A DNA stretch of 64,000 nucleotides from Agromyces sp. Root81 (GTDB taxonomy: Bacteria > Actinomycetota > Actinomycetes > Actinomycetales > Microbacteriaceae). The notes under the pieces were generated by a model. That model searched no databases. It saw nothing but the letters and a program-made list of their open reading frames with translations, and had not been told where the DNA came from. The stretch lies in assembly GCF_001429165.1 (NCBI RefSeq), contig NZ_LMIR01000002.1, positions 771,883 through 835,882 of the forward strand. The letters run 5' to 3'. The position numbers were made by a program, and so were the translations under genes. This document shows positions 1 to 64,000 of the stretch, in pieces (the stretch's first letter is position 1; each line of letters opens with the position of its first letter).

Positions 1-265
1 AGTCGACGAGGTAGAAGCCGGCGAGCAGCTCCTTCGTCTCGGCGAAGGGCCCGTCGCTCGCGACCGTGCCGTCGTCGCCGTTCGTCACGCGCTTGGCGAG
101 CGAGATGTCGGCGAGCGCCTCGGCCGCGACGAGTTCGCCCTTGGACTCGAGTTCGTCGCTGATGCGTCCGTAGTACTCGTAGCCCTCGGCCTGCTCCTCA
201 GGCGTGAAGGCGCTCCACACGGCGCGCGACTCGGGGTTGCTGTAGATCTGGATCAGGTACTTCAT
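1..265 (-). CDS. YCII/DGPF-domain protein, 3'-truncated by window edge
   Basis: Reading leftwards from the ATG at 263-265, the product begins MKYLIQIYSNPESRAVW and continues through a DGPFAETKELLAGFYLVD stretch, the hallmark of YCII-related (DGPF) proteins often found next to ECF sigma factors. These are small ferredoxin-like-fold proteins of unclear biochemical role. A GGAGCGATTCCG ribosome-binding region precedes the ATG. Only the first 88 codons are in the window, so the C-terminus and any partner gene are not visible. It is divergent from the carboxylate-amine ligase gene. Confidence 0.8.
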   Translation of the reverse strand, partial: MKYLIQIYSNPESRAVWSAFTPEEQAEGYEYYGRISDELESKGELVAAEALADISLAKRVTNGDDGTVASDGPFAETKELLAGFYLVD

Positions 266-424
266 CGGAATCGCTCCTTCGATCTGGGGAGGCTGAACCG
301 CGCTCCCACCAGTATGTCGAGGCTGTGTGACGGATTTCGACGATTCGAGGTCACCCGCGTTCACGGGGCTTGACACCGGCACCGCGGGTGAGGAGAGTTC
401 GATCAGCGCTCGGGGGAGGCTCTG

Positions 425-1549
425 ATGGTTGCGGAACCGACGACGTTCGGAATCGAGGAGGAGTTCGTCTTCCTCGATCGGGAAACCCTACGACCAGCGG
501 ATGTCGCGGCGGGCGCGTTCGACACCCTCTCCGCGTTGCCGGCGTGGGCTCCGATCACGCACCGCGAGTTCCTCGCATCACAGGTCGAGCACGCCTCGAC
601 GGTGTTCACCTCGACCGACGCGGCGCTCGCCTCGCTCGTCGGATTCCGGCACGAGCTCGCCGAGGAGGCCGCACGGCTCGGGGTGACCGTCGCGAGTGTC
701 GGCGCTCCGCCCGACGCGCACGGGTTCCCGACGGTCACCGACCTGCCGCGGTACCTGCGCATCGTCGACGAGATGGGCGGGGTCATCGCCGACCACCAGA
801 TCCAGGGGCTCCACGTGCACGTCGGCGTGGTCGACCACGATGCCGGGGTGCGTGCGCTCAACGTCACGCGCAACTGGCTGCCCCTCTTCTCGGCGCTGAC
901 CGGCAACTCGCCGATCTGGCGCGGTCACGACACGGGATTCGAGAGCTGGCGCAACGTCTCCCAGCGGCGCTGGACGACGACCGGATGCCCGCCCGTGTTC
1001 CGCGACGGCGACGACTACGACCGCCGCCTCGAGCGACTCATCGGCATCGGCGGCATGCAGGACCAGGCGATCATCATGTGGAACGCGAGGCTCTCGTCGC
1101 ACCTTCCGACGATCGAGGTGCGGGTCGCCGACGCGCAGTTGGAGGCCTGGTCGGCGGTGCTGCTCGCCGCGCTCTTCCGCGCCCTCGTCGACTGCGTGCT
1201 CGACGACGAGCTCGGCAGGTCGGCGGCGGTGCAGCCCACCCCCGAAGCGGCGCCCGGGCCCGAACTCCTGAACGCGTCGCTCATGCATTCGGCGCACTCG
1301 GGCCTGCAGGGCGAGGTGCTCGACCCCGTGCTCATCGAGCTCCGGCCCGCCGAGGAGACGCTGGATCGCTGCATCCGCGTGCTGCAGCCGGCGCTCGAGG
1401 CCGCCGGCGACCTCGAGCTCGCACGCGAGGGCGTCGCACGGCTGCTGCGCAACGGCACCGGAGCTGCGCGTCAGCGCGCAGCATTTGCGGCGAACGGCAG
1501 GACCGGACTGCGCGAACTGTACGAGCCGACGTTCGCCGCTTCGCTCTAG
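425..1549 (+). CDS. Carboxylate-amine ligase, YbdK/GCS2 family
   Basis: A 374-residue protein whose N-terminus (FGIEEEFVFLD) carries the Glu-rich metal/ATP-binding signature of the glutamate-cysteine ligase type 2 superfamily. The central HVHVGV and the late RVADAQ segment fit the YbdK branch, which has weak gamma-glutamylcysteine ligase activity. Length is typical of the family. In actinobacteria these enzymes are cytosolic ATP-dependent carboxylate-amine ligases with usually unknown substrate, and true thiol synthesis is by mycothiol, so a glutathione role should not be assumed. The ATG at 425 follows GGGGGAGG with 5 nt spacing. Its stop codon overlaps that of the convergent small membrane protein through a shared CTAG. 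Confidence 0.85.
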   Translation: MVAEPTTFGIEEEFVFLDRETLRPADVAAGAFDTLSALPAWAPITHREFLASQVEHASTVFTSTDAALASLVGFRHELAEEAARLGVTVASVGAPPDAHGFPTVTDLPRYLRIVDEMGGVIADHQIQGLHVHVGVVDHDAGVRALNVTRNWLPLFSALTGNSPIWRGHDTGFESWRNVSQRRWTTTGCPPVFRDGDDYDRRLERLIGIGGMQDQAIIMWNARLSSHLPTIEVRVADAQLEAWSAVLLAALFRALVDCVLDDELGRSAAVQPTPEAAPGPELLNASLMHSAHSGLQGEVLDPVLIELRPAEETLDRCIRVLQPALEAAGDLELAREGVARLLRNGTGAARQRAAFAANGRTGLRELYEPTFAASL

Positions 1550-1866
1550 GCAGCTGGCGGGTCACCGGCAGGCGGGTCGCCGGCGGTCGGGTCACCGGCA
1601 GGCGGGTCGCCGGCGGGCGGGTCGCCTTCGGTCGAATCCTGCATCGTCGGCGCCGCGCCGTCGGTCGACGGCTTCTTCGCCGCCCCGAACGCGAGGGCGA
1701 ATATGACACCGATGCCGAGACCGATGCCGATGCCCGCCCCGAGGTTGCCGAGGGCGGTGCCGAACGACACACCGATGCCGACACCGAGTGCGAGTCCGAT
1801 CCCCCAGCCCTCGATCGAGCGTGGCGGCGGCTTCGAGCTCGGCGAGGTCTCCGGGGTCTCGGTCAT
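1546..1866 (-). CDS. Small glycine-rich membrane protein with GDPPA repeats
   Basis: A 106-residue hypothetical protein starting MTETPETSPSS. Residues about 23-66 form a hydrophobic, glycine-spaced segment (GIGLALGVGIGVSF, then GAGIGIGLGIGV), like a glycine-zipper transmembrane hairpin. The C-terminus is a low-complexity tail made of about five GDPPA/GDPTA repeats, matched at DNA level by tandem copies of a 15-bp unit at about 1551-1625. No function can be assigned. The start is taken at 1866, preceded by GGGGTGGGATGAACGC; an in-frame ATG at 1884 is an alternative. Its TAG stop lies within the CTAG that also ends the convergent ligase gene. Confidence 0.6.
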   Translation of the reverse strand: MTETPETSPSSKPPPRSIEGWGIGLALGVGIGVSFGTALGNLGAGIGIGLGIGVIFALAFGAAKKPSTDGAAPTMQDSTEGDPPAGDPPAGDPTAGDPPAGDPPAA

Positions 1867-1921
1867 GCGTTCATCCCACCCCATCGCGCGCGGCGGCGCC
1901 TCCGCCGCGCGACGGAGATCC

Positions 1922-2776
1922 TCAGCAGCCGGGGCCGGACGGGTTCGCGTTGCAGTCGCCGTCGGTGAGCACCGTGTCGAACTCGCCGACGAGCACCCGT
2001 TGCGGATCGCTCGCGACGGCGAGCGTGCCCGCGATCGAGCGCCACCCCGAGCCCGCGAACCGGTACTCGGCGCGCAGCACGACCTCGAGTGAGACCGTGT
2101 ACTCGCCGGACTCGGCGTACACGTGGCTGGTACCCGTCGCCGTGAACTCGCGCTGCCCGAGCGTCGCCCAGGTCGCGCCCGGTCTGCCGCTCTCGACGAC
2201 GCCGCCGTCGCTGTGCAGCCAGCGGTAGCCGACCGGCGTGAACCGCACATCGGCGGGTTGGCCGAGCAGCGTGCCCGACACCACCTGAGCGGATGCCTCG
2301 GCCACGAAGTTGGCCGGAAGGTCCTCGACCGCCCAGCCACCCGGCTCCATGTCGTTGCCCGGCTTCGCGGGGGTGAAGGATGCGATGTCGCGCAGGGTGA
2401 CGACGACCGCCGGGGCGGGTGCCGCAGGGTCTTCGGGCGTCGACGGCGTCACGCAGTGCACGGTGTTCACCGGGCTGCAGTACTCGCGAACGGGCGGCGC
2501 TGGGGCGTTGTGTTCGTCCTCATTCGTAGAATCCTCATCTCGCCGCGGGTCAGCGCTGTCGCTCGCCTCGCTCGGGGTCTGCTGAGGCTGTCCGGCAATC
2601 GCTTCGATCATGGCCGCTTCGGGTGTCAGGGTTCCCTCTACTGAGCCGCAGCCCAGGGCTACCATCGTCTCCGAACACGTTCCGCTCGCCGGTTCCTGGG
2701 CGACTGCGGCCTTCGAAGTCGGCAAGGTCATGACAGCGACGGCCACGGATATCAGCAGAAGTCTTCGCCAGACCAC
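1922..2776 (-). CDS. Secreted protein with a PKD-like C-terminal region
   Basis: 284 residues. The N-terminus (RRLLLISVAVAVMTL, then AVAQEPA) is a signal peptide with a probable cleavage after AVAQ. A disordered, acidic middle (about 60-110) precedes a beta-rich region where the SHVYAESGEYTVSLEV segment resembles the core of PKD domains (H-x-Y-x3-G-x-Y-x-V). Several cysteines near the ends could form disulfides outside the cell. The gene overlaps the upstream lipoprotein gene by 25 bp, so the two are probably co-translated and may act together at the envelope. No enzymatic motif was seen. Confidence 0.7.
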   Translation of the reverse strand: MVWRRLLLISVAVAVMTLPTSKAAVAQEPASGTCSETMVALGCGSVEGTLTPEAAMIEAIAGQPQQTPSEASDSADPRRDEDSTNEDEHNAPAPPVREYCSPVNTVHCVTPSTPEDPAAPAPAVVVTLRDIASFTPAKPGNDMEPGGWAVEDLPANFVAEASAQVVSGTLLGQPADVRFTPVGYRWLHSDGGVVESGRPGATWATLGQREFTATGTSHVYAESGEYTVSLEVVLRAEYRFAGSGWRSIAGTLAVASDPQRVLVGEFDTVLTDGDCNANPSGPGC

Positions 2777-3339
2777 TCTTCGACCCCGTCTACAAGCAAT
2801 GTGCGCACGTCATCGTCTGAGGAAACGAAGAACGCTTGAGATGGCACCCGAAGCGGGCGATCCGCCGGAGTCACATCGGAACCAGTGCCGTCGAAGATTC
2901 GGGTGCCGGAAACGTCGCGGCATAGGTAGATCGAAACCTCGGCACGACCATCGACAACGGCCAGATTAACGAGTGACGTCGTATCAACAACTGTGGTGCC
3001 GACCGACCGTAGCCCAAGATCTTCGAGGGCCGTGAACTCCTCCCGGAGCGTCGATGCGAAAGTCTCTGTTACGACAGGGTTGATCCGTTCAGGTTCGACA
3101 CCGCCCTCCTCGAATATCTCGCCGGAGATGACCCGGTAGAGCTCATACGCCTCAACGGCCGCCGCGAGCGCCTCCTCATCCGACGCGAAGATCGGCTCCG
3201 AGGCATCCGCTGTCGGGCTCGGCGACGGAGCCGGGGCACCGCCGGTGCACCCGCTCAGCAGCAGCGCGACGGCACCGACTGCGGCGAGCGCGGCGCCCGC
3301 ACTCCGGCGGGATCGCCGCGACGGTCGGGAGAGGGACAT
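2752..3339 (-). CDS. Putative lipoprotein
   Basis: 195 residues. A basic n-region (RPSRRSRRS), a hydrophobic h-region and the lipobox LLSGC at about residues 26-30 mark a prolipoprotein lipidated by Lgt/LspA and anchored on the outer face of the membrane. After a Pro/Ser/Ala linker comes a roughly 150-residue alpha/beta region with EALAAAVEAYELYRVI, resembling actinobacterial lipoproteins of unknown role. It is the first gene of a two-gene unit with the PKD-like secreted protein, whose start lies inside this reading frame. Function unknown. Confidence 0.75.
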   Translation of the reverse strand: MSLSRPSRRSRRSAGAALAAVGAVALLLSGCTGGAPAPSPSPTADASEPIFASDEEALAAAVEAYELYRVISGEIFEEGGVEPERINPVVTETFASTLREEFTALEDLGLRSVGTTVVDTTSLVNLAVVDGRAEVSIYLCRDVSGTRIFDGTGSDVTPADRPLRVPSQAFFVSSDDDVRTLLVDGVEEWSGEDFC

Positions 3340-3413
3340 GGCGAATACCCTAGGCGAGCGAGCAGCGGCCGATCGCGGTTATCCACAGCCTGGTGGCAGC
3401 CGTATCCCGACGC

Positions 3414-5096
3414 TCACGCCCGCGCGAGGATCCCCTCGACATCCGCCCCGCGCGGCAGCACGCCGTACTGCCGCCCGCCCTCATCGCCCAGCCGCGTGCG
3501 CACGAACGCATCCGCCACGCCGCCTGGCGAGTGCCGCAGCGTGAGCGAGCCCTGCAGCACGAGAGCGAGCCGCTCGGTCAGTTCCCGTGCGAGGGACGCG
3601 GCGCCCGCGGCATCCGTCGCCGACAGCTCGCGCACGAGCGACTGCGCGGAGTCCAGCGCGGCGTCGAACACGGGCGACTCCCCCGCCGCCGACCCGACCT
3701 CGTCGAAGAACGCCTCGAACGCCTCGGGCTCGCGCACGAGCACGCGCAGCACGTCGAGCGCGATGACGTTGCCCGAGCCCTCCCAGATCGCGAGCAGCGG
3801 CTGCTCCCGATAGCGCCGCGCGAGCGGGAACGACTCGGTGTACCCGTTGCCGCCGAGGCACTCGAGCGCCTCCGCCGCATGCCCGGCACCGCGCTTGCAC
3901 ACCCAGTACTTCGCGACGGCCGTCGCGAGGCGACGGAACGCCTGCTCCGCGTCAGTGGCATCGACGTCGTACGCCCGCGCGAGCCGCATCGCCGTAAGGG
4001 TCGCCGCCTCCGACTCGAGCGACAGGTCGGCGACCACCGCGGCCATCGCCGGCTGGTCGACGAGCAGCGCGCCGAACGCACGACGGTGCCGCACATGCCA
4101 CGCGGCCTCGGCCACGTCCTGCCGCATGCCCGCCGCCGACCCGATCACGCAGTCGAGTCGTGTGCGCGTCACCATCTGCACGATCGTCGCGACCCCGCGC
4201 CCCTCTTCGCCGATGAGCCAGCCCGAGGTGTCGTCGAGCTCGATCTCGCTCGACGCGTTCGACCGGTTCCCGAGCTTGTCCTTCAGCCGCTGGATGCGGA
4301 ACACGTTCCGCGATCCGTCGGGCAGCACCCGCGGCACGAAGAAGCAGCTGAGCCCGTGCCGCGCCTGCGCGAGCACCAGGAACGCGTCGCTCATCGGCGC
4401 GCTGCAGAACCACTTGTGCCCCGTCAGCCCGTACTCCGCGCCCCACGAACCCGAGCCGCCGCCCGACTCGGAACCACCGCGCCGCTCGGCCAGAGTCGTG
4501 TTGGCCCGCACGTCGGAGCCGCCCTGCTTCTCGGTCATCGCCATGCCCACGAGCGCCGACGACTTCGCCGCGCCGGCACCGCCGAGGGCAGGGTCGTACT
4601 CGCGGCTCAGGAGCCGCGGCATCCATTCGTCGCGCAGACCGGATGCCGCGAGCTCGAGCGTCGGCACTGCGGCGTGCGTCATCGACACCGGGCAGGCATG
4701 CCCGGGCTCGACCTGCGCGAAGAGGAGGAACGCCGCCGCCCGATCGACGTTCGCGCCGGGCCCGGGCCTCGCGGCGGCGCCCGTGTGCGCAGCGGCGGCG
4801 ACGGCCGCCCCGATGACCCGGTGATAGGCGTCGTCGTACTCGACCTCGTCGATGCGACGTCCCCAGCGGTCGAACGTGTGCAGCACGGGCGGGTGCGTGT
4901 TCGCCCGCTCGGCGTCGCGCTGGAACGCCGCGGATCCGACGAGCGCGCCGACGTCGGCGAGCGGCCCCCGAGCGGATGCCTCGGCGCCGCCGCGACCCCA
5001 CCGCGCGACGGCCTCGACGAGCGGCACGTTCGACGTGTACTCGTCGACGCCCTCGCGCGCCGGCACCTGGTTCTCGACCTCGTGCGTGCTGATCAT
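3414..5096 (-). CDS. Acyl-CoA dehydrogenase family protein, AidB-like
   Basis: About 560 residues. The GMAMTEKQGGSDVRANT segment is the conserved FAD/substrate loop of the AidB branch of acyl-CoA dehydrogenases. FCSAPMSDAFLVLAQ and CLGGNGYTESFPLARRYRE near the C-terminus are also typical, the latter holding the helical-domain signature. AidB proteins are large flavoproteins linked to the adaptive response to alkylation, with isovaleryl-CoA dehydrogenase-like activity. Two consecutive ATGs exist; the second (5096) is chosen because GGAGG lies 6 nt upstream, while the first (5099) would leave only 3 nt. The gene is monocistronic and divergent from the ABC exporter. Confidence 0.88.
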   Translation of the reverse strand: MISTHEVENQVPAREGVDEYTSNVPLVEAVARWGRGGAEASARGPLADVGALVGSAAFQRDAERANTHPPVLHTFDRWGRRIDEVEYDDAYHRVIGAAVAAAAHTGAAARPGPGANVDRAAAFLLFAQVEPGHACPVSMTHAAVPTLELAASGLRDEWMPRLLSREYDPALGGAGAAKSSALVGMAMTEKQGGSDVRANTTLAERRGGSESGGGSGSWGAEYGLTGHKWFCSAPMSDAFLVLAQARHGLSCFFVPRVLPDGSRNVFRIQRLKDKLGNRSNASSEIELDDTSGWLIGEEGRGVATIVQMVTRTRLDCVIGSAAGMRQDVAEAAWHVRHRRAFGALLVDQPAMAAVVADLSLESEAATLTAMRLARAYDVDATDAEQAFRRLATAVAKYWVCKRGAGHAAEALECLGGNGYTESFPLARRYREQPLLAIWEGSGNVIALDVLRVLVREPEAFEAFFDEVGSAAGESPVFDAALDSAQSLVRELSATDAAGAASLARELTERLALVLQGSLTLRHSPGGVADAFVRTRLGDEGGRQYGVLPRGADVEGILARA

Positions 5097-5099
5097 CAT

Positions 5100-5442
5100 C
5101 GACCTCCGCCGCCCATTCTCGCGGGTCGCCGGCGCAGTGTCCCTGCCCGGCCGTCGAGATCGCACTCCCGCAGCGAGCTGCTCAGCACTCGCGCAACGAA
5201 CGTGCGCCAATGTGCTGATCGCCGGAGATTTCGCTCTCGGTGAACGCGGGCGACGGATGGCCCCGTGTCGCTTGCGTCGCCCTGCCCGTCGTGTGAGGCT
5301 GAAACGCTGCAATGTCGTACGGGGGTGCGATGCTGCAGGTCGAGCGAGGGGTGTGGCTGCCCTGGCCGGTGCTGTGCGCGCACGAACGCGCCTCGGCAGG
5401 CGGTGTCCGCTCGATTCCCTGACTCCTCGCAATGGAGACGCC
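5100..5442. other. 343-bp divergent intergenic region
   Basis: No believable gene lies here; reading frames on both strands are rich in Arg/His and lack family motifs. It must hold the promoters for the AidB-like gene (leftward) and the ABC exporter operon (rightward). An inverted repeat GCGCA-N6-TGCGC at about 5195-5212 could be a regulator site, but no regulator gene adjoins it. GGAGA at 5434-5438 is the ribosome-binding site of the exporter. Confidence 0.4.
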
Positions 5443-7176
5443 ATGCTCGGAAAAATCCTTGTCCGTTACCTGAAACCCTACAAGTGGCTCCTGCTCGGAG
5501 TGCTGGTCTTCCAGTTCATCTCCGCGCTCGCCACCTTCTATCTGCCGCGCCTCAACGCCGACATCATCGACAACGGCGTCAGCAAGGGCGACACCGCCTA
5601 CATCTGGTCGACCGGCTCGTTGATGCTCCTGATCTCCCTCGGGCAGATCACCGCATCGATCATCGCCACGTACTTCGCAGCGCGCGCCGCGATGGCAGCC
5701 GGCCGCGACATCCGCGACCACGTCTTCGAGCGCGTCTCGGGCTTCTCGGAGCGCGAGGTGTCGAAGTTCGGCCCCGGCTCGCTCATCACCCGCAACACGA
5801 ACGACGTGCAGCAGGTGCAGATGCTCGCGATGATGGGCGCCACGATGCTCGTCACCGCACCGATCCTCGCGATCGGCGGCGTCATCTTCGCCCTCCAGCA
5901 GGATGTCGGCCTCAGCTGGATCATCGCGGTGGCGGTGCCCACGCTGCTGATCATCGCGGCGATCGTCATCAGCCGCATGGTGCCGCTGTTCCGCAGCTAC
6001 CAGCACAAGCTCGACAACGTGAACCGCATCATGCGCGAGCAGCTCACCGGCGTTCGCGTCGTGCGCGCGTTCGTGCGCGAGCCCATCGAGGAGGAGCGGT
6101 TCGCCGGCGCGAACACCGACATCATGATCGTCGGCCGCAAGGTCGGTTCGCTGTTCGTGCTGCTGTTCCCGCTCTTCATGCTCGTGCTCAACGTCACCGT
6201 GGTCGGCGTCGTGTGGTTCGGCGCGTTCGCGGTCGACGCCGGCGAGGTGCAGATCGGCACGCTGTTCGCCTTCATGCAGTACGTGATGCTCATCCTCACG
6301 GGTGTGCTCATGGCGAGCTTCATGACGATCATGATCCCGCGCGCCGCGGTCTCGGCCGAGCGCATCGGCGAAGTGCTCGACTCGACGTCGACGCTGGCCC
6401 GGCCCGAGAACCCGGTGACCAGCTTCCCCACGCCGGGCTCGGTCGAGTTCACGGATGCCGCGTTCACCTACCCCGGCGCCGAACACCCCGTGCTCTCGGG
6501 CATCACGTTCGGAGCCGCACCCGGTGAGACGGTCGCGATCGTCGGATCGACGGGCGCGGGCAAGACGACCCTCGTCTCGCTCATCCCGCGACTCTTCGAC
6601 GCCACGGGCGGCAGCGTGAAGGTCGGCGGCGTCGACGTGCGCGAGGCCGACCTCGACCACCTCTGGGCGTCGATCGGTCTCGTTCCCCAGCGACCGTTCC
6701 TGTTCACGGGCACGATCGCGTCGAACCTCCGGTACGGCCGTGAAGACGCAACCGACGAAGAACTCTGGCATGCGCTCGAGATCGCGCAGGGACGTGACTT
6801 CGTCGAGCAGATGGACGGACAGCTCGATGCCAGGATCTCCCAGGGCGGCACGAACGTCTCGGGCGGTCAGCGGCAGCGGCTCGCGATCGCCCGTGCGATC
6901 GTGCACCGGCCCGACATCCTCGTCTTCGACGACTCGTTCTCGGCGCTCGACCTCACGACCGACGCGAGACTCAGGCAGGCGCTCTGGCGCGAGTTGCCCG
7001 AGGTGACGAAGATCGTCGTCGCCCAGCGCGTCTCGACCATCACCGATGCCGACCGCATCGTCGTGCTCGACGACGGCGGCATGGTCGGCGTCGGCACGCA
7101 CGAACAAATGCTCGAGACCTCGCAGACCTACCGCGAGATCGTCGAATCCCAGCTCGGAGTGGAGGCCGCCCGATGA
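5443..7176 (+). CDS. ABC exporter half-transporter, degenerate-site subunit
   Basis: 577 residues: an N-terminal six-helix exporter domain (about 1-320), then a nucleotide-binding domain. Walker A GSTGAGKTT starts near residue 368, and the signature is VSGGQRQRLAIARA. Walker B ends in LVFDDSFSALD, with Asp497 where the catalytic Glu should be, and the switch His is Gln528 (VAQRVST). Loss of both marks the degenerate ATP site of heterodimeric type IV exporters such as TM287/288 and BmrCD. It overlaps the partner gene by 4 bp (ATGA) and so must form a heterodimer with it in the membrane. The substrate is unknown; drug or lipid export is the usual role. Start: ATG 5443 with GGAGA 4 nt upstream. 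Confidence 0.9.
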   Translation: MLGKILVRYLKPYKWLLLGVLVFQFISALATFYLPRLNADIIDNGVSKGDTAYIWSTGSLMLLISLGQITASIIATYFAARAAMAAGRDIRDHVFERVSGFSEREVSKFGPGSLITRNTNDVQQVQMLAMMGATMLVTAPILAIGGVIFALQQDVGLSWIIAVAVPTLLIIAAIVISRMVPLFRSYQHKLDNVNRIMREQLTGVRVVRAFVREPIEEERFAGANTDIMIVGRKVGSLFVLLFPLFMLVLNVTVVGVVWFGAFAVDAGEVQIGTLFAFMQYVMLILTGVLMASFMTIMIPRAAVSAERIGEVLDSTSTLARPENPVTSFPTPGSVEFTDAAFTYPGAEHPVLSGITFGAAPGETVAIVGSTGAGKTTLVSLIPRLFDATGGSVKVGGVDVREADLDHLWASIGLVPQRPFLFTGTIASNLRYGREDATDEELWHALEIAQGRDFVEQMDGQLDARISQGGTNVSGGQRQRLAIARAIVHRPDILVFDDSFSALDLTTDARLRQALWRELPEVTKIVVAQRVSTITDADRIVVLDDGGMVGVGTHEQMLETSQTYREIVESQLGVEAAR

Positions 7177-9290
7177 CCGCCCAGACCCCCCTCTCCGCAG
7201 AGGAGCAGCTCGAGCTCGAGCTCGGCGAGCAGGCGCGAATCAACGCCGACGACTGGAGCGGCGCCGTCGCTCCCGGCAAGGCGAAGAACTTCGGCCAGAG
7301 CTTCGGCCGCCTCATCGGGTTGCTGAAGCCGCATGCCTTCGCGTTCATCTTCGTGTCGATCCTCGGCGCCCTCGGCGTCGTGCTCACGGTGCTGGCGCCG
7401 AAGGTGCTCGGCGAGGCGACGAACATCATCTTCGCCGGCGTCATCGGCCAGCAGCTGCCCGCGGGCACGACGACCGACCAGGCCGTCGAAGCGCTCAGGG
7501 CATCGGGTCAGGACGACCTCGCGAACGTCGTCGCGACCGCGGGCGTCGTGCCGGGCGAGGGCGTGGACTTCGTGCGCCTGAGCCAGGTCATCATCCTCGT
7601 GCTCGCGCTGTACATGGTCGCGTCCGTGCTCACCTGGCTGCAGGGCTACGTGATCAACGTCATCATGGTGAAGACCATGTGGCGCCTCCGCGAATCGGTC
7701 GAGGCGAAGATCAACCGCCTGCCGCTGAGCTACTTCGACAAGGTGCAGCGCGGCGAGCTGATCTCACGGGTCACCAACGACATCGACAACATCACGCAGG
7801 CGATGCAGCAATCCCTGTCGACCGTGGTCACCTCGGTGCTCACCGTCGTCGGCGTGCTCATCATGATGTTCACGATCTCGTGGCAGCTCGCCCTCGTGGC
7901 ACTCGTCTCGCTGCCGCTCATGGCGGTCATCTTCGGCGTCATCGGCCCGAAGTCGCAGAAGGCGTTCGGCATCCAGTGGCGCAAGGTCGGTCGACTGAAC
8001 GCCCGCGTCGAGGAGTCCTTCTCCGGCCACGCGCTCGTCAAGGTCTTCGGCCGCGAAGAGGACTCGCGTGCGAAGTTCAAGGCCGAGAACCAGGAGCTCT
8101 ACGAGGCATCCTTCAAGGCGCAGTTCCTGTCGGGCATCATCATGCCCGGCATGATGTTCATCGGAAACCTGACCTATGTCGGCATCGCGGTGCTCGGCGG
8201 GCTCATGGTCTCCACCGGGCAGCTGCGTCTCGGCGACGTGCAGGCGTTCATCCAGTACTCGCAGCAGTTCACTCAGCCCCTGTCGGAGCTGGGCGGCATG
8301 GCTGCGGTGGTGCAGTCGGGCACGGCCTCGGCCGAGCGTGTCTTCGAACTGCTCGACGCCGAAGAGCAGGAACCCGATGCAGCGGATGCCCCGGCGCCCG
8401 CCGACGGAGACGGCACGATCGTGTTCGACCACGTCGCGTTCTCGTACACGCCCGAACGCCCGCTCATCACCGACCTGTCGTTCCGGGTCGAACCCGGGCA
8501 GACGGTCGCGATCGTCGGTCCGACCGGTGCGGGCAAGACGACGCTCGTGAACCTCATCCTGCGGTTCTACGAGCTGGGCGGCGGCCGCATCCTCGTGAAC
8601 GGCCAGGACATCGCGGATCTCACGCGTCACGACGTGCGCGCGCGCACGGGCATGGTGCTCCAGGATCCGTGGCTGTTCGCCGGCTCGATCCGCGACAACA
8701 TCCGGTACGGGCGCCAGTCGGCGACCGACGAAGAGGTGTTGGCCGCGGCGCAGGCGACCTACGTCGATCGCTTCGTGCACTCGCTTCCCGACGGGTACGA
8801 CACCGTGCTCGACGAAGAAGCGTCGAACGTGTCGGCCGGTGAGAAGCAGCTCATCACGATCGCCCGTGCGTTCGTGGCGCAGCCGTCGGTGCTCATCCTC
8901 GATGAGGCGACGAGCTCGGTCGACACCCGCACCGAGCTGCTGCTGCAGCACGCCATGGCGGCGCTTCGCGAGGGGCGCACGTCGTTCGTGATCGCGCACC
9001 GCCTGTCGACCATCCGCGACGCCGACCTCATCCTCGTGATGGAGCACGGCGACATCGTCGAGAAGGGCAACCACGAGGAGCTCATCGCTGCGAAGGGTGC
9101 GTACTACCGCCTCTACAGCTCGCAGTTCGAGCAGGCGGCCACCGACATCGACGCGGAACTCGCTGCGATCGACGGCACGACCGTGACGTCCGACGACACG
9201 GCCGACGCCGACGAGGCCTCGGCACTCGTCGACGACTCGTCCATCGGTGATCCCGAGCCCGAAGCGGAGGCCGATCGCGCGAAGGCCTGA
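7173..9290 (+). CDS. ABC exporter half-transporter, catalytic-site subunit
   Basis: 705 residues. An acidic N-terminal extension of about 45 residues precedes the exporter membrane domain. The transmembrane region carries an inserted roughly 60-residue loop between helices 1 and 2 (about residues 90-135). The NBD has Walker A GPTGAGKTT near 449, Walker B LILDEATSS with catalytic Glu578 intact, and an intact switch His (IAHRLST). The signature motif is degenerate: VSAGEKQ in place of LSGGQ. This complements the first subunit, giving one active and one dead ATP site. About 60 acidic, Ala/Asp-rich residues extend past the NBD, longer than usual. The start is coupled to the upstream stop (ATGA). 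Confidence 0.9.
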   Translation: MTAQTPLSAEEQLELELGEQARINADDWSGAVAPGKAKNFGQSFGRLIGLLKPHAFAFIFVSILGALGVVLTVLAPKVLGEATNIIFAGVIGQQLPAGTTTDQAVEALRASGQDDLANVVATAGVVPGEGVDFVRLSQVIILVLALYMVASVLTWLQGYVINVIMVKTMWRLRESVEAKINRLPLSYFDKVQRGELISRVTNDIDNITQAMQQSLSTVVTSVLTVVGVLIMMFTISWQLALVALVSLPLMAVIFGVIGPKSQKAFGIQWRKVGRLNARVEESFSGHALVKVFGREEDSRAKFKAENQELYEASFKAQFLSGIIMPGMMFIGNLTYVGIAVLGGLMVSTGQLRLGDVQAFIQYSQQFTQPLSELGGMAAVVQSGTASAERVFELLDAEEQEPDAADAPAPADGDGTIVFDHVAFSYTPERPLITDLSFRVEPGQTVAIVGPTGAGKTTLVNLILRFYELGGGRILVNGQDIADLTRHDVRARTGMVLQDPWLFAGSIRDNIRYGRQSATDEEVLAAAQATYVDRFVHSLPDGYDTVLDEEASNVSAGEKQLITIARAFVAQPSVLILDEATSSVDTRTELLLQHAMAALREGRTSFVIAHRLSTIRDADLILVMEHGDIVEKGNHEELIAAKGAYYRLYSSQFEQAATDIDAELAAIDGTTVTSDDTADADEASALVDDSSIGDPEPEAEADRAKA

Positions 9291-9324
9291 GCCCCAGCGC
9301 CGGCCACCGCACCAGGTGACTGAA

Positions 9325-9362
9325 GTGCCCGTCGAGTCTCGCATCGCGAGTTCGGCGGGCAC
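9325..9362 (+). terminator. Hairpin terminator after the ABC exporter
   Basis: Two long arms, beginning GTGCCCGTCGAG and ending TTCGGCGGGCAC, pair around a short ATCG-type loop with few mismatches. There is no strong U-tract, as usual for actinobacterial intrinsic terminators. It lies 35 bp after the exporter stop codon and before the peptidase gene, so it separates the two transcription units. Confidence 0.6.
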
Positions 9363-9537
9363 TTCGCCGTTGATGGGACCGGCACCTCGCCGTCGAGAGA
9401 ATCGACGGCGCTCCCCTCTTGACGCTCGCCGAGGCGACGGGAAAGATGAGGAAGGTTCAAGCCCGGGCCATCCGCCCCGCTCGAACGATCGTGGACACAC
9501 CGTCACCGACGCGCCATCGCGCACAAGGGAGTACGCC

Positions 9538-12500
9538 ATGTTCCGTCTGAGCACCGCTCGTCAGCTCGCTGCAGCCACCGCTGCCGCCCTGATCCTCGCA
9601 CTCGTGAGCGCCACGCCGAGCGTGGCGAAGCCGGCGCCTCCGCCCGGCGGCGACGACAAGTTGGCGGTCTACACGGGCACGGTCGATGCTTCCGGGCTCG
9701 CAGCGATCGTCGGCCTCGGCGTCGATCGCACCGAGATCGTCACGTCGCCGAGCCCCGAGGCCGGCACGCTCGACGTCGAGGTGATCCTCTCGGGCGAGCA
9801 GGTCGCGGAGCTGGCGAAGGCCGGCACCGACCTCGAGCAGAAGGTTTCGGCGCAGCGCCGGGCACTGGCACCCGGCGACGGCGTGTTCCGCATGTACTCG
9901 GGTGCCGGGGGCATCCAGGAGGAACTCGTGGCGCAGGCCGCGGACAACCCGACGATCGCCGAACTCGTGGTGATCGGCCAGACCGTCAACGGCCAGGACA
10001 TCACCGCGGTGCGGGTCACGAAGAACGCTCCGAAGGTGAAGGACGGCAAGCGCCCGGCGACAGTGTTCTCCGCAGCGCAGCACGCGCGCGAGTGGATCAC
10101 GCCGGAGATGGTGCGGCGCCTGCTCGACCACGTGCTGACCGGGTACGGCACCGACTCACGCATCACGGAGCTCGTGAACACGACCGAGATGTGGTTCATC
10201 CCGGTCGCCAACCCCGACGGGTACGACTTCACCTTCGAGGACGGCCAGCGCCTCTGGCGCAAGAACGTGCGCGACAACGACGGCAACGGCGTCATCACAC
10301 CGGGCGACGGCGTCGACCTGAACCGGAACTTCCCGACCCGGTGGGGCTACGACAACGAGGGCTCGTCACCGAACCCCGGAAGTGAGACGTATCGCGGCAG
10401 CGGGCCGGCATCCGAACCCGAGACGCAGGCGATCGACTCGCTCTTCGCGAACATCACGCCGGAGTTCCTCGTGAACTACCACTCGGCGGCCGAGCTGCTC
10501 CTGCACGGGATCGGCTGGCAGGTCGCGACGCCGTCTCCTGACGACGTGATCTACGAGGCGATGGTCGGCGACGACGCCACTCCGGCGATCCCCGGCTACG
10601 ACCCCGACATCTCGGCGGAGCTCTACACGACGAACGGCGACACCGACTCGCACATGCAGGAGGCGTACGGAACGCTCGGCTTCACCCCGGAGATGGCGAC
10701 GTGCGAATCGGCATCCGACTCGGTGCCCGACGACGAGTGGGAGGCCGAAGCCTGCCAGAGCGGCTTCAACTTCCCCGACGACGAGGCGCTCATCCAGACC
10801 GAGTTCGAGAAGAACATCCCGTTCGCGCTCGCGGTCGCGGAGTCGGCGCTCGATCCGGATGACCCGGTCTCGGTCGTCGAACGCGATGCCGCCGACTTCG
10901 TCGTCGACAGCTTCGACGTGTCGTACGGCGACCCGCAGCCCGTCGCGGTCACCGCGAAGCGGAGCCTCAAGGCGAAGATGCTGCACTACTCGATCGAAGG
11001 CGGTGCAGTGGTGGATGCCGAGATCGCCGAGTGGGCCGGCGGCGAACGCTACGGCGACGAGAACGACGACTACTACGCCGAGTACCGAGGCCTCGTGGAG
11101 GGCGCGAGCCCGGGCCAAAGCGTCGAGGTCTGGTTCTCCGGGCAGACCACGCCCGCCGATCTGGGGCCCGGCGAGAAGCCGGGCAAGGTCGAGAGCGACC
11201 ACTTCACCTACGAGCTCGCGCAGGATTCGGGCAACCCGGTGCTCGTGATCGCCAACGAGGACTACACGGGCGTGAACCCGACGTACCCGCCGGGCACGAC
11301 CGAGCCGAAGTACCTCGACGAGTACGTCACCGCCATCGAGGCGAACGGCGTGGCGCCCGACACGTGGGACGTCGACGCGCAGGGAGTGCCGCACCCCCTC
11401 GGTGTGCTCTCGCACTACCCGTCGGCGTTCTGGTACCTCGGCGACAACCGGCTGACGCAAGACCCCGAGGACGCGCTGACCGACACCTTCCTGTTCGGTC
11501 CGCTCCCCGACCTCTCGGTCGCCGAACGGCAGCAGTACCTCACGATCGCGGTACGCGACTGGATGAACGAGGGCGGCAAGCTCGCGCTCTCCGGAGAGAC
11601 GGCCGGGTACTTCGGACTGCTGGGCGACGCGCTCGGCGGCATCTACTACGGGCTCGACGGGGCACCGGAGGCGGACTGCGTGGTCACGCAGGACTTCTTC
11701 TCGGATTGCCTGCTGCTGGCTGACGACTTCACGCAGTACTGGCTGGGCGGCTACAACCGCACGCCGCTCGGTGCCGCGGGAGTGACCGGCACGGCCGACC
11801 CGCTCACCGGCGTCGAGGCGCTCTTCGGCGGACCGGCGACGGTCGACAACCCGATCGACGAGGTCGGGGCGTTCACGCCCACGAGCGAGGTGCTGCCAGT
11901 CGACGAGTTCCCGCAGTTCGAGAGCTGGGCCGCCGCCGACTACGTCGATGCCGAAGGCCGGGTCGTTCCGGTCGAGGGTGCGTGGGCCGTCGCGGCCACG
12001 CACATCGACGACGGGTACCAGCGGTTGGCGCGCACGTTCGATCTCACCACGGTGAGCGCGGCGGATGCGCCGACGTTCGAGGCGCAGATGGCGTTCGAGA
12101 CCGAGGTCGGATACGACCACGTGCTCGTCGAGGTGCGCCCCGTCGGAACCGAGGAGTGGACGACGCTCCCCGACCTGAACGGCGGCACCTCGACCGACGT
12201 GCCCACGGAGTGCGAAGCCGGCTTCCTCCTGGCCGAGCACTCCCATCTCGAGCACTACCTGACCGGCGGCAACCCGTGCACGCCGACGGGCTCGACCGGT
12301 GAGTGGAACTCGTTCACCGGCTCGTCCGGCGGCTGGGTGCCCGTGGCGTTCGACCTCAGCGCCTACGCGGGCGCGCAGGTCGAGGTGGTCGTGAGCTACG
12401 TCACCGACCCGTCATCGGGCGCGATGGGGCTCATCCTCGACGACACGAAGCTCGTCGTCGGCGGCGACATCATGGAGGCCGAAGGCTTCGAGACTGATCT

Positions 12501-12702
12501 CGGGGCCTGGACGGTGCTGGATGCACCGGAGTCGAGTCCCGGCAACAGCTCGAACTTCGAGCGCACGGAGGGCCTCGGCGCCATCATCGCGGCGACGGCG
12601 ACACCCGACTCGCTGCTGTTCGGCTTCGGCCTGGAGCAGCTGTCGACGGATGCCGAGCGCGCGGCGATGGTCGAGCGGGTGCTCGCGCACCTGCTCGGGT
12701 AG
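9538..12702 (+). CDS. Secreted M14 zinc carboxypeptidase with InhA-like C-terminus
   Basis: 1054 residues. Signal peptide residues 1-27 (hydrophobic core ATAAALILALVSATPS). The M14 domain shows HAREW (zinc ligands His182 and Glu185), DLNRNFPTRWG (substrate-binding Arg), NYHSAAE (zinc ligand His315) and GFTPEM (catalytic Glu385). The second half (about 550-1050) has beta-sandwich regions with IDDGYQRLARTFDL and GLILDDTKLV, recalling the accessory domain of immune-inhibitor-A peptidases. It probably hydrolyses peptides outside the cell. ATG 9538 begins the signal peptide; a longer in-frame reading from 9247 has no secretory N-terminus and is rejected. Terminators flank the gene, so it is monocistronic. 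Confidence 0.9.
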   Translation: MFRLSTARQLAAATAAALILALVSATPSVAKPAPPPGGDDKLAVYTGTVDASGLAAIVGLGVDRTEIVTSPSPEAGTLDVEVILSGEQVAELAKAGTDLEQKVSAQRRALAPGDGVFRMYSGAGGIQEELVAQAADNPTIAELVVIGQTVNGQDITAVRVTKNAPKVKDGKRPATVFSAAQHAREWITPEMVRRLLDHVLTGYGTDSRITELVNTTEMWFIPVANPDGYDFTFEDGQRLWRKNVRDNDGNGVITPGDGVDLNRNFPTRWGYDNEGSSPNPGSETYRGSGPASEPETQAIDSLFANITPEFLVNYHSAAELLLHGIGWQVATPSPDDVIYEAMVGDDATPAIPGYDPDISAELYTTNGDTDSHMQEAYGTLGFTPEMATCESASDSVPDDEWEAEACQSGFNFPDDEALIQTEFEKNIPFALAVAESALDPDDPVSVVERDAADFVVDSFDVSYGDPQPVAVTAKRSLKAKMLHYSIEGGAVVDAEIAEWAGGERYGDENDDYYAEYRGLVEGASPGQSVEVWFSGQTTPADLGPGEKPGKVESDHFTYELAQDSGNPVLVIANEDYTGVNPTYPPGTTEPKYLDEYVTAIEANGVAPDTWDVDAQGVPHPLGVLSHYPSAFWYLGDNRLTQDPEDALTDTFLFGPLPDLSVAERQQYLTIAVRDWMNEGGKLALSGETAGYFGLLGDALGGIYYGLDGAPEADCVVTQDFFSDCLLLADDFTQYWLGGYNRTPLGAAGVTGTADPLTGVEALFGGPATVDNPIDEVGAFTPTSEVLPVDEFPQFESWAAADYVDAEGRVVPVEGAWAVAATHIDDGYQRLARTFDLTTVSAADAPTFEAQMAFETEVGYDHVLVEVRPVGTEEWTTLPDLNGGTSTDVPTECEAGFLLAEHSHLEHYLTGGNPCTPTGSTGEWNSFTGSSGGWVPVAFDLSAYAGAQVEVVVSYVTDPSSGAMGLILDDTKLVVGGDIMEAEGFETDLGAWTVLDAPESSPGNSSNFERTEGLGAIIAATATPDSLLFGFGLEQLSTDAERAAMVERVLAHLLG

Positions 12703-12710
12703 CCGAGCGA

Positions 12711-12748
12711 CGGATGCCTCGCCGCTTGCGTTCGCGGCGGGGCATCCG
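12711..12748 (+). terminator. Terminator built from an inverted GGATGCC pair
   Basis: CGGATGCCTCGCCGC pairs with GCGGCGGGGCATCCG (one G-T type mismatch) around TTGCGTTC, 9 bp after the peptidase stop. The outer arms are the GGATGCC/GGCATCC heptamer that recurs throughout the window. Confidence 0.7.
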
Positions 12749-12818
12749 CTCGGGCGGATACGCTGGAAGCACCGACCGGTGATCGACTGACGTCGGATCG
12801 AGACGTAGTGGGGAGCCG

Positions 12819-14156
12819 GTGACGATCGTGCCCCAGGCTGTGCGCCCCTGGCGTCTCTGGCTGGTGTGGGGTGTCGGCGTCGCGGCCTACATGCTGTCGG
12901 TCACGAACCGCACCTCGCTCTCCGCCGTGGGCGTCGACGCGGCCGTCCGATTCGATGCGGATGCCTCGACGCTGTCGATGTTCGCGGTGATCCAGCTCTT
13001 CGTGTACGGCGCGATGCAGATCCCGGTCGGCATCCTGCTCGACCGCTTCGGCGCCCGCCCGATCATCACGATCGGCATGTTCCTCATGGCGGTGGGACAA
13101 CTCGTGATGGCGTTCGCACCCGACGTCGGCACGGCGATCCTCGCCCGCATGCTGCTCGGCGCCGGCGACGCGGCGATCTTCCCGAGCGTGCTGCGCGTCG
13201 TCGCGGTGTGGTTCCCCGAGCGCCAGGCGCCGTTCATGGTGCAGCTCACCGGCATCGTCGGGCAGACCGGGCAGCTGCTCGCGATCCTGCCCATGGCGGC
13301 GCTGCTGCACGCGACGGACTGGACGATCGCCTTCGGCAGTCTCGCCGGGCTCGGCGTGCTCTTCACCGTGCTGACGTTCGCCGTCATCCGAAACCGGCCA
13401 CCGGGTCGCGACACCGATGCGAGCGTCGACACCAGGACCGGCGCCATGCACGCCGTGACATCGTCGGCCGACCTGCGCCAGGGGTTCACGGAGTCATGGG
13501 CCCACCCCGCGACCCGGCTCGCGTTCTGGTCGCACTTCACGACGCCGTTCTCGGGCACGGCATTCATCCTGCTGTGGGGCTTCCCGTTCCTCACGGTCGG
13601 CGAAGGCCTCACGCCCGCGATGGCCTCGCTCATCTTCAGCGTCTACGTCGTCGCCGGCATGGTCGTCGGCCCGGTCATCGGGGCGCTCTCGAGCCGGCAT
13701 CCGATGCGCCGCTCGCGCATGCTCGTGCTGCCGATCATCGGCATCCAGGTCGTCGCGTGGCTCGCCGTCATCCTGTGGCCGGGGCCGGCGCCGCTCTGGC
13801 TGCTCTTCGCCCTCGCGCTCGCGCTGAGCACGGGCGGGCCCGCGTCGATGATCGGCTTCGACCACGCCCGCACCTACAACCCGAGCCACCGGCTCAGCAC
13901 CGCGACGGGCATCGTGAACGTCGGCGGGTTCCTCGCCGCACTGCTCGCGATCCTGTTCATCGGCATCGCGATGGACGCGCTCGGCGCGGGCACGCCCGAC
14001 ACCTACAGCCTCGAGGCGTTCCGTCTCGCGTTCCTCACGCAGTTGCCGCTCTGGGCGCTCGGCGCGGCGTTCATCGTCTTCGAGCGCAGGCGCACTCGCG
14101 TGCACATCGGACTCGACGAGCCTCGCCGCAGGCGCCGCGGCCGGCCCGGCGCCTGA
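12819..14156 (+). CDS. MFS transporter
   Basis: 445 residues with about 12 hydrophobic segments. The loop after helix 2 reads GILLDRFGARP, a good match to the MFS motif A (G-x3-D-x2-G-x-R). Early residues VTNRTSLSAVGVDAA resemble the NNP/phthalate-type permease group, but no substrate can be named. A basic tail (RRRRGRP) lies in the cytoplasm. The GTG start at 12819 has GGGGAG 4 nt upstream. It stands alone between a terminator and a convergent small membrane protein. Confidence 0.8.
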   Translation: MTIVPQAVRPWRLWLVWGVGVAAYMLSVTNRTSLSAVGVDAAVRFDADASTLSMFAVIQLFVYGAMQIPVGILLDRFGARPIITIGMFLMAVGQLVMAFAPDVGTAILARMLLGAGDAAIFPSVLRVVAVWFPERQAPFMVQLTGIVGQTGQLLAILPMAALLHATDWTIAFGSLAGLGVLFTVLTFAVIRNRPPGRDTDASVDTRTGAMHAVTSSADLRQGFTESWAHPATRLAFWSHFTTPFSGTAFILLWGFPFLTVGEGLTPAMASLIFSVYVVAGMVVGPVIGALSSRHPMRRSRMLVLPIIGIQVVAWLAVILWPGPAPLWLLFALALALSTGGPASMIGFDHARTYNPSHRLSTATGIVNVGGFLAALLAILFIGIAMDALGAGTPDTYSLEAFRLAFLTQLPLWALGAAFIVFERRRTRVHIGLDEPRRRRRGRPGA

Positions 14157-14189
14157 GTGAGGCTCCGGCCGCTCACGCGCCGGTCAAGC

Positions 14190-14411
14190 TCATCGCCTGG
14201 TGAACCGCACGGCGGCCGACGGCCGGATTCGCCGCCGCTGTTTCTGCCGAACCACGAGAGCGGCGACGAGGACCGTCAGCACGACGCCGACGGGCGAGAG
14301 CCACCAGATGCCCGTGATGAACGCCGCAGTGAGGCCCCCGAGGAGCCCGAAGATGAGCGTCCACCAGAACGAGTCGGGCTCCATGCCGAAGTAGCCGTCA
14401 CCCTGCGTCAT
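14190..14411 (-). CDS. Small two-helix membrane protein
   Basis: 73 residues: MTQGDGYFGMEPDSFWW, then two hydrophobic helices (LIFGLLGGLTAAFITGIWW and VGVVLTVLVAALVV) and a strongly basic tail (RQKQRRRIRP). Hydrophobicity and charge asymmetry support a real inner-membrane protein of unknown function. It is convergent with the MFS gene, with 33 bp between stops. Confidence 0.6.
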   Translation of the reverse strand: MTQGDGYFGMEPDSFWWTLIFGLLGGLTAAFITGIWWLSPVGVVLTVLVAALVVRQKQRRRIRPSAAVRFTRR

Positions 14412-14487
14412 GACACGGACCCTAGCGGATCGACCAGATCGTTCTCAACCATGATGGACACGTTCCCGGGAGGCCGCAGCCCCCTCG

Positions 14488-14862
14488 CTACTGCGCTGAC
14501 CAGACGCCGAGCTCGTTGCCGCTCGGGTCGGTGAAGTGGAAGCGTCGACCGCCGGGGAACTCGTAGGGGCCGTTGACCACCTCGCCGCCCGCCGCCGTCA
14601 CCGCGGCCAGCGTTGCGTCGAGGTCGTCGCTGTAGAGCAGCACGAAGGGGCCGCCCTTGGCCACCTCTTCGGCCAACGAAAGCCCGCCGGCCTCTTCGCC
14701 GTCGGCCTCGGCAGCGGTGCGGATGCCCGCGTACTCGGGGCCGTACGGCGTGAACTGCCAGCCGAATGCCGCGCCGTAGAACGCCTGGGCGGCGGCGATG
14801 TCAGTGACCGAGATCTCGACGTAGTCGATGCTCAATGGGATGCGGTGCTCGTGGGTTGCCAT
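14488..14862 (-). CDS. VOC family (glyoxalase/bleomycin-resistance-like) protein
   Basis: 124 residues with the paired beta-alpha-beta-beta-beta units of the vicinal-oxygen-chelate fold: SIDYVEISVTDIAAAQAFYG at the N-terminus and RRFHFTDPSGNELGVW at the C-terminus. The usual VOC metal ligands are only partly present; the first strand has Glu in VEISV and the last has Glu in GNELGV. Metal binding and enzymatic role are therefore uncertain. Most single-domain relatives remain uncharacterised. It lies just downstream of ogt on the same strand, 39 bp apart, and might share its transcript. Confidence 0.8.
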   Translation of the reverse strand: MATHEHRIPLSIDYVEISVTDIAAAQAFYGAAFGWQFTPYGPEYAGIRTAAEADGEEAGGLSLAEEVAKGGPFVLLYSDDLDATLAAVTAAGGEVVNGPYEFPGGRRFHFTDPSGNELGVWSAQ

Positions 14863-14901
14863 GGCGCCAGCATGGCAGCGCCCACCGACAGGCTGGGGGC
14901 G

Positions 14902-15414
14902 CTAGAAGAGCCGCGCCTGCGCGACGACGGGCGCACCCTCGAGTTCGAGCAGGAACCGCTTGCGCTCGAGCCCGCCGGCGTACCCCGTGAGCGAGCCATC
15001 GGCGCCGACGACGCGATGGCACGGCACGACGATGCTGAGCGGATTGCGCCCGACCGCGTTGCCGACCCGTCGCGCGAGGTTGCGATCGCCGAGCCGCGAG
15101 GCGAGCTCGCCGTAGCTCGTCGTCGCGCCGTGCGGGATCTCGCGGAGCATCGCCCACACCGCCTGCTGGAAGTCGTCGCCGGTCGGCGCCATCGGCAGGT
15201 CGAACGTCGTGCGCTCCCCGGCGAGGTACTCGCCGAGCTCGATGCCGACCCTCGTGATGAGCGGGTCGGTGCGCGAGTCGACCTCGACCCCGATCGTGTC
15301 GGATGCCGGTGGGTGCCAGTGACCCGGAAAGTAGATGCCGGCCAGCGCATCGCCGTCGGCGACGACGAGGAGGTCGCCGAGCGGGGTCGTCAGCGTGGCA
15401 TGGCGTCGGGACAT
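14902..15414 (-). CDS. ogt: Methylated-DNA--protein-cysteine S-methyltransferase
   Basis: 170 residues. The PCHRVVGADGSLTGYAGG segment holds the suicide acceptor Cys132 of the PCHR motif, which takes alkyl groups from O6-alkylguanine in one irreversible turnover. The upstream FQQAVWAMLREIPHGATTSY is the helix-turn-helix DNA-binding part. The N-terminal domain lacks the Ada phosphotriester cysteines, so this is Ogt-type. GGAG lies 2 nt before the ATG. Together with the AidB-like gene at 3.4-5.1 kb this gives two alkylation-damage genes in the window, though they are not linked. Confidence 0.92.
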   Translation of the reverse strand: MSRRHATLTTPLGDLLVVADGDALAGIYFPGHWHPPASDTIGVEVDSRTDPLITRVGIELGEYLAGERTTFDLPMAPTGDDFQQAVWAMLREIPHGATTSYGELASRLGDRNLARRVGNAVGRNPLSIVVPCHRVVGADGSLTGYAGGLERKRFLLELEGAPVVAQARLF

Positions 15415-15504
15415 GGCTCCATCATCCCTCCGATCTCTTCGGTCGCCGCCAGTGGCGGTCGCGGGAATTGGACGTGATGCTCCGCGGCACGATCGCCAGC
15501 GACA

Positions 15505-16380
15505 TCACGGCATCACGGGCTGGCGCGGCATGCTCCCACGACGCTCGCAGAAGAAGAGCACGACCGCCGCCGCGATGGCGGAGGCCAGCGCCCACACGGC
15601 TGCGGCGCCGCCCTCCTCGATCCCTCCTTCGAGGATCAGCGGCATCGACATGAGCGTCACTGCCGCGGGCGCTCCGACGCTCAGGGCGCGCACGAATCGC
15701 GGCGCGACCAATTGGTCGACGAGCACCACGACCGCAACGGCCCATGCGGCGACCAAAGCACTCGGGATCGCTCCGACGATCGCCCACCCGAGCAACCCTG
15801 AGATGAACGAGCCGCTCGGCGGGCCGTCGAAGAAGCCGAAGCTCAGCGCGATCGGGGCGACGATCGCGGGGATCCAGGCCGCCAGCCCGGCGAGCAGCAC
15901 GACGACGCCGAGGCAGAACCTCAGCGACCGGACGGGCGATCCGGTGGCACTGGCTTCGGTCAGCGCGGCTTCGCGCGCCGCCCGCCGGTGGCGGTGGATC
16001 GGGATCGCCAGCACGAGGCCGATGAAGACGGTTCCGGCCGCGAGCAGGGCGCCGTTGCTCGTGACGAGCACTGAGGCGAGCCCTCCGATCACGGACGGCG
16101 CGAAGGCCAGCGCGGCGGTGACCACCGCGGTGACCGCCGCCAGCACCACGAAGTGGATGCGGACACGGCCGACCCGGAAGATGAGCATGGCGACGAGTCC
16201 GACCACGATGAACACGACCGGCCCGACGATGAGGATCGCGAGGCCCACGAACTCCGCGCCGGTGTGACCGCTGATGTGCAGCAGCGGCGGAAGTGCCATG
16301 CCCCCGACCGTCGCGCCGCCTGCGACCATCGCCGCCAGCAACGGCTCCTGCCAGTCGCGCGGAAGCTGCTCCTGAACCAT
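15505..16380 (-). CDS. Polytopic membrane protein of unknown function
   Basis: 291 residues with roughly eight hydrophobic segments, including GLAILIVGPVVFIVVGLVAMLIF and AVAVVVLVDQLVAP, and a short basic loop (HRHRRAARE) between helices 4 and 5. No transporter or enzyme motif was recognised. The ATG at 16380 is preferred because AGGAGG lies 7 nt upstream; an upstream in-frame ATG at 16404 would put that sequence inside the gene. It appears monocistronic. Confidence 0.65.
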   Translation of the reverse strand: MVQEQLPRDWQEPLLAAMVAGGATVGGMALPPLLHISGHTGAEFVGLAILIVGPVVFIVVGLVAMLIFRVGRVRIHFVVLAAVTAVVTAALAFAPSVIGGLASVLVTSNGALLAAGTVFIGLVLAIPIHRHRRAAREAALTEASATGSPVRSLRFCLGVVVLLAGLAAWIPAIVAPIALSFGFFDGPPSGSFISGLLGWAIVGAIPSALVAAWAVAVVVLVDQLVAPRFVRALSVGAPAAVTLMSMPLILEGGIEEGGAAAVWALASAIAAAVVLFFCERRGSMPRQPVMP

Positions 16381-16505
16381 CGTGGTCCCTCCTCTGCCGG
16401 GCATCGCCGGCTCGATGAGGATATGGCACGGCGCACGATCGGCACGGCATCAGCACGGCGCGATCGGCACAGCGAGATCACTGCGACCGCGGTCAACGTT
16501 GCCCT

Positions 16506-17225
16506 TCAGCGGCGCCCGATCAACGCAGCCCGGTTCGCCTCGTACTTGGGCTTGCCGATCATCCGCCAGATGAGGCGCACGGGCGCAGGCAGGTGGGTGC
16601 GCTGCCACTCGGCACCGCCATCGGGCTGTGCAGCGAGGATCGCCCCGAGCTGCTCGAACGTCTTGCCCTTCGGCGTCGCCTTGCGTCCGTGTTCGGAGAG
16701 CGCGTCAACCTCCTTCGGCGTGAGCGTGACCTCCATGACGGGCACGATGTTCGTCTCTTCATCGGGCAGGTGCGCGGCGAGCGCAGCGGTGATGCCGTCG
16801 AGGGCGGTGAGCACGCCCGCGGCATCCGCCGACCGGCCACTCGCCCGCCACGCGGGCAGCGCGGCGTCGAGCGAGTTCAGGTGCACGAGCATCACGGCAT
16901 GCTGCTCCTTCATGCGCGCCACGTGCACGGCACACGACGGGGCGCGCTGCTCGAGGGTGTCCCACAGCATCGTGTCCTCGCCCTCGTGGTGCGCGTGCAG
17001 GCCCACCGAGAGCATGCCGAGGTGGTCGCCGACGACGTCGGCGTGCGCGGCATCCGATTCGGCGACGCCCTCGACGAGCGCGCGGCCCTCGCCGAACCCC
17101 GCCCGGAAGAAGCGGTGTATCTCGGCCATGCCGCTCGCGTCGCACGTCTTCGCAGCGCCGCCGGCGCTGGCGCCGCCGGCACGGCCGGGTTCATCGCCGC
17201 TCGAGGGAAGGGCAGTGGCGGGCAT
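16506..17225 (-). CDS. Hemerythrin HHE-domain protein
   Basis: 239 residues. A four-helix bundle with the spaced His/Glu ligands of a di-iron site: HRFFRAGF, LHAHHEGEDTMLW, HVARMKEQHAVMLVHL and HLPDEETNIVP. The HHxxE and HxxxE patterns are those of bacterial hemerythrin-like proteins that bind O2, NO or iron. A Gly/Ala-rich N-terminus (about 1-30) and a C-terminal segment of about 70 residues (KPKYEANRAALIGRR at the end) flank the domain. Cytosolic; no partner gene adjoins it. Confidence 0.85.
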   Translation of the reverse strand: MPATALPSSGDEPGRAGGASAGGAAKTCDASGMAEIHRFFRAGFGEGRALVEGVAESDAAHADVVGDHLGMLSVGLHAHHEGEDTMLWDTLEQRAPSCAVHVARMKEQHAVMLVHLNSLDAALPAWRASGRSADAAGVLTALDGITAALAAHLPDEETNIVPVMEVTLTPKEVDALSEHGRKATPKGKTFEQLGAILAAQPDGGAEWQRTHLPAPVRLIWRMIGKPKYEANRAALIGRR

Positions 17226-17361
17226 CTCGACTCCGATCGTCGGTGAGTGGCGCGTCGCACGCGACCCTACGACCTGGCGGATGCCGCGGCAAGACCCCGC
17301 CCGAGGGGTGGTCGCAGACGGTGGCCGCAGATGCCTCGCGTCATGCGTCGGAGCGCCGATC

Positions 17362-17373
17362 TACGATGGCTGG
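17362..17373 (+). promoter_or_regulatory. Leaderless promoter -10 element
   Basis: TACGAT followed by six nucleotides and the ATG at 17374, with no Shine-Dalgarno sequence. Transcription would start at or next to the start codon. Confidence 0.6.
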
Positions 17374-18468
17374 ATGCCTGAACTCCCCCGCGTCGCCGGT
17401 GCACACCTCGTCGGCTCGATCAACCAGCCCACCGCTGAGGCGACCTTCCGCGTCGTCGCCGAAGATCTCGGCAGCGAGCTCGCACGCATCCCCGACGGCG
17501 AGGTCGGCGAGCGGTTCCACTGGATCCTGTTCCAGGGCGCCGCGTTCGACGCGGTCGACGGTCTCAGCCGCCTGCCGATCGACCCGATCATCGTCGCGGG
17601 CTTCGACCTGCGCCCGCTCGTGCTCGACGGATCGGTGGCGGCATCCGACCTCGTCTTCGGCCCGCTCGGCTATGCGGATGCCGCTGCGGCGAGCTATGCC
17701 GATTTCACCCGCCTGCGCGACGCCGGCGTGATCCCCGGGGGCACGCGGCTCCAGGTGTGCCTGCCCTCGCCGCTCGCGCCCATCACGACGTACGTCGCTC
17801 CCGCCGATCGCGCCGCGGTGTACCCGGCCTACGCGGCTGCACTCGCCGCCGAGGTCGACCGCATCGCAGCGGCGATTCCGGCCGATGACCTCGCCGTGCA
17901 GATCGACATGGCGACCGAGTTCGCCTACCTCGAGGGCGTGAGCCTCGGCGGCGGTCCGCTCGAGGCCTTCTTCGCCGAGGGCGGTGCGGATGCCCCGGCG
18001 CTCGTCGACGCCATCGCCGGCCTCGCCGCCGAGCTCGCTGCGCGCGTGCCCGCCGGCGCGCAACTCGGATTCCACCTCTGCTACGGCGACGTCGCCGAGA
18101 AGCACTTCGTCGAGCCGACCGACGCGGGCAAGCTCGTCGCCGTCGCGAACGCCCTTTCGGCCCAGCTCGATCGTCCGATCGACTGGGTGCACCTGCCGGT
18201 GCCGATCGAGCGCGCGGATGCCGCGTACTTCGCCCCCCTCGCCGGCTGGGCGCTGCCCGCCGAGACGACGCCGTTCCTCGGCCTCGTGCACCACGAGGAC
18301 GGCGTCGACGGCGCGCTCGCCCGCATCGCTCCCGCTCGTGACGCGTTCGCCGCCGCCGGCGTCGCCGCCTTCGGCATCGGCACGGAGTGCGGCTTCGGCC
18401 GGGGTCCGGCAGACCGCACGGCGAGCCTGCTCGCACTGCACCGCGAGGTCATCGCGGCCGCCGGCTGA
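17374..18468 (+). CDS. MetE-like (UROD/MetE superfamily) protein
   Basis: 364 residues with the TIM-barrel layout of the cobalamin-independent methionine synthase/uroporphyrinogen decarboxylase superfamily: GSINQPTAEATFRVVAEDLG at the start, DDLAVQIDMATEFAYLEG mid-way, FHLCYGDVAEKHFVEPTD, and GIGTECGFGRGPADR at the end. The last motif has the Cys and neighbouring residues used for metal in MetE C-terminal domains. It is shorter than true MetE and lacks its N-terminal half, so a role as an orphan methyltransferase is an inference. The start at 17374 is set by the leaderless promoter; longer upstream readings lack homology. Confidence 0.7.
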   Translation: MPELPRVAGAHLVGSINQPTAEATFRVVAEDLGSELARIPDGEVGERFHWILFQGAAFDAVDGLSRLPIDPIIVAGFDLRPLVLDGSVAASDLVFGPLGYADAAAASYADFTRLRDAGVIPGGTRLQVCLPSPLAPITTYVAPADRAAVYPAYAAALAAEVDRIAAAIPADDLAVQIDMATEFAYLEGVSLGGGPLEAFFAEGGADAPALVDAIAGLAAELAARVPAGAQLGFHLCYGDVAEKHFVEPTDAGKLVAVANALSAQLDRPIDWVHLPVPIERADAAYFAPLAGWALPAETTPFLGLVHHEDGVDGALARIAPARDAFAAAGVAAFGIGTECGFGRGPADRTASLLALHREVIAAAG

Positions 18469-18482
18469 GCCGACGCAGCGCT

Positions 18483-18508
18483 CCGGCCCGCCCGAGAGGG
18501 CGAGCCGG
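18483..18508 (+). terminator. Hairpin terminator
   Basis: CCGGC..GCCC pairs with GGGC..GCCGG around GAGA, 14 bp after the MetE-like stop codon. No U-tract. Confidence 0.5.
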
Positions 18509-18549
18509 CGCGGAGCAGATGAGCCGGGACGAGCCGGCGCGGCGCGCGA

Positions 18550-18762
18550 TCAGTGCGCGACCGGGAGGCCGTGGATGCGCTGCCGCGAGCGCCCCTGGCG
18601 CCACTCGGCGAACCGACCGAAGAGGCCCTGAGGGCCATCGGCCCGCTCGCCCTCGAGCGACCGGCGGTCGGCGGCGTTGCGGCGCCGCTCGTTGACGCGA
18701 CCCGCTTCGAGCTCGTCGTGCATCTGCAACGTCTGGGCGACGTACCCGTATGCGAGGTTCAT
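18550..18762 (-). CDS. Small hypothetical protein
   Basis: 70 residues beginning MNLAYGYVAQTLQMHDE and ending RQRIHGLPVAH. A likely amphipathic helix at the N-terminus is followed by a charged, Arg/Asn-rich region. AAGGGA lies 8 nt before the ATG at 18762, and the frame has good third-position GC bias. No homologue is recognised. It faces the DUF1905 gene across a 200-bp divergent region full of repeated CCTCAG motifs. Confidence 0.5.
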   Translation of the reverse strand: MNLAYGYVAQTLQMHDELEAGRVNERRRNAADRRSLEGERADGPQGLFGRFAEWRQGRSRQRIHGLPVAH

Positions 18763-18822
18763 GATTCCGATCCCTTCGAGACCTGCCGGGCCGGATTGCG
18801 GCCACTGAGACCAGACTCCTCG

Positions 18823-18921
18823 CTGAGGTAGGGGGTGCGTATCGGGCGTGTGCCTCATCTTCGGAGGCTTCAGCCACCTCAGACGGTGGTCGGGCACCTC
18901 AGACGAACCGCCCTACCTTAG
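18823..18921. promoter_or_regulatory. Divergent control region with repeated CCTCAG motifs
   Basis: CTGAGGTAGGG (18823-18833) and its near-perfect inverted copy CCCTACCTTAG (18911-18921) bracket further CACCTCAGAC direct repeats around 18878 and 18897, and a CCACC/GGTGG hairpin. The spacing suggests several binding half-sites for one regulator acting on both divergent genes, or a structured leader. The regulator is unknown. Confidence 0.4.
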
Positions 18922-18953
18922 ATGCGGCCCAGCCGGGCGTCACCGGCCGCGAG

Positions 18954-18965
18954 TACGATCGCGAC
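18954..18965 (+). promoter_or_regulatory. Leaderless promoter -10 element
   Basis: TACGAT, six nucleotides, then the DUF1905 start codon; no Shine-Dalgarno. Confidence 0.6.
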
Positions 18966-19253
18966 ATGCGCATCCGCTTCACCGCCGAGGTCTACGAATG
19001 GACGGCGCGGCGCAACTGGTTCTTCGTCGACGTTCCGCCCGAGCCGAGCGCCGACATCTCCGACCAGCCGCGGATGCCGCGTGGCTTCGACTCCGTTCGC
19101 GTCGTCGCGACGGTCGGCGGCACGACGTGGAGCACCTCGATCTTCCCGGGCGGCGGCACCTACGCGCTGCCGCTCAAGAAGGCCGTGCTGAAGGCCGAGG
19201 GCATCGCAGAGGGCGACGAGATCGAGGTCGACCTCGACGTGCTCGACGGCTGA
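18966..19253 (+). CDS. DUF1905 domain protein
   Basis: 95 residues: MRIRFTAEVYEWTARRNWFF at the start, SIFPGGGTYALPLKKAV in the middle and GDEIEVDLDVL at the end, the three conserved blocks of DUF1905. This small beta-barrel domain is common in actinobacteria and Bacteroidetes, sometimes fused to YdeI-like domains. The product is presumably cytosolic; its function is unknown. It is translated from a leaderless mRNA. Confidence 0.85.
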   Translation: MRIRFTAEVYEWTARRNWFFVDVPPEPSADISDQPRMPRGFDSVRVVATVGGTTWSTSIFPGGGTYALPLKKAVLKAEGIAEGDEIEVDLDVLDG

Positions 19254-19366
19254 CGGCCCACACGTCTAGATGACAGCCCACCCGGATCGCTAGAGTTGCA
19301 CGCGATCCAGCGGAGAGAGCCGTCCGGATCGCACGTCGTGTCGAAGATGATCCTCCGAGGAAGCCA

Positions 19367-20143
19367 ATGACCACCAACATCCCCACGTCCCCTCCTCCCG
19401 GCTGGTACCCGGCGCCAGACGGATCGTCGGAGACGTGGTGGTGGGACGGCGCACGATGGGCGCACCCGCAGCCGCAGCACCAGCCCGAACAGCGACCGGA
19501 CGCGACCAACGCCATCGCCAAGCTCGCGATGGCCACCCAGGTGCTCCTGCTCGTCTGCATCGTCATGTCTGTCGCCACCATCGGCGTCGAGACGTTCGGG
19601 ATCATCACGATCGCGGACTACCTCAACGGCGACGACACGGCCGTCGACAGGTTCGACACGTACGACCAGAGCACGTTCGTGGTCAGCATCCTGTCGTCGC
19701 TCGTTCTCATCACCACCGCTGTGATCTGGGTCATCTGGCAGTACCGAGTCGCCAAGCAGGTCACCGGCCGAACGCGCCGCTCACCGGGCTGGCACGCCGG
19801 ATCCTGGTTCGTGCCCATCATCAGCCTCTGGTTCCCGTACCAGAACGTCTCGGACCTCTGGCGAGCCGTCGGGCGCACTCGACCCTCGTGGCAGATCATC
19901 TGGTGGTTGCTCTGGGTCGTCAGCAACTACGTCATCCAGCTCTCGGGCCGTATCTACCTGGTCGCCGAGGACCTCGAAACGATGCGTGTCGCGATGTGGA
20001 TGAGCCTCGCAGGCGAGGTGCTCCTGCTGGCAGCGGCACCGCTGGCGTGGCTGGTCATCCGCGGGATCACCCGGGGCATCCTGCAGCGGCCCTCGAACCC
20101 CGTGCCTGCCTTCGCCGGCGGCCTGACGATCACGCCGAGCTGA
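19367..20143 (+). CDS. DUF2510 + DUF4328 membrane protein
   Basis: 258 residues. The N-terminal PPGWYPAPDG...WWDGARW block is a DUF2510 motif, facing the cytosol. About five hydrophobic segments follow, with the DUF4328-like core GSWFVPIISLWFPYQNVSDLW and VAEDLETMR before the last helices. Such proteins are actinobacterial membrane proteins of unknown function. It lies between the DUF1905 gene and a terminator shared with the two-component system, so it is probably monocistronic. Confidence 0.8.
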   Translation: MTTNIPTSPPPGWYPAPDGSSETWWWDGARWAHPQPQHQPEQRPDATNAIAKLAMATQVLLLVCIVMSVATIGVETFGIITIADYLNGDDTAVDRFDTYDQSTFVVSILSSLVLITTAVIWVIWQYRVAKQVTGRTRRSPGWHAGSWFVPIISLWFPYQNVSDLWRAVGRTRPSWQIIWWLLWVVSNYVIQLSGRIYLVAEDLETMRVAMWMSLAGEVLLLAAAPLAWLVIRGITRGILQRPSNPVPAFAGGLTITPS

Positions 20144-20150
20144 TTCGGGA

Positions 20151-20178
20151 GGGGCGGCGGGGGCACGCCCGCCGCCCC
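20151..20178. terminator. Bidirectional terminator
   Basis: A perfect 11-bp stem GGGGCGGCGGG/CCCGCCGCCCC with loop GGCACG, followed by TTCG. It separates the DUF4328 gene from the convergent response regulator gene. Confidence 0.75.
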
Positions 20179-20184
20179 TTCGCC

Positions 20185-20796
20185 TCAGATCCAGCCCTGC
20201 TGCCACGCCTTCTCGGCGGCCTCGTGCCGCGACGAGGCGTCGAGCTTCGTCATCGCCGATGAGAGGTAGTTGCGCACTGTGCCCTGCGCGAGGTGCAGGC
20301 GCTCGGCGATCTGCTGCACGCTCGTCGTCGAGCGGCTGTAGCGCAGCGCGTCGAGCTCGCGGTCGGTGAGCGGGCAGCGTTCGGCGGTGAGCGCGGTCGC
20401 GGCGATCTCGGGGTCGATGTAGCGACGACCGGCGGCGACGTCGCGGATGACGTGCGCGAGGTCTTCGGCGGGCGTCGACTTCGGCACGAAGCCCGAGACC
20501 TTCGACGCCAGTGCGCGACGCAGCACGCCGGGGCGCGCGTGCCGGGTCACGATCACGACGCGCGTCGGCACCTCGGCGAGGATGCGCGCGGCTGCCTCGA
20601 GCCCGTCGGCATGCGGCATCTCGAGGTCGAGCAGGCACACGTCGGGCACGGTCGCGATCGCCTGCTCGACGGCGGTGAGTCCGTTGTCGGCGCTCGCCAC
20701 GACCTCGATGTCGGGCTCGAGGTTCAGGAGTGCGACGAGGGCGCCGCGGATCAGGTGCTCGTCGTCGGCGATGAGCAGACGGATGCCGCCGCTCAC
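20185..20796 (-). CDS. NarL/DesR-type response regulator
   Basis: 203 residues. The receiver domain begins IRLLIADDEHLIRGAL (acid pocket DD), with phospho-acceptor Asp57 in CLLDLEMPHADG and the conserved Lys in GFVPKSTP. The C-terminal LuxR helix-turn-helix is LTDRELDALRYSRSTTSVQQ...QGTVRNYLSSAMTKL. The GTG start overlaps the stop of the upstream kinase (GTGA), which indicates translational coupling and a cognate pair. It most resembles regulators paired with DesK-like kinases; the signal is unknown. Confidence 0.9.
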   Translation of the reverse strand: MSGGIRLLIADDEHLIRGALVALLNLEPDIEVVASADNGLTAVEQAIATVPDVCLLDLEMPHADGLEAAARILAEVPTRVVIVTRHARPGVLRRALASKVSGFVPKSTPAEDLAHVIRDVAAGRRYIDPEIAATALTAERCPLTDRELDALRYSRSTTSVQQIAERLHLAQGTVRNYLSSAMTKLDASSRHEAAEKAWQQGWI

Positions 20797-22034
20797 GCCG
20801 TCACCCGCACACCGACGGGCACCGTGGCCCGCAGCTCGAAGCGTGCGCCCGAGGCATCCGTCGACGTCTCGAGCGTGCCGCCGACCGCGGCGAGCCGTTC
20901 GCGCAGGCCCGCGAGACCCGAGCCGGGCGCGCGCGACGCAGCGCCGGCGCCGACGCCGACGCCGACCGCAGCATCGCCGGGCGCCGAGGCATCCGTCACC
21001 GGTACGCCGTCGTTCACGATCACGAGTTCCGTGCGCTCGCCCGTCGTCGTCAGTTCGATCGTCACCGTGGTCGCCTCGCTGTGTCGCAGGATGTTGGTCG
21101 TCGCCTCGCGCACGACCGAGGCGAGCGCGCTCTGCGCGGCGGCATCCGCCGGCAGCGGGCCGAGCCGCAGCGCGCACTCGGCTCCCGACGCGGTGAGCAC
21201 CTCGCGAGCGTTCTCGAGCTCGTCGTCGAAGGCGACCTGCCGGTAGCCGGCGACGAGCGAGCGCGTCTCTTCGAGGGCCTGCTTCGCGATCAGGCGGGTC
21301 TCGTGCAGGTGCTCACGGGCGGCCGCGGGGTCGATCTCGAGCAGGCGCTCGGCGAGCTCGGACTTCAGCGAGATCACCTGCAGGTGGTGGCCCTGGATGT
21401 CGTGCAGGTCGGAGGCGAAACGCAGCCGCTCCTGCGTCACGGCGAGTTCGGCGGCGGTGCGACGGTGCTGGTCGAGCTGCACGACGACCTCCCACCACCA
21501 CATGCTCGTGAGCAGCATGATCGGCAGCATCGCCGCGAAGAGGGCGATCATCCACGTGTCAGACGATCGGCCGAACTCGAACGGCACGCCCGTCACCGCC
21601 GTCGCGAGCATCGGGTGCGCGATGACCGTGACGAACCCGACGAGCAGCACGAGTCGGCGCTGGGGCTTCGGCAGCAGGCACGCGATGAGCGTCGCCGCGG
21701 CCCAGAGCGGGATCGCGGCCGCGAGCTCGCTGACCGGTGCGAAGAGGCCGAGCACCCACACGATCGCGGCGGGTGCCACGAGCGCGGCCGTCCACCAGGG
21801 ACTCGGCAGGCCGCCCCCGCGCCCGACGCGCAGGAACCAGCAGTACCGCAGCTGGGTCGCCGACGCGACGAGGAACAGCACGACGAGCACGGCGGTCACG
21901 ACGTCGTCGGTGCTCAGGTAGGCCTCGAGCATCGACAACGCGATGACGAGGTCGAGGAATCCGAAGAAGAACACGATCGACCCGAGTGTGTACAGCCACG
22001 TGGTCTGCACACTGCGGGCGGGTTCTGCGGGCAT
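20793..22034 (-). CDS. DesK-like sensor histidine kinase
   Basis: 413 residues. Five to six transmembrane helices fill residues 15-180 (e.g. LGSIVFFFGFLDLVIALSM). A HisKA_3 domain follows, with phospho-acceptor His211 in SDLHDIQGHHLQ. The ATPase domain has REATTNILRHSE (N box) and GSGLAGLRERL (G box). There is no periplasmic sensing domain, so it probably senses a membrane state or a ligand within the membrane. The start at 22034 is set by a TAGGCT leaderless promoter; there is a perfect palindrome just upstream. Confidence 0.9.
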   Translation of the reverse strand: MPAEPARSVQTTWLYTLGSIVFFFGFLDLVIALSMLEAYLSTDDVVTAVLVVLFLVASATQLRYCWFLRVGRGGGLPSPWWTAALVAPAAIVWVLGLFAPVSELAAAIPLWAAATLIACLLPKPQRRLVLLVGFVTVIAHPMLATAVTGVPFEFGRSSDTWMIALFAAMLPIMLLTSMWWWEVVVQLDQHRRTAAELAVTQERLRFASDLHDIQGHHLQVISLKSELAERLLEIDPAAAREHLHETRLIAKQALEETRSLVAGYRQVAFDDELENAREVLTASGAECALRLGPLPADAAAQSALASVVREATTNILRHSEATTVTIELTTTGERTELVIVNDGVPVTDASAPGDAAVGVGVGAGAASRAPGSGLAGLRERLAAVGGTLETSTDASGARFELRATVPVGVRVTA

Positions 22035-22047
22035 GGATCCGAGCCTA
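22035..22047 (-). promoter_or_regulatory. Leaderless promoter of the DesK-like kinase
   Basis: On the minus strand TAGGCT is followed by seven nucleotides and the ATG; no Shine-Dalgarno is present. Confidence 0.55.
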
Positions 22048-22052
22048 GGGCA

Positions 22053-22066
22053 GTGACATTTGTCAC
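22053..22066. promoter_or_regulatory. Palindromic operator GTGACA-N2-TGTCAC
   Basis: A perfect 6-bp inverted repeat separated by two bases, located 6 bp upstream of the kinase -10 element, between two divergent genes. It is a plausible binding site for the cognate response regulator (autoregulation). Nothing in the sequence proves which protein binds. Confidence 0.5.
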
Positions 22067-22177
22067 GGTCCGAGGTGCGGATTCCCACGCGATCACCTGA
22101 CACCGCGGCACTGCCGTCATCGGGGCCCGCCGCGAAGGATTGAACCATCACCAACCACCCCGACGAAAGGGCCCGTC

Positions 22178-22723
22178 ATGATCGACGCACTGCAGGACTT
22201 CACCGCCTCCCTCCCCTCCTTCCTCCAGTGGTTCGGGGTGATGCTCGTCGCGGCGATCCCGTTCGTCGATTCCTACTTCGGCTCGGTCATCGGGGTGCTC
22301 ATCGGGTTGCCGACCGCGGTCGCGATCGGCGCGGCCGTGGTCGGCAACGTCATCTCGATGCTGGTCTTCGTGATGACGGCCCACGGGGTGCGCAGCAAGG
22401 TCGTCGCCGGCAAGGTCGTCGCCGGCAAGGCCGTCGCCGACACGTCCGCCTCCGACATGTCCGCCTCCGGCACATCCGCCTCCGACACGGAGCCCGTCGA
22501 GTCCCCGCGCCGCGAGAAGGTGCGCCGGGCGTTCGACAAGTACGGCGTCGCCGGGGTGAGCCTCGTCGGCCCGTTCATCCTCCCGAGCCAGTTCACCTCG
22601 GCTGCGATGGTGTCGTTCGGTGCGAACCGGAACGCTGTGATCTTCTGGCAGATCATCTCGATCGTGATCTGGGGCGTGGTGTTCGGCGTGCTCACCACTC
22701 TGGGGGTCTCGCTCGCCCGCTGA
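22178..22723 (+). CDS. Small integral membrane protein with repeat insertion
   Basis: 181 residues. Two N-terminal hydrophobic segments (FLQWFGVMLVAAIPFVDSYFG and a second through VVGNVISMLVFVM) are followed by a 55-residue hydrophilic loop, then KYGVAGVSLVGPFILPS and a final helix (NAVIFWQIISIVIWG). The pattern resembles small multidrug-efflux/VTT-like proteins of actinobacteria. The loop carries 15-bp DNA repeats (22400-22486) encoding VVAGK and TSASD units, an apparent expansion. GAAAGGG lies 8 nt before the ATG. It is divergent from the kinase and may be a target of that system. Confidence 0.65.
   Translation: MIDALQDFTASLPSFLQWFGVMLVAAIPFVDSYFGSVIGVLIGLPTAVAIGAAVVGNVISMLVFVMTAHGVRSKVVAGKVVAGKAVADTSASDMSASGTSASDTEPVESPRREKVRRAFDKYGVAGVSLVGPFILPSQFTSAAMVSFGANRNAVIFWQIISIVIWGVVFGVLTTLGVSLAR
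22400..22486 (+). repeat. 15-bp in-frame repeats
   Basis: Two exact copies of GTCGTCGCCGGCAAG (22400-22429) and a diverged third are followed by three copies of a TCCGCCTCCG-containing 15-mer (22442-22486). Multiples of 15 keep the reading frame, so copy number could change loop length without inactivating the protein. Confidence 0.7.
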
Positions 22724-22757
22724 CCGCATAGACCGGCGCCCGTGCACGACGGTGCCG

Positions 22758-24099
22758 TCACGCGACCGCGGCGGATCTTCGCTCGAGCTGGTCGGTGAGC
22801 CTCGTCGGCGACTTCGTGGCACGCCGCCACCCGCCGCCCGGGTCGAGCCACGCGGGCGGGCGCACCTGCGGAACCCCACCGGCCATGCGGATGCCCCACC
22901 CCGAGGTCTCGATCGTGCGGTGATGGAACCAGCAGAGCAGCACTCCGTTGTCGGTGTGGGTCGGGCCGCCATCGACGTCGGGAACGACATGGTGGATCTC
23001 GCACCACGCGGCCGGCACGCTGCACCCCGGGATCAGGCATCCGCCATCGCGCAGTGTGATCGCCCGGCGCTGGTGCGGGGTGAAGCAGCGCTCGGGCGAG
23101 CCCAGTCCGATGATGCGGCCGGCGCCGTCGAAGGTGACCTGCTGCGTGCCGCCGGTGCACATCAACTGCCTCGCCGCGCGAATCGACACCGGGATCTCGA
23201 CACCGTCGGCATGCGCCACACCGTGCCCGGTCTCGACCCGAGCGGGCGGCGGTCGCGATGATCGCCGCCATGACATCGTGACGCTGCTGGTCGGCCGTTC
23301 GCTGCTCACCGTTGCGTTCGACGTCGGCGCGCTCCTCGGCGGTCATGAAGCCTCCCCCGGAGCGTGGCGCGAGGTGCGCATCGAAGAGACGGCGCAGCCC
23401 CGCTGCGACCTCGGGCAGCAGTTCGCCACCGACCGGGATGAGCCCGTCACGAGCCCGGCCGAACCTGAAGCCTCGCCGCCGCATCGCGCGTTCGTCGTCG
23501 GGCTCGGGCCCGTCTTGGTCGAGGAACGCGGCCCAGATCTGCGCCTGCACCCGCAGCTCGTCGGCGGAGCAGCGCACCGGTGCGGCATCGCCTGAGGCAA
23601 CGGCCGCCGCGACGAGTTCGCGCTCGGCCGAGCGGAGGGCGACGGGCTCGGCGACCCGCCGGGTGCCGTCGAGCTCGCGCACGATCGTGCACGCGGCATC
23701 GACCCCGAGTTCTCCGTCGGCGAGCGCCGCCCCGACCTCGGGATACCGCGCCTCCAGAGGATCGCCGGTCAACCCTTGCCGACTCCGCGTCGCGGCACCG
23801 AGCGCGCTGCGTCGTCTGGCCTCGGCGCCCGACACCTGCGTGACCCGCTCGAGCAACTCGGCGGCGGAGCGGCATCCACGCCTGGTCGACAGCCGTTCAC
23901 TGCCCAGCTCGACTCGCGAACGCTCGGCGACTTCACCGGCGCAGGCGACGCGGCGCGCGTCGATCACTCGGCCGACCGCCTCCATCGCGGCCGTCGCAGC
24001 GAGCAACTCGTGATCGGACCACCCGGCCGCGTCGTCGAAGCCCGTGACGTCGAGGAGCGATGATCGCACCTGCTCGAGCGCCTCGACGATTCCGTTCAT
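22758..24099 (-). pseudogene. DUF222/HNH endonuclease, frameshifted with internal loss
   Basis: The N-terminal part (start ATG 24099, MNGIVEALEQVRSS) carries the DUF222 helical region and reads openly to AAIIATAARSG near 23240. The C-terminal part, with GVAHADGVEIPVSIRAA and the HNH motif CEIHHVVPDVDGGPTHTDN...CWFHH, is in another frame. At the join, the roughly 20 residues normally seen in relatives between ARSG and GVAH (containing a TVLV-type strand) are missing, so a deletion not divisible by three seems to have occurred. The HNH half might survive as a fragment from an internal start. DUF222/HNH proteins are multicopy in actinobacteria and some travel with introns. Confidence 0.75.
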
Positions 24100-24249
24100 G
24101 GCTCCATCCTGCCGCCACCCACTGACATTCGATTCGCTCGGAAATTGCAGGTCAGCCTGTGAATAACCCCCCGAATCACCGCCTGTGGAGGAGGAGTCGA
24201 TTCCAATGTCCCGATCTCCGAAGGCTCGCTCGCAGCCCCGCCCCGGTCG

Positions 24250-24261
24250 TATGCTGACCCC
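24250..24261 (+). promoter_or_regulatory. Leaderless promoter of glsA
   Basis: TATGCT, six nucleotides, then the ATG at 24262; no Shine-Dalgarno. Confidence 0.6.
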
Positions 24262-25482
24262 ATGGCCGCCGATCTGCGAGATCCGGTACGACACGCCCTC
24301 GACTCCGTGCTCGAGGCGGTGCGAGAACGAACCGACGGCGCGGTCGCGAGCTACATCCCGGAGCTCGCGACCGTCGAACCCGAGCAGCTCGGCGCGGCGC
24401 TCGCCAGCACCCACGGGGTCGTGCACGAGTCCGGCGACGCCGACGCGGAGTTCACGATCCAGTCGGTGTCCAAGCCGTTCGTCTTCGCCCTCGCGGTCGA
24501 TGCGCTCGGGATCGGCGAGGTCACGAAGCACGTCGGCCTCGAACCGAGCGGCGAGCCCTTCAACGCGATCAGCCTCGAGGAGTCGACCGGTCGCCCGCTG
24601 AACCCGATGATCAACGCGGGCGCGATCGTGACCACGTCCCTCATGCGGGGCGACACGGCCGCAGAGAAGTTCGACGTGGTGCGCGCCGGCCTCGAGCGGT
24701 TCGCGGGCCGCGACCTGCAGGTCGACGAGGAGGTGTTCTCGTCAGAGGCATCCACCGGCGATCGCAACCGCGCCCTCGCCTACCTGACCCGCTCGGCCGG
24801 CACGCTCGGTTCGACGGCGGATGTCGCGACGACCGCGTACTTCCGCCAGTGCTCGCTCACCGTCAACGCGCGCGACCTCGCGATCATGGCGGCGACGTTC
24901 GCCACCGGCGGCGTGAACCCCGTGACCGACGAACGCGTGATCAGCGAGAACGCCGCCCGCTGGACCACGGCCGTCATGACGAGCTGCGGCATGTACGACG
25001 CGTCGGGCGACTGGCTCGTGCGGGTGGGCCTGCCCGCCAAGAGCGGGGTCGGCGGCGGCATCGCGGCCGTGCAGCCGGGTCAGTTCGGTATCGGCACGTT
25101 CAGCCCCCGCCTCGACGAACGCGGCAACAGCGTGCGCGGCGTCGCGACGCTCGAGCTCCTGTCGGAGCGCCACGGCCTGCACATGCTGCAGCACCACGGC
25201 GCACCGCTCTCGCCGATCGCGTCGCTCGAGCGCGAGGGCGTCGACACGGTCGCGATGCTGCGCGGCGAGATCATGTTCGCCGGCGCCGAAGAGGTGCTCA
25301 CGCGCCTCTCCCCCCTCGTCAGCGACGACGGATGCCTCGTGCTCGACTTCTCGGGCGTGACCCGGGTCGGCGACGGCTCGAAGCGCGTGTTCGCGGCGGC
25401 ACCGGAGCTCGTCGGGAAGGCGCCCGACGGTCACGACCGCGTCGCCGTGCGCGACCCCGAGGGGGTACTCTCGCTCGATTGA
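24262..25482 (+). CDS. glsA: Glutaminase A with STAS-like C-terminal extension
   Basis: 406 residues. The serine-dependent glutaminase domain (1-310) has FTIQSVSKPF (catalytic SxxK), NPMINAGAI, GDRNRALAY, and PAKSGVGGGI near the end. It hydrolyses glutamine to glutamate and ammonia in the cytosol. About 90 extra residues (MLRGEIMFAGAEEVLTRLSP...LDFSGVTRVGDGSKRVF) look like a STAS domain, a known fusion in actinobacterial and eukaryotic-type GlsA enzymes. ATG 24262 is fixed by its leaderless promoter. It contributes to ammonium supply, like the nitrite cluster at 60 kb, though no GlnR-like box was noticed here. Confidence 0.9.
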   Translation: MAADLRDPVRHALDSVLEAVRERTDGAVASYIPELATVEPEQLGAALASTHGVVHESGDADAEFTIQSVSKPFVFALAVDALGIGEVTKHVGLEPSGEPFNAISLEESTGRPLNPMINAGAIVTTSLMRGDTAAEKFDVVRAGLERFAGRDLQVDEEVFSSEASTGDRNRALAYLTRSAGTLGSTADVATTAYFRQCSLTVNARDLAIMAATFATGGVNPVTDERVISENAARWTTAVMTSCGMYDASGDWLVRVGLPAKSGVGGGIAAVQPGQFGIGTFSPRLDERGNSVRGVATLELLSERHGLHMLQHHGAPLSPIASLEREGVDTVAMLRGEIMFAGAEEVLTRLSPLVSDDGCLVLDFSGVTRVGDGSKRVFAAAPELVGKAPDGHDRVAVRDPEGVLSLD

Positions 25483-25527
25483 GGCATCCGCTCGGCGACG
25501 GTCTCGGCGGCTGTCGGAGGCCTCGGC

Positions 25528-25539
25528 TATCGTCGCCGC
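25528..25539 (+). promoter_or_regulatory. Leaderless promoter -10 element
   Basis: TATCGT, six nucleotides, then the ATG at 25540; no Shine-Dalgarno. Confidence 0.6.
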
Positions 25540-26652
25540 ATGAGTGAGATCCGGCCGTTCGAACTCCATGTCCCAGATGACGTGCTCGACGATCTGCGTG
25601 CTCGCCTGAAGCGCACGCGGTTCCTCGACGATGCGCCGCGCAAGCCGGCATCGGGCATGAGTGCGACGTATCTGCGCGAGCTCGTCGACGACTGGATCGA
25701 GTGGGACTGGCGCGCCCGCGAGGCGTGGCTCAACGAGCACCCGCAGTTCATCGCCCAGGTCGGCGACGCGGCCGTGCACTTCGTGCACCGCCGGGCGGAG
25801 CGGGCAGGAGCGCCGGCGATCCTCGTCATGCACGGTTGGCCGCATACCTTCGCGCTGCAGCTCGGGTTCGCCGACGTCCTGCGGGACTTCGACGTCGTGG
25901 TCGCGAGCCTGCCGGGCTTCGCGTTCTCCTCGCCGTATTCCGAGGGACCGATGTCGGAGCAACGGCTCGCCGCGACGATGCACGCCCTCATGACCGAGGT
26001 GCTCGGCTACGAGCGGTACTTCACGTACGGCGAAGACGTCACGGCCAACGTGAGCGACCTCATCGCCGCGAGCCATCCCGAGCACGTCGCCGGCATCGTC
26101 GCGACGCACGCGCATTTCCCCACGAGCGAGGAGCGTGCCGAGCTCACGCACCCCGGGGAGGTGGCGTTCTTCGCCGACCTCGCCGACCGCCATGACACCG
26201 ATGGCGCCTACGGGCAAGTGCAGTCGACCCGGCCCGACACCCTCGCCGCAGCCCTCAACGACTCCCCCGCCGGGCTGCTGGCCTGGCTGGCCGAGAAGCT
26301 CGTGGAGTGGAGCGACACCCCGCCGGGCGATCCCCGCGCGGTCGAGCAGCGCATCTCACGGGACCAGATCCTCACCGAGGCGATGATCTACTGGGTCACC
26401 CAGACGATCGGCTCGTCGTTCCGCCCGTACTACGAGGGCGCCGACCAGCCCGACCTGATTCCGCCGACCTCGGTGCCCGCGGCGGTCTTCATCCAGCGGC
26501 ACGAGGCGGCGTACCCCGAGACGCTCGCCCGACGTCACTACCTCGACCTGCGCGTCTTCGACCGCCTGCAGCACGGCGGGCACTTCACGGCAGCCGAGGT
26601 GCCCGACGAGCTCGCGGCCCGACTGCGGGCGTTCGTGGCGTCACTGCGCTGA
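25540..26652 (+). CDS. Epoxide hydrolase-like alpha/beta hydrolase
   Basis: 370 residues. The N-terminal EHN region (LHVPDDVLDDLRARLKRTRF) is typical of juvenile-hormone/microsomal-type epoxide hydrolases. HGWPHTF supplies the oxyanion HGxP motif. The nucleophile elbow is GEDVTANV, with Asp in the position normally written GGDWG, and the catalytic His is in HGGHFTAAE near the C-terminus. The elbow differs from the canonical Trp-containing form, so substrate choice may be unusual. Cytosolic. The start is leaderless. It is convergent with the secreted glycosidase. Confidence 0.82.
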   Translation: MSEIRPFELHVPDDVLDDLRARLKRTRFLDDAPRKPASGMSATYLRELVDDWIEWDWRAREAWLNEHPQFIAQVGDAAVHFVHRRAERAGAPAILVMHGWPHTFALQLGFADVLRDFDVVVASLPGFAFSSPYSEGPMSEQRLAATMHALMTEVLGYERYFTYGEDVTANVSDLIAASHPEHVAGIVATHAHFPTSEERAELTHPGEVAFFADLADRHDTDGAYGQVQSTRPDTLAAALNDSPAGLLAWLAEKLVEWSDTPPGDPRAVEQRISRDQILTEAMIYWVTQTIGSSFRPYYEGADQPDLIPPTSVPAAVFIQRHEAAYPETLARRHYLDLRVFDRLQHGGHFTAAEVPDELAARLRAFVASLR

Positions 26653-26737
26653 CGAGCCAGCCCACGGCCGGCCGGCCGGTTCCGCCCGACGCTGTCGCGA
26701 CGACCCCGCGGGGCGAGGCCGCCGTGACAGCCCGACC

Positions 26738-28189
26738 TCACTTCTCGAGCGTCAGCGTGACCGTCGAACCCGGCTTCGCCGTGATGCGCAGGGTCTGCTT
26801 CTTCGCGTTGTAGTGCGCCTTGCCACCCGTGATCGACACCTCGGGTGCCTGCGCGTACGTCGTCTTCGGCACCCAGATCTCGGTCGGACCGGCGCCGGCC
26901 GTGAAGCTCACGGTGTAGTCGCCGCTCGCCGCGTCGAAGTGCTCTGAACCCGGGACCCCGGCGATCGCCCGTGCGTACGGGCCGAACGCGGGTTCGTTGC
27001 CGGGGGCGGCCCCGCCCGTGGCATTCATCGCGCAGTAGCCGCCGCCGTCGCTTGCGCAGTAGTACCAGATCGCCCAGCCGCTCGCGAACCGCTCCATGGC
27101 CGCGACCTGCGCGGCGACGAGCGCGGCGTTGCCGGGCGTGCGCGAGTTGGGAACGCCCCACTCGCCGACGATCATCGGCATGCCGTTCGCGGTGGGATAC
27201 GCCGAGATCCCGGCCTCGTAGTTCACGACGAAGTCGTCACCGGGCCAGTCGCCGCCCTCTTCGACGCCCGTGTTGTAGAAGTGCGGCGCGTAGCCGACCT
27301 TCGGGTCGTCGAAGGTGCGCAGCTGCGTGGGCACGCCGTAGCCGACGAGCACGGTCGGCTCGACGAAGATCCACGACTCCTCGTCGACCGAGCGGATCGA
27401 GTCGATCAGCCGGTCGTACATGTCGCTGATCTTGGTCGACTCGATGCGCGCCGAGGCGGTGACCCAGTCCTCGCCCTCCTCGAACTCGCCGAACGGCTCG
27501 TTGAACAGGTCGTAGCCGAGCAGGCTCTCGTGGCCGCTGAAGCTGTCGGCGACCTCGACCCACAACTGCTGCTGTGCTGCGCGCAGGTCGGCATCGTCGT
27601 AGAGGTGCGTGAAGGCGCGCATGACCGCGGGCTGGAAGTAGTTGTTGAACCAGTTGTCGGGGTCGTCGACGAACGGCAGACCGTCGGTGCGGGTCGCCCA
27701 CTCGGGTGCGCCGGAGGCGCCGAACACCGGCCCGTACACGTCCTGGTGCATGTCGATCATGACGTGCACGCCCTCGCGGTCGGCGGCGTCGAGCACCGAG
27801 TCGACGTAGTCGAAGTACGCCTCGTCGTAGTCGCCCTGCACCGGCTCGAAGTACTGCCACTGCACGACGAGCCGCAGGAAGTTGAAGCCCTGGTCGGCCA
27901 TGTCGGCGACGTCGTCCGGCGTCAGTCGGTCGTGCACGTACTTGGCCGCGTTGTAGCCGCGAAGCTGCAGCGCGCGGCCCTGCTCGTCGGTGATGAAGAC
28001 GCGGCCGTCGGGCGTGGTGACGGTGCTTCCATCGTCGGATGCCGCGGGGGCGGGTTTCGCGGCATTGCGGCTGCTGCTCGTCTCGGTGCCCGCGGGCGCG
28101 GCCACCGCTGCGGCCGTCGGAACGAGGGCGAGTGCGGCGGCCGTCGCGAGGGCGAACCCTGCGGCGGTTCGGTGCAAGAGGGTGGGCAT
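26738..28189 (-). CDS. Secreted GH5 glycosidase, endoglycoceramidase-like
   Basis: 483 residues. Signal peptide 1-31 (FALATAAALALVPTAAAVAA). The TIM barrel shows MIDMHQDVYGPVFG, the acid/base Glu231 in DLFNEPF, APHFYN, and the nucleophile Glu343 in IVGEWG. The MHQD...EPF...GEWG combination and the C-terminal beta-sandwich (about 400-483) resemble endoglycoceramidase-type GH5 enzymes that cut the glycan-ceramide bond, but a related glycosidase specificity cannot be excluded. AAGGAG lies 5 nt before the ATG at 28189. A palindrome covers the probable -35 region. Confidence 0.8.
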   Translation of the reverse strand: MPTLLHRTAAGFALATAAALALVPTAAAVAAPAGTETSSSRNAAKPAPAASDDGSTVTTPDGRVFITDEQGRALQLRGYNAAKYVHDRLTPDDVADMADQGFNFLRLVVQWQYFEPVQGDYDEAYFDYVDSVLDAADREGVHVMIDMHQDVYGPVFGASGAPEWATRTDGLPFVDDPDNWFNNYFQPAVMRAFTHLYDDADLRAAQQQLWVEVADSFSGHESLLGYDLFNEPFGEFEEGEDWVTASARIESTKISDMYDRLIDSIRSVDEESWIFVEPTVLVGYGVPTQLRTFDDPKVGYAPHFYNTGVEEGGDWPGDDFVVNYEAGISAYPTANGMPMIVGEWGVPNSRTPGNAALVAAQVAAMERFASGWAIWYYCASDGGGYCAMNATGGAAPGNEPAFGPYARAIAGVPGSEHFDAASGDYTVSFTAGAGPTEIWVPKTTYAQAPEVSITGGKAHYNAKKQTLRITAKPGSTVTLTLEK

Positions 28190-28228
28190 GGGCGCTCCTT
28201 TGCGCGTCATTCGACCGGGTTGCGAGCG

Positions 28229-28255
28229 AGCATACGTGAAGTGGGTCAGATGACC
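28229..28255 (-). promoter_or_regulatory. GH5 promoter with palindromic operator
   Basis: Minus-strand TATGCT (28229-28234) is a good -10. GGTCA-GA-TGACC, a perfect palindrome at 28244-28255, covers the expected -35 position, as a repressor site would. The regulator is not adjacent. Confidence 0.45.
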
Positions 28256-28320
28256 TAGTAATCCGGAGAACTCGCTCTCACTTGCAGCATCTCGGACGCA
28301 TTCGTCGCCGACGACCGTCG

Positions 28321-28332
28321 TACACTGAGCGA
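28321..28332 (+). promoter_or_regulatory. Leaderless promoter -10 element
   Basis: TACACT, six nucleotides, then a GTG start at 28333; no Shine-Dalgarno. Confidence 0.55.
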
Positions 28333-29634
28333 GTGCGCGACGCGGCGGCTCGAACAGGCACCGATGCCGAGACGCGCTCGCGCGAGGTCCTCCGCATCCC
28401 GGCCTTCACGCTCTTCTGGAGCGCCACGACGATCCGCGCGTTCGGGAGCGCGATCGCCGGCGTCGCATTCCAGGTCCTGATCGTGACGGTGCTGAACGCC
28501 ACCCCGCTCGAGATCAGCATCCTGAGTGCGCTCAGCGTCGTTCCGTATCTCTTCCTCGGCCTGATCATCGGCGCACTCATGGACCGATGGCGGCGTCAGC
28601 GGACGCTGATCGTCACCAGCGTCGCGCGTGCGATCGTGCTCGGCTCGATCCCTGTGCTCCTCCTCCTCGACGCACTCACCTTCTGGTCGCTCGCCGCCGT
28701 CATCCTGATGCTCTGCATCCTGACGCTCTTCGCAGACTCCGCCGCCCAGCCGCTCCTGCCCAACATCGTTCCGCGAAACTCACTCGTGATGGCCAACGCG
28801 CGGCTCGGCCAGAGCGAGACGGTCGCCGGCACCGCCGGGCCCGCGCTGGGCGGCGCGCTGCTCAACCTGCTCGGTGCACCGATCCTCTTCGCCTTCGATG
28901 CGGTGATCAACGCCGTGTCGGCGGTGCTCCAGTCCCGCATCACGGTCGATGAGGCGGCGCCGCAGCGCCGCCTCCGAGGGCGCCACATCGGGCACGACAT
29001 CGTCGAAGGGTTGCGCTACACCTATCGGCACCGGACTCTCCGTCCGCTCGCGCTCTCCGTGCACATCTGGTTCCTCGCGAACAGCATCGTGTCGACCGTG
29101 TTCGCCGTGTTCGTCCTCCGGGAGCTGGACCTCGCGCCCTGGGCGTTCGGTGTCGCACTCGCGTTCGGGGGCGTCGGCGGCTTCCTCGGGGCGCTCTTCG
29201 CTCCTCGGCTCGGCGCTCGGCTCGGTGCCGGGCGGGCGATCCTCTTGGGCCGCGCCCTCGCCATCGTGCCGTGGCTGGTGCTGGCCGTGATGCCGATGGA
29301 CGCCTCGAGCGGCCTCGGAGTCCTCCTGCCCGTCGTCTCAGGTGCGCAGTTCGTCTTCGGTCTCTCGATGGGCATCGAGGACGCGAACGACACCGGCTAC
29401 CGACAGGCGGTGGCGCCCGACGCGATACAGGGCCGGATGAACTCGACGATCCGAACGGTGAATCGAGTCGTCTTCTTCGTCGGCGCATTGCTGACGGGGT
29501 TGCTCGTCACCGTCTTGGGCTACCAACCGACCCTCGGAGTCGCGGCGACCGTCTTCACGGTCGCCGCCCTGGTCGTCGCGTTCTCTCCGCTCCGCACCGC
29601 GCGCCACGAGGATGCAGCAGAAGCGCACTCCTGA
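28333..29634 (+). CDS. MFS transporter (MefA/enterobactin-exporter-like)
   Basis: 433 residues with about 12 hydrophobic segments. FTLFWSATTIRAFGSAIAGVAFQVL at the start and GALMDRWRRQRTLI after helix 2 (motif A, Asp and Arg present) fit the DHA3-type branch that includes macrolide exporters. The substrate is unknown. The GTG at 28333 is preferred over the upstream start at 28282 because of the leaderless promoter and because the extra residues (RIRRRRPSY) look non-coding. It is divergent from the GH5 gene. Confidence 0.82.
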   Translation: MRDAAARTGTDAETRSREVLRIPAFTLFWSATTIRAFGSAIAGVAFQVLIVTVLNATPLEISILSALSVVPYLFLGLIIGALMDRWRRQRTLIVTSVARAIVLGSIPVLLLLDALTFWSLAAVILMLCILTLFADSAAQPLLPNIVPRNSLVMANARLGQSETVAGTAGPALGGALLNLLGAPILFAFDAVINAVSAVLQSRITVDEAAPQRRLRGRHIGHDIVEGLRYTYRHRTLRPLALSVHIWFLANSIVSTVFAVFVLRELDLAPWAFGVALAFGGVGGFLGALFAPRLGARLGAGRAILLGRALAIVPWLVLAVMPMDASSGLGVLLPVVSGAQFVFGLSMGIEDANDTGYRQAVAPDAIQGRMNSTIRTVNRVVFFVGALLTGLLVTVLGYQPTLGVAATVFTVAALVVAFSPLRTARHEDAAEAHS

Positions 29635-29657
29635 GTGCAGCCTCGTGGCGCTCCGCG

Positions 29658-30023
29658 CTACCGCTCGCCGAGCAGCAGCCCGCGCTGCGTCGTCGCCGCA
29701 CGCATCGCGTTGATGAAGTCGCCGTACGCGTTCTTGCTCTTCGCGTAGCCGATCGCGCCGCCCTTGACGGCTCCGAGCGCGCCGTCCTGGTCGAAGCGCA
29801 GCCACGTGTTGCCGTGCTCGTCGACGCCGATGTCGAAGGTGAACGAGATGTGGAAGTTCTTGCCCGCCATCGCTCCGAGCAGCAGCGTCTTGGTCAGGTT
29901 GCCGCGCTCGAGCTTGATGCTGGTCTGGGTCGGCTGCGTGGCCTCATAACCGAGGTCGCGGGCGATCGAGATCACGACGGGCACGGTCTGCAGGTCGTTT
30001 CCGGAGAGGATGAGTTCGGTCAT
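29658..30023 (-). CDS. Conserved hypothetical protein, about 121 aa
   Basis: Starts MTELILSGNDLQTVPVVIS. The central part (KLERGNLTKTLLLGAMAGKN, then HISFTFDIGVDEHGNTWLRF) is an alpha/beta pattern with a G-rich turn and a C-terminal helix (NAYGDFINAMRAAT). No signal peptide or membrane segment. It may belong to uncharacterised small actinobacterial proteins; function unknown. AAGGAG lies 11 nt before the ATG, rather distant, and TATCGT at 30058-30063 (minus) is a likely -10. Confidence 0.6.
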   Translation of the reverse strand: MTELILSGNDLQTVPVVISIARDLGYEATQPTQTSIKLERGNLTKTLLLGAMAGKNFHISFTFDIGVDEHGNTWLRFDQDGALGAVKGGAIGYAKSKNAYGDFINAMRAATTQRGLLLGER

Positions 30024-30171
30024 GAGGGGTAGGGCTCCTTCGAAGTCTGGCCAAACGACGATACCGTGAGCCGGAGCCCGTGCCGTTCTTGTCCACAGGT
30101 CGATTTCCCCAATCGGGATCCGACTCATCGGTGAACGATGGAACGAGCCATCCGATCATGAAGGGAACGAC

Positions 30172-30774
30172 ATGCGCAGGATCACCGTGACGAACAACAT
30201 CTCGCTCGATGGCGTGATGCAGGCACCGATGTCACCCGACGAGGACACCAGAGGCGGCTTCACCCTCGGCGGCTGGGCGCTCGGCGCGAACGCCGACCCC
30301 GAGCTCGGCGCCGAGATGGGCAAGGGCATGGCGCAGACCGGCGCGATGCTGTTCGGCCACCGCACCTACGACCACATGGCCGCATTCTGGCCGCACCAGA
30401 CCGACGGCAATCCGTTCACCGAGCACCTCAACCGCACCGAGAAGCTCGTCGTGACGCGCGACCCCGCGCTCGAACTCACCTGGCAGCACTCCACGGTCGT
30501 CGCGGGCGACGCCGCGCAGACGGTCGCCGAGCTGAAGGCGACGGATGGCGGTGACCTCTCGGTCCTCGGCAGCGGCGAGCTCGTGCGTTCGCTCGCGAAG
30601 GCGGGCCTCATCGACGAGTACGTGCTGATCATCCACCCGGTGCTGCTCGGCAGCGGGCAGCGCATGTTCGAGGGGGTGCACCAGGAGCTGACGCTGCTCA
30701 GCAGCGTGACGACGGGCACGGGCATCACGCTGGCGCGTTACGCGCCGCGCACCTCACCCCGCAGCTCGGAGTGA
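30172..30774 (+). CDS. Dihydrofolate reductase family (RibD C-terminal) protein
   Basis: 200 residues. MRRITVTNNISLDGVMQAP, LFGHRTYDHMAAFWP, and GDLSVLGSGELVRSLAKAGLIDEY are the blocks of the RibD C-terminal/DHFR-like reductase family, including the G-x-G NADPH loop and the hydrophobic LIIHPVLLGSGQRMF strand. Such stand-alone proteins are NADPH-binding reductases of unknown substrate; it is not the essential FolA. GAAGGGA lies 6 nt before the ATG. Confidence 0.85.
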   Translation: MRRITVTNNISLDGVMQAPMSPDEDTRGGFTLGGWALGANADPELGAEMGKGMAQTGAMLFGHRTYDHMAAFWPHQTDGNPFTEHLNRTEKLVVTRDPALELTWQHSTVVAGDAAQTVAELKATDGGDLSVLGSGELVRSLAKAGLIDEYVLIIHPVLLGSGQRMFEGVHQELTLLSSVTTGTGITLARYAPRTSPRSSE

Positions 30775-30834
30775 CGCGGCGGCAGGACGGCTCATCGCGA
30801 GTCTCGCCCGCAGTTGACAGACGGTTCATGCAGT

Positions 30835-31035
30835 TCAGTCGCGCGGCGTGCGGTGGCCCCCACCGGTATCGAGGTCATCGCCTGCCTCGAGATCGGGCCC
30901 GTCGCTCTCGGTGATGTCGGCCCCCTCGAAGAACGGGTCGACACCGAGTTCGCGGGCGTGTTCGGCGCGCAGGCGCCGCTGCTCGTTCGCGTCGTCGGCG
31001 AAGTTGCGGTCGTCGCGATCCGTGGTGTCACTCAT
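30835..31035 (-). CDS. Small acidic hypothetical protein
   Basis: 66 residues, [19 protein letters not shown] to [15 protein letters not shown]. Rich in Asp/Glu, probably largely disordered, with one possible helix ([12 protein letters not shown]) before a DPFFEGAD segment. GAGGGG lies 7 nt before the ATG. No domain is recognised. Confidence 0.55.
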
Positions 31036-31135
31036 GGTGATTCCCCTCGGTCGATGAGTACAGGCTAGTTCGCCCGCCGACTCGCCGCAGCGATCTGCGG
31101 TGACCGCCCTGCTGGCCGACACGGGGGCCGAGGAG

Positions 31136-31147
31136 TAGCTTGGCGGC
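31136..31147 (+). promoter_or_regulatory. Leaderless promoter -10 element
   Basis: TAGCTT, six nucleotides, then the ATG at 31148; no Shine-Dalgarno. Confidence 0.6.
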
Positions 31148-32536
31148 ATGACCGTGGCGGTCGATGCAGCCGCACTCGACGAACTCGAATCCGGGTTCGC
31201 CGGGCGACTGGTGCGGCCGACCGACGACTCCTTCGACGAGCACCGCAAGGTGTGGAACGGCTCGATCGATCGCCATCCCGCCCTGATCGCACGATGCGCT
31301 GGAGCCGACGACATCGTCGCCGCGACGCGGTTCGCTCGCCGAACGGGCCTGCCCGTCGCCGTGCGCGGTGGTGGTCACAGCTTTCCCGGGCTCTCGGTCT
31401 GCGACGACGGAATCGTGATCGACCTCTCGCTCATGAAGGGCGTCACCGTCGATCCCGAGGCGCGCACGGCTCGGGTGCAGGCCGGAGCCCTGCTCGGCGA
31501 TCTCGACCGGGCAACGCAACCGTACGGACTCGCGGCGCCCAGCGGCATCGTCACGCACACCGGCGTGGCCGGACTCACGCTCGGCGGCGGCATCGGGTGG
31601 GTCATGCGGAAGCACGGCCTGAGCATCGACCAATTGTCGTCGGTGCAGCTCATCACCGCTGCGGGCGAGCGCGTCGTCGCGAGCGAGGCCGAGAACGCCG
31701 AACTCTTCTGGGGTGTGCGCGGCGGCGGCGGCAACTTCGGCATCGTCACCGCATTCGATTTCAACCTGTGCGACGTCGGCCCGACCGTCGTCGCGGGCCC
31801 CATCTTCTGGCCCATCGAGCAATCGCCGCAGGTGCTGCGCTTCTACCGCGACTGGATCGCCGATGCGCCCGACGAACTGATGACCATCGTGATGCACCGC
31901 AAGGCACCGCCGCTCCCCTTCGTTCCGCCCGAGCTGCACGGCAAGCTCATCGTCGGCGTGGTCTGCTGCTACACGGGCCCGGTCGAAGTGGGCGAGCGAG
32001 TCGTGCGCCCGATCAAGAGCTTCGGTTCACCGGTGCTCGACCAGTGCGTGCCGAAGCCCTTCATCGAGCATCAGGCGATGTTCGATCCGTCGTTCCCGCC
32101 CGGTCGCTGGTACTACTTCCGCTCCTGTGACGTCGCCGAGCTGAGCGACGAGGTCATCGACATCACCGTCGAGCACACGAGGCGCATCCAGTCACCGCTG
32201 ACGAGCTTTCCCATCTGGCAGATGGGCGGGGCCGTGGCCAGGGTCGGCGAGGGCGAGACCGCCTTCAACGGACGCAGTGCCGGGCACACCTTCAACATCA
32301 ACGCGGCGACGGCGACGGCCGAGGGCTTCGATGCCGAACGCGAATGGGTCCGCGGATTCTGGACGGCCCTGAAGCCGTTCCACACGAGCGTCTACATGAA
32401 CTTCCTCATGGACGAGGGCGAGGAACGCATCCGCGAGGCCTACGGCCCGGAGAAGTACGAGCGGCTCACGTCACTCAAGCGCACGTACGATCCGGGCAAC
32501 CTGTTCCGGCTCAACCAGAACATCCCGCCGGGCTGA
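31148..32536 (+). CDS. BBE-like FAD-linked oxidoreductase
   Basis: 462 residues. A PCMH/FAD_binding_4 domain with [14 protein letters not shown], whose His is the usual 8-alpha covalent FAD attachment, and [16 protein letters not shown], where the second (Cys) attachment of bicovalent family members is absent. The C-terminal BBE motif is [13 protein letters not shown]. These oxidases act on sugars, alkaloids or other secondary-metabolite alcohols; the substrate is unknown here. No signal peptide. The start is set by a leaderless promoter. It is convergent with a small lipoprotein gene 8 bp away. Confidence 0.88.
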
Positions 32537-32544
32537 GGAACCGC

Positions 32545-32778
32545 TCACCGACCGCTGGTCGGCGAGAGGTAGTCGTCCGTGTCCCGGATGCTGGTGCAGA
32601 AGCCCTCGGGGATGCGCTTGCGCATGTACGAGGGCGCATGGCAGATCTCGGTCGACGGCACCTGGACCTTGACGGACCCGGTGCCCGCCCCGGCTGCGCC
32701 GCTGTCGGTGAGGCCGCAACCGGCCAGCACTCCCATGGCCAGCACGGCCGGGATGATGAGGAACGCGCGAGCGTTCAT
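32545..32778 (-). CDS. Small lipoprotein
   Basis: 77 residues: MNARAFLIIPAVLAMGVLAGCG gives an n-region, hydrophobic core and lipobox LAGC with lipidated Cys21 (quoted here only for its layout). The mature part is short, with two further cysteines (STEICHAPSY and EGFCTSIRD) that could pair. AAGGAACAGGATC precedes the ATG. Role unknown. Confidence 0.65.
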   Translation of the reverse strand: MNARAFLIIPAVLAMGVLAGCGLTDSGAAGAGTGSVKVQVPSTEICHAPSYMRKRIPEGFCTSIRDTDDYLSPTSGR

Positions 32779-32932
32779 GATCCTGTTCCTTCCATGATGC
32801 GGTCCTCTGGAAGAGCACCGCTGGGCCCCACGGTAGGAAGGTCGCGCTTGCGCCGCATGACGAGGCCGGGCCATCTTCACTCGCGGCTCGGCGTAGTCAA
32901 TTCGGGTCATCGCCGCGCGCACGGCCGCGGAC

Positions 32933-32945
32933 TATCGTGAGGGTC
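32933..32945 (+). promoter_or_regulatory. Leaderless promoter of the LAL regulator
   Basis: TATCGT, seven nucleotides, then ATG 32946; no Shine-Dalgarno. Confidence 0.55.
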
Positions 32946-35834
32946 ATGCGGGATTGGTCCGCCCCGGCATTGCCGGCGGGTTGGACGACCTCCGGCCAGC
33001 CACCGTTCATCGCGCGACACGACGAGGTCGCGGCGCTCGATGCCGCGTGGGCCGACGCGCTCGCCGGCTCCGGCCGGGCGGTCTTCGTCAGCGGCGACGC
33101 CGGATCGGGCAAGTCACGGCTCGTCAGCGAGGTGTGCACGCGCTTCAGCGCGAACGGCGCCGCCGTGCTCACCGGCTCCTGCATCCAGGAGATCGGCGCC
33201 CCGTTCGAGCCGTTCGACGAGCCCCTGCGAGCAGTGCTGCCCGCCTTCGAAGCGGATGCCGCCGCGCCATCCGCTCTCGAATCGGTCGAGCTGATCGAAC
33301 GCGTGCTCGAACGGAACGGGCAGGATGCCGCGGACCGGCCGATCGGCCAGGAGCGCGTGTTCGACGCAGTGGTCGAGGTGCTGCGGGCGGCGGCGGCGAG
33401 ACGGCCGGTGGTGCTGGCGCTCGACGACCTGCACTGGGCGGGGCCGGCCGCCGTGCAGCTCCTCGGCCGCGTCGTCGCGGGCACCGCCGAAGCGCGGGTG
33501 CTCCTGCTCGGCACGCTTCGCAACGCTCCGCCTGACCGCTCGGAGACGCTCGCCGATTCCCTCGCTCCACTCGCGCGGCTGACCGGCGTGCAGCGCATCG
33601 AACTCGCGCCCTTCACGGTCGACGAGATCGCCGACTACGTCGTGGCCCGCGCCGGTCTCTCCCGCGAGCGCGCGCTCGATGCGGCCGGGGTGCTCAGCGA
33701 GCTCACGGGCGGCAATCCGTTCCTGCTGCGGGCGATGTGGCGACCGGTCGTCGAGGCCGAGCTGCACGGCGGCCGACGCGTCATCGAACTGCCCGACTCG
33801 GCCGGCGACCTGGTGCGGTCGCGTCTCACGCTGCTCGACCCGGCGCAGCGGTCGGTGCTCCGGCTCGCCGCCGTGCTCGGCCAGGAAGTCGACCTTGCGG
33901 AGATGATCGGCATCAGCGAGACGGCCGCCGACGTCACGCTGGAGGCGATGGATGCCGCGGCGCTCGCCGGCCTCATCGAGACGCCGCGCGAGGCCGGCGA
34001 CCGGTACCGGTTCCCGCACGCCATCGCCCGGCAGGCGGTCATCGACCTGATCCCGAACGTCGAGCTGCTCCGCGCCCACGCCCGCATCGCGCAGGTGCTC
34101 GAGGCCGACTTCCCGGCGGCGCCACGGCTCATCCAGCGACTCGCGTTCCACTACACGGCCGCACGGGCCTTGGGCTTCGGCGACCGTGCCGTCACCTACC
34201 TCACCCGGGCGGCCGAGCTCGCCGAGGGCCGCTTCGCCTACGAGGACGCCGGACGCCTGTTCGAACGCGCGGCCGAGATCTCGCCCGATGCCGACGAGCA
34301 GGGCGAGCTGCTGCTGCGGGCGGCGGAGTGCTGGGACCTCGCCGCCGACACCGAGCGAGCGCGGGCGATCTGCGAGCAGGTGATCGGCAGCGGCACGCCG
34401 CGGCGGCGCCTTCGCGCGGCGATCAGGTTCGAGGATGCCTCCTGGCGGCCGGGCCTGCCCGGCCATCGTGCGCTCGACCTGCTCTCCGCCGCCATCGCGA
34501 CGGTGCCGCCCGACGATCACGATCCGCTCTACATCGAAGCGCTCGGCTCGCTCGCCCGCGCCACCGCATACACCGGCGCCGTCGACGAGGGCGAGCGGAT
34601 CGGCGACCGAGCGATCGCGCTGGCGCGCGCGTACGGCGATGCGCAGGTGCTCGCGGCGACCCTTCGTGCCACCTCGACGCTGACGCTGCGCCCTCAGGAG
34701 ATCAGGAAGCGCCTCGACCGCGCGACCGAGCTGACCCGGCTGGTGAGACCGGTCGGCACGGAGTGGCTCGGCGCCGGAGCGATCTGGCGTGCGGGCATCT
34801 CGTACATCCTCGGCGAGCGCCCGGGCCTCGACGATGCAGAGCGCGATCTCGTCGAGGTGAACCGGCGCTGGGGCCGGCACTGGGAGTACTGGGATGCCTG
34901 CGTGCAGTTCGGGCGGGCGCTCATCGCCGGACGTCTCGATGACGCGGACGCCGCGGGCCGCCTCGCGCACCACCATGAGACCGCGTTCCGCGGCGATGGC
35001 ACCTCGACGGCGAGCGCGGTGCAGAGCTACATGGTGCGCCGGGAGGCCGGCCGGATCGAACGGTTGCGGCCGCTCATCACCGGCGACGAGTCGCCCGCCG
35101 AGCGCTGGCCACCCGGTCTGCTCGCGATCTACACGGAGCTCGAGCTCCGGACCCCCGCCCAGCGCACGCTCGACTGGATGCTGGAGCGCACCGTGCCGGA
35201 GTCGGCCGATTCCGGCGACTGGCCGGCCCGACTCGCCTTCATGGCGGAGGCGGCGGTGCTGCTCGGCGACGCCGCCGCCGCCGAGCGCCTGCACCCCTGG
35301 CTCGAGGCGTACACCGGGCTCAACCTCATGTCGGGCATGTTCGTGGCCCTGTTCGGCGGGGCCGACTGCTACCTCGGCGAGATCGAATCCCTCTGCGGGT
35401 TCGGTGCTCCTGACGAACGCTTCGACGCCGCACTCGAACTCGCCGAGCGCAGCGGTGCCTCGCTCCATGTCGCCCGCGCACTCGCGGCCCACGCGGCGCA
35501 CCTGCGCCATGCCGACCCCCGGTCGCCCGCGGCGAGCGCGCTCGCCCTCCGGGCGCGGGCGATCGCCGAGCCGGCGGGCCTGGTGAAGGTGCTGCGGTCG
35601 CTCGATACGGGCGCCGGGGCATCCGCTCAGTCAGGGCTGACCGCGCGCGAACGCGAGGTCATCGGACTCATCGCCGAGGGGCGCAGCAATCGCGACATCG
35701 CCGCGGCGCTCGTGATCAGCGAGCACACCGCGGCGAACCACGTGCGCAACATCCTGACGAAGATCGGTGCGGTCAACCGCACGCAGGCGGCGATGTTCGC
35801 GCGCGAGCACGGGCTCGCCGGCGACGGCGTCTAG
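32946..35834 (+). CDS. LAL-family (large ATP-binding LuxR) transcriptional regulator
   Basis: 962 residues. The N-terminal ATPase module has Walker A GDAGSGKSRLV at about 50-60 and Walker B LALDDLHWAGP near 160. A long helical TPR-like region (about 370-880) follows. The C-terminal LuxR helix-turn-helix is LTAREREVIGLIAEGRSNRD...EHTAANHVRNILTKIGAVNR. LAL/MalT-type proteins are ATP-dependent switches that sense a metabolite and activate nearby operons. Neighbouring targets are not obvious; the downstream two-component operon is convergent. The start at 32946 follows from the leaderless promoter, dropping three residues from the longest frame. Its stop shares CTAG with the response regulator gene. 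Confidence 0.88.
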   Translation: MRDWSAPALPAGWTTSGQPPFIARHDEVAALDAAWADALAGSGRAVFVSGDAGSGKSRLVSEVCTRFSANGAAVLTGSCIQEIGAPFEPFDEPLRAVLPAFEADAAAPSALESVELIERVLERNGQDAADRPIGQERVFDAVVEVLRAAAARRPVVLALDDLHWAGPAAVQLLGRVVAGTAEARVLLLGTLRNAPPDRSETLADSLAPLARLTGVQRIELAPFTVDEIADYVVARAGLSRERALDAAGVLSELTGGNPFLLRAMWRPVVEAELHGGRRVIELPDSAGDLVRSRLTLLDPAQRSVLRLAAVLGQEVDLAEMIGISETAADVTLEAMDAAALAGLIETPREAGDRYRFPHAIARQAVIDLIPNVELLRAHARIAQVLEADFPAAPRLIQRLAFHYTAARALGFGDRAVTYLTRAAELAEGRFAYEDAGRLFERAAEISPDADEQGELLLRAAECWDLAADTERARAICEQVIGSGTPRRRLRAAIRFEDASWRPGLPGHRALDLLSAAIATVPPDDHDPLYIEALGSLARATAYTGAVDEGERIGDRAIALARAYGDAQVLAATLRATSTLTLRPQEIRKRLDRATELTRLVRPVGTEWLGAGAIWRAGISYILGERPGLDDAERDLVEVNRRWGRHWEYWDACVQFGRALIAGRLDDADAAGRLAHHHETAFRGDGTSTASAVQSYMVRREAGRIERLRPLITGDESPAERWPPGLLAIYTELELRTPAQRTLDWMLERTVPESADSGDWPARLAFMAEAAVLLGDAAAAERLHPWLEAYTGLNLMSGMFVALFGGADCYLGEIESLCGFGAPDERFDAALELAERSGASLHVARALAAHAAHLRHADPRSPAASALALRARAIAEPAGLVKVLRSLDTGAGASAQSGLTAREREVIGLIAEGRSNRDIAAALVISEHTAANHVRNILTKIGAVNRTQAAMFAREHGLAGDGV

Positions 35835-36499
35835 GAGGTGTCCGACGGATGCCTCGTCCCGCGAGAGACGACCCCGGTCTCGTATGCCAGCACCACGGCC
35901 TGAATCCGATCCCGTAGGCCGAGCTTGCTCAGTATGCGCCCGACATGGGTCTTCACCGTGGTCTCGGACAGGAACAGCCGCGCCCCGATCTCCGCGTTCG
36001 AGTCGCCGCGTGCGAGGCCGAGGAAGACGTCCCGCTCCCGGTCGGTGAGCCTGCCCAAGACGGCGTCCGGGTCTCCGGTCGGAGCGGCGAGATGGTCGAG
36101 GAGGCGACGGGTCGTCGCCGGAGCGATGACGGCGTCGCCGTTGTCGACGTGCCGAATCGCGGCGATGATCTCCTCGCCGGGTGCATCTTTCAGAATGAAA
36201 CCGCTCGCTCCGGCACCGATCGCATCGAACGCGTACTCGTCGAGGTCGAAGGTCGTGAGCACGAGCACCTTCGGAGGATCGTCCAGCTTCTGGATCTCAC
36301 GCGTGGCCGCGATGCCGTCCATGACCGGCATGCGGATATCCATCACGACGACGTCGATCTGTTCGGTCTCGAGAACTCCGAGCGCCTCGCGGCCGTCACC
36401 GGCTTCTGCGACGACGTCCATGTCGGGTTGAGACCGAACCACCATCGTCAGTCCCTGTCGAAGGAGTTCTTGATCGTCGACGATCAGCAGGCGGATCAG
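35831..36499 (-). CDS. NarL-type response regulator with a CTG start
   Basis: 222 residues if read from CTG at 36497-36499. The first ATG (36445) would remove 18 residues (LIRLLIVDDQELLRQGLT) that hold the receiver's acidic pocket, so a canonical start is not compatible with function. The CTG lies in a CTGA overlap with the kinase stop, exactly where the sister system has GTGA. Phospho-acceptor Asp54 in VVMDIRMPVMDG; conserved Lys in GFILKDAP; HTH LTDRERDVFLGLARGDSNAE...ETTVKTHVGRILSKLGL. A sequencing error is the main alternative. Confidence 0.85.
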   Translation of the reverse strand: MIRLLIVDDQELLRQGLTMVVRSQPDMDVVAEAGDGREALGVLETEQIDVVVMDIRMPVMDGIAATREIQKLDDPPKVLVLTTFDLDEYAFDAIGAGASGFILKDAPGEEIIAAIRHVDNGDAVIAPATTRRLLDHLAAPTGDPDAVLGRLTDRERDVFLGLARGDSNAEIGARLFLSETTVKTHVGRILSKLGLRDRIQAVVLAYETGVVSRGTRHPSDTS

Positions 36500-37773
36500 G
36501 GCAGACTCCCGTCGTCGTAGGGGATGGTCGCGGTGAGGGTGAACCCCTCGCCCACGTGAGCGCGGGTCTCGAGCGAACCTCCGATGATCTGCAGTCGCTC
36601 TCTCATGCCTTCCAGCCCGGCGCCGCCCGGATCATCGTCGATGCGGGCGCCTGCGCCGGAGTCGTGGACGCGGATCACGAGACGGTCATCCTTCCAGTCG
36701 AGGCTGAGGCCGGCCTCCGGTGAGGGTCCTGCGTGCTTGAGCACGTTGGTCAGTGCTTCCTGCACGACACGATACGCGGCAAGGTCTGCTGCTGGGCGCA
36801 GCCGTCGTTGATCGCCTGATTCCTCGTCACTGAGTTCCACGCCCGCTGCCCGCACCTGGCTCACCAGCGCCGGCAGATCCGCCAAGCCCGGTTGGGGCAC
36901 TCGCTCGGTGCCGATGTCCGACCTCAGAACGCCCAGCAGTCCGCGCATGTCCCGCAGGGATTCGCGCCCGATCCTCGAGATCGTGGCGAACGTCGCAGCA
37001 GTGGGCGCGGCCGGATCGGAGAGTCGGCCGCCTTCGGCTTGGCTCACCATGACCGCCAAGGAGTGGGAGACGATGTCGTGGAGTTCTCGGCTGATGCGAT
37101 CCCGTTCGGCGCGAGCCGCCTCCGCACGCTCACGCGCCCGGTCGGCATCGGCCCGTTCCGCCTTCTCTCTCAGTTCCTCGAGATGGGCGTCTCGCACTCT
37201 GGCGAGCCTGCCCAGCGCCCACAGGCAGAGAATCGTCGCCGTGATGCCGAGCGTCAGCGCCGCGCGCCAGATGATGAGCTCGCCATCGTCGGATGGCCTG
37301 CCCCAGACCTGCGGGTTCCAGAGCCGAACCACGACGACGGCGGCCACGGCGAGCGCGACAGCCAGGCAGGCCCAGCTGGCGCGTGCGCTGAGCACGCGCG
37401 CCGCGGTGAACACGAGCACCCCGAAGACGAGGATGCTCGGCAACGCGAACGCCGGAAACGCGTTCCCCTCGGCATCCTGCAACGGAGGAAGCAGCGCGAG
37501 CACCATCGCCATCCCCGCGCCGACGCCGAACGCGAGCCGGGGCCAACGGCGCCGCAGCGCCGTCGCCGCATGCAGCACGAGTACCGCCACCCCCGCGAGA
37601 ACCCGCCAGACGAGCGGGCTGTCGGAGAGCTGCAGCAGGCGCAACGACACGAGGCCGAGCGGGATCGCGTAGGCCGCCGCCACGATCAGATCGGTGAGCG
37701 CAGGATTCCTCCGGAACAGGCCGTCCCGCCGCCCGTCGGATCTGGGCCGCCCCGCGTCGACGATGGAGCTCAT
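36496..37773 (-). CDS. NarL-family sensor histidine kinase
   Basis: 425 residues. Five to six membrane helices (about 25-190) are followed by a coiled linker (LREKAERADADRARERAEA) and HisKA_3 with phospho-acceptor His232 in ISRELHDIVSHSLAVMVSQAE. The ATPase domain has VVQEALTNVLKHAG and GGAGLEGMRERL. The ATG overlaps the upstream membrane gene by 4 bp (ATGA). This is the third gene of a four-gene unit (two membrane proteins, kinase, regulator), which suggests the membrane proteins give or receive the signal. Confidence 0.9.
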   Translation of the reverse strand: MSSIVDAGRPRSDGRRDGLFRRNPALTDLIVAAAYAIPLGLVSLRLLQLSDSPLVWRVLAGVAVLVLHAATALRRRWPRLAFGVGAGMAMVLALLPPLQDAEGNAFPAFALPSILVFGVLVFTAARVLSARASWACLAVALAVAAVVVVRLWNPQVWGRPSDDGELIIWRAALTLGITATILCLWALGRLARVRDAHLEELREKAERADADRARERAEAARAERDRISRELHDIVSHSLAVMVSQAEGGRLSDPAAPTAATFATISRIGRESLRDMRGLLGVLRSDIGTERVPQPGLADLPALVSQVRAAGVELSDEESGDQRRLRPAADLAAYRVVQEALTNVLKHAGPSPEAGLSLDWKDDRLVIRVHDSGAGARIDDDPGGAGLEGMRERLQIIGGSLETRAHVGEGFTLTATIPYDDGSLP

Positions 37774-38882
37774 CCGCTCACCAGGCCTCGTGTGCTTGTG
37801 GATCGACGCAGCAGCTCCTGACCGGCCGTTCGCCGCTGGAGGTAGGCGAGCGCTGCGATCGCAAGCGCCGCGCCCCACACCGGGAAGAACATCTCAGGCA
37901 ACCACGCTCCCGGCTCGTTCTCCGCCCCGGTCGCTCCGAACACCTCGCCTGCGAGCTTCTTCCGCACGTACATCAGGCCGGCCGACATGATCGGCAACGA
38001 GATGGCGATCGCGAGGGAGGCGGGGAGCCGTGGTGGAATCGCCCGCCCGCGCAGGAACGGCACCCAGCGCGGCCAGGCTTCGCCCCAGCGGCAGACGAGG
38101 CCGAGTGTCAGCACGGCTCCGAGGAGTGCGACGCCGCCGAGCCCGGCCCCGATGGGTGCTGCGTTGGCATCGTCGAGCTGCTGCATGAAACTCGGGCTGA
38201 TACCGATCGGCACTCCGGCGAACCACCCGATTCGCGTGACCGCGTACCCGACGGGAACGATGACAGCAATGGCGGTGGCCCAACGGCCCACACGACGCGC
38301 GGTCGCGGCGCGCAACCTCGGTGCAGAGTCATCCGCCATCATCTCGCCTGCGCGATTCCGTGCCATCAGGCCGCGAATGCCGAGGGAGGCCAGGCTGGCA
38401 CCGGCGATCATCAGAACCATTTGGTTGATGTTCGGCCAGATGAGCATTGTCGCCATGATATGCGGCTCGACCTTGCCGAGGAGGGCCGCGACGGCCATCA
38501 CCGGCAAGTAGGCGGCGAACACGAGCACCCTGAAATCGGTGAGGACGACGGCCAGTGTCACCCCGACGAGCACCGAGACGGCCGCAGGAGTGCGAGCAGC
38601 CGGACGACGCGCCATCAGCACGACCAGCACCCCGACGAGCACGGCCGCCCCGGCGAGGATCCAGCCGCCCACCTGGCTCGGCACGGGATCCATCACCGAG
38701 GCACGCGGACCGGCCCCGCCGCCGGAGAACGGGTATCCGGATGCCCCAAGCCCCCATGCAGTGCCCGCCAGGAGGTAGCCGACGGACCACGCGGCCGAGA
38801 TCCACCACGGTACGGACCGGAGGGGTCGGAACCTCCTCGACGCGGCTCCGCCGTTCCGCTCCTCGGATGAGCGATGCTCCAT
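37770..38882 (-). CDS. Polytopic membrane protein in a two-component operon
   Basis: 370 residues with about eight hydrophobic segments, e.g. VGGWILAGAAVLVGVLVVLM and GLGGVALLGAVLTLGLV. A cytosolic basic loop (PRLRAATARRVGRW) lies in the middle. No ABC permease or enzyme signature was found. Its stop overlaps the kinase start and its ATG lies 4 bp after the preceding gene, so the unit is tightly co-translated. Function unknown; a sensory partner of the kinase is an inference from position. Confidence 0.7.
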   Translation of the reverse strand: MEHRSSEERNGGAASRRFRPLRSVPWWISAAWSVGYLLAGTAWGLGASGYPFSGGGAGPRASVMDPVPSQVGGWILAGAAVLVGVLVVLMARRPAARTPAAVSVLVGVTLAVVLTDFRVLVFAAYLPVMAVAALLGKVEPHIMATMLIWPNINQMVLMIAGASLASLGIRGLMARNRAGEMMADDSAPRLRAATARRVGRWATAIAVIVPVGYAVTRIGWFAGVPIGISPSFMQQLDDANAAPIGAGLGGVALLGAVLTLGLVCRWGEAWPRWVPFLRGRAIPPRLPASLAIAISLPIMSAGLMYVRKKLAGEVFGATGAENEPGAWLPEMFFPVWGAALAIAALAYLQRRTAGQELLRRSTSTRGLVSG

Positions 38883-38886
38883 GGGC

Positions 38887-39321
38887 TTACTTCACCCTCA
38901 CCGGCAGCAGTGCCGCGGCCAGAAGCGCCGGGCCTCCGATGAGCGACCACAGTCCGGGTCCGGCCGGCGAGAGGATGATCTCGGGGTGCACTCGCAGCAC
39001 GTTGACGGCCATCAGGCACAGGAGCACGCCCACGACCGCGATGATCACGCGCGTGACGCGTCCGATTCCGCGACGCGAGTAGCGCCATGCGACGACGGCG
39101 ATCACCCAGAGCACGAGGCTGACCCCGACCCCGAAGATCAGGAACAGCGGCCACGAGGCATCCGGGTCCGCCGCGAAGCCGCCGGCGTTGGTCACCGTGT
39201 GAGCCGCGCCCAAGCCGACCAGAGCGAGGGCGCCAATGGCGCCCAGCAGACGGCGGGAACGGAAGAAGCGGATAGTCGGGATGTTCGGGGTGTCCGTGCG
39301 AGTGCGTGTCGATGTGTCCAT
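38887..39321 (-). CDS. Small membrane protein, first gene of the kinase operon
   Basis: 144 residues beginning MDTSTRTRTDTPNIPTIRFF. Four hydrophobic segments (LLGAIGALALVGLGAA, PLFLIFGVGVSLVLWVIAVV, VIIAVVGVLLCLMAVNVL, LLAAALLPV) fill most of the protein. An in-frame ATG at 39357 directly abutting GGAGG is an alternative start, but spacing is poor at both sites. The operon promoter presumably lies between 39322 and 39470. Function unknown. Confidence 0.6.
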   Translation of the reverse strand: MDTSTRTRTDTPNIPTIRFFRSRRLLGAIGALALVGLGAAHTVTNAGGFAADPDASWPLFLIFGVGVSLVLWVIAVVAWRYSRRGIGRVTRVIIAVVGVLLCLMAVNVLRVHPEIILSPAGPGLWSLIGGPALLAAALLPVRVK

Positions 39322-39474
39322 GCCTTCAGGCTGACCCGGCCACCGCTGTTCGACCATCCTCCGCTGGTATCGGCGCCTTCCTCCTCGCGAACGAGATGTG
39401 GTTCTTCAGCGCCGGGGAGCCATCTGCGTCGACATGTCCGCTGCGACGAAGGAGTGATCCGCCGACTCGGGTGG

Positions 39475-39747
39475 CTAGCTCACCGCGGCGAGGTTGCCGG
39501 TCGGCATCATGCGTCCGTCGACCTCGGTGATGACATCGGCGGGCATGCCGGCGCGCACGGCCGCCGCCCGGATCGCCTCCATCGACGCCGCCTCGTAGAG
39601 GCAGTAGCTCTTGCGCCGGTCGACCGACAGGAAGGAGTAGAGCCACCGCACGTCCTCCTCATCGTTGATGAGGTTGATGTCGGCGGCGGCCTCGAGCGGC
39701 ACCGGAACGACTTCGGCGTAGTTGCGCTCGATGATGAAGTACGGCAT
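39475..39747 (-). CDS. DUF4242 small protein
   Basis: 90 residues: MPYFIIERNYAEVVPVPLE opens the conserved ferredoxin-like fold of DUF4242, with DEEDVRWLYSFLSVDRRKSY and CLYEAASMEAIRAAAVRAG following. One Streptomyces family member is a reported nickel-binding protein; most are uncharacterised. The start at 39747 is preferred because GGGGGA lies 6 nt upstream; an upstream ATG would extend it by ten residues and place that sequence inside the gene. Confidence 0.8.
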   Translation of the reverse strand: MPYFIIERNYAEVVPVPLEAAADINLINDEEDVRWLYSFLSVDRRKSYCLYEAASMEAIRAAAVRAGMPADVITEVDGRMMPTGNLAAVS

Positions 39748-39814
39748 CGGCGTTCCCCCTTTGCGCGTGTGGGGCACAGGCTACTCCTGATGCGCCGCGG
39801 CGGCCTTCGTTGGG

Positions 39815-39878
39815 TGCTCGGTTGCGGGTGCTCGGTTTGGGGTGCTCGGTTGCGGGTGCTCGGTTGCGTGTGCTCGGT
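39815..39878. repeat. 14-bp tandem repeat, about 4.6 copies
   Basis: Units start TGCTCGGTT at 39815, 39829, 39843, 39857 and 39871 (last partial), each 14 bp with few changes. The array abuts the stop codon of the DUF2207-like gene and fills most of the gap to the DUF4242 gene. 14 is not a multiple of 3, so it is not a coding expansion. It could act in termination or be a slipped-strand minisatellite. Confidence 0.75.
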
Positions 39879-41165
39879 TCAGCCGCCGCCGTCTCCCCCG
39901 CCGCCGCCGTCGAAGCCGCCACCACCGTCGAAGCCACCACCTGCGTCGAAGCCACCGCCGTCCCCCGCGCCGCCGTACACGGCCCCGCTGTTGTCGCTGC
40001 CCGCGAGATACCCGCCGCCCCAGCCCTTGGTGTCGTTCATCATCGGCACGCCGAAGCGGGAGTCCTCGCCGCGCTGCAGCAGCCCGCCGCCGACGCGGAT
40101 CGGCTGCACGAGTTCTGCGGCGATGATCGCGAGGCAGGACGCGAGGCGCTCGGCCGAGAGCGGCACCGTCGAGCGGTACCAGGCCGGCACGGTACCCGAC
40201 GAGGCAGCGACCTCGGCGAAGCGGCGAATCACGGATGCCTCGTCGAACAGCACCGCCCACGGCAGCAGCAGTTCGCCCGCCGCGACCGACTCGAACTCAG
40301 CCGTCGCGACGGCCTCGCGCAACTGGTTCGACCGCGCCCGCAGCTGCAACCCGGCATCGTTCAACGGGGTCAAGCGCGGCAGGAGCACCCGCAGCCCGAG
40401 CGCCACCGCCCCGATCACGATCGCGCTCCAGGCGACCGACTTCGAGGGATCGTCGGGCAGGCCGAGGCTCCCGAACCCGAGCACCACGCCCACGAGGCCG
40501 CCGAACGTCGCCAACCGGAACCGAGCGGACGGGCGCCGCTCGCGATACCAGTCGGCCGCGTCGCGGAAGCCGTCGCGCGTGACCGCACGCAGCGACGCGT
40601 TGTCCTTCACGACCCGGTCGACATCCACGCTCGCGCCGCGCGTGAGCGATCGCGACCCGCCGACGAGCCCTGGCGAGAGCATCGCCATCACCGTGCCGTC
40701 GGCGCCCTCGTTCTCGACGTCGTCGCGGGCCGCCAGCGGATACTCGCCGTCGACCGCCAAGCGGATGTCCTTCGCACGGCCCCGCTCCCCCTCCGGCAGG
40801 TCGAGGGCCTCACGGATGTCGCGGCGATCCTGGATCGCGATGACCCCGTTGACCGCGAGCAGCACGACCGTCGCCGGCAGCCACCGCATCGAGGACTCCC
40901 CCGACACGAACCCGACCGGCAAGACCCCCGCAGTCTCAGGGTCGACGGTGGCGAGCGCGGTGCCCGGCTCGGGCTTGCGCAGCCACGCGACGGTGAGCGA
41001 CCCGACGCAGACCGCCGCGGTCAGCGACGCGGCGAGCGCGATGAGCGGCAAGATGGCCGCACCGAGGCCGGTGCTCGCGGATGCCGCGAGCAGGTTGCTG
41101 TCAGCGCCGGTCTCCGCCAGGTCGACAATGACCTGGTGCAGTGCCGGGACGAAGAAGTGCTTCAT
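39879..41165 (-). CDS. DUF2207-like membrane protein with Gly/Asp tail
   Basis: 428 residues. N-terminal hydrophobic segments (GLGAAILPLIALAASLTAAV and LPATVVLLAVNGVIAI), a middle pair (FGGLVGVVLGFGSLG; AIVIGAVALGLRVLLP) and a cytosolic helical part resemble the DUF2207 family. The C-terminus is a run of Gly/Asp with repeated GGGFDGGG blocks, as in many DUF2207 and TPM-type proteins. The extracytoplasmic N-terminal domain of longer relatives is absent. ATG 41165 has AGGAG about 12 nt upstream, rather far. Function unknown. Confidence 0.65.
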   Translation of the reverse strand: MKHFFVPALHQVIVDLAETGADSNLLAASASTGLGAAILPLIALAASLTAAVCVGSLTVAWLRKPEPGTALATVDPETAGVLPVGFVSGESSMRWLPATVVLLAVNGVIAIQDRRDIREALDLPEGERGRAKDIRLAVDGEYPLAARDDVENEGADGTVMAMLSPGLVGGSRSLTRGASVDVDRVVKDNASLRAVTRDGFRDAADWYRERRPSARFRLATFGGLVGVVLGFGSLGLPDDPSKSVAWSAIVIGAVALGLRVLLPRLTPLNDAGLQLRARSNQLREAVATAEFESVAAGELLLPWAVLFDEASVIRRFAEVAASSGTVPAWYRSTVPLSAERLASCLAIIAAELVQPIRVGGGLLQRGEDSRFGVPMMNDTKGWGGGYLAGSDNSGAVYGGAGDGGGFDAGGGFDGGGGFDGGGGGDGGG

Positions 41166-41334
41166 GGGTGGAGGGTACTCCTGGGGCAGACGTTCGGGCA
41201 GTGGGTGCGGGTCGGGTTGGTCGGGTTGCAGGCACGTCTCGATCGGTGTCGAGGGCGCCGGGGTAGAGGTCGTCGAGGAGCTGCAACGCGATGTTCCGCA
41301 GTAATTCCCGAGCTCTCGCTGCACGGCCTCGTCG

Positions 41335-41525
41335 CTAGCCGAGCCGACTCCAGATCACGGCGAGCCGATCCGCCTCTGCGTCGACCGCGTCGACCACCAT
41401 CGGGTGCCAGTGCGCCGGGTACTCGCCCTCTCGCCCTCTCGCCACGCGCCGCGACCGCGGCCGTAGTGCGCGACGGCCAGGTAGCGCAGCAGCGCTGAGG
41501 TCCGCCCTGTCGATCGAGTAGCCCC
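41335..41525 (-). pseudogene. Decayed gene 3' remnant at the island's left edge
   Basis: The C-terminal end of a real-looking gene (YPAHWHPMVVDAVDAEADRL, stopping at 41335) is preceded, in another frame, by LLRYLAVAHYGRGRGAWREG. The frames are split by a tandem duplication of an 8-bp unit (CGCCCTCT at 41424-41431 and 41432-41439 on the plus strand); removing one copy restores one frame. Beyond 41525 no coding continues, so the 5' part seems lost. A second coding-like scrap (ELLRNIALQLLDDLYPGALD) lies at about 41230-41310. The parent family was not recognised. Confidence 0.55.
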
Positions 41526-41591
41526 TATGCGGTTGAGAAGACGTCCTTCATCGCGCAGCAGTGCAGTTTGCTTTTCCCGCGCAGCGGCTTC

Positions 41592-41629
41592 CTTGAGAGT
41601 TCTCCATGTGCTTGAGAGTTCTCTATGTG
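41592..41629. repeat. Two tandem 19-bp repeats upstream of the restriction gene
   Basis: CTTGAGAGTTCTCCATGTG and the same with one change (C to T) lie head to tail, each with a small dyad GAGA-GT-TCTC. They are 46 bp upstream of the -10 element of the endonuclease gene. They look like paired operator sites such as those used by controller proteins in restriction systems, but no C-protein gene is seen. Confidence 0.6.
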
Positions 41630-41674
41630 AGGGGCACGCGGTGTTTGGTCGGCCGACAGCAGACTAAGCGCGTA

Positions 41675-41686
41675 TAGCGTTCGAGA
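41675..41686 (+). promoter_or_regulatory. Leaderless promoter of the restriction endonuclease
   Basis: TAGCGT, six nucleotides, then GTG 41687; no Shine-Dalgarno. Confidence 0.55.
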
Positions 41687-42694
41687 GTGCCGCCCAAGAC
41701 TAAGATCGCTCCCCCCGGAACCGTCTGCGTTCCCGACGCCAGAAAGCTCGGAACCCCTGCGCCCCACGCCATCCTGGCTCCGGCCGACGATCTACCGCTC
41801 CAGACCGTCCATCGCTGGCTCACCCAGCCGGGCCGTGGGACTACGCAAAAACTCACCAACGCAGTGGATGATGCGGTGCGTAACGTGCTCGACGGCGCCC
41901 GCACGCGTCGATTCGACCTAACTTCACCTGAGGTGGATAGAGACGAACGAACGACCGTCGGAACAAAGCTCCAGTATTACGTGCTAGAGGAGTTGGAGCT
42001 TCCGAAGGTCCCCCCGCTCGACACGCTTGTCCTCGACGTTGCAGTAGAGATCAAGACCACCGTGAGCAAATCGGTCATGGTGCCGCCGGAAGGCCAGTGC
42101 GAAGTGACGCTGATGATTCAAATCGATGCGAACCGCCAGCAGTTCGCATCGTGGCTCATGCGCACGCACCGGTCCTGGCTTGGCGGTCCGGCGAAGCCAG
42201 GTCAACGCGACTCGAAGCGTTCGCCGTTCGTCGATGCAGTGCGCTTGTATGCCCTTCCTGTGGTTCCGTGGACTCCACTTCCCCCCGAGCCGCTGCGCCT
42301 CCTCCGGCCCGACGAAGTCGCCGCCGTGTTGCCGCGGAAGGTGTCCAGGACACGCGGAGAAGGCCTCGCTTCACGTCTCACAGCGCTTTTCGGCTACCTA
42401 CCGGAAGTCGTGATCCCGCGAAAGTCGATCCTCACGGTCGGCGCTGGCTTGGACGACCCGCTTCGCCGCGCACGGGAGACCAAGGAGCGCACGTGGGACG
42501 CTCACCAGCTAATCGTCCTGGTGGGGAAGTGGACGTATCAGAAGGAGCTTGCAGCAAGGCTGGGCTTGGATATCTCCGGCGCCGCGTGGGTGGCTGTCAC
42601 GCCCGAGCGCTTCACGAAGTACGGTGAGAGCATTCCCACCCTGACGGAGCTGACGGAGCTGACGGAGCGCTACGGAAAGGTAACGGACAGGTAG
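41687..42694 (+). CDS. NaeI-family type II restriction endonuclease
   Basis: 335 residues. The N-terminal catalytic region contains VLDGARTRRFDL, DERTTVGTKLQYYVLEE, LDTLVLDVAVEIKTT and VMVPPEGQCEV, which align in order and spacing with NaeI (as recalled: catalytic E70, D86, D95, K97). Here these become Gln96, Asp112, Glu121 and Lys123, an ExK variant with the helix Glu replaced. The second half (LTALFGYLPEVVIPRKSI) corresponds to the DNA-binding/topoisomerase-like domain. NaeI cuts GCCGGC after binding two sites; specificity here is inferred. The GTG start is leaderless. It faces the cytosine methyltransferase across a 457-bp gap. Confidence 0.72.
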   Translation: MPPKTKIAPPGTVCVPDARKLGTPAPHAILAPADDLPLQTVHRWLTQPGRGTTQKLTNAVDDAVRNVLDGARTRRFDLTSPEVDRDERTTVGTKLQYYVLEELELPKVPPLDTLVLDVAVEIKTTVSKSVMVPPEGQCEVTLMIQIDANRQQFASWLMRTHRSWLGGPAKPGQRDSKRSPFVDAVRLYALPVVPWTPLPPEPLRLLRPDEVAAVLPRKVSRTRGEGLASRLTALFGYLPEVVIPRKSILTVGAGLDDPLRRARETKERTWDAHQLIVLVGKWTYQKELAARLGLDISGAAWVAVTPERFTKYGESIPTLTELTELTERYGKVTDR

Positions 42695-43151
42695 GCGAAA
42701 GCCGTGAACCGTTGGAAGAGCCTGCAGTGGACCCGGGGCGTAGCCGGATGGCACAGCAGTGCAGCCTCCCGCCGTTCGTGCTGTGCTCTGTGATGTCGGT
42801 GAGCCGGATCTGGTTCGGTGCGCCGACTCAGAAGACCAGGTGCGGGTCGAACGCCGCCGGACCTGCCTTCTCTGCCTGAGGACCTGTTTCGGATTCGACG
42901 TGGTCGCGGGTTTCCTGCTCGTACGCGGAAGCTCTCGACGCTCGTGGAGCATCACATAGACGAGGCCGTTGTCTCAGGAATTCGACCTTGCCAAGTTCGT
43001 CACTTCCGGGGTCGCGGTAAGGGCCTGTAGACCGAGTCTTGCTAGCAGGAAGTAGATCATGCTCACCTCGCCCGCGGCAGGCCGACAAGCGCCAACACTC
43101 AGAGCTGGGGAGAAATTTTCAACACGACGTGCACCGTGATAGCGGTTCTAT
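42695..43151. other. 457-bp gap between endonuclease and methyltransferase
   Basis: Convergent region with no reading frame I can support. A 66-codon frame (42759-42959, plus) and an 86-codon frame (42828-43088, minus) lack motifs and have unremarkable composition. The DNA looks less GC-rich than the core genes. No clear terminator hairpin was found. It may be a decayed gene. Confidence 0.4.
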
Positions 43152-44399
43152 TCAGCTAACGCGACTGCGGAACCTATTCATATAGTCGTGCCGCTCGTGA
43201 TTCTCCTGACCGGTGAAACCCTTGAATTCGCCGAGGCGATACTTGGTTCCGTTGGCCGTTACCTGCTGCTCGAGCTCGAAGTCTTGCGCGAGTAGTGCAA
43301 GTCGGCGCTCTACGGAGGCGTGACTACCCTCGGTGAGCGCGTCGACCAGTCGATCCATGCTGACAAACCCCTCCGCCCCAGCAAGGGCCCGGTAAACGGG
43401 ATCGTGTACGTCCGTGCCATCGACGACCTCACGCGCAACCCCGTCATGTTCGAGTGCGGAGCGAATCGCGCGACCGACGGCCTCCGCAACAGGAGGAGGG
43501 AAGGCGTTGCCGATCTGTCGATACTGCGAAGTCTTGCGGCCAGCGAACTCCCACTCGTCCTCAGCCCGCCAGCCTTGGAGGCGGGCAACCATCTCGACGG
43601 TCAACCTCGGCAACCGCTCAGCGGGGTGCGGGGCGTCCACGTCAGGAGCACTATCGGCTACTCCCTTTCCGTCCACACCAAGCGCCTCCCAGGCTCGCTT
43701 GGCACGGGTCGGCCCGAGATCGGCACCGCCGTGCTTCTTGCTCCCCCCGACCAGGGTCGGCCCGATTCCATTCGCGAGCTTCACCCAGTCGTCGACGTGC
43801 TTCCAACCGTTTGCTGCCATCAAGTCGCGCAAGACCTCGCCGACGGATACTCGTTCGGCGGCAGGCTCAGGCCAGCGGAAGTAGGCGAAGTCTTCCGGCC
43901 GCATCGCAACAAGCACGAATCGAGGCCGGAGCTGCGCGACCCCAAAATCCGCAGCATGAAGCAGCCGCCAGTCCGCGACGTAGCCGAGCTGTGTGAGCCG
44001 ATCGAGCACGCGCTGCCGGTATCCGGAGAATCGATTGCTCGATAGTCCACGCACGTTCTCGAGCATGAGCGCGCGCGGCTTGACGACGGAGACCTGTTCG
44101 ACAGCCCATGCGAACAAATCACGCTCGTCGGAAGATCCGAGCTGCTTCCCCGCGATTGAGAACGGCGGGCACGGCACACCTCCGGCGAGCAGGTCGATGC
44201 CCGTGTAGTCGGCCGGAGTCCACACATCTGCATTCGCAACATCGCCAACTGCGACCGTTCCGCCCGTGTTGAGACGCAACGTCTCCGCCGCGGTCGGGTC
44301 GAGCTCCACCGCGAGCGCGTGTTCGAAGCCGGCCTTATGAAGGCCGAGGGCCTGCCCCCCTGCTCCTGCACAGATCTCTACAACTCGCAGACTTGTCAC
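43152..44399 (-). CDS. C5-cytosine DNA methyltransferase
   Basis: 415 residues. Motif I EICAGAGGQALGL (SAM binding), motif IV GGVPCPPFS with catalytic Cys77, motif VI LENVRGL with Glu114, motif VIII QLRPRF, and motif X QIGNAFPPPVAEA. The target-recognition region lies at about 190-270. An extra roughly 100-residue C-terminal part (HDPVYRALAGAEGFVSMDRL onward) is unusual and may be a recognition or regulatory extension. It protects the host against the NaeI-like enzyme and creates 5mC, whose deamination is repaired with Vsr. GTG start with GGGAGG 5 nt upstream. Divergent from vsr. Confidence 0.9.
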   Translation of the reverse strand: MTSLRVVEICAGAGGQALGLHKAGFEHALAVELDPTAAETLRLNTGGTVAVGDVANADVWTPADYTGIDLLAGGVPCPPFSIAGKQLGSSDERDLFAWAVEQVSVVKPRALMLENVRGLSSNRFSGYRQRVLDRLTQLGYVADWRLLHAADFGVAQLRPRFVLVAMRPEDFAYFRWPEPAAERVSVGEVLRDLMAANGWKHVDDWVKLANGIGPTLVGGSKKHGGADLGPTRAKRAWEALGVDGKGVADSAPDVDAPHPAERLPRLTVEMVARLQGWRAEDEWEFAGRKTSQYRQIGNAFPPPVAEAVGRAIRSALEHDGVAREVVDGTDVHDPVYRALAGAEGFVSMDRLVDALTEGSHASVERRLALLAQDFELEQQVTANGTKYRLGEFKGFTGQENHERHDYMNRFRSRVS

Positions 44400-44488
44400 G
44401 GCTGCCTCCCTGGAAATTGACGTCGGATGGAAGACTGGCTCTTATGAATCATCGCGCCTCTTCCGTCATCTGAACGGGTGCGCAGCCC

Positions 44489-44980
44489 GTGTCTCTTCGA
44501 GAGCATCCTGGACCAGCGCCCAGCGCGTCGACCTCTGGTCGATCGCGCAACATGCGCGCTATCAAGCGTACCGATACGCAGCCCGAGCGAGAGATTCGCT
44601 CCGAGATCCACCGCCGCGGGCTGAGATACCGCAAGGACTTCCGGATCCGGATCGGCGGCGCGTTCGCCCGACCTGATGTCGTGTTCACCCGTCGAAAGAT
44701 CGCGGTCTTCGTCGACGGATGCTTCTGGCACTCGTGCCCGCTCCACGGCAAGCTTCCATCGGTCAATACGAGCTACTGGGCACCGAAGCTTGCACGCACG
44801 CAGGCACGTGACGGCGTCGCCAACGAGCTGCTCGCCACTGCCGGCTGGCAAGTGGTAAGGGTCTGGGAACATGCGTCTCTTTCCTCTGCCGCCGACATCA
44901 TCGAACATGTGTTCGATGATAGACGTCGAGTCGGGCAAGGTGGTCCCGATTCCCCAACCGATCTGATCACTGTCGGTTGA
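44489..44980 (+). CDS. vsr: Very short patch repair (Vsr) endonuclease
   Basis: 163 residues. RNMRAIKRTDTQPEREIRSE opens the conserved N-terminus. RPDVVFTRRKIAVFVDGCFWHSC holds the catalytic Asp and the zinc Cys/His cluster, followed by the NTSYWAPKLARTQARD block and GWQVVRVWEHA. Vsr nicks T:G mismatches produced by deamination of 5mC at the partner methylase site. The GTG at 44489 is chosen because the 20 residues before MRAIK resemble other Vsr N-termini; ATG 44551 is an alternative. It is encoded divergently from the methyltransferase with a 90-bp shared promoter region. Confidence 0.9.
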   Translation: MSLREHPGPAPSASTSGRSRNMRAIKRTDTQPEREIRSEIHRRGLRYRKDFRIRIGGAFARPDVVFTRRKIAVFVDGCFWHSCPLHGKLPSVNTSYWAPKLARTQARDGVANELLATAGWQVVRVWEHASLSSAADIIEHVFDDRRRVGQGGPDSPTDLITVG

Positions 44981-45378
44981 AGCTCCGACACAGCACGAGT
45001 CACCTCTACATAGAGCCATCAGCTCAGGGTTCCGCGAGTCGCTACCACCGAAGACGGCGAGACGATTCCGTGCATGATCGGATTCACACGCGAACGTACG
45101 CCCGGCCCCGGTCCGGCCACCGTCATCGGTTAAGACTGGATACGCCAGCCGAGCGCCCGCCCAGTCCAGGATCACGCCCAATGCCAACGAGCAGCTGGAG
45201 CTGCGCTTCCGTGACCTCATCGGCAGCTGAAATCAGGCCACCCCTAGTCCGCGGGGCAATACTGCTCACCCGCGGTGTCAGATGTGGATGAGCTCGATCG
45301 GTCGCGTGAGCAATCCTGGCAAACGGGTCCGTTGTGCCAATATCCGCTGTCTCCGAGGGACATCGCGGAGTGCTGCCC
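44981..45378. other. 398-bp gap with possible coding remnant
   Basis: No intact gene. A short plus-strand tail (NANEQLELRFRDLIGS, stop near 45233) looks like the end of a decayed gene, but upstream residues show no recognisable domain. The rest gives only frames shadowing the HNH-like gene. No repeat or hairpin of note. Confidence 0.35.
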
Positions 45379-46068
45379 TCACTCGATGAGAGTCAAGAGC
45401 TTCGCTCGCTCGGCCGCGGGTAGCGACCTGAGCCCGTTCCACGCTCGGTCGAGCGGCGTCGTCGCTCGAGCGCCCTTCGCCGCCCATCGCTTGATTCGCC
45501 GCAGGTCGTCCGGATCCAGATCCTCAACAAGCGCGCGAACCTCAGGCACGCTATAGGCCCGTGTAGATGCCCCCGAGCGACATCTCTTGCACTCGGTCAC
45601 GAGGACCTGCTCATGGGTGCGGTCAGCCCGCTCGATGGAGCGCCGACTGACGGCAAGCACCGCAGTCTCGGATGGCCGATCTGGATATGCCTCGCCGCCG
45701 GCAATGCCGCATGAGACACACTGGTATCCATTTGCGGCAAAGACCCCATCGCGTACCTTGTTGCTGATCGCCCCAGAATCGCGATCCGCCGCGCGTCGCT
45801 GTTCTGCATCCCATACGTCAACGCCGCGCCGGGTGAAACGCTGTTCCTCCGGCAAGAGCATCACGTCTGTCGAACTGGTGTCCAAGATCCAGCCGTACTC
45901 GCGGAGATCGCGCGCGCGGCGATCAGCCTGAGCAACACCCGGAAAGGCAGCGCGGAGCTGTTCTTTCGTGAACGTGTTGCCCTCGCCAATTTCCTGCACG
46001 AGCCACAGCGCTGCGCGGACCATCGTCCCGCCCTTGAACTGGGGGTCATCCCACCTCGGTTCAGGCAT
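45379..46068 (-). CDS. CxxC/HNH-like protein of the defence island
   Basis: 229 residues. The N-terminal half has a winged-helix-like region (FTKEQLRAAFPGVAQADRRA, then YGWILDTSS). A treble-clef-like centre follows, with CVSC (Cys117/120) and CKRC (Cys160/163) around a 40-residue loop, then a helical tail with PEVRALVEDLDPDDLRRIK. The zinc-knuckle spacing fits HNH nucleases, but the canonical His-His/Asn catalytic set is not obvious in the loop, so it may be DNA-binding only. AGGAG lies 6 nt before the ATG. Divergent from the ParB-like operon by 73 bp. Confidence 0.6.
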   Translation of the reverse strand: MPEPRWDDPQFKGGTMVRAALWLVQEIGEGNTFTKEQLRAAFPGVAQADRRARDLREYGWILDTSSTDVMLLPEEQRFTRRGVDVWDAEQRRAADRDSGAISNKVRDGVFAANGYQCVSCGIAGGEAYPDRPSETAVLAVSRRSIERADRTHEQVLVTECKRCRSGASTRAYSVPEVRALVEDLDPDDLRRIKRWAAKGARATTPLDRAWNGLRSLPAAERAKLLTLIE

Positions 46069-46110
46069 AATCCGCTCCTGTCATACCGCCGTGCCAGACT
46101 CATCACAGAC

Positions 46111-46139
46111 TAAGGTCCGCATGAGAAGCATAGGAGGGG
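46111..46139 (+). promoter_or_regulatory. Promoter and ribosome-binding site of the ParB-like operon
   Basis: TAAGGT (46111-46116) is a good -10, placing the transcript start near 46123. AGGAGGGG (46132-46139) then serves a GTG at 46142. This argues against the ATG at 46121, which is only 4 nt from the -10. Confidence 0.5.
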
Positions 46140-46141
46140 TA

Positions 46142-47557
46142 GTGGCACAAGCTATTGGCTCACCGCCGCAGGGAGATAAGGTCCGCGAAATCGTTAGCGA
46201 GCGGCTTCGGACTGCTCAGGAGGAGAATGGTGAGAAGCTCACCATTGAGTGGCGCGGCTCGCCCTCCCACCGGCATGTGATTGCGATGCCGATCGAGCTC
46301 CTTCTGTTTAATCCTGACACCCACCGGATCCGAGCCCAGCGCACCCTGGATCCCATAAGGGATGCGAAGCTCGGCGCGGACCCTTGGAGCGAGGAGGGGC
46401 AGGAGTATCTCGACTTCCTGTTGAAGACTCAGCCTTCGTCCCCGGGGAAGACCGATCCCGAGTTTGAGGCACTCCGCGACAGCCTCGACGACTTCGGACA
46501 ACAGCAGCCTGGACTCATCACGCCGGACGGCATTCTCGTCAACGGCAATACACGCTGCGCTGCCCTTCGAGAGCTTGGCCACCGCCACATCCGCGTAGCT
46601 GTCCTCCCGGAGGATACGACCCCGGCGGATGTCAGCACGGTCGAACTTGCGCTCCAGCTCCGACGTGAGAACAAGCGCGACTACTCCTACATCAATCAAC
46701 TCATCGCGATCGAAGAGCAGCTTTCCTTCGGCCAACGGCCAGACCAGATCGCACGGGAGTTTCACATCCGACTCAAGACTCTGGAGCAAGACCGGTGGGT
46801 CTACGCACTGATCCAGGAGGCGATCGCTCGGAGCAAGTCCGGCGACGGGGCTACGCTACGCTTGGTGGATTTTGAGGATCACCAGGAGAAGCTGCGCGAG
46901 CTCTACCGCTCGTACACCTCGGAGGCGACGACGAATCGTGACGCCGCTGAGGCGCTGAAGGAGTCACGACTTGCCCTCATCATGCTGGGCTTTTCGAAGA
47001 CCGACGTCCGTCTCGCCAAGCCGGACTTCTTCGAGAAGTACCTGAAGCCGAAGCTCACGGATGCTCCATCCGTCTTTCAAGAGCCTGCCGTGTCATCGAC
47101 GGTAGCCATACCGGGGCTGACCGTCGCCGTTGCGGATGACGCGCCCGAGGTCAAACGCGCTCGCGAGGTCACCAACGATGTATTGCGGGCTCGCTCGGCT
47201 ACGAGCCTGGGCACGACTGCCGATACGTTGAAGCAAGACGAGTCAGCGAACCTACTTCATTCGCTTCGCGAATCCGCAGACAATGCGCTGATGCTTGCCG
47301 GTCGCGATGAGAGGCTTCGCCAACGCAAGGTGGCAGCTGCCGACAGGCTGTCAGATGCATCGGATGCCATCGGTCTCGCGGCTTCCGATGTCGCCCAGGC
47401 CTTGGCAACCAAGTCGGTCGACGAGGATTCGATCGATGAAGCGCTCGTCACTCTTCGGCATTCACTTCTTGCGCTCGCCCGGCAGGTTGAACGCGCTATT
47501 ACGGGCCCCGGGGAAGGCACGAGATGGCTTACCGAACTGGACCAGGGCACGGTGTGA
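46142..47557 (+). CDS. ParB/Srx-fold protein, first gene of a putative defence trio
   Basis: 471 residues from GTG 46142. After about 60 residues comes a ParB-N-like region: MPIELLLFNPDTHRIR, LRDSLDDFGQQQPGLIT and ILVNGNTRCAALRELG, the last being the nucleotide-binding NGNTR loop (compare GERRxxA of ParB and DGQHR of DndB/SspE relatives). A helical region follows (INQLIAIEEQLSFGQRPDQIARE looks like the ParB HTH), then a long C-terminal helical domain with predicted coiled coils. It may be a DNA-sensing NTPase or a DNA-binding loader for the helicase. No par locus or parS is nearby. Stop overlaps the next start (GTGA). Confidence 0.7.
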   Translation: MAQAIGSPPQGDKVREIVSERLRTAQEENGEKLTIEWRGSPSHRHVIAMPIELLLFNPDTHRIRAQRTLDPIRDAKLGADPWSEEGQEYLDFLLKTQPSSPGKTDPEFEALRDSLDDFGQQQPGLITPDGILVNGNTRCAALRELGHRHIRVAVLPEDTTPADVSTVELALQLRRENKRDYSYINQLIAIEEQLSFGQRPDQIAREFHIRLKTLEQDRWVYALIQEAIARSKSGDGATLRLVDFEDHQEKLRELYRSYTSEATTNRDAAEALKESRLALIMLGFSKTDVRLAKPDFFEKYLKPKLTDAPSVFQEPAVSSTVAIPGLTVAVADDAPEVKRAREVTNDVLRARSATSLGTTADTLKQDESANLLHSLRESADNALMLAGRDERLRQRKVAAADRLSDASDAIGLAASDVAQALATKSVDEDSIDEALVTLRHSLLALARQVERAITGPGEGTRWLTELDQGTV

Positions 47558-49368
47558 GCAGCGACTCCAGCCTCCACATTTCGTTCGCGGCCACAGCAAC
47601 GCGGGTCAGACTCGCTGCTGCAACTCACTTCGAAGAGGAGCTGAGGCGACTCGTTCCTAGGTTCCGGACGGTGGTACAGCCAACGCCAGGTCTCGCTGAG
47701 CTTGACCTAGATGACTTCCTTACCAACTTGCTCGTCTTGGCTTCGTGGAGCGACCCGGGCTCAGTGAGCTGGGACATTGATATCCAGCAGCTCGCCGAGT
47801 CCTCAGTTCGCGACGCCAACCGCGCCGCCACTCTTCTGGATGACCAATCCGGGGGCGCCACGGTCGACGATTTGGACGCCACCCTCGGCGGTAATTGGTG
47901 CGGTGAACTTACGGACTTCCAGCGCCGCGATCTCAAAAAGCTCTTGGCGCTCGGGCACGGCGCGAATTTTTCGGTGCCAGGTGCCGGAAAGACGCGCGTC
48001 GCGCTTGGGGTCTACGCGGCCTCGAAAGCAACGAAGACCGTAGAGCGTCTCCTCGTCGTTGGTCCGAAGTCTTGCTACGACGCCTGGCGCGAGGAGACTG
48101 AAGATTGCTTTTCAACGCCACCGAGAGTTGCGGTGCTCGACGGGGTGATTCCTCTCAGCACCGAAATCCTTCTTGTCAACTACGAGCGTCTCGACGGATC
48201 GCTCGGGCTGCTGTCGTCGTGGATGACCGCTCGTCCCACCATGCTGGTCCTCGACGAGGCCCACCGCATGAAACTCGGAGCTCAGGGTACGTACGGAAGC
48301 GCCTGCCTTTCGATTGGCCCTCGCGCGCGTCGTCGACTCATACTTACAGGTACTCCTGCACCCAACGGTGTTCGTGACCTCGAGAACCTGATGGGATTCG
48401 TATGGCCCGGCCACGGCCGACAGTCCGTCACGCGAGCTGTGGCCGGCGGCAACCTCCGCCAAGCCAGTTCGGCGCTGCGACCGCTCTTCACACGTACTAC
48501 GAAACATGAACTCGGACTGCCACCGCAGATTCCACTGATTCGACGCCTCGAGCTTCCGCCGCTTCACCGCGAAATTTACGACGCACTAGTGAACCAGATG
48601 TCGCCGCGAGCGCGAACCTCTCAGCGCGACTTGGAAGCGCTGGGGAAAGTGCTGATGTACCTGTTGATGGCTGCAACGAGCCCGGCGCTACTATCTGTCG
48701 GGGGGACACGTTACGAACCGCTCGCCTACCGTGTTCCCCCCCTACAGATACCTGAGAACGCTCCTTTATTCGAACTCATGCGAGATCTGCCCACGTACGA
48801 GCTGTCACCGAAGTACGCGGAGACACTCAGCATCGTTGCCGAAAATGCGCGACAAGGTCGTAAGACATTGGTCTGGTCGACCTTTGTTCGCTCGCTTACG
48901 ACACTCCATCGGTTGCTCGCGCCATACAACCCCGCACTGGTTCATGGTGGGACTCCAGATCGCGAGGAAGAGATTCGTCGATTCCGCGCGGATCCCGACT
49001 GCATGGTACTGCTCTCGAACCCTGCGACGCTTGGCGAAGGCATCAGTCTCCATCACGAATGCAACGATGCCGTCTACGTTGACCGTGACTTTGCTGCGGG
49101 TCGCTTCCTACAGTCGCTCGATCGAATCCATCGGCTCGGGCTTCCTGAAGGAGCGACGACGCGTGTGACAGTCCTGGCTTCTGAGGGAACCATCGATGAG
49201 GTGGTTGAGCAGCGGCTGGACCTCAAACTCCGATTCATGGGGCAGATCCTCGACGACGCTAATGTCGAGCAACTCGGTGACCTAGACGAAGAGCCGAGCG
49301 TTGCCGGCGGCCTCGATGCGGCCGACGTGAGCGCAATGTTGGGGCACCTGCATGTCGATCCCTCCTGA
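47554..49368 (+). CDS. SNF2-like helicase, second gene of the trio
   Basis: 604 residues. The first 130 are unassigned. Motif I SVPGAGKTRVALG, motif II LVLDEAHRMK, motif III LTGTPAPNG, then a C-terminal RecA-like lobe with KTLVWSTFVRSL, NPATLGEGISLHH and motif VI QSLDRIHRLG. This is a superfamily-2 SNF2/Rad54-type ATPase that translocates on duplex DNA. The GTG at 47554 overlaps the ParB-like stop; a longer start at 47524 adds ten residues. Base use is less GC-rich than the core genes. It probably works with the flanking ParB-like and nuclease-like proteins. Confidence 0.85.
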   Translation: MSSDSSLHISFAATATRVRLAAATHFEEELRRLVPRFRTVVQPTPGLAELDLDDFLTNLLVLASWSDPGSVSWDIDIQQLAESSVRDANRAATLLDDQSGGATVDDLDATLGGNWCGELTDFQRRDLKKLLALGHGANFSVPGAGKTRVALGVYAASKATKTVERLLVVGPKSCYDAWREETEDCFSTPPRVAVLDGVIPLSTEILLVNYERLDGSLGLLSSWMTARPTMLVLDEAHRMKLGAQGTYGSACLSIGPRARRRLILTGTPAPNGVRDLENLMGFVWPGHGRQSVTRAVAGGNLRQASSALRPLFTRTTKHELGLPPQIPLIRRLELPPLHREIYDALVNQMSPRARTSQRDLEALGKVLMYLLMAATSPALLSVGGTRYEPLAYRVPPLQIPENAPLFELMRDLPTYELSPKYAETLSIVAENARQGRKTLVWSTFVRSLTTLHRLLAPYNPALVHGGTPDREEEIRRFRADPDCMVLLSNPATLGEGISLHHECNDAVYVDRDFAAGRFLQSLDRIHRLGLPEGATTRVTVLASEGTIDEVVEQRLDLKLRFMGQILDDANVEQLGDLDEEPSVAGGLDAADVSAMLGHLHVDPS

Positions 49369-50194
49369 GCCGATCATCAGAGGCGCCCTACGGTGGCTCG
49401 AGCTCATTCCGACTACCGGCGTTCATCGTGCGCGTGCATTGTTTCTGTCATCGAAGGAGTACGCGGACCTTACTCCAACGCAATACTCTGAGTCGCTGGG
49501 TTGGGTGGAACGGGCCGGTCTCCTGGAGGCCGCACCGTTGGCAAGGACTCCCGACATCCTCTTCGAGGCGGTCATCCTCGGCGGCGCTCCCCCATGGCTT
49601 CCCGATGCTGACCTTCTCGTGCAGGATCCTGCCGAGATTCCTGAGGACGCGCTTTCTGCTGCCGAAGCACTCGGAGTCGGACCCACCGCGGCTCTCGCAT
49701 GCATCCACCGCGCGTGGGGCAAGGTTGATACAGAGTCCCGCCGCGAGGTGGGTGACGCTGGTGAGCTCGAGGTTCTGCGGCACCTGTCCACGCGTCCCGG
49801 CGTGACGGTCGATCACGTAGCGGGGTGGTCTGACGCGTTTGGGTATGACATTGCAGTCCTGGATGGCTTCCGCTCGTGTCATCTCGAGGTGAAGGCGACC
49901 ACTCGCGAGAACCGACTATCGCTCTACCTATCCCGGAACGAGTTTGAGACGATGCGGGCAGATCCGTCGTGGAGTCTCGCGATGGTGGTGCTCAATCGGG
50001 CTCGACAGCTCGCAAAGGTCTATTCGATCGATCGAGCTTGGATTCAAATGGCGGCGCCCGCCGATACCCCGGGCGGCGGGCGATGGTCGTCCGCACGGTT
50101 CGACATCCCAGAAGGTGCCTCCAGCCCAGGGATCCCCGCCCTTGCGCCGTTCATCGACAGCCAGAGCTCGCCGCTACTGACCGGCTCGAATTAG
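49352..50194 (+). CDS. DUF3883 PD-(D/E)xK-like protein, third gene of the trio
   Basis: 280 residues. The N-terminal 110 form a winged-helix-like region (SKEYADLTPTQYSESLGWVE). The C-terminal DUF3883-type domain has REVGDAGELEVLRHL (Glu138), FGYDIAV (Asp166) and CHLEVKATT (Glu179, Lys181), the arrangement of a PD-(D/E)xK nuclease core, then LYLSRNEFETM. The ATG lies 17 bp inside the helicase gene, showing tight coupling. DUF3883 domains are common in restriction and anti-phage loci. Nuclease activity is inferred. Confidence 0.78.
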   Translation: MSIPPEPIIRGALRWLELIPTTGVHRARALFLSSKEYADLTPTQYSESLGWVERAGLLEAAPLARTPDILFEAVILGGAPPWLPDADLLVQDPAEIPEDALSAAEALGVGPTAALACIHRAWGKVDTESRREVGDAGELEVLRHLSTRPGVTVDHVAGWSDAFGYDIAVLDGFRSCHLEVKATTRENRLSLYLSRNEFETMRADPSWSLAMVVLNRARQLAKVYSIDRAWIQMAAPADTPGGGRWSSARFDIPEGASSPGIPALAPFIDSQSSPLLTGSN

Positions 50195-50295
50195 CGCGTG
50201 ATGTCGCCGTCCTGCGATGCTCCCCCACGCGACGCCCATCACCGCACCGTGGGTTGGCGATACGTGCGAGTCCGCTCCAGTCACCCGCATGCAGA

Positions 50296-50335
50296 ATTCA
50301 CGGATGCCGCGACATATTCACGGATGCCGCGACAT
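50296..50335. repeat. Perfect 20-bp tandem duplication
   Basis: ATTCACGGATGCCGCGACAT occurs at 50296-50315 and again at 50316-50335. It lies between the end of the trio operon and the decayed coiled-coil gene, at the right edge of the island, and includes the GGATGCC heptamer. Confidence 0.8.
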
Positions 50336-50344
50336 CCGGTCGGG

Positions 50345-50905
50345 TCAGTCGAAGATGCCGTCGAGGATGCTCCCGATGACCAGGCCGCCGAGGATGCCGC
50401 CCATCATGTCGCCACCCCACTGTCCGCGGTCCTGCGGTCGCGACGAGTCGATGTCGCGCGCGCGAGCTGCAGCGCCCCGGCCGCGAGGTGCGCCACACGC
50501 CGGGCCATCACCATCGCCGGCTCGCGGTGATCTTCGCCGATGACGGTGACGGTCGCCGCCGGCCTGCCCGGGCAGCGGTCTAGGTCAACCCGCACGCGCT
50601 CGGATTCGGCGAGCCGGGTGCGGGCGCCGGCGCCGCTCCAGCCGCGGTGGCAGGCGATAACGTCGTGGGCGACGGCGAGGTGACGGTCGGCGTCGTCGAT
50701 GGCGTGGTGCACATGCTCGAGCGGCGGGATCGGGCGCGCAGCGCGCTCGCGGGCCGCAGCGATCGCGGCATCCAGCCCCGAGTTCGCGTCGCGGAGGCTA
50801 CTGAGCTGCGCGAAGAGGTCGGTTTTGACGCCGGCCGCCGGGAGGGCGGCAAGAGCAGCTGCAGCGAGGCGATCGCGGCCGTGACGCCGGCCGTCTGGTA
50901 CGCGA
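50345..50905 (-). pseudogene. Truncated, frameshifted copy of the coiled-coil gene
   Basis: Matches the C-terminal third of the protein encoded at 52317-53666 (shared SSLRDANSGLDAAIAAARER, IPPLEHVHHAIDDAD) far better than the intervening paralogue. One frameshift lies near 50860 (QTAGVTAAIASLQ in one frame, LAALPAAGVKTD in the next). Another near 50460 is a one-base loss in a GCGC run (LQLAR, then the DIDSSRPQDRGQW frame). The original C-terminus (ILGGLVIGSILDGIFD, stop at 50345) survives without its Gly-rich spacer. The 5' two-thirds is gone. Confidence 0.75.
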
Positions 50906-50963
50906 CATAGCGCGCATGCACCGCCGGCCGACGTCCGTTCAGGCATCGCTCGCGGCTCCTGTG

Positions 50964-52211
50964 TCATTGGTCGAAGTTCGCCCGGCCCTGCAAGCGAGAC
51001 GTGTGGATGTCGTGCCGCGCCAGCTGCATGGATTCGCCCGCCAGCGATGCGACACGCCTGGCCATCGCGATCACCTGCTCTCGATGATCCTGGTCCGTCA
51101 CCGTCATCGTCGTCACGGATCCGCCCAGGAAGTGGCCGAGATCGATCCTGATGCGCTCGGACTCGGCCAGTCGTGTACGGGCCGTAGGGCCGATCCAGCC
51201 CGGGTGGGCGGCGAGCGCATCACGAGCGATGTCGAGCTGTCGGTCTGCGTCTTTGATCGCGTGGTGCAGGTGGTCCACCAGCGGAATCAGATCTGTCGCG
51301 CGCTCGCGGGCGGCCGTGATGGCGGCATCCAACACCGTGCGAGCCTCGCGCAGTCGGCTCAGGTGGGCGAACGGGTCGGTGTTGACGCCGGTCGGCGGGA
51401 GGGCCGCGAGGGCTGCCTGCAGCTCGCCGATCGCATCCGCGACGCGACGGGATGGGGGCTCTTCGAGCGCCGCGGCGAGGTCCCGACGGGACTCGTCGAC
51501 GATCGCAGCCAGCGCGGACTCCGCTCGCAACGCCTCGACCTCGAGGCTCTCCACCGCATCGAGGAGAGCTGCTGCTCGGCGCACCGATTCGACGGATGCC
51601 TCGAGCGCGACGCTGGCCTGCTCGCGCTCTCCGGCCGACCGCTGCCGCTCGGCCACACGCAGGCTGTGCTCGGCGAATCCGAGCAACTGATCGGCCTCCG
51701 CAGGGTTGGCCTCTACCTGGCCCAGCGCCTCGGGCGCATAGCGGGCGGCAAGCCGTTCGACGGTGTCGCCGGCGACGGGGATGCGTGCGCGCAGGCTCGC
51801 GACATCCCCTCGCACGCCGGCGATGATCTCGGGGGCATGCCGCGCCCGCCGCATCCGGTCGGTGAGCGCGGAGATGTGCTCGTCGAGCACGTCGTCGACC
51901 CATCCGCACAGCTCCACGATGCGCAGGTAACGGGTGCGCACCTCGTCGGCGGTGCCGGGAACCGCATCGTGATTGAGCCGGTTCAAACGGAACGCCTCAC
52001 TCAGGCGTCTGCGCACCGCGACGAGCGCCTCGCTCAGTTGTGTGGTGGCGTCGGCCCCCAGCTCGGCCTCAGCGAAGGCGAGCTCGTCGGCGGCGAAGCG
52101 GATGCGGTCGTCTGTGGCGACAAGGACCTGTCCAGCCTGCTTCGCCAAATCGGCGTCGTGGACCTCGAGATGTTGCGCAGGGCGTCTGCGCCCGACCCGG
52201 AACCCGGCCAT
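50964..52211 (-). CDS. Coiled-coil protein, paralogue B
   Basis: 415 residues, mostly alpha-helical with heptad-like Ala/Leu/Glu/Arg patterns (LAFAEAELGADATTQLSEAL, RYAPEALGQVEANPAEADQL). Co-linear with the downstream-strand neighbour at 52317-53666 but ending HDIHTSRLQGRANFDQ, without the Gly-rich C-terminal hairpin of that copy. From memory these helical repeats resemble the part that follows the TPM (DUF477) domain in actinobacterial TPM proteins; no TPM domain is present. TACGAT lies 5 nt before the ATG, suggesting a leaderless mRNA. Confidence 0.65.
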   Translation of the reverse strand: MAGFRVGRRRPAQHLEVHDADLAKQAGQVLVATDDRIRFAADELAFAEAELGADATTQLSEALVAVRRRLSEAFRLNRLNHDAVPGTADEVRTRYLRIVELCGWVDDVLDEHISALTDRMRRARHAPEIIAGVRGDVASLRARIPVAGDTVERLAARYAPEALGQVEANPAEADQLLGFAEHSLRVAERQRSAGEREQASVALEASVESVRRAAALLDAVESLEVEALRAESALAAIVDESRRDLAAALEEPPSRRVADAIGELQAALAALPPTGVNTDPFAHLSRLREARTVLDAAITAARERATDLIPLVDHLHHAIKDADRQLDIARDALAAHPGWIGPTARTRLAESERIRIDLGHFLGGSVTTMTVTDQDHREQVIAMARRVASLAGESMQLARHDIHTSRLQGRANFDQ

Positions 52212-52316
52212 GCTCCATCGTAAGTTCGCCGCTCAGAGCACGCTAGGGAGCACGGGAATCACGCATGCCATGACCTGGCTTGGCTCGTGCCCGGCACGCG
52301 CCAGGCGGCATCCGTA

Positions 52317-53666
52317 TTAGTCGAACATCCCGTCGAGGATGCTCCCGATGACCAGCCCGCCGAGGATCCCGCCCATCACATCCGACGAGCCGCCGCCGCG
52401 GCGACCGCCGCCCCAGCCGTCGCCGCCCCACTGCCCACGATCCTGCGGTCGCGAAGAGTCGATGTCGCGCTGCGCGAGCTGCAGCGCCTCTGCCGCGAGG
52501 TGCGCGACGCGCCGTGCCATCAGCATCGCCTGCTCGCGATGGTCCTCATCGATGACGCTGACGGTCGCAGCGGGCGTGCCGAGGAAGCGGTCGAGGTCGA
52601 CCCGCACACGCTCCGACTCGGCCAGGCGAGTGCGGGCGTCGGCGCCGATCCAGCCGCGGTGGCCGGCGATGACGTCGCGGGCGACCGCGAGCTGCCGGTC
52701 AGCGTCGTCGATGGCGTGGTGCACGTGTTCGAGCGGCGGGATCGGGCGCGCGGCGCGCTCACGGGCCGCCGCGATCGCGGCATCCAGCCCGCTGTTCGCG
52801 TCACGAAGGCTACTGAGCTGCGCGAACGGATCGGTGTTGACGCCCGCCGCAGGGAGGGCGGCGAGCGCACCTTGAAGTGAGGCGATCGCGGCCGTCACGC
52901 CGGCTGTCTGCGGCTCCTTGAGCGCGACGACGACGTCGCCGCGGGAATCCTCGACGATCGCCGCCAACGTCGACTCGGCGCGCAGCGCCTCGACCTCGAA
53001 GGTCTCCACTGCGTCGAGCAGGGTCGCCGCCCGGCGCACCGATTCCGTCGAAGCCTCGAGCGCGAGGTTGGCCTGCTCGCGCTGCCCGGCCTCACGCCGG
53101 CGCTCGGCCACGCCGGCACTGTGCTCGGCGAATCCGAGCAGCTGCTCGGCCTGGGCGGGGTTGGCCTCCACCTGGGCGAGCGCCTCGGGCGCGTAGCGGG
53201 CGGCGAGCCGTTCGTTGGTCTCGCGGGCCTGCGGGATGCGGGTGCGGAGGCGCGCGGCATCCGCTCGCACGCCGGCGATGATCTCGGGAGCCCGACGCGC
53301 TCGCGCGATCTTGTCGGCGAGGGTCGACATGTGCTCGTCGAGCACGTCTTCGGCCCAGTCGCAGAGCTGTACGATGCGCGCGTTGCGCTGCCGCAGCTCT
53401 TCGGCGGTGTCGGGGACCTCGTCGTGGTTCAGCTGGTTCAGCCGGAACGCCTCGCCCAGGTGCTCCTTCACCGCGGCGAGCGCCGTGCTCAGCTCCGCGG
53501 TCGCCTCGTGGCCGAGCTCGGCATCGGCGAAGGCGAGCTCGTCGGCGGTGACGCGCACTCGCTCGTCGGCGGCGACCAGGGCGGTGCCCGCCCGCTGCGC
53601 CAGGACGGCATCCTGAGCGTCGAGTTCTTGCTCTTCACGCTTTCGCTTGCCCCAGAATCCGGCCAT
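52317..53666 (-). CDS. Coiled-coil protein, paralogue A, with Gly-rich C-terminus
   Basis: 449 residues. Starts MAGFWGKRKREEQELDAQDA; helical repeats fill residues 15-400. A Gly/Arg/Ser linker (GGDGWGGGRRGGGSSDV) then leads to a conserved hydrophobic end, MGGILGGLVIGSILDGMFD, which could insert in or associate with the membrane. The Gly-rich plus GGLVIG ending is also typical of TPM-domain proteins, whose catalytic-like N-terminal domain is missing here. This is the complete member of the three-copy family. Its leaderless promoter is TAGGAT with 7 nt to the ATG. Function unknown. Confidence 0.7.
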   Translation of the reverse strand: MAGFWGKRKREEQELDAQDAVLAQRAGTALVAADERVRVTADELAFADAELGHEATAELSTALAAVKEHLGEAFRLNQLNHDEVPDTAEELRQRNARIVQLCDWAEDVLDEHMSTLADKIARARRAPEIIAGVRADAARLRTRIPQARETNERLAARYAPEALAQVEANPAQAEQLLGFAEHSAGVAERRREAGQREQANLALEASTESVRRAATLLDAVETFEVEALRAESTLAAIVEDSRGDVVVALKEPQTAGVTAAIASLQGALAALPAAGVNTDPFAQLSSLRDANSGLDAAIAAARERAARPIPPLEHVHHAIDDADRQLAVARDVIAGHRGWIGADARTRLAESERVRVDLDRFLGTPAATVSVIDEDHREQAMLMARRVAHLAAEALQLAQRDIDSSRPQDRGQWGGDGWGGGRRGGGSSDVMGGILGGLVIGSILDGMFD

Positions 53667-53679
53667 GCCATTGATCCTA
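53667..53679 (-). promoter_or_regulatory. Leaderless promoter of paralogue A
   Basis: Minus-strand TAGGAT, seven nucleotides, then the ATG at 53666. Confidence 0.6.
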
Positions 53680-53830
53680 GGCGTGGCGCTGGTCGGCACA
53701 CCGGACGGGAGGCCTAAATCAGGCGGCGACGATCGGGCCCACCGCTGTTTCGTTACCGGACGCGACAGACCACCGCTGTCAAGCTGTTCGTTGGAACCTG
53801 CTGTCGGCGGTGCACGATATGAAAAGTGCT

Positions 53831-54907
53831 ATGTCAAACGATGCTCGCGCCGACGCGCTTGGCCTACCAAGGTCACCTTGGATGGTTGCTCTCGAGGCAA
53901 CTTCCGCGGCAGGTTGCGTGCTGTTCTATTCGTTGCTGATCACCAGCGCCTTTACCGGTTCCACCGCACGAGCCGTCGACCTTCTCGCTTCGTTCGGGAG
54001 CGCGTTGCTTTCGGCATCCGGTTGGGTGCTGCCAGCGTTGCTCGGTGTCATCATCGCTCTGTACGCCGGAATCTGGGTCCAGACGCGGCTCGGTAACGAA
54101 GTGGAGGAAGTTCAGCGACAGCGCGTCGAGCTTGGGGCGGCATCGGAAGTGGTGGCTGGCGTTGCTCTCATCTGGACGGGTTTCTGCGCGATCGGCGCCG
54201 TCACCCTCGGCGAGGGCATCGGAGAGTTCAGCGGATCGGCGGTGCTGGCATCGTTCATGCTTCTCTTGGCATCGCGTATCGGCCGGTTTGCGACGGGCAC
54301 GCTCGGGTTCCAGGAGAAAGTCGCCCGCCGCGAATGGAAGCGAGCACGGGCGGCGCGGCGCACATTCCGGGGTGTGCGTCGCCGCCCGATTCTGGGCTCA
54401 GCTCTCGTCGTCGTCTTGACTCTCGCCCTCCCCCCGGTCGCAATCACGTGGATTTCGCTCGGATGGCTTCCCGAGTACCCGGAATTGGGTCGGCTCCTTG
54501 TCGCTCTCGGCTTGATGCTGCTCGTACTTGCGTGCGCGACGGCCGTCGCATCGGGAATGCTACGCAGTGTCGGCATGCCCCGATTCATCCGGCCCGTTCT
54601 GTGGCTTGTCCTCCTTGCACCGTGCATCGTGCTCGGGTACTTGGCGGCTGGCTTCCTCGAGTCGATGGACGGCACTGCCATGACGATCGGGGGCATCATC
54701 ACCTGCTGGTCCGGATGGTTGTTGGCGTCGACATGGCCGCGTATGAGCCGGCGCTACCCTGCGCTCTCCGGTGTCAGCATCGACGGCGCCCTCGACCAAT
54801 TCGCGCTGCGAGCTACAGAACGCGCTGAAAGAAAGGCTCACTCCCGACTTCAGCGGCTCGAATCTGGACGTTCCGAAAGCAAACGTCCCAAGCCAGTAGT
54901 CGCCTGA
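53831..54907 (+). CDS. Polytopic membrane protein
   Basis: About 358 residues with seven or eight hydrophobic segments: ATSAAGCVLFYSLLITSAF, SGWVLPALLGVIIALYAGIW, EVVAGVALIWTGFCAIGAV, AVLASFMLLLASRIG and four later ones, with basic cytosolic loops (KVARREWKRARAARR) and a basic tail. No transporter signature. Composition is somewhat less GC-rich than typical core genes. Starts at 53810 (GTG), 53819 and 53831 are possible; the last has GAAAAG 4 nt upstream. Function unknown. Confidence 0.6.
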   Translation: MSNDARADALGLPRSPWMVALEATSAAGCVLFYSLLITSAFTGSTARAVDLLASFGSALLSASGWVLPALLGVIIALYAGIWVQTRLGNEVEEVQRQRVELGAASEVVAGVALIWTGFCAIGAVTLGEGIGEFSGSAVLASFMLLLASRIGRFATGTLGFQEKVARREWKRARAARRTFRGVRRRPILGSALVVVLTLALPPVAITWISLGWLPEYPELGRLLVALGLMLLVLACATAVASGMLRSVGMPRFIRPVLWLVLLAPCIVLGYLAAGFLESMDGTAMTIGGIITCWSGWLLASTWPRMSRRYPALSGVSIDGALDQFALRATERAERKAHSRLQRLESGRSESKRPKPVVA

Positions 54908-55064
54908 GTGCCGCGGTGGCAACCGCGTCTTATCCTTCGATGTCGCGCGAGGCGGCTCGAGCGGGTGTGCAGCGTTGGAGATCCGCTCCACGACCATCAG
55001 GCATCCGTCAGCACCGTGATGGTCGCAACTTGGCACGACGTTGGCCGTTCATTTCCTTCGTTTC

Positions 55065-55092
55065 TTGCGTTTTGTTCGTTTTGTGTGAGAAT
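55065..55092 (+). promoter_or_regulatory. Probable promoter of the toxin-antitoxin operon
   Basis: TTGCGT (55065-55070), 16-nt spacer, GAGAAT (55087-55092) in an unusually T-rich stretch, 50 bp before the antitoxin ATG. Confidence 0.45.
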
Positions 55093-55142
55093 TGGACTGC
55101 GCTTGGGGGCACCGAGGGCGACCTGGGGGGTGAGGTGCTGTC

Positions 55143-55658
55143 ATGAACACTGCTGCAGTCGCACCGGATCGACGGCGGAAACCCATCAGTCCTGCGCACT
55201 CGTCCGAAATCGCGGAGCTCGCCCGGTTCGTGGAACGCGAACCGGCAGGTACTCCCCGACTCGTGGGCCCAGACAACGCCGCCGTCGAACTGCCAGAGGA
55301 GATCTACCGAGTCCTCACCATGGTCGTCGAGGAGATGCGCGCCGGCAACGCTGTAAGCGTCGTTCCAATCTCGCAACGTATTAGCACCCAAGAGGCCGCT
55401 GAGCTGCTCGGCATCAGCAGGCCGACTCTGATCCGTTTGCTCGATGCCGGTGAAATCCCTTACGACAAGCCAAGTCGGCATCGCCGACTGCAGCTCGCCG
55501 ATGTTCTCACCTACCGTGAGAGATCGCACGCAGGTACTCGCTCTGCACTCGATCTGCTGACCGCGGAGGCAAGCTCGCTCGGACTCTATGAGGATGAAGC
55601 GTCCCAGTACACCGAGGCACTGCGCGCCGCGAAGCGCAGTTCGAGCGGTGCAGACTGA
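55143..55658 (+). CDS. HTH (excisionase-type) antitoxin
   Basis: 171 residues. A MerR/excisionase-type helix-turn-helix sits at about 80-125: ISTQEAAELLGISRPTLIRLL, then GEIPYDKPSRHRRLQLADV. The N-terminal 80 residues are Pro/Glu-rich, and a C-terminal helical region may bind the toxin. It is followed 2 nt later by a PIN-domain gene, the standard order antitoxin then toxin, and would repress its own promoter. GGTGAGGTG precedes the ATG. Confidence 0.8.
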   Translation: MNTAAVAPDRRRKPISPAHSSEIAELARFVEREPAGTPRLVGPDNAAVELPEEIYRVLTMVVEEMRAGNAVSVVPISQRISTQEAAELLGISRPTLIRLLDAGEIPYDKPSRHRRLQLADVLTYRERSHAGTRSALDLLTAEASSLGLYEDEASQYTEALRAAKRSSSGAD

Positions 55659-55660
55659 GG

Positions 55661-56221
55661 ATGGCACTGTACTCGGCGGTGCTGGATGCCTGCGTGATCG
55701 TGCCCGTCTCAATCTGCGACACACATCTCCGACTCGCCGAACGTCTGCTGTTTCGCCCGATGTGGAGCGCTCACATCCTTATAGAAGCGAGGCACGCGGT
55801 CCTCCGCGTTCACCCCGAATTGGATCCGGCTGCAATCGACCGACGCTTTCACCTGATGAACGAATCTTTCCCCGATGCCGAAGTAAGGCAGTACGAACGA
55901 CTCATCGACGGCATCGACCTCCCGGACCCTGGTGATCGGCATGTGCTTGCCGCCGCGATCCGAGCCGGTGCTAATGCCGTGATCACAGCCAACCTTCGCG
56001 ACTTCCCCTCCGAAGTCGCGAACCAGTACGGAATCGACGTCATTGGGCCGGACGACTTCCTGCTCGACCAGCTTGATATGGCGAGCAGCCACGTGATCGA
56101 AACAATCCGCGAGCAGGCGGACGCCACGAAGCATCCACCACTCAGCCTCGACGATCTGCTCGTCAAACTCGCGCGAGCTGGCGTGCCGCAGTTCGCCGAT
56201 GAGGTCGCTAGGCGACTCTGA
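55661..56221 (+). CDS. PIN-domain ribonuclease toxin
   Basis: 186 residues. The first acidic residue is in SAVLDACVIV, the second in LIEARHAV, and the third/fourth in DPGDRHVLAAAIRAGA. NAVITANLRDFP is the fourth conserved PIN strand. PIN toxins are Mg-dependent RNases. The 50-residue C-terminal tail (SLDDLLVKLARAGVPQFADE) is longer than in VapC and matches the group paired with excisionase-type antitoxins. ATG 55661 lies 2 nt after the antitoxin stop. Confidence 0.85.
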   Translation: MALYSAVLDACVIVPVSICDTHLRLAERLLFRPMWSAHILIEARHAVLRVHPELDPAAIDRRFHLMNESFPDAEVRQYERLIDGIDLPDPGDRHVLAAAIRAGANAVITANLRDFPSEVANQYGIDVIGPDDFLLDQLDMASSHVIETIREQADATKHPPLSLDDLLVKLARAGVPQFADEVARRL

Positions 56222-56243
56222 TCAACGACGAGAAGGAGCGATG

Positions 56244-56278
56244 CGCGGGGAGAAAGAAACCCGACCCCTCTCCCCGCG
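56244..56278 (+). terminator. Terminator after the toxin gene
   Basis: CGCGGGGAGA pairs perfectly with TCTCCCCGCG across a 15-nt loop, 22 bp past the toxin stop. Confidence 0.6.
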
Positions 56279-56443
56279 GGCTCCCCCATCGCACCTCGGC
56301 GTACGAAGCCGAACCGTCCCCCGATGGTCGACCGCACTGAACGATCAGGTTGCGATGGAGTCACGCGCCCCTCTGTCGCGTGTTCGTCACGCTACGGCCG
56401 GGAGCGCCGCGAGGCAACGCGAAGATTTCAGATGATGAACTGC

Positions 56444-56474
56444 GGATGCCTCGGGCGTGAGCCGCGGCATCCGT
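56444..56474 (-). terminator. Terminator of the IclR gene, inverted GGATGCC pair
   Basis: CGGATGCC (56444-56451) pairs with GGCATCCG (56467-56474), with an inner CGG/CCG, 10 bp after the regulator's stop. The second GGATGCC hairpin in the window. Confidence 0.6.
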
Positions 56475-56484
56475 CGCCGTCGAT

Positions 56485-57270
56485 TCAGGCGCCCGAACCG
56501 CCGAGGCGATCGGCGCCGAGCTGCAGCGAGAGGTTCGACGCGACGGCTTGCAGACGTTGCACGAGGGCCGGATCGGCCTGATGAGCGAGCTCGACCGGCA
56601 GCGACACGGCGAGCGATGCGGTGATGCCGTCTGCGCTCACCGGCACGGCGATGCACGTGTATCCGATCGCGTACTCCTCGCGGTCGACGACGCTCTCGCG
56701 CGAACGCGCGAGCTGGTCGAGCAGCACGCGCCGGTCGCTGATCGTGTGCTGTGTGAGCTCGGCGAGCGGATGCCGCGACACGTAGTCGAGCCGTTCCGCC
56801 TCGGGCAGCACGGCGAGGATCTGCTTGCCGAGCGCCGTCGCGTGCGCGCTGCTGTGCAGCCCGACCCAGAGCTCGACCCGAGGGTTGTGCTCTGCGTCGA
56901 CGATGTCGACGAGGTGCACCTCGCCGTCTTCGAATCGCGAGAGGTACGCGGTGGCGCCGAGCTCTTCAGTGACCCCGCGCAGCGCGGTGCGCACCCGCGA
57001 GAGGAACACGCCGTGCGCGGCATCCGCTGTGACGAACGCCGGGAAGCGAGTGCCGAGCAGCAGACCGTCGGGTTCGCGGGCGAGGTAGCCCTCGTGCACG
57101 AGGGTGCGAACCAGGTTGTAGGTCGTGCCGGGGGTGAGGCCACTGGCCGCGACGAGCGCCTTCACGGGCATGGGCCGCGGTTCGTTCGCGACGATGTCGA
57201 CCAGCCTCAGCGCGCGCTGCACCGAGCCGATCAGAGTCGGGTCCGTGTCGCGGGCGTCGGGTGACGGCAT
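56485..57270 (-). CDS. IclR-family transcriptional regulator
   Basis: 261 residues. Winged HTH at about 13-75 (SVQRALRLVDIVANEPRPMP, VAASGLTPGTTYNLVRTLVH). The effector domain has GLHSSAHATALGKQILAVLP and REEYAIGYTCIAVPV, conserved in IclR. Effectors are usually small organic acids or aromatics. No catabolic operon adjoins it, so its target is unknown. GGGGGAG lies 5 nt before the ATG at 57270; upstream in-frame extension is not supported. Confidence 0.9.
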   Translation of the reverse strand: MPSPDARDTDPTLIGSVQRALRLVDIVANEPRPMPVKALVAASGLTPGTTYNLVRTLVHEGYLAREPDGLLLGTRFPAFVTADAAHGVFLSRVRTALRGVTEELGATAYLSRFEDGEVHLVDIVDAEHNPRVELWVGLHSSAHATALGKQILAVLPEAERLDYVSRHPLAELTQHTISDRRVLLDQLARSRESVVDREEYAIGYTCIAVPVSADGITASLAVSLPVELAHQADPALVQRLQAVASNLSLQLGADRLGGSGA

Positions 57271-57481
57271 CGGTGCTCCCCCTGCGCCCATGGTAGACCT
57301 GCGGCCGCCACGCTTGGTATGGCGGGGTTCTCGACCATCGCATCGCCGAGCTCGGCCATGACACTGTCGGAGCCGTCGTTCGATCGGCGCGAAGATGGGC
57401 GAGATGGCGGAAGCGAGCGGCGGCTGACGTTGCTGCCACGCGCTCACGACACGAGACCACCAACGAGAGGAACCCGTACAT

Positions 57482-57853
57482 ATGGAAACCGCACCGATGC
57501 TCGCCTGGACGTTGCAGACTGAGATCCCTGTGCCTGCAGATGTGACCGCGCTGCTCGTCGAAGGCGAACAGGCTGTTGCTTCGTTCAAGACGTTCCGCGA
57601 CTCGGCGACGTTCACCACCAAGCGTCTGATCGTGCGCGACGCGCAGGGCATCACGGGCAAGAAGATCGAGATCTACTCGCTGCCGTACAGCTCGATCAAC
57701 ATGTGGTCCACCGAGAACGCCGGTGGACTGCTCGACCGGGACGCCGAGGTCGAGCTCTGGACCAGGGCGGGCCACATCAAAGTGAAGCTGACGAAGGGTG
57801 CCGACGTTCGTCGCATCGACAGTCTGCTCGCTTGGGCCGTTCTCCAGCGCTGA
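57482..57853 (+). CDS. Bacterial PH-domain protein
   Basis: 123 residues: DVTALLVEGEQAVASFKTFR, ATFTTKRLIVRDAQG, KKIEIYSLPYSSINMWSTEN and LLDRDAEVELWTRAGHIKVK follow the seven-strand pattern of the bacterial PH (YvbH/PF08000-type) domain, with a final helix. No membrane segment. Homologues form ring oligomers and their role is unclear. AGAGGAA lies 9 nt before the ATG. Followed by a strong terminator. Confidence 0.82.
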   Translation: METAPMLAWTLQTEIPVPADVTALLVEGEQAVASFKTFRDSATFTTKRLIVRDAQGITGKKIEIYSLPYSSINMWSTENAGGLLDRDAEVELWTRAGHIKVKLTKGADVRRIDSLLAWAVLQR

Positions 57854-57900
57854 GCCAGTCTGGAGCCGGCACGCGGGCGCCAGACAACTCCACTGCACAC

Positions 57901-57943
57901 GAATGCCAGTTCCCCCTCAGCGAATGAGGGGGAACTGGCATTC
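57901..57943. terminator. Strong bidirectional terminator
   Basis: Two perfectly complementary 19-base arms (57901-57919 and 57925-57943) enclose a 5-nt loop, GCGAA. It lies between convergent genes (PH-domain and HD-domain). Confidence 0.8.
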
Positions 57944-58013
57944 GAGATGCAGAACTCTGCCCTGCGATGAATCGAGTGGTCGAACCTTCACGGTGCAACG
58001 AAGCCGCGCCGGG

Positions 58014-59498
<1,485 letters not shown>

Positions 59499-59680
59499 TC
59501 GGGCTCCTGGGCAGCGGCACCGACAGGGCGGGGTTCGACTCGGGGCGACGTCGGATGGGGGTGCCGGTGCGCTCCTCCGATGCTAGGGGGGTTCGGCACG
59601 CAGCGCACGCATTGGCCGCGGGGCTTCGTGAGATCGGCCGAACCGTCTCACATTCCCGAGCGACGCGATGAGAGCAGAGA

Positions 59681-59734
59681 TTTACGCGAAGCGAGATCTC
59701 GAGACGTTCGAGTGAAACATGCCGTACCTAGCTT
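59681..59734 (+). promoter_or_regulatory. Promoter of the FNT gene with weak GlnR-like half-sites
   Basis: TAGCTT at 59729-59734 is a -10 candidate. GAAAC ends 10 nt before it (59714-59718), and TTTAC lies exactly three 11-bp steps upstream (59681-59685); the two middle half-sites (CGAGA, GACGT) are poor. Geometry mirrors the nirB box but the match is weak. Confidence 0.3.
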
Positions 59735-59785
59735 CGAGGAGTCGGCCGATCCCGGCCCGGCGACTCCGCATCGAAAGGGACTTCC

Positions 59786-60697
59786 ATGACGTACGTCAAG
59801 CCGGCCGAACTCGTCGGAACGCTCATCGACGTCGGCGCATCCAAGGTCATGCTGTCGACGCGCGACACCATCGTCCGATCGATCATGGGCGGCGCGCTGC
59901 TCACGATCGCCGCCGCGTTCGCGATCACGGTCAGCGTGAGCACCGGCATCCCCGTGCTCGGCGCAGTGCTCTTCCCGGTCGGATTCATCATGCTCTACCT
60001 GCTCGGCTACGACCTGCTGACCGGGGTCTTCGTGCTCGCGCCGCTCGCCTGGCTCGACAAGCGACCGGGCGTCACCATCGGCGGCATCCTCCGCAACTGG
60101 GGCCTCGTCTTCGTCGGCAACTTCATCGGCGCGTTCACCGTCGCCGTGCTGATGGCGATCGTCGTCACCTACGGATTCTCGGTGCCGCCGAACGAGGTCG
60201 GTGAGGCGATCGGCCACATCGGCGAGGGCCGCACGGTCGGCTACGCCGAGCACGGCGCCGCGGGCATGCTCACGCTCTTCATCCGCGGCGTGCTCTGCAA
60301 CTGGATGGTGTCGACGGGCGTGGTGCTCTCGATGATCGCGAAGGACGTGCCCGGCAAGGTCATCGCGATGTGGATGCCGATCATGCTCTTCTTCTTCATG
60401 GGCTTCGAGCACTCGATCGTGAACATGTTCCTGTTCCCGTCGGGGCTCATGCTCGGCGGCGACTTCACGATCATGGACTACCTCGTCTGGAACGAGATTC
60501 CGACCGTGGCGGGCAACCTCGTCGGCGGACTGGTCTTCACGGCGATCCCGCTGTACCTGACCTACGCGCGCGGCACCTCGCCGCGCACCCCGGTGCGGGC
60601 GAATCGATCGGGGTGGCGCCGCAAGGCCGCGCCGGTCGCGGAGCCGGCGCAGGTCGCAACGGCCGAGGTCCGCGAGACGACGCCCGTCGGCGCATAG
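59786..60697 (+). CDS. Formate/nitrite transporter (FNT) family channel
   Basis: 303 residues. Six membrane helices. VKPAELVGTLIDVGASKVML at the start, GNFIGAFTVAVLMAI, RGVLCNWMVSTGVVLSM and GFEHSIVNMFLFPSGLMLGG carry the FNT signatures, including the helix-break loops and the central His (GFEHSIVNM). As the first gene before nirBD it most likely moves nitrite (NirC-like). The 40-residue Ala/Arg/Pro C-terminal tail is cytosolic. GAAAGGG lies 7 nt before the ATG. Confidence 0.88.
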   Translation: MTYVKPAELVGTLIDVGASKVMLSTRDTIVRSIMGGALLTIAAAFAITVSVSTGIPVLGAVLFPVGFIMLYLLGYDLLTGVFVLAPLAWLDKRPGVTIGGILRNWGLVFVGNFIGAFTVAVLMAIVVTYGFSVPPNEVGEAIGHIGEGRTVGYAEHGAAGMLTLFIRGVLCNWMVSTGVVLSMIAKDVPGKVIAMWMPIMLFFFMGFEHSIVNMFLFPSGLMLGGDFTIMDYLVWNEIPTVAGNLVGGLVFTAIPLYLTYARGTSPRTPVRANRSGWRRKAAPVAEPAQVATAEVRETTPVGA

Positions 60698-60738
60698 CCG
60701 CGATTCGTTCGAGAGGAGCAGCAGCATGCGATTCACCG

Positions 60739-60776
60739 CAACCAGCCGGAAACACAACGCTGACGAGGGCGCAACA
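60739..60776 (+). promoter_or_regulatory. GlnR-like box upstream of nirB
   Basis: Four half-sites at exact 11-bp steps: GCAAC (60739), GAAAC (60750), CTGAC (60761) and GCAAC (60772), each 5 bp with 6-bp spacers, matching the alternating gTnAC/GaAAC layout of actinobacterial GlnR boxes. It overlaps the expected -35 of the TACGGT -10 at 60786, as for an activator. Confidence 0.6.
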
Positions 60777-60785
60777 CCGGACGCC

Positions 60786-60797
60786 TACGGTAACGCC
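60786..60797 (+). promoter_or_regulatory. Leaderless promoter of nirB
   Basis: TACGGT, six nucleotides, then ATG 60798; no Shine-Dalgarno. Confidence 0.55.
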
Positions 60798-63374
60798 ATG
60801 ACCACCGATGGCGACGACACGCGGATCGTCGTCGCCGGCGCCGGAATGGTCGCGCATCGCTTCCTCGAGAGCCTGCTCAGCCGGGGTGGCCCCGAATGGC
60901 GCGTCACCCTGATCGGCGATGAGCCGCGGCATCCGTACGACCGTGTGGGCCTGACCTCGTTCTTCGCCGGTTCGTCGCCCGACGACCTCGAGCTCGAGCG
61001 CGCTCACGTCGACGACGAACGCGTGCGGTTCCTCCGCGGCGACACGGTCGCGCGCATCGACCGGGCGGCAAGCCGCGTCACGACCCGCAGCGGCGTGAGC
61101 GTGGCCTACGACCACCTGGTGCTGGCGACCGGGTCGTACGCCGCCCGTCTCGCGGTCGACGGCTACGACCACGACGGATGCTTCGTCTACCGCACGCTCG
61201 ACGATGTCGAGTCGCTCGAGGCGTTCGTCCGTCGCCGTTCGGCCGAGCTCGGCCGACCGCTCGTCGGCACGGTCATCGGCGGCGGCCTGCTCGGCCTCGA
61301 GGCGGCGGGCGCGCTGCAGGGCCTCGAGGTGGACTGCACGGTCGTGCAGTCGTCGGACCGGCTGATGTCGGCGCAGCTCGACCGCCCGGCGGGCGACGCG
61401 CTCCGACGATTGATCGAAGCACGCGGCATCCGTGTCGAGACCGAATCGGTCACGACCCGGCTCGACGCCGACCGCAGCGGCCAGGTCATCGGCCTGGAGT
61501 TCCGCGACGGCACGTACGCGCAGACCGACGTCGTCGTCTTCACCGTCGGCGTGCGCCCGCGCGACGAGCTCGCCCGGGGCGCCGAGCTCGACGTGCACCC
61601 GCGGGGCGGCGTGGTGATCGATGCCGCATGCCGCACCTCCGACCCGCGCATCTCGGCGATCGGCGAGGTCGCGAACTTCGACGGCATGTGCGTCGGCCTG
61701 GTGGCACCCGGGTACGCGATGGCCGAGGTCGCCGCGACCCGCCTTCTCGGCGGAGTGGCCGCGTTCCCCGGCTACGACCTCTCGACGAAGCTGAAGCTCT
61801 CGGGCGTCGACGTGGCGAGCTTCGGCGACGCGTTCGCCGAGACATCCGGTGCCCTCGATGTCGTCTACGCCGACCCGGTCGCGGGCGTCTACAAGAAGCT
61901 CGTACTCTCCGACGACGCGAAGACCCTGCTCGGCGGCATCCTCGTGGGCGACGCGTCGGCGTACGGGTCGCTCCGCCCACTCGTGGGCGGAGCGCTCGGC
62001 GGCGACCCCGTGGCGTACCTCGTGCCGTCGGGCGGCGTCGCGGCATCGACCGGCGAGCTCCCCGACGCCGCGCTCGTGTGCTCCTGCAACAGCGTCACCG
62101 CCGGCACGATCCGCACCGCGGTGCACGAGCAGGGCTGCACGGATGTCTCGGCGGTGAAGTCGTGCACGAAGGCCGGGGCGGCGTGCGGCTCGTGCGTGAT
62201 GATGGTCAAGCAGATCGTCGGCGCGGAGCTGGCGAAGTCGGGGGCAGCGCTCAGCACCGCGCTCTGCGAGCACTTCGAACTGTCGCGCCGCGAGCTCTTC
62301 GACGCCGTGCGCGTCTCTGGCCTCTCGACGTTCAGCGCCGTCATCGCGCGGTTCGGCACCGGGCGCGGCTGCGATATCTGCAAGCCCGTGCTCGCCAGCA
62401 TCCTGTCGACGCTCACCGGCACCCACGTGCTCGACGGCGAGAACGCGACCCTGCAGGACACGAACGACCACGTCATGGCGAACCTGCAGAAGGACGGCAG
62501 CTACTCGGTCGTCCCGCGCATCCCGGGCGGCGAGGTCACCCCCGAAGGGCTCCTCGTGATCGGCGAGGTCGCGCGGGACTTCGGGCTGTACACGAAGATC
62601 ACGGGCGGTCAGCGCATCGACATGTTCGGTGCACGGCTGGAGCAGCTTCCCGACATCTGGCGGCGTCTCGTCGACGCCGGCTTCGAGTCCGGGCACGCGT
62701 ACGGCAAGTCGCTGCGCACCGTGAAATCCTGCGTCGGTTCGACATGGTGCCGCTTCGGCGTGCAGGACGCTGTGGGCCTGGCGGTACAGCTCGAGCTGCG
62801 GTACCGCGGGCTGCGATCGCCGCACAAGCTCAAGCTCGGCGTCTCCGGCTGCGCCCGCGAGTGCGCCGAGGCGCGCGGCAAGGACGTGGGCGTCATCGCG
62901 ACCGAGGCCGGCTGGAACATGTACATCGGCGGCAACGGCGGGTTCACGCCGCGTCACGCGGTGCTGCTCGCCGAGGGGCTGGACGACGACGAACTGCTCA
63001 CCGCCATCGACCGGTTCCTGATGTACTACGTCTTCACGGCCGACCGGTTGCAGCGCACCGCACCGTGGTTCGAAGCACTCGATGGCGGCATCGACGGCCT
63101 GCGGGGCGTGATCTTCGACGATCGCCTCGGCATCTGCGCCGACCTCGACGCCGCGATGGCCCGCCACGTCGACACCTACGAAGACGAGTGGCGAGCCACG
63201 CTCGACGACCCCGAGAAGCTGCGCCGGTTCGCGTCGTTCGTGAACGCACCGACCACGCCCGACCCCTCGCTCGCGTACACCGCCGAGCGAGGGCAGCCCC
63301 GCCCGGCAACCGACGCCGAGCGCCTGGGCTCGGGCGTGCCCATCGCCGGAACGACACTGGAGGTACGCCGATGA
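60798..63374 (+). CDS. nirB: Assimilatory nitrite reductase large subunit
   Basis: 858 residues. N-terminal FAD/NADH reductase (DTRIVVAGAGMVAHRF, TVIGGGLLGLEAAGAL, FTVGVRPRDELA), a BFD-like [2Fe-2S] segment (LVCSCNSVTAGTI, SCTKAGAACGSC), then ferredoxin-like halves and the siroheme/[4Fe-4S] cysteines in SCVGSTWCRFG and VSGCARECAE. It reduces nitrite to ammonium with NAD(P)H. ATG 60726 with AGGAG could add 24 residues, but these lie over the GlnR-like box and have no family match, so 60798 is preferred. It overlaps nirD by 4 bp. Confidence 0.92.
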   Translation: MTTDGDDTRIVVAGAGMVAHRFLESLLSRGGPEWRVTLIGDEPRHPYDRVGLTSFFAGSSPDDLELERAHVDDERVRFLRGDTVARIDRAASRVTTRSGVSVAYDHLVLATGSYAARLAVDGYDHDGCFVYRTLDDVESLEAFVRRRSAELGRPLVGTVIGGGLLGLEAAGALQGLEVDCTVVQSSDRLMSAQLDRPAGDALRRLIEARGIRVETESVTTRLDADRSGQVIGLEFRDGTYAQTDVVVFTVGVRPRDELARGAELDVHPRGGVVIDAACRTSDPRISAIGEVANFDGMCVGLVAPGYAMAEVAATRLLGGVAAFPGYDLSTKLKLSGVDVASFGDAFAETSGALDVVYADPVAGVYKKLVLSDDAKTLLGGILVGDASAYGSLRPLVGGALGGDPVAYLVPSGGVAASTGELPDAALVCSCNSVTAGTIRTAVHEQGCTDVSAVKSCTKAGAACGSCVMMVKQIVGAELAKSGAALSTALCEHFELSRRELFDAVRVSGLSTFSAVIARFGTGRGCDICKPVLASILSTLTGTHVLDGENATLQDTNDHVMANLQKDGSYSVVPRIPGGEVTPEGLLVIGEVARDFGLYTKITGGQRIDMFGARLEQLPDIWRRLVDAGFESGHAYGKSLRTVKSCVGSTWCRFGVQDAVGLAVQLELRYRGLRSPHKLKLGVSGCARECAEARGKDVGVIATEAGWNMYIGGNGGFTPRHAVLLAEGLDDDELLTAIDRFLMYYVFTADRLQRTAPWFEALDGGIDGLRGVIFDDRLGICADLDAAMARHVDTYEDEWRATLDDPEKLRRFASFVNAPTTPDPSLAYTAERGQPRPATDAERLGSGVPIAGTTLEVRR

Positions 63375-63775
63375 CGCTCATGGACTCCCCCACCCCGCTC
63401 GCGCCCGGGATCGGGCTCGCGTCGAGTGAGCCCGTGACCGACTGGGTGCGCGTGTGCGACGTCGCCGACCTCGAGGTCGAACGCGGCCGCGCGGCACTGC
63501 TCGGCGACGCGCAGATCGCGCTCTTCCTGCTGCACGACGGGCGCGTGCACGCGGTGTCGAACTTCGATCCCTACAGCCGGGCCAACGTCATCTCCCGCGG
63601 CATCGTCGGCTCCCGCGCGGATCGACCAACCGTCGCCTCGCCGATGTACAAGCAGGTCTTCGACCTCCGCACTGGAGCGTGTCTCGACACGCAGGGCAAG
63701 GAGCCGATGTCGCTGCCGACCTGGCCAGTGGCGGTGGACGGCCGCCGAGTGCTCGTGCAGTCGGTGTCGCAGTGA
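63371..63775 (+). CDS. nirD: Nitrite reductase small subunit
   Basis: 134 residues. VTDWVRVCDVADLEVERG, IALFLLHDGRVHAVSNFDPY and MYKQVFDLRTGACLDTQ follow the NirD Rieske-like fold. The Cys/His cluster ligands of true Rieske proteins are absent, as expected for NirD. It starts in an ATGA overlap with nirB and ends in a GTGA overlap with the next gene, so the three are co-translated. Confidence 0.92.
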   Translation: MTLMDSPTPLAPGIGLASSEPVTDWVRVCDVADLEVERGRAALLGDAQIALFLLHDGRVHAVSNFDPYSRANVISRGIVGSRADRPTVASPMYKQVFDLRTGACLDTQGKEPMSLPTWPVAVDGRRVLVQSVSQ

Positions 63776-64000
63776 CCTCTCCCGCACGTCCCGCCCTCTC
63801 GGCGACGCTCGCCGGCTGCACGATCGTCATCACCGTCGATCGTCGCTCCCTCGAGCTCGCCGCCGCCCTGGAGCGGCATGGCGCGAACGTGCGGCACGCA
63901 CCCGCACTCACGATCGTTCCCCACATCGACGACGAGGCGCTGGTCGCGGCGACGTGGAGCCTCATCTCCCAGCCACCGGATGTCGTCGTCGTGACGACCG
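63772..64000 (+). CDS. Uroporphyrinogen-III synthase-like protein, truncated by window edge
   Basis: GTG at 63772 overlaps the nirD stop. The visible 76 residues (ATLAGCTIVITVDRRSLELA, LERHGANVRHAPALTIVPH, PPDVVVVTT) match the N-terminal domain of HemD-type uroporphyrinogen-III synthases, which form the precursor of siroheme needed by NirB. In actinobacterial nir operons this gene often carries a C-terminal winged helix or a methyltransferase fusion, which is not visible here. Confidence 0.8.
   Translation, partial: MTSPARPALSATLAGCTIVITVDRRSLELAAALERHGANVRHAPALTIVPHIDDEALVAATWSLISQPPDVVVVTT

What the first reader, a model, noticed from the sequence alone, without database searches (positions are those of the whole stretch)
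46142..50194. Coupled ParB-like / SNF2 helicase / DUF3883 nuclease-like trio: candidate undescribed defence system
Seen: three genes with overlapping ends (GTGA overlap; 17-bp overlap), a ParB/Srx-fold protein with an NGNTR loop, a full SNF2 helicase, and a protein with E..D..ExK spacing of PD-(D/E)xK nucleases, next to a restriction-modification set and flanked by decayed genes. Known: ParB-fold proteins with similar loops (DndB, SspE relatives) sense DNA modification; SNF2 helicases and DUF3883 domains recur in DISARM-like and restriction loci. Inference: an anti-invader system in which the ParB-like part senses DNA or nucleotide, the helicase translocates, and the nuclease cuts. I cannot match this three-gene order to BREX, DISARM, Dnd/Ssp, Druantia or Zorya.
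Basis: partly seen in the sequence, partly recalled or inferred. Interest (0 to 1): 0.78.

Follow-up and report, generated by a model that had tools for sequence, protein, structure and literature searches.

The report
Dead restriction enzymes steering a helicase
The three genes belong to a larger DNA-cutting defence cluster in which a restriction enzyme that has lost its own cutting site sits beside a clamp-like protein, a DNA motor and often a spare nuclease, which suggests that bacteria repeatedly recycle broken restriction enzymes as target-finders for an ATP-driven cutting machine.

Summary
The trio is real and intact: ParB/KorB/Noc-fold protein, SNF2 ATPase, NOV_C (DUF3883) nuclease. It is not a free-standing system. 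ParB lies directly before SNF2 in 80 of 80 genome loci and 22 of 24 viral-collection loci, and 78 of 80 genome loci carry a C5 methyltransferase (chance about 0.007 per locus). The unit is a restriction-modification (R-M) system; the window's unnamed neighbour 45379-46068 is its most constant further member. Key finding: the REase-like gene accompanying ParB-SNF2 has lost its active site in four REase families: HNH-type (0 of 81 keep the catalytic His; module-free relatives 8 of 9), a 288-aa PD-(D/E)XK type (0 of 5 versus 7 of 7), BglII-like (0 of 8 versus 15 of 15) and, in one case, Sau3AI (catalytic domain missing). Where compared, the methyltransferases stay in the same family with and without the module. 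I propose an ATP-dependent restriction complex: the dead REase finds the unmethylated site, ParB-SNF2 loads and moves, NOV_C (or a PLD domain on SNF2) cuts. Targeting and cutting are inferred. Unresolved: 36 of 80 loci have neither NOV_C nor NaeI; type III partners keep a live nuclease. No paper found describes it.

The parts
41687..42694 (+). NaeI-type type II restriction endonuclease, D..ExK kept (extra, possibly live REase)
   Evidence: PF09126 67.1 bits; motif alignment of 18 NaeI-type proteins, 18 of 18 keep D..(D/E)xK, but the window copy and three others have Q (GTKLQ) where most have E further upstream
43152..44399 (-). C5-cytosine DNA methyltransferase
   Evidence: PF00145 205.7 bits; PADLOC DruM model 694.5 and MTase_II 584.2 bits; motifs intact; 77% identical to the MTase of a module-free R-M in another genus
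44489..44980 (+). Vsr very-short-patch-repair endonuclease
   Evidence: TIGR00632 129.1 bits; DGCFWH..H motif intact
45379..46068 (-). HNH4: winged-helix plus zinc-knuckle protein related to HNH endonucleases but without catalytic His and Asn; proposed target-recognition subunit
   Evidence: family alignment; present in 80 of 80 loci; 0 of 81 nearest copies keep H or N; model pLDDT 92.2; weak structural likeness to HNH nucleases, Z 4-6
46142..47557 (+). ParB/KorB/Noc-fold protein: N-terminal ParB domain with GNxR loop, HTH, long helical C-terminal part
47554..49368 (+). SNF2-type ATPase (open from ATG at 47524; GTG at 47554 gives a 4-bp overlap like that of Streptomyces L011)
   Evidence: Walker A and DExH motifs invariant in the 9-sequence alignment
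49352..50194 (+). NOV_C/DUF3883 PD-(D/E)XK nuclease, E..D..ExK intact (GDAGE, GYDI, LEVK)
   Evidence: PF13020 28.4 bits; motif check

Best explanation
The locus is a restriction-modification system that has been converted to ATP-dependent restriction. SHOWN by sequence: ParB and SNF2 form a fixed gene pair that sits with a DNA methyltransferase and a REase-like protein; that partner comes from at least four REase families (one of them seen in a single case) and in each has lost its active site, by point substitution or by loss of the catalytic domain; NOV_C, or a PLD domain on SNF2, provides a nuclease in many lineages. INFERRED: the methyltransferase marks self DNA; the dead REase (HNH4 in the window) still binds the same unmethylated site and recruits the ParB-like protein, which may close on DNA as an NTP-dependent clamp; SNF2 translocates; NOV_C cuts. 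Vsr repairs T:G mismatches left by 5mC deamination (general knowledge). In the window a NaeI-type REase with D..ExK kept may be a second restriction arm.
For: ParB next to SNF2 in 80/80 genome and 22/24 viral loci. C5 MTase 78/80, Vsr 75/80, HNH4 80/80; C5 MTase background about 0.007 per 22 kb in 30 of those genomes. Partner death: HNH4 0/81 nearest copies with catalytic His or Asn, while 5/7 copies 3 kb or more away in the same loci keep the His; in 394 genomes drawn evenly from the class, 9/9 module genomes (the window's own included) have dead and 8/9 module-free genomes live HNH4, Fisher p 4e-4 with or without the own genome. In dead copies the winged helix is the better kept part (mean identity 62%, knuckle 46%), in live ones the HNH region is (53% versus 47%). 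288-aa partner: D and E lost in 5/5, acidic pair kept in 7/7 stand-alone relatives, p 1.3e-3, both forms on one Rhizobium plasmid. BglII-like: E lost 8/8, acidic residues kept in 15/15 family members read from loci without ParB. Sau3AI, one case: only the part matching residues 261-509 left, full length in 4/4 stand-alone loci beside dcm. MTases 77%, 47-69% and 54-73% identical between module-plus and module-minus systems. Partner classes are monophyletic on the ParB-SNF2 tree, support 1.0. PLDc_2 at the SNF2 N-terminus in L016 (29.5 bits) and L018 (25.5, below the cut-off of 27). One locus is MTase-ParB-SNF2-NOV_C with no REase-like gene seen.
Against: No activity was measured. 36 of 80 genome loci have neither NOV_C nor NaeI (37 if truncated NOV_C is not counted), so the cutter there is unknown (Vsr fills the third-gene slot in 12). 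Type III partners keep an intact Res nuclease motif, so partner death is not universal. HNH4 death may be a single ancestral event, so only about four losses are independent, one of them (Sau3AI) a single case. No stand-alone relative was found for the BanI-like partner. A lone Sau3AI C-terminal domain with no MTase or module within 6 kb exists in E. faecalis (L150). That dead partners still bind DNA is inferred from conservation. Streptomyces plasmid locus L011 has the trio without MTase or HNH4 in 17 kb. L012 carries a live REase-MTase pair about 4 kb upstream of its module, so cross-talk cannot be excluded.
Confidence: 0.6

Rival explanations
1. The module assists a live restriction enzyme rather than replacing it: SNF2 strips proteins from DNA or ParB-SNF2-NOV_C degrades DNA after a first cut, and the dead REase is a regulator or a decoy that limits self-cutting.
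For: NaeI-type REases lie in 17 of 80 loci and keep D..(D/E)xK; type III Res keeps its motif beside ParB-SNF2; L012 and other loci carry further nuclease genes nearby; SNF2 proteins remodel protein-DNA complexes (general knowledge).
Against: In the eight BglII-like loci no other REase family that I searched for was found (unnamed ORFs remain), and in one locus no REase-like gene was seen at all.
Confidence: 0.2
2. Independent anti-phage system that merely collects in R-M islands.
For: SNF2 ATPases and NOV_C domains occur in named defence systems (Zorya, Dpd, DISARM and PD-T4-1 models match at low score); L011 carries the trio with no MTase nearby.
Against: Gene order with MTase and REase-like partner is kept within each lineage, and loss of the partner's active site tracks the module.
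Confidence: 0.1
3. A 5mC mutation-repair apparatus: ParB-SNF2 searches DNA for T:G mismatches and serves Vsr.
For: Vsr in 75 of 80 genome loci and in the third-gene slot in 12.
Against: Lineages with N4/N6 methyltransferase and BglII-like partner, type III, or DUF1156-like MTase show no Vsr in the fetched stretches, and NOV_C would be unexplained.
Confidence: 0.06
4. Plasmid or chromosome partition, with neighbours by chance.
For: ParB fold.
Against: No ParA-like family was recognised among the conserved neighbours (not sought by profile). Rare and scattered: 9 of 394 class genomes, own included, and none of 36 congeners has more than a 26-bit ParB-domain match.
Confidence: 0.02

Closest known systems
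CglI / NgoAVII ATP-dependent R-M systems (PMC4267653: search listing with start of abstract; PMC5737866: passages)
   Same: DNA methyltransferase plus a nuclease subunit plus a separate helicase-like ATPase; ATP-driven cutting that starts at a recognition site.
   Different: CglI has a DEAD-family ATPase and an endonuclease subunit of its own; no ParB, SNF2 or dead type II REase as targeting subunit is named in what I saw.
Type II R-M systems NaeI, BglII, Sau3AI and HNH type
   Same: Homologous REase-like protein and (compared for HNH, Sau3AI and 288-aa types) homologous methyltransferase; often Vsr.
   Different: REase active site lost; ParB-SNF2 (and often NOV_C or PLD) added.
MORC/paraMORC R-M operons (Iyer et al. 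2008, PMC2292703, passages read)
   Same: C5 methylase, Vsr, HNH, SNF2-type or other SF2 helicases in one neighbourhood; MORC-like and Z1 genes lie beside our module in 10 of 80 loci.
   Different: Different ATPase core (GHKL); the word ParB does not occur in that paper's text (0 occurrences).
DISARM, Zorya type I, Dpd (SNF2-bearing defence systems)
   Same: SNF2-family ATPase.
   Different: SNF2 scores 28.8 bits against cut-off 610 (DISARM DrmD), 11.6 against 1500 (ZorD), 22.1 against 500 (DpdE).
ParB / KorB / Noc CTP-dependent DNA clamps
   Same: N-terminal ParB domain plus HTH.
   Different: Pfam finds no match in the window's protein; GNxR in place of GERR (1vz0 shows GERR in the alignment); a long helical C-terminal part; linked to restriction genes.

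Membership tests
Type II restriction-modification | methyltransferase in the same cluster | tested here: met
   window C5 MTase; 78 of 80 genome loci
Type II restriction-modification | partner REase with intact active site (cutting without ATP is recalled and was not testable) | tested here: not met
   HNH4 lacks H and N in 81 of 81 nearest copies; 288-aa and BglII-like partners lack D/E. The extra NaeI gene of the window does keep D..ExK.
ParB/KorB/Noc clamp family | ParB N-domain plus HTH fold | tested here: met
   1vz0 E 3.8e-6; 7bnr Z 11.6 over 93 residues, rmsd 1.6, and Noc 7nfu_B Z 9.8 over 196 residues, rmsd 4.9
ParB/KorB/Noc clamp family | CTP binding and clamp closure | not testable with these tools
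   G135, N136, R138, E168, Q172 and others are invariant in 52 sequences, which does not show CTP binding
DISARM | DrmD-type helicase with drmA, drmB, drmC genes (gene set recalled) | tested here: not met
   DrmD equivalog 28.8 of 610 bits; among 17 window genes scanned with PADLOC no DrmB or DrmC hit and DrmA only 11.7 bits on SNF2. The C5 MTase matches DrmMII at 112.7 bits but other models far better.
Druantia | DruE-type helicase with its partners (recalled) | tested here: not met
   no DruE hit among 17 window genes (for the MTase only the best 25 of 62 rows were shown); the C5 MTase itself has a DruM model as best match (694.5 bits)
Zorya type I | ZorA/ZorB motor with ZorD (set recalled) | tested here: not met
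   ZorD 11.6 of 1500 bits; PADLOC ZorD 55.4 bits over the helicase part only; one 18.8-bit ZorA match at 52317-53699, no ZorB
Dnd/Ssp | DndB-type ParB protein | tested here: not met
   four ParB-like proteins of the family, no DndB or Ssp hit in PADLOC
Type III R-M | Mod and Res genes | tested here: not met
   no Mod-type hit among the window genes scanned with Pfam (SNF2 shows a generic ResIII match of 24.0 bits); Mod and Res stand beside ParB-SNF2 in related loci L119 and L127 by Pfam, with like-sized genes in L120 (Mod split) and L122
CglI/NgoAVII | separate PLD-type nuclease protein plus DEAD ATPase (PLD recalled) | tested here: not met
   no PLD hit in the window proteins; PLDc_2 is on SNF2 in L016 and L018

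The most novel reading that the evidence does not exclude
A distinct class of ATP-dependent restriction that arose by domesticating type II R-M systems: a portable ParB-SNF2-nuclease engine takes over cutting, and REases of unrelated folds decay in parallel into interchangeable site-recognition subunits, with the ParB-like protein acting as an NTP-gated sliding clamp between target and motor.
Probability: 0.45. Interest if true: 0.88.

Novelty: new variant of a known kind. Interest (0 to 1): 0.76.

Why it matters
It would show that ATP-dependent restriction can be assembled from ordinary type II systems, give catalytically dead REases a function, bring the ParB clamp fold into restriction, and explain annotated 'restriction enzymes' that would test as inactive. 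The active-site rule predicts, from sequence alone, which REase genes need the module.

Tried and rejected
ParB alignment A1 could not seed a contig scan (error: no conserved stretch); the helicase alignment was used instead, so the 80 loci are the best of at least 490 by likeness to the window's helicase and are mostly Actinomycetota. Partition function rejected: no conserved ParA recognised. Named defence systems rejected by score. My first reading that the L016 protein was a point-mutated MutH domain was wrong: it is the Sau3AI C-terminal domain. My first regex for live HNH missed GHV and undercounted live paralogues (2, corrected to 5 of 7; nearest copies rechecked). NaeI was first considered the module's partner; its D..(D/E)xK is intact in 18 of 18, so it is treated as a separate arm. 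Searching plasmids for stand-alone BglII-like and BanI-like relatives found only the query or nothing; family PF09195 gave the BglII comparison. The HNH4 profile used for the class survey was built from module-linked copies only, so distant live copies may be missed. The PDB profile search with NOV_C found nothing; the HNH4 model has no significant Foldseek match, and VIA-align Z values of 4 to 6 (HNH nucleases of Cap5 and EndoVII for residues 99-203) are suggestive only. NOV_C hits in L058 and L069 are truncated and were not counted as intact. Rows dropped: own-genome copies L001 and L019; L123, L125, L126 from the third-gene list; the second G677 fragment (L172); G677 and G603 from regional identity but not from the 8-of-9 count; 2 of 17 PF09195 genomes had no locus and were not read; of the 15 plasmid records with Sau3AI-like matches eight were opened besides the query's own and six of these aligned with it. 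Papers: 10 searches found none describing the module; most subscription papers and all bioRxiv preprints are outside that library.
Full report
The observation. SNF2 and NOV_C are recognised by Pfam; the ParB-like protein is not. A profile of 52 relatives finds Thermus Spo0J at E 3.8e-6 over the ParB domain and HTH. The AlphaFold model (pLDDT 92.4) matches ParB, KorB and Noc structures best, several of them with bound CTP analogue or CDP. NOV_C keeps E..D..ExK. The neighbours are a NaeI-type REase, a C5 methyltransferase and Vsr, and a 229-aa gene without any family name (45379-46068).

Conservation. A helicase alignment found at least 490 confirmed relatives in a collection of 84,980 genomes; the best 80 were kept, plus 24 loci in viral contigs, and nine plasmid records matched the ParB-like protein, eight of them opened. 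ParB lies directly upstream of SNF2 in 80 of 80 and 22 of 24 (of the other two, L125 starts at a contig end and L126 is an incomplete helicase without its N-terminal part). By HMM, the 80 genome loci hold C5 MTase in 78, Vsr in 75, the 229-aa family (HNH4) in 80, NOV_C in 35 (33 intact), NaeI in 17, and MORC-like and Z1 genes in 10 each. Whole-genome counts in 30 of these genomes, picked by me, give 78 C5-MTase match fragments in 240 Mb, about 0.007 per 22 kb, the loci's own enzymes included. In genomes drawn evenly from the window's class the module is rare: 9 of 394, the window's own included. In 36 other genomes of the genus only ParB-domain matches of 26 bits or less were found, so the locus was probably acquired horizontally.

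Architectures. HNH4-ParB-SNF2-[NOV_C] with C5 MTase and Vsr, mostly in Actinomycetota; a 288-aa protein-ParB-SNF2-NOV_C with C5 MTase nearby in most of the Alphaproteobacterial plasmid loci; N4/N6 MTase-BglII-like-ParB-SNF2-NOV_C in Paracoccus and viral-collection contigs; a BanI/DpnII-like protein-ParB-SNF2-NOV_C with C5 MTase in a streptococcal prophage and other viral-collection contigs; C5 MTase, ParB, PLD-SNF2, Sau3AI C-terminal domain and Vsr in Lactiplantibacillus; type III Mod-Res-ParB-SNF2; and a DUF1156-like MTase (both Pfam matches just below cut-off)-ParB-SNF2-NOV_C alone (L141). On a ParB+SNF2 tree of selected sequences the HNH4, 288-aa, BglII-like, BanI-like and type III groups are each monophyletic with support 1.0 (midpoint root).

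The dead-partner result. In R-M loci without the module, HNH4 relatives carry a canonical HNH motif (L142; PF01844 31.2 bits). In 394 class genomes HNH4 occurs in 18: the 9 with ParB-SNF2 all lack catalytic His and Asn, while 8 of the 9 without it keep the His, the exception being G603 (two-sided Fisher 4e-4, also without the own genome). In the 80 loci plus window, 0 of 81 nearest copies are live (in L033 and L089 that copy is 2.7 kb away); of 7 further copies lying 3 kb or more away in the same loci, 5 are live. The zinc cysteines stay in 81 of 81, so this is not free decay; in dead copies the winged helix is the better conserved part (62% mean identity, knuckle 46%), in live ones the HNH region is (53% versus 47%). 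The 288-aa partner has lost D and E of D..ExK in 5 of 5 module loci; 7 of 7 relatives paired with a C5 MTase alone keep an acidic pair (D in place of E in L154), one of them on the same Rhizobium plasmid. The BglII-like partner has Q (6) or C (2) for the catalytic E, 8 of 8, about four distinct lineages; the aligned E is seen in BstYI and BamHI. All 15 PF09195 members read from loci without ParB keep the acidic residues (partly by eye; two further genomes were not read). The Lactiplantibacillus partner is only the C-terminal domain of Sau3AI (2reu; 4pxg 261-509); the D..ELK motif lies in the missing N-terminal part, which four stand-alone homologues beside dcm have (that the C-terminal domain is the non-catalytic one is recalled). 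A second such protein lies about 12 kb from ParB-SNF2 on the Exiguobacterium plasmid (L018, L151). The methyltransferases meanwhile stay the same: 77% identity between window and module-free L142, 47-69% for the Sau3AI set, 54-73% for the full-length MTases of the 288-aa set. PADLOC REase_II models recognise the 288-aa partner (67.3 bits), both BanI-like proteins tested (31.5 and 13.7), the Sau3AI domain (165.4), one of three BglII-like proteins tested (33.2) and the live HNH4 relative L142 (29.2), but not the dead HNH4 tested.

Interpretation. Loss of cutting in several unrelated REases, beside the same ATPase pair, with the methyltransferase kept, is best explained if the REase remains as the site reader and cutting passes to the module. 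An intact nuclease motif is supplied by NOV_C in many lineages and probably a PLD domain on SNF2 in others. That the dead partner binds DNA, that ParB clamps, that SNF2 translocates and that NOV_C cuts are inferences from family knowledge.

Against and open. Type III Res keeps PD..ExK in four loci, with no NOV_C found beside it, so there the module may only assist. 36 of 80 genome loci have neither NOV_C nor NaeI, 37 if truncated NOV_C is not counted. The NaeI gene of the window has Q where most relatives have an upstream E, so its activity is uncertain. The BanI-like partner also looks degenerate by eye but has no live relative to compare, so I do not count it. HNH4 death is probably one event; the honest number of independent losses is about four. 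A lone Sau3AI C-terminal domain exists without module nearby (L150). L011 and L091 show no MTase in the fetched stretch; L058 is cut short by its contig end.

Known or new. CglI/NgoAVII is the nearest working analogue (passages); MORC R-M operons are the nearest neighbourhood precedent (passages; no ParB in its text). A HEPN-superfamily paper calls DUF3883 a novel REase domain (PMC3710099, passages), and a Lactococcus plasmid paper notes a PLD-SNF2 protein beside a type IIG-like gene (PMC6098607, passages). Ten full-text searches (listed under Tried and rejected) found no description of ParB-SNF2 with dead REases. I therefore call it a new variant of restriction-modification.

Noticed in passing
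window 50404-53699 (-): Three tandem genes (187, 415 and 460 aa, look paralogous by eye, the first short) lie just downstream of the trio; none has a Pfam family.
   Followed up: partly
window 55143-56221 (+): HTH_17 protein next to a PIN_3-domain protein, a likely toxin-antitoxin pair; PADLOC mad1 weakly matches the first.
   Followed up: partly
L012 (Rhizobium plasmid pRL11) 265-11152: One plasmid carries both a C5 MTase-REase pair with intact motif and a dead-REase copy of the same family with ParB-SNF2-NOV_C, a natural matched pair for experiments.
   Followed up: yes
L119, L120, L122, L127: Type III Mod-Res-like operons followed by ParB-SNF2 with an intact Res nuclease motif and no NOV_C found (Pfam run on L119 and L127 only); Mod is split in L120 and SNF2 is interrupted in L122.
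   Followed up: partly
L141 2617-9325 (-): DUF1156-like methyltransferase-ParB-SNF2-NOV_C without any REase-like gene seen: possible minimal system.
   Followed up: partly
L045, L047, L050 and nine more Streptomyces loci: Vsr sits in the third-gene slot directly behind SNF2 where other loci have NOV_C.
   Followed up: no
L140 4765-14366 (-): ParB-SNF2 beside an unnamed 437-aa protein, a 616-aa gene that looks like an adenine methylase by eye, a helicase-like gene and a DUF262-like gene (by eye): another R-M type with the module.
   Followed up: partly
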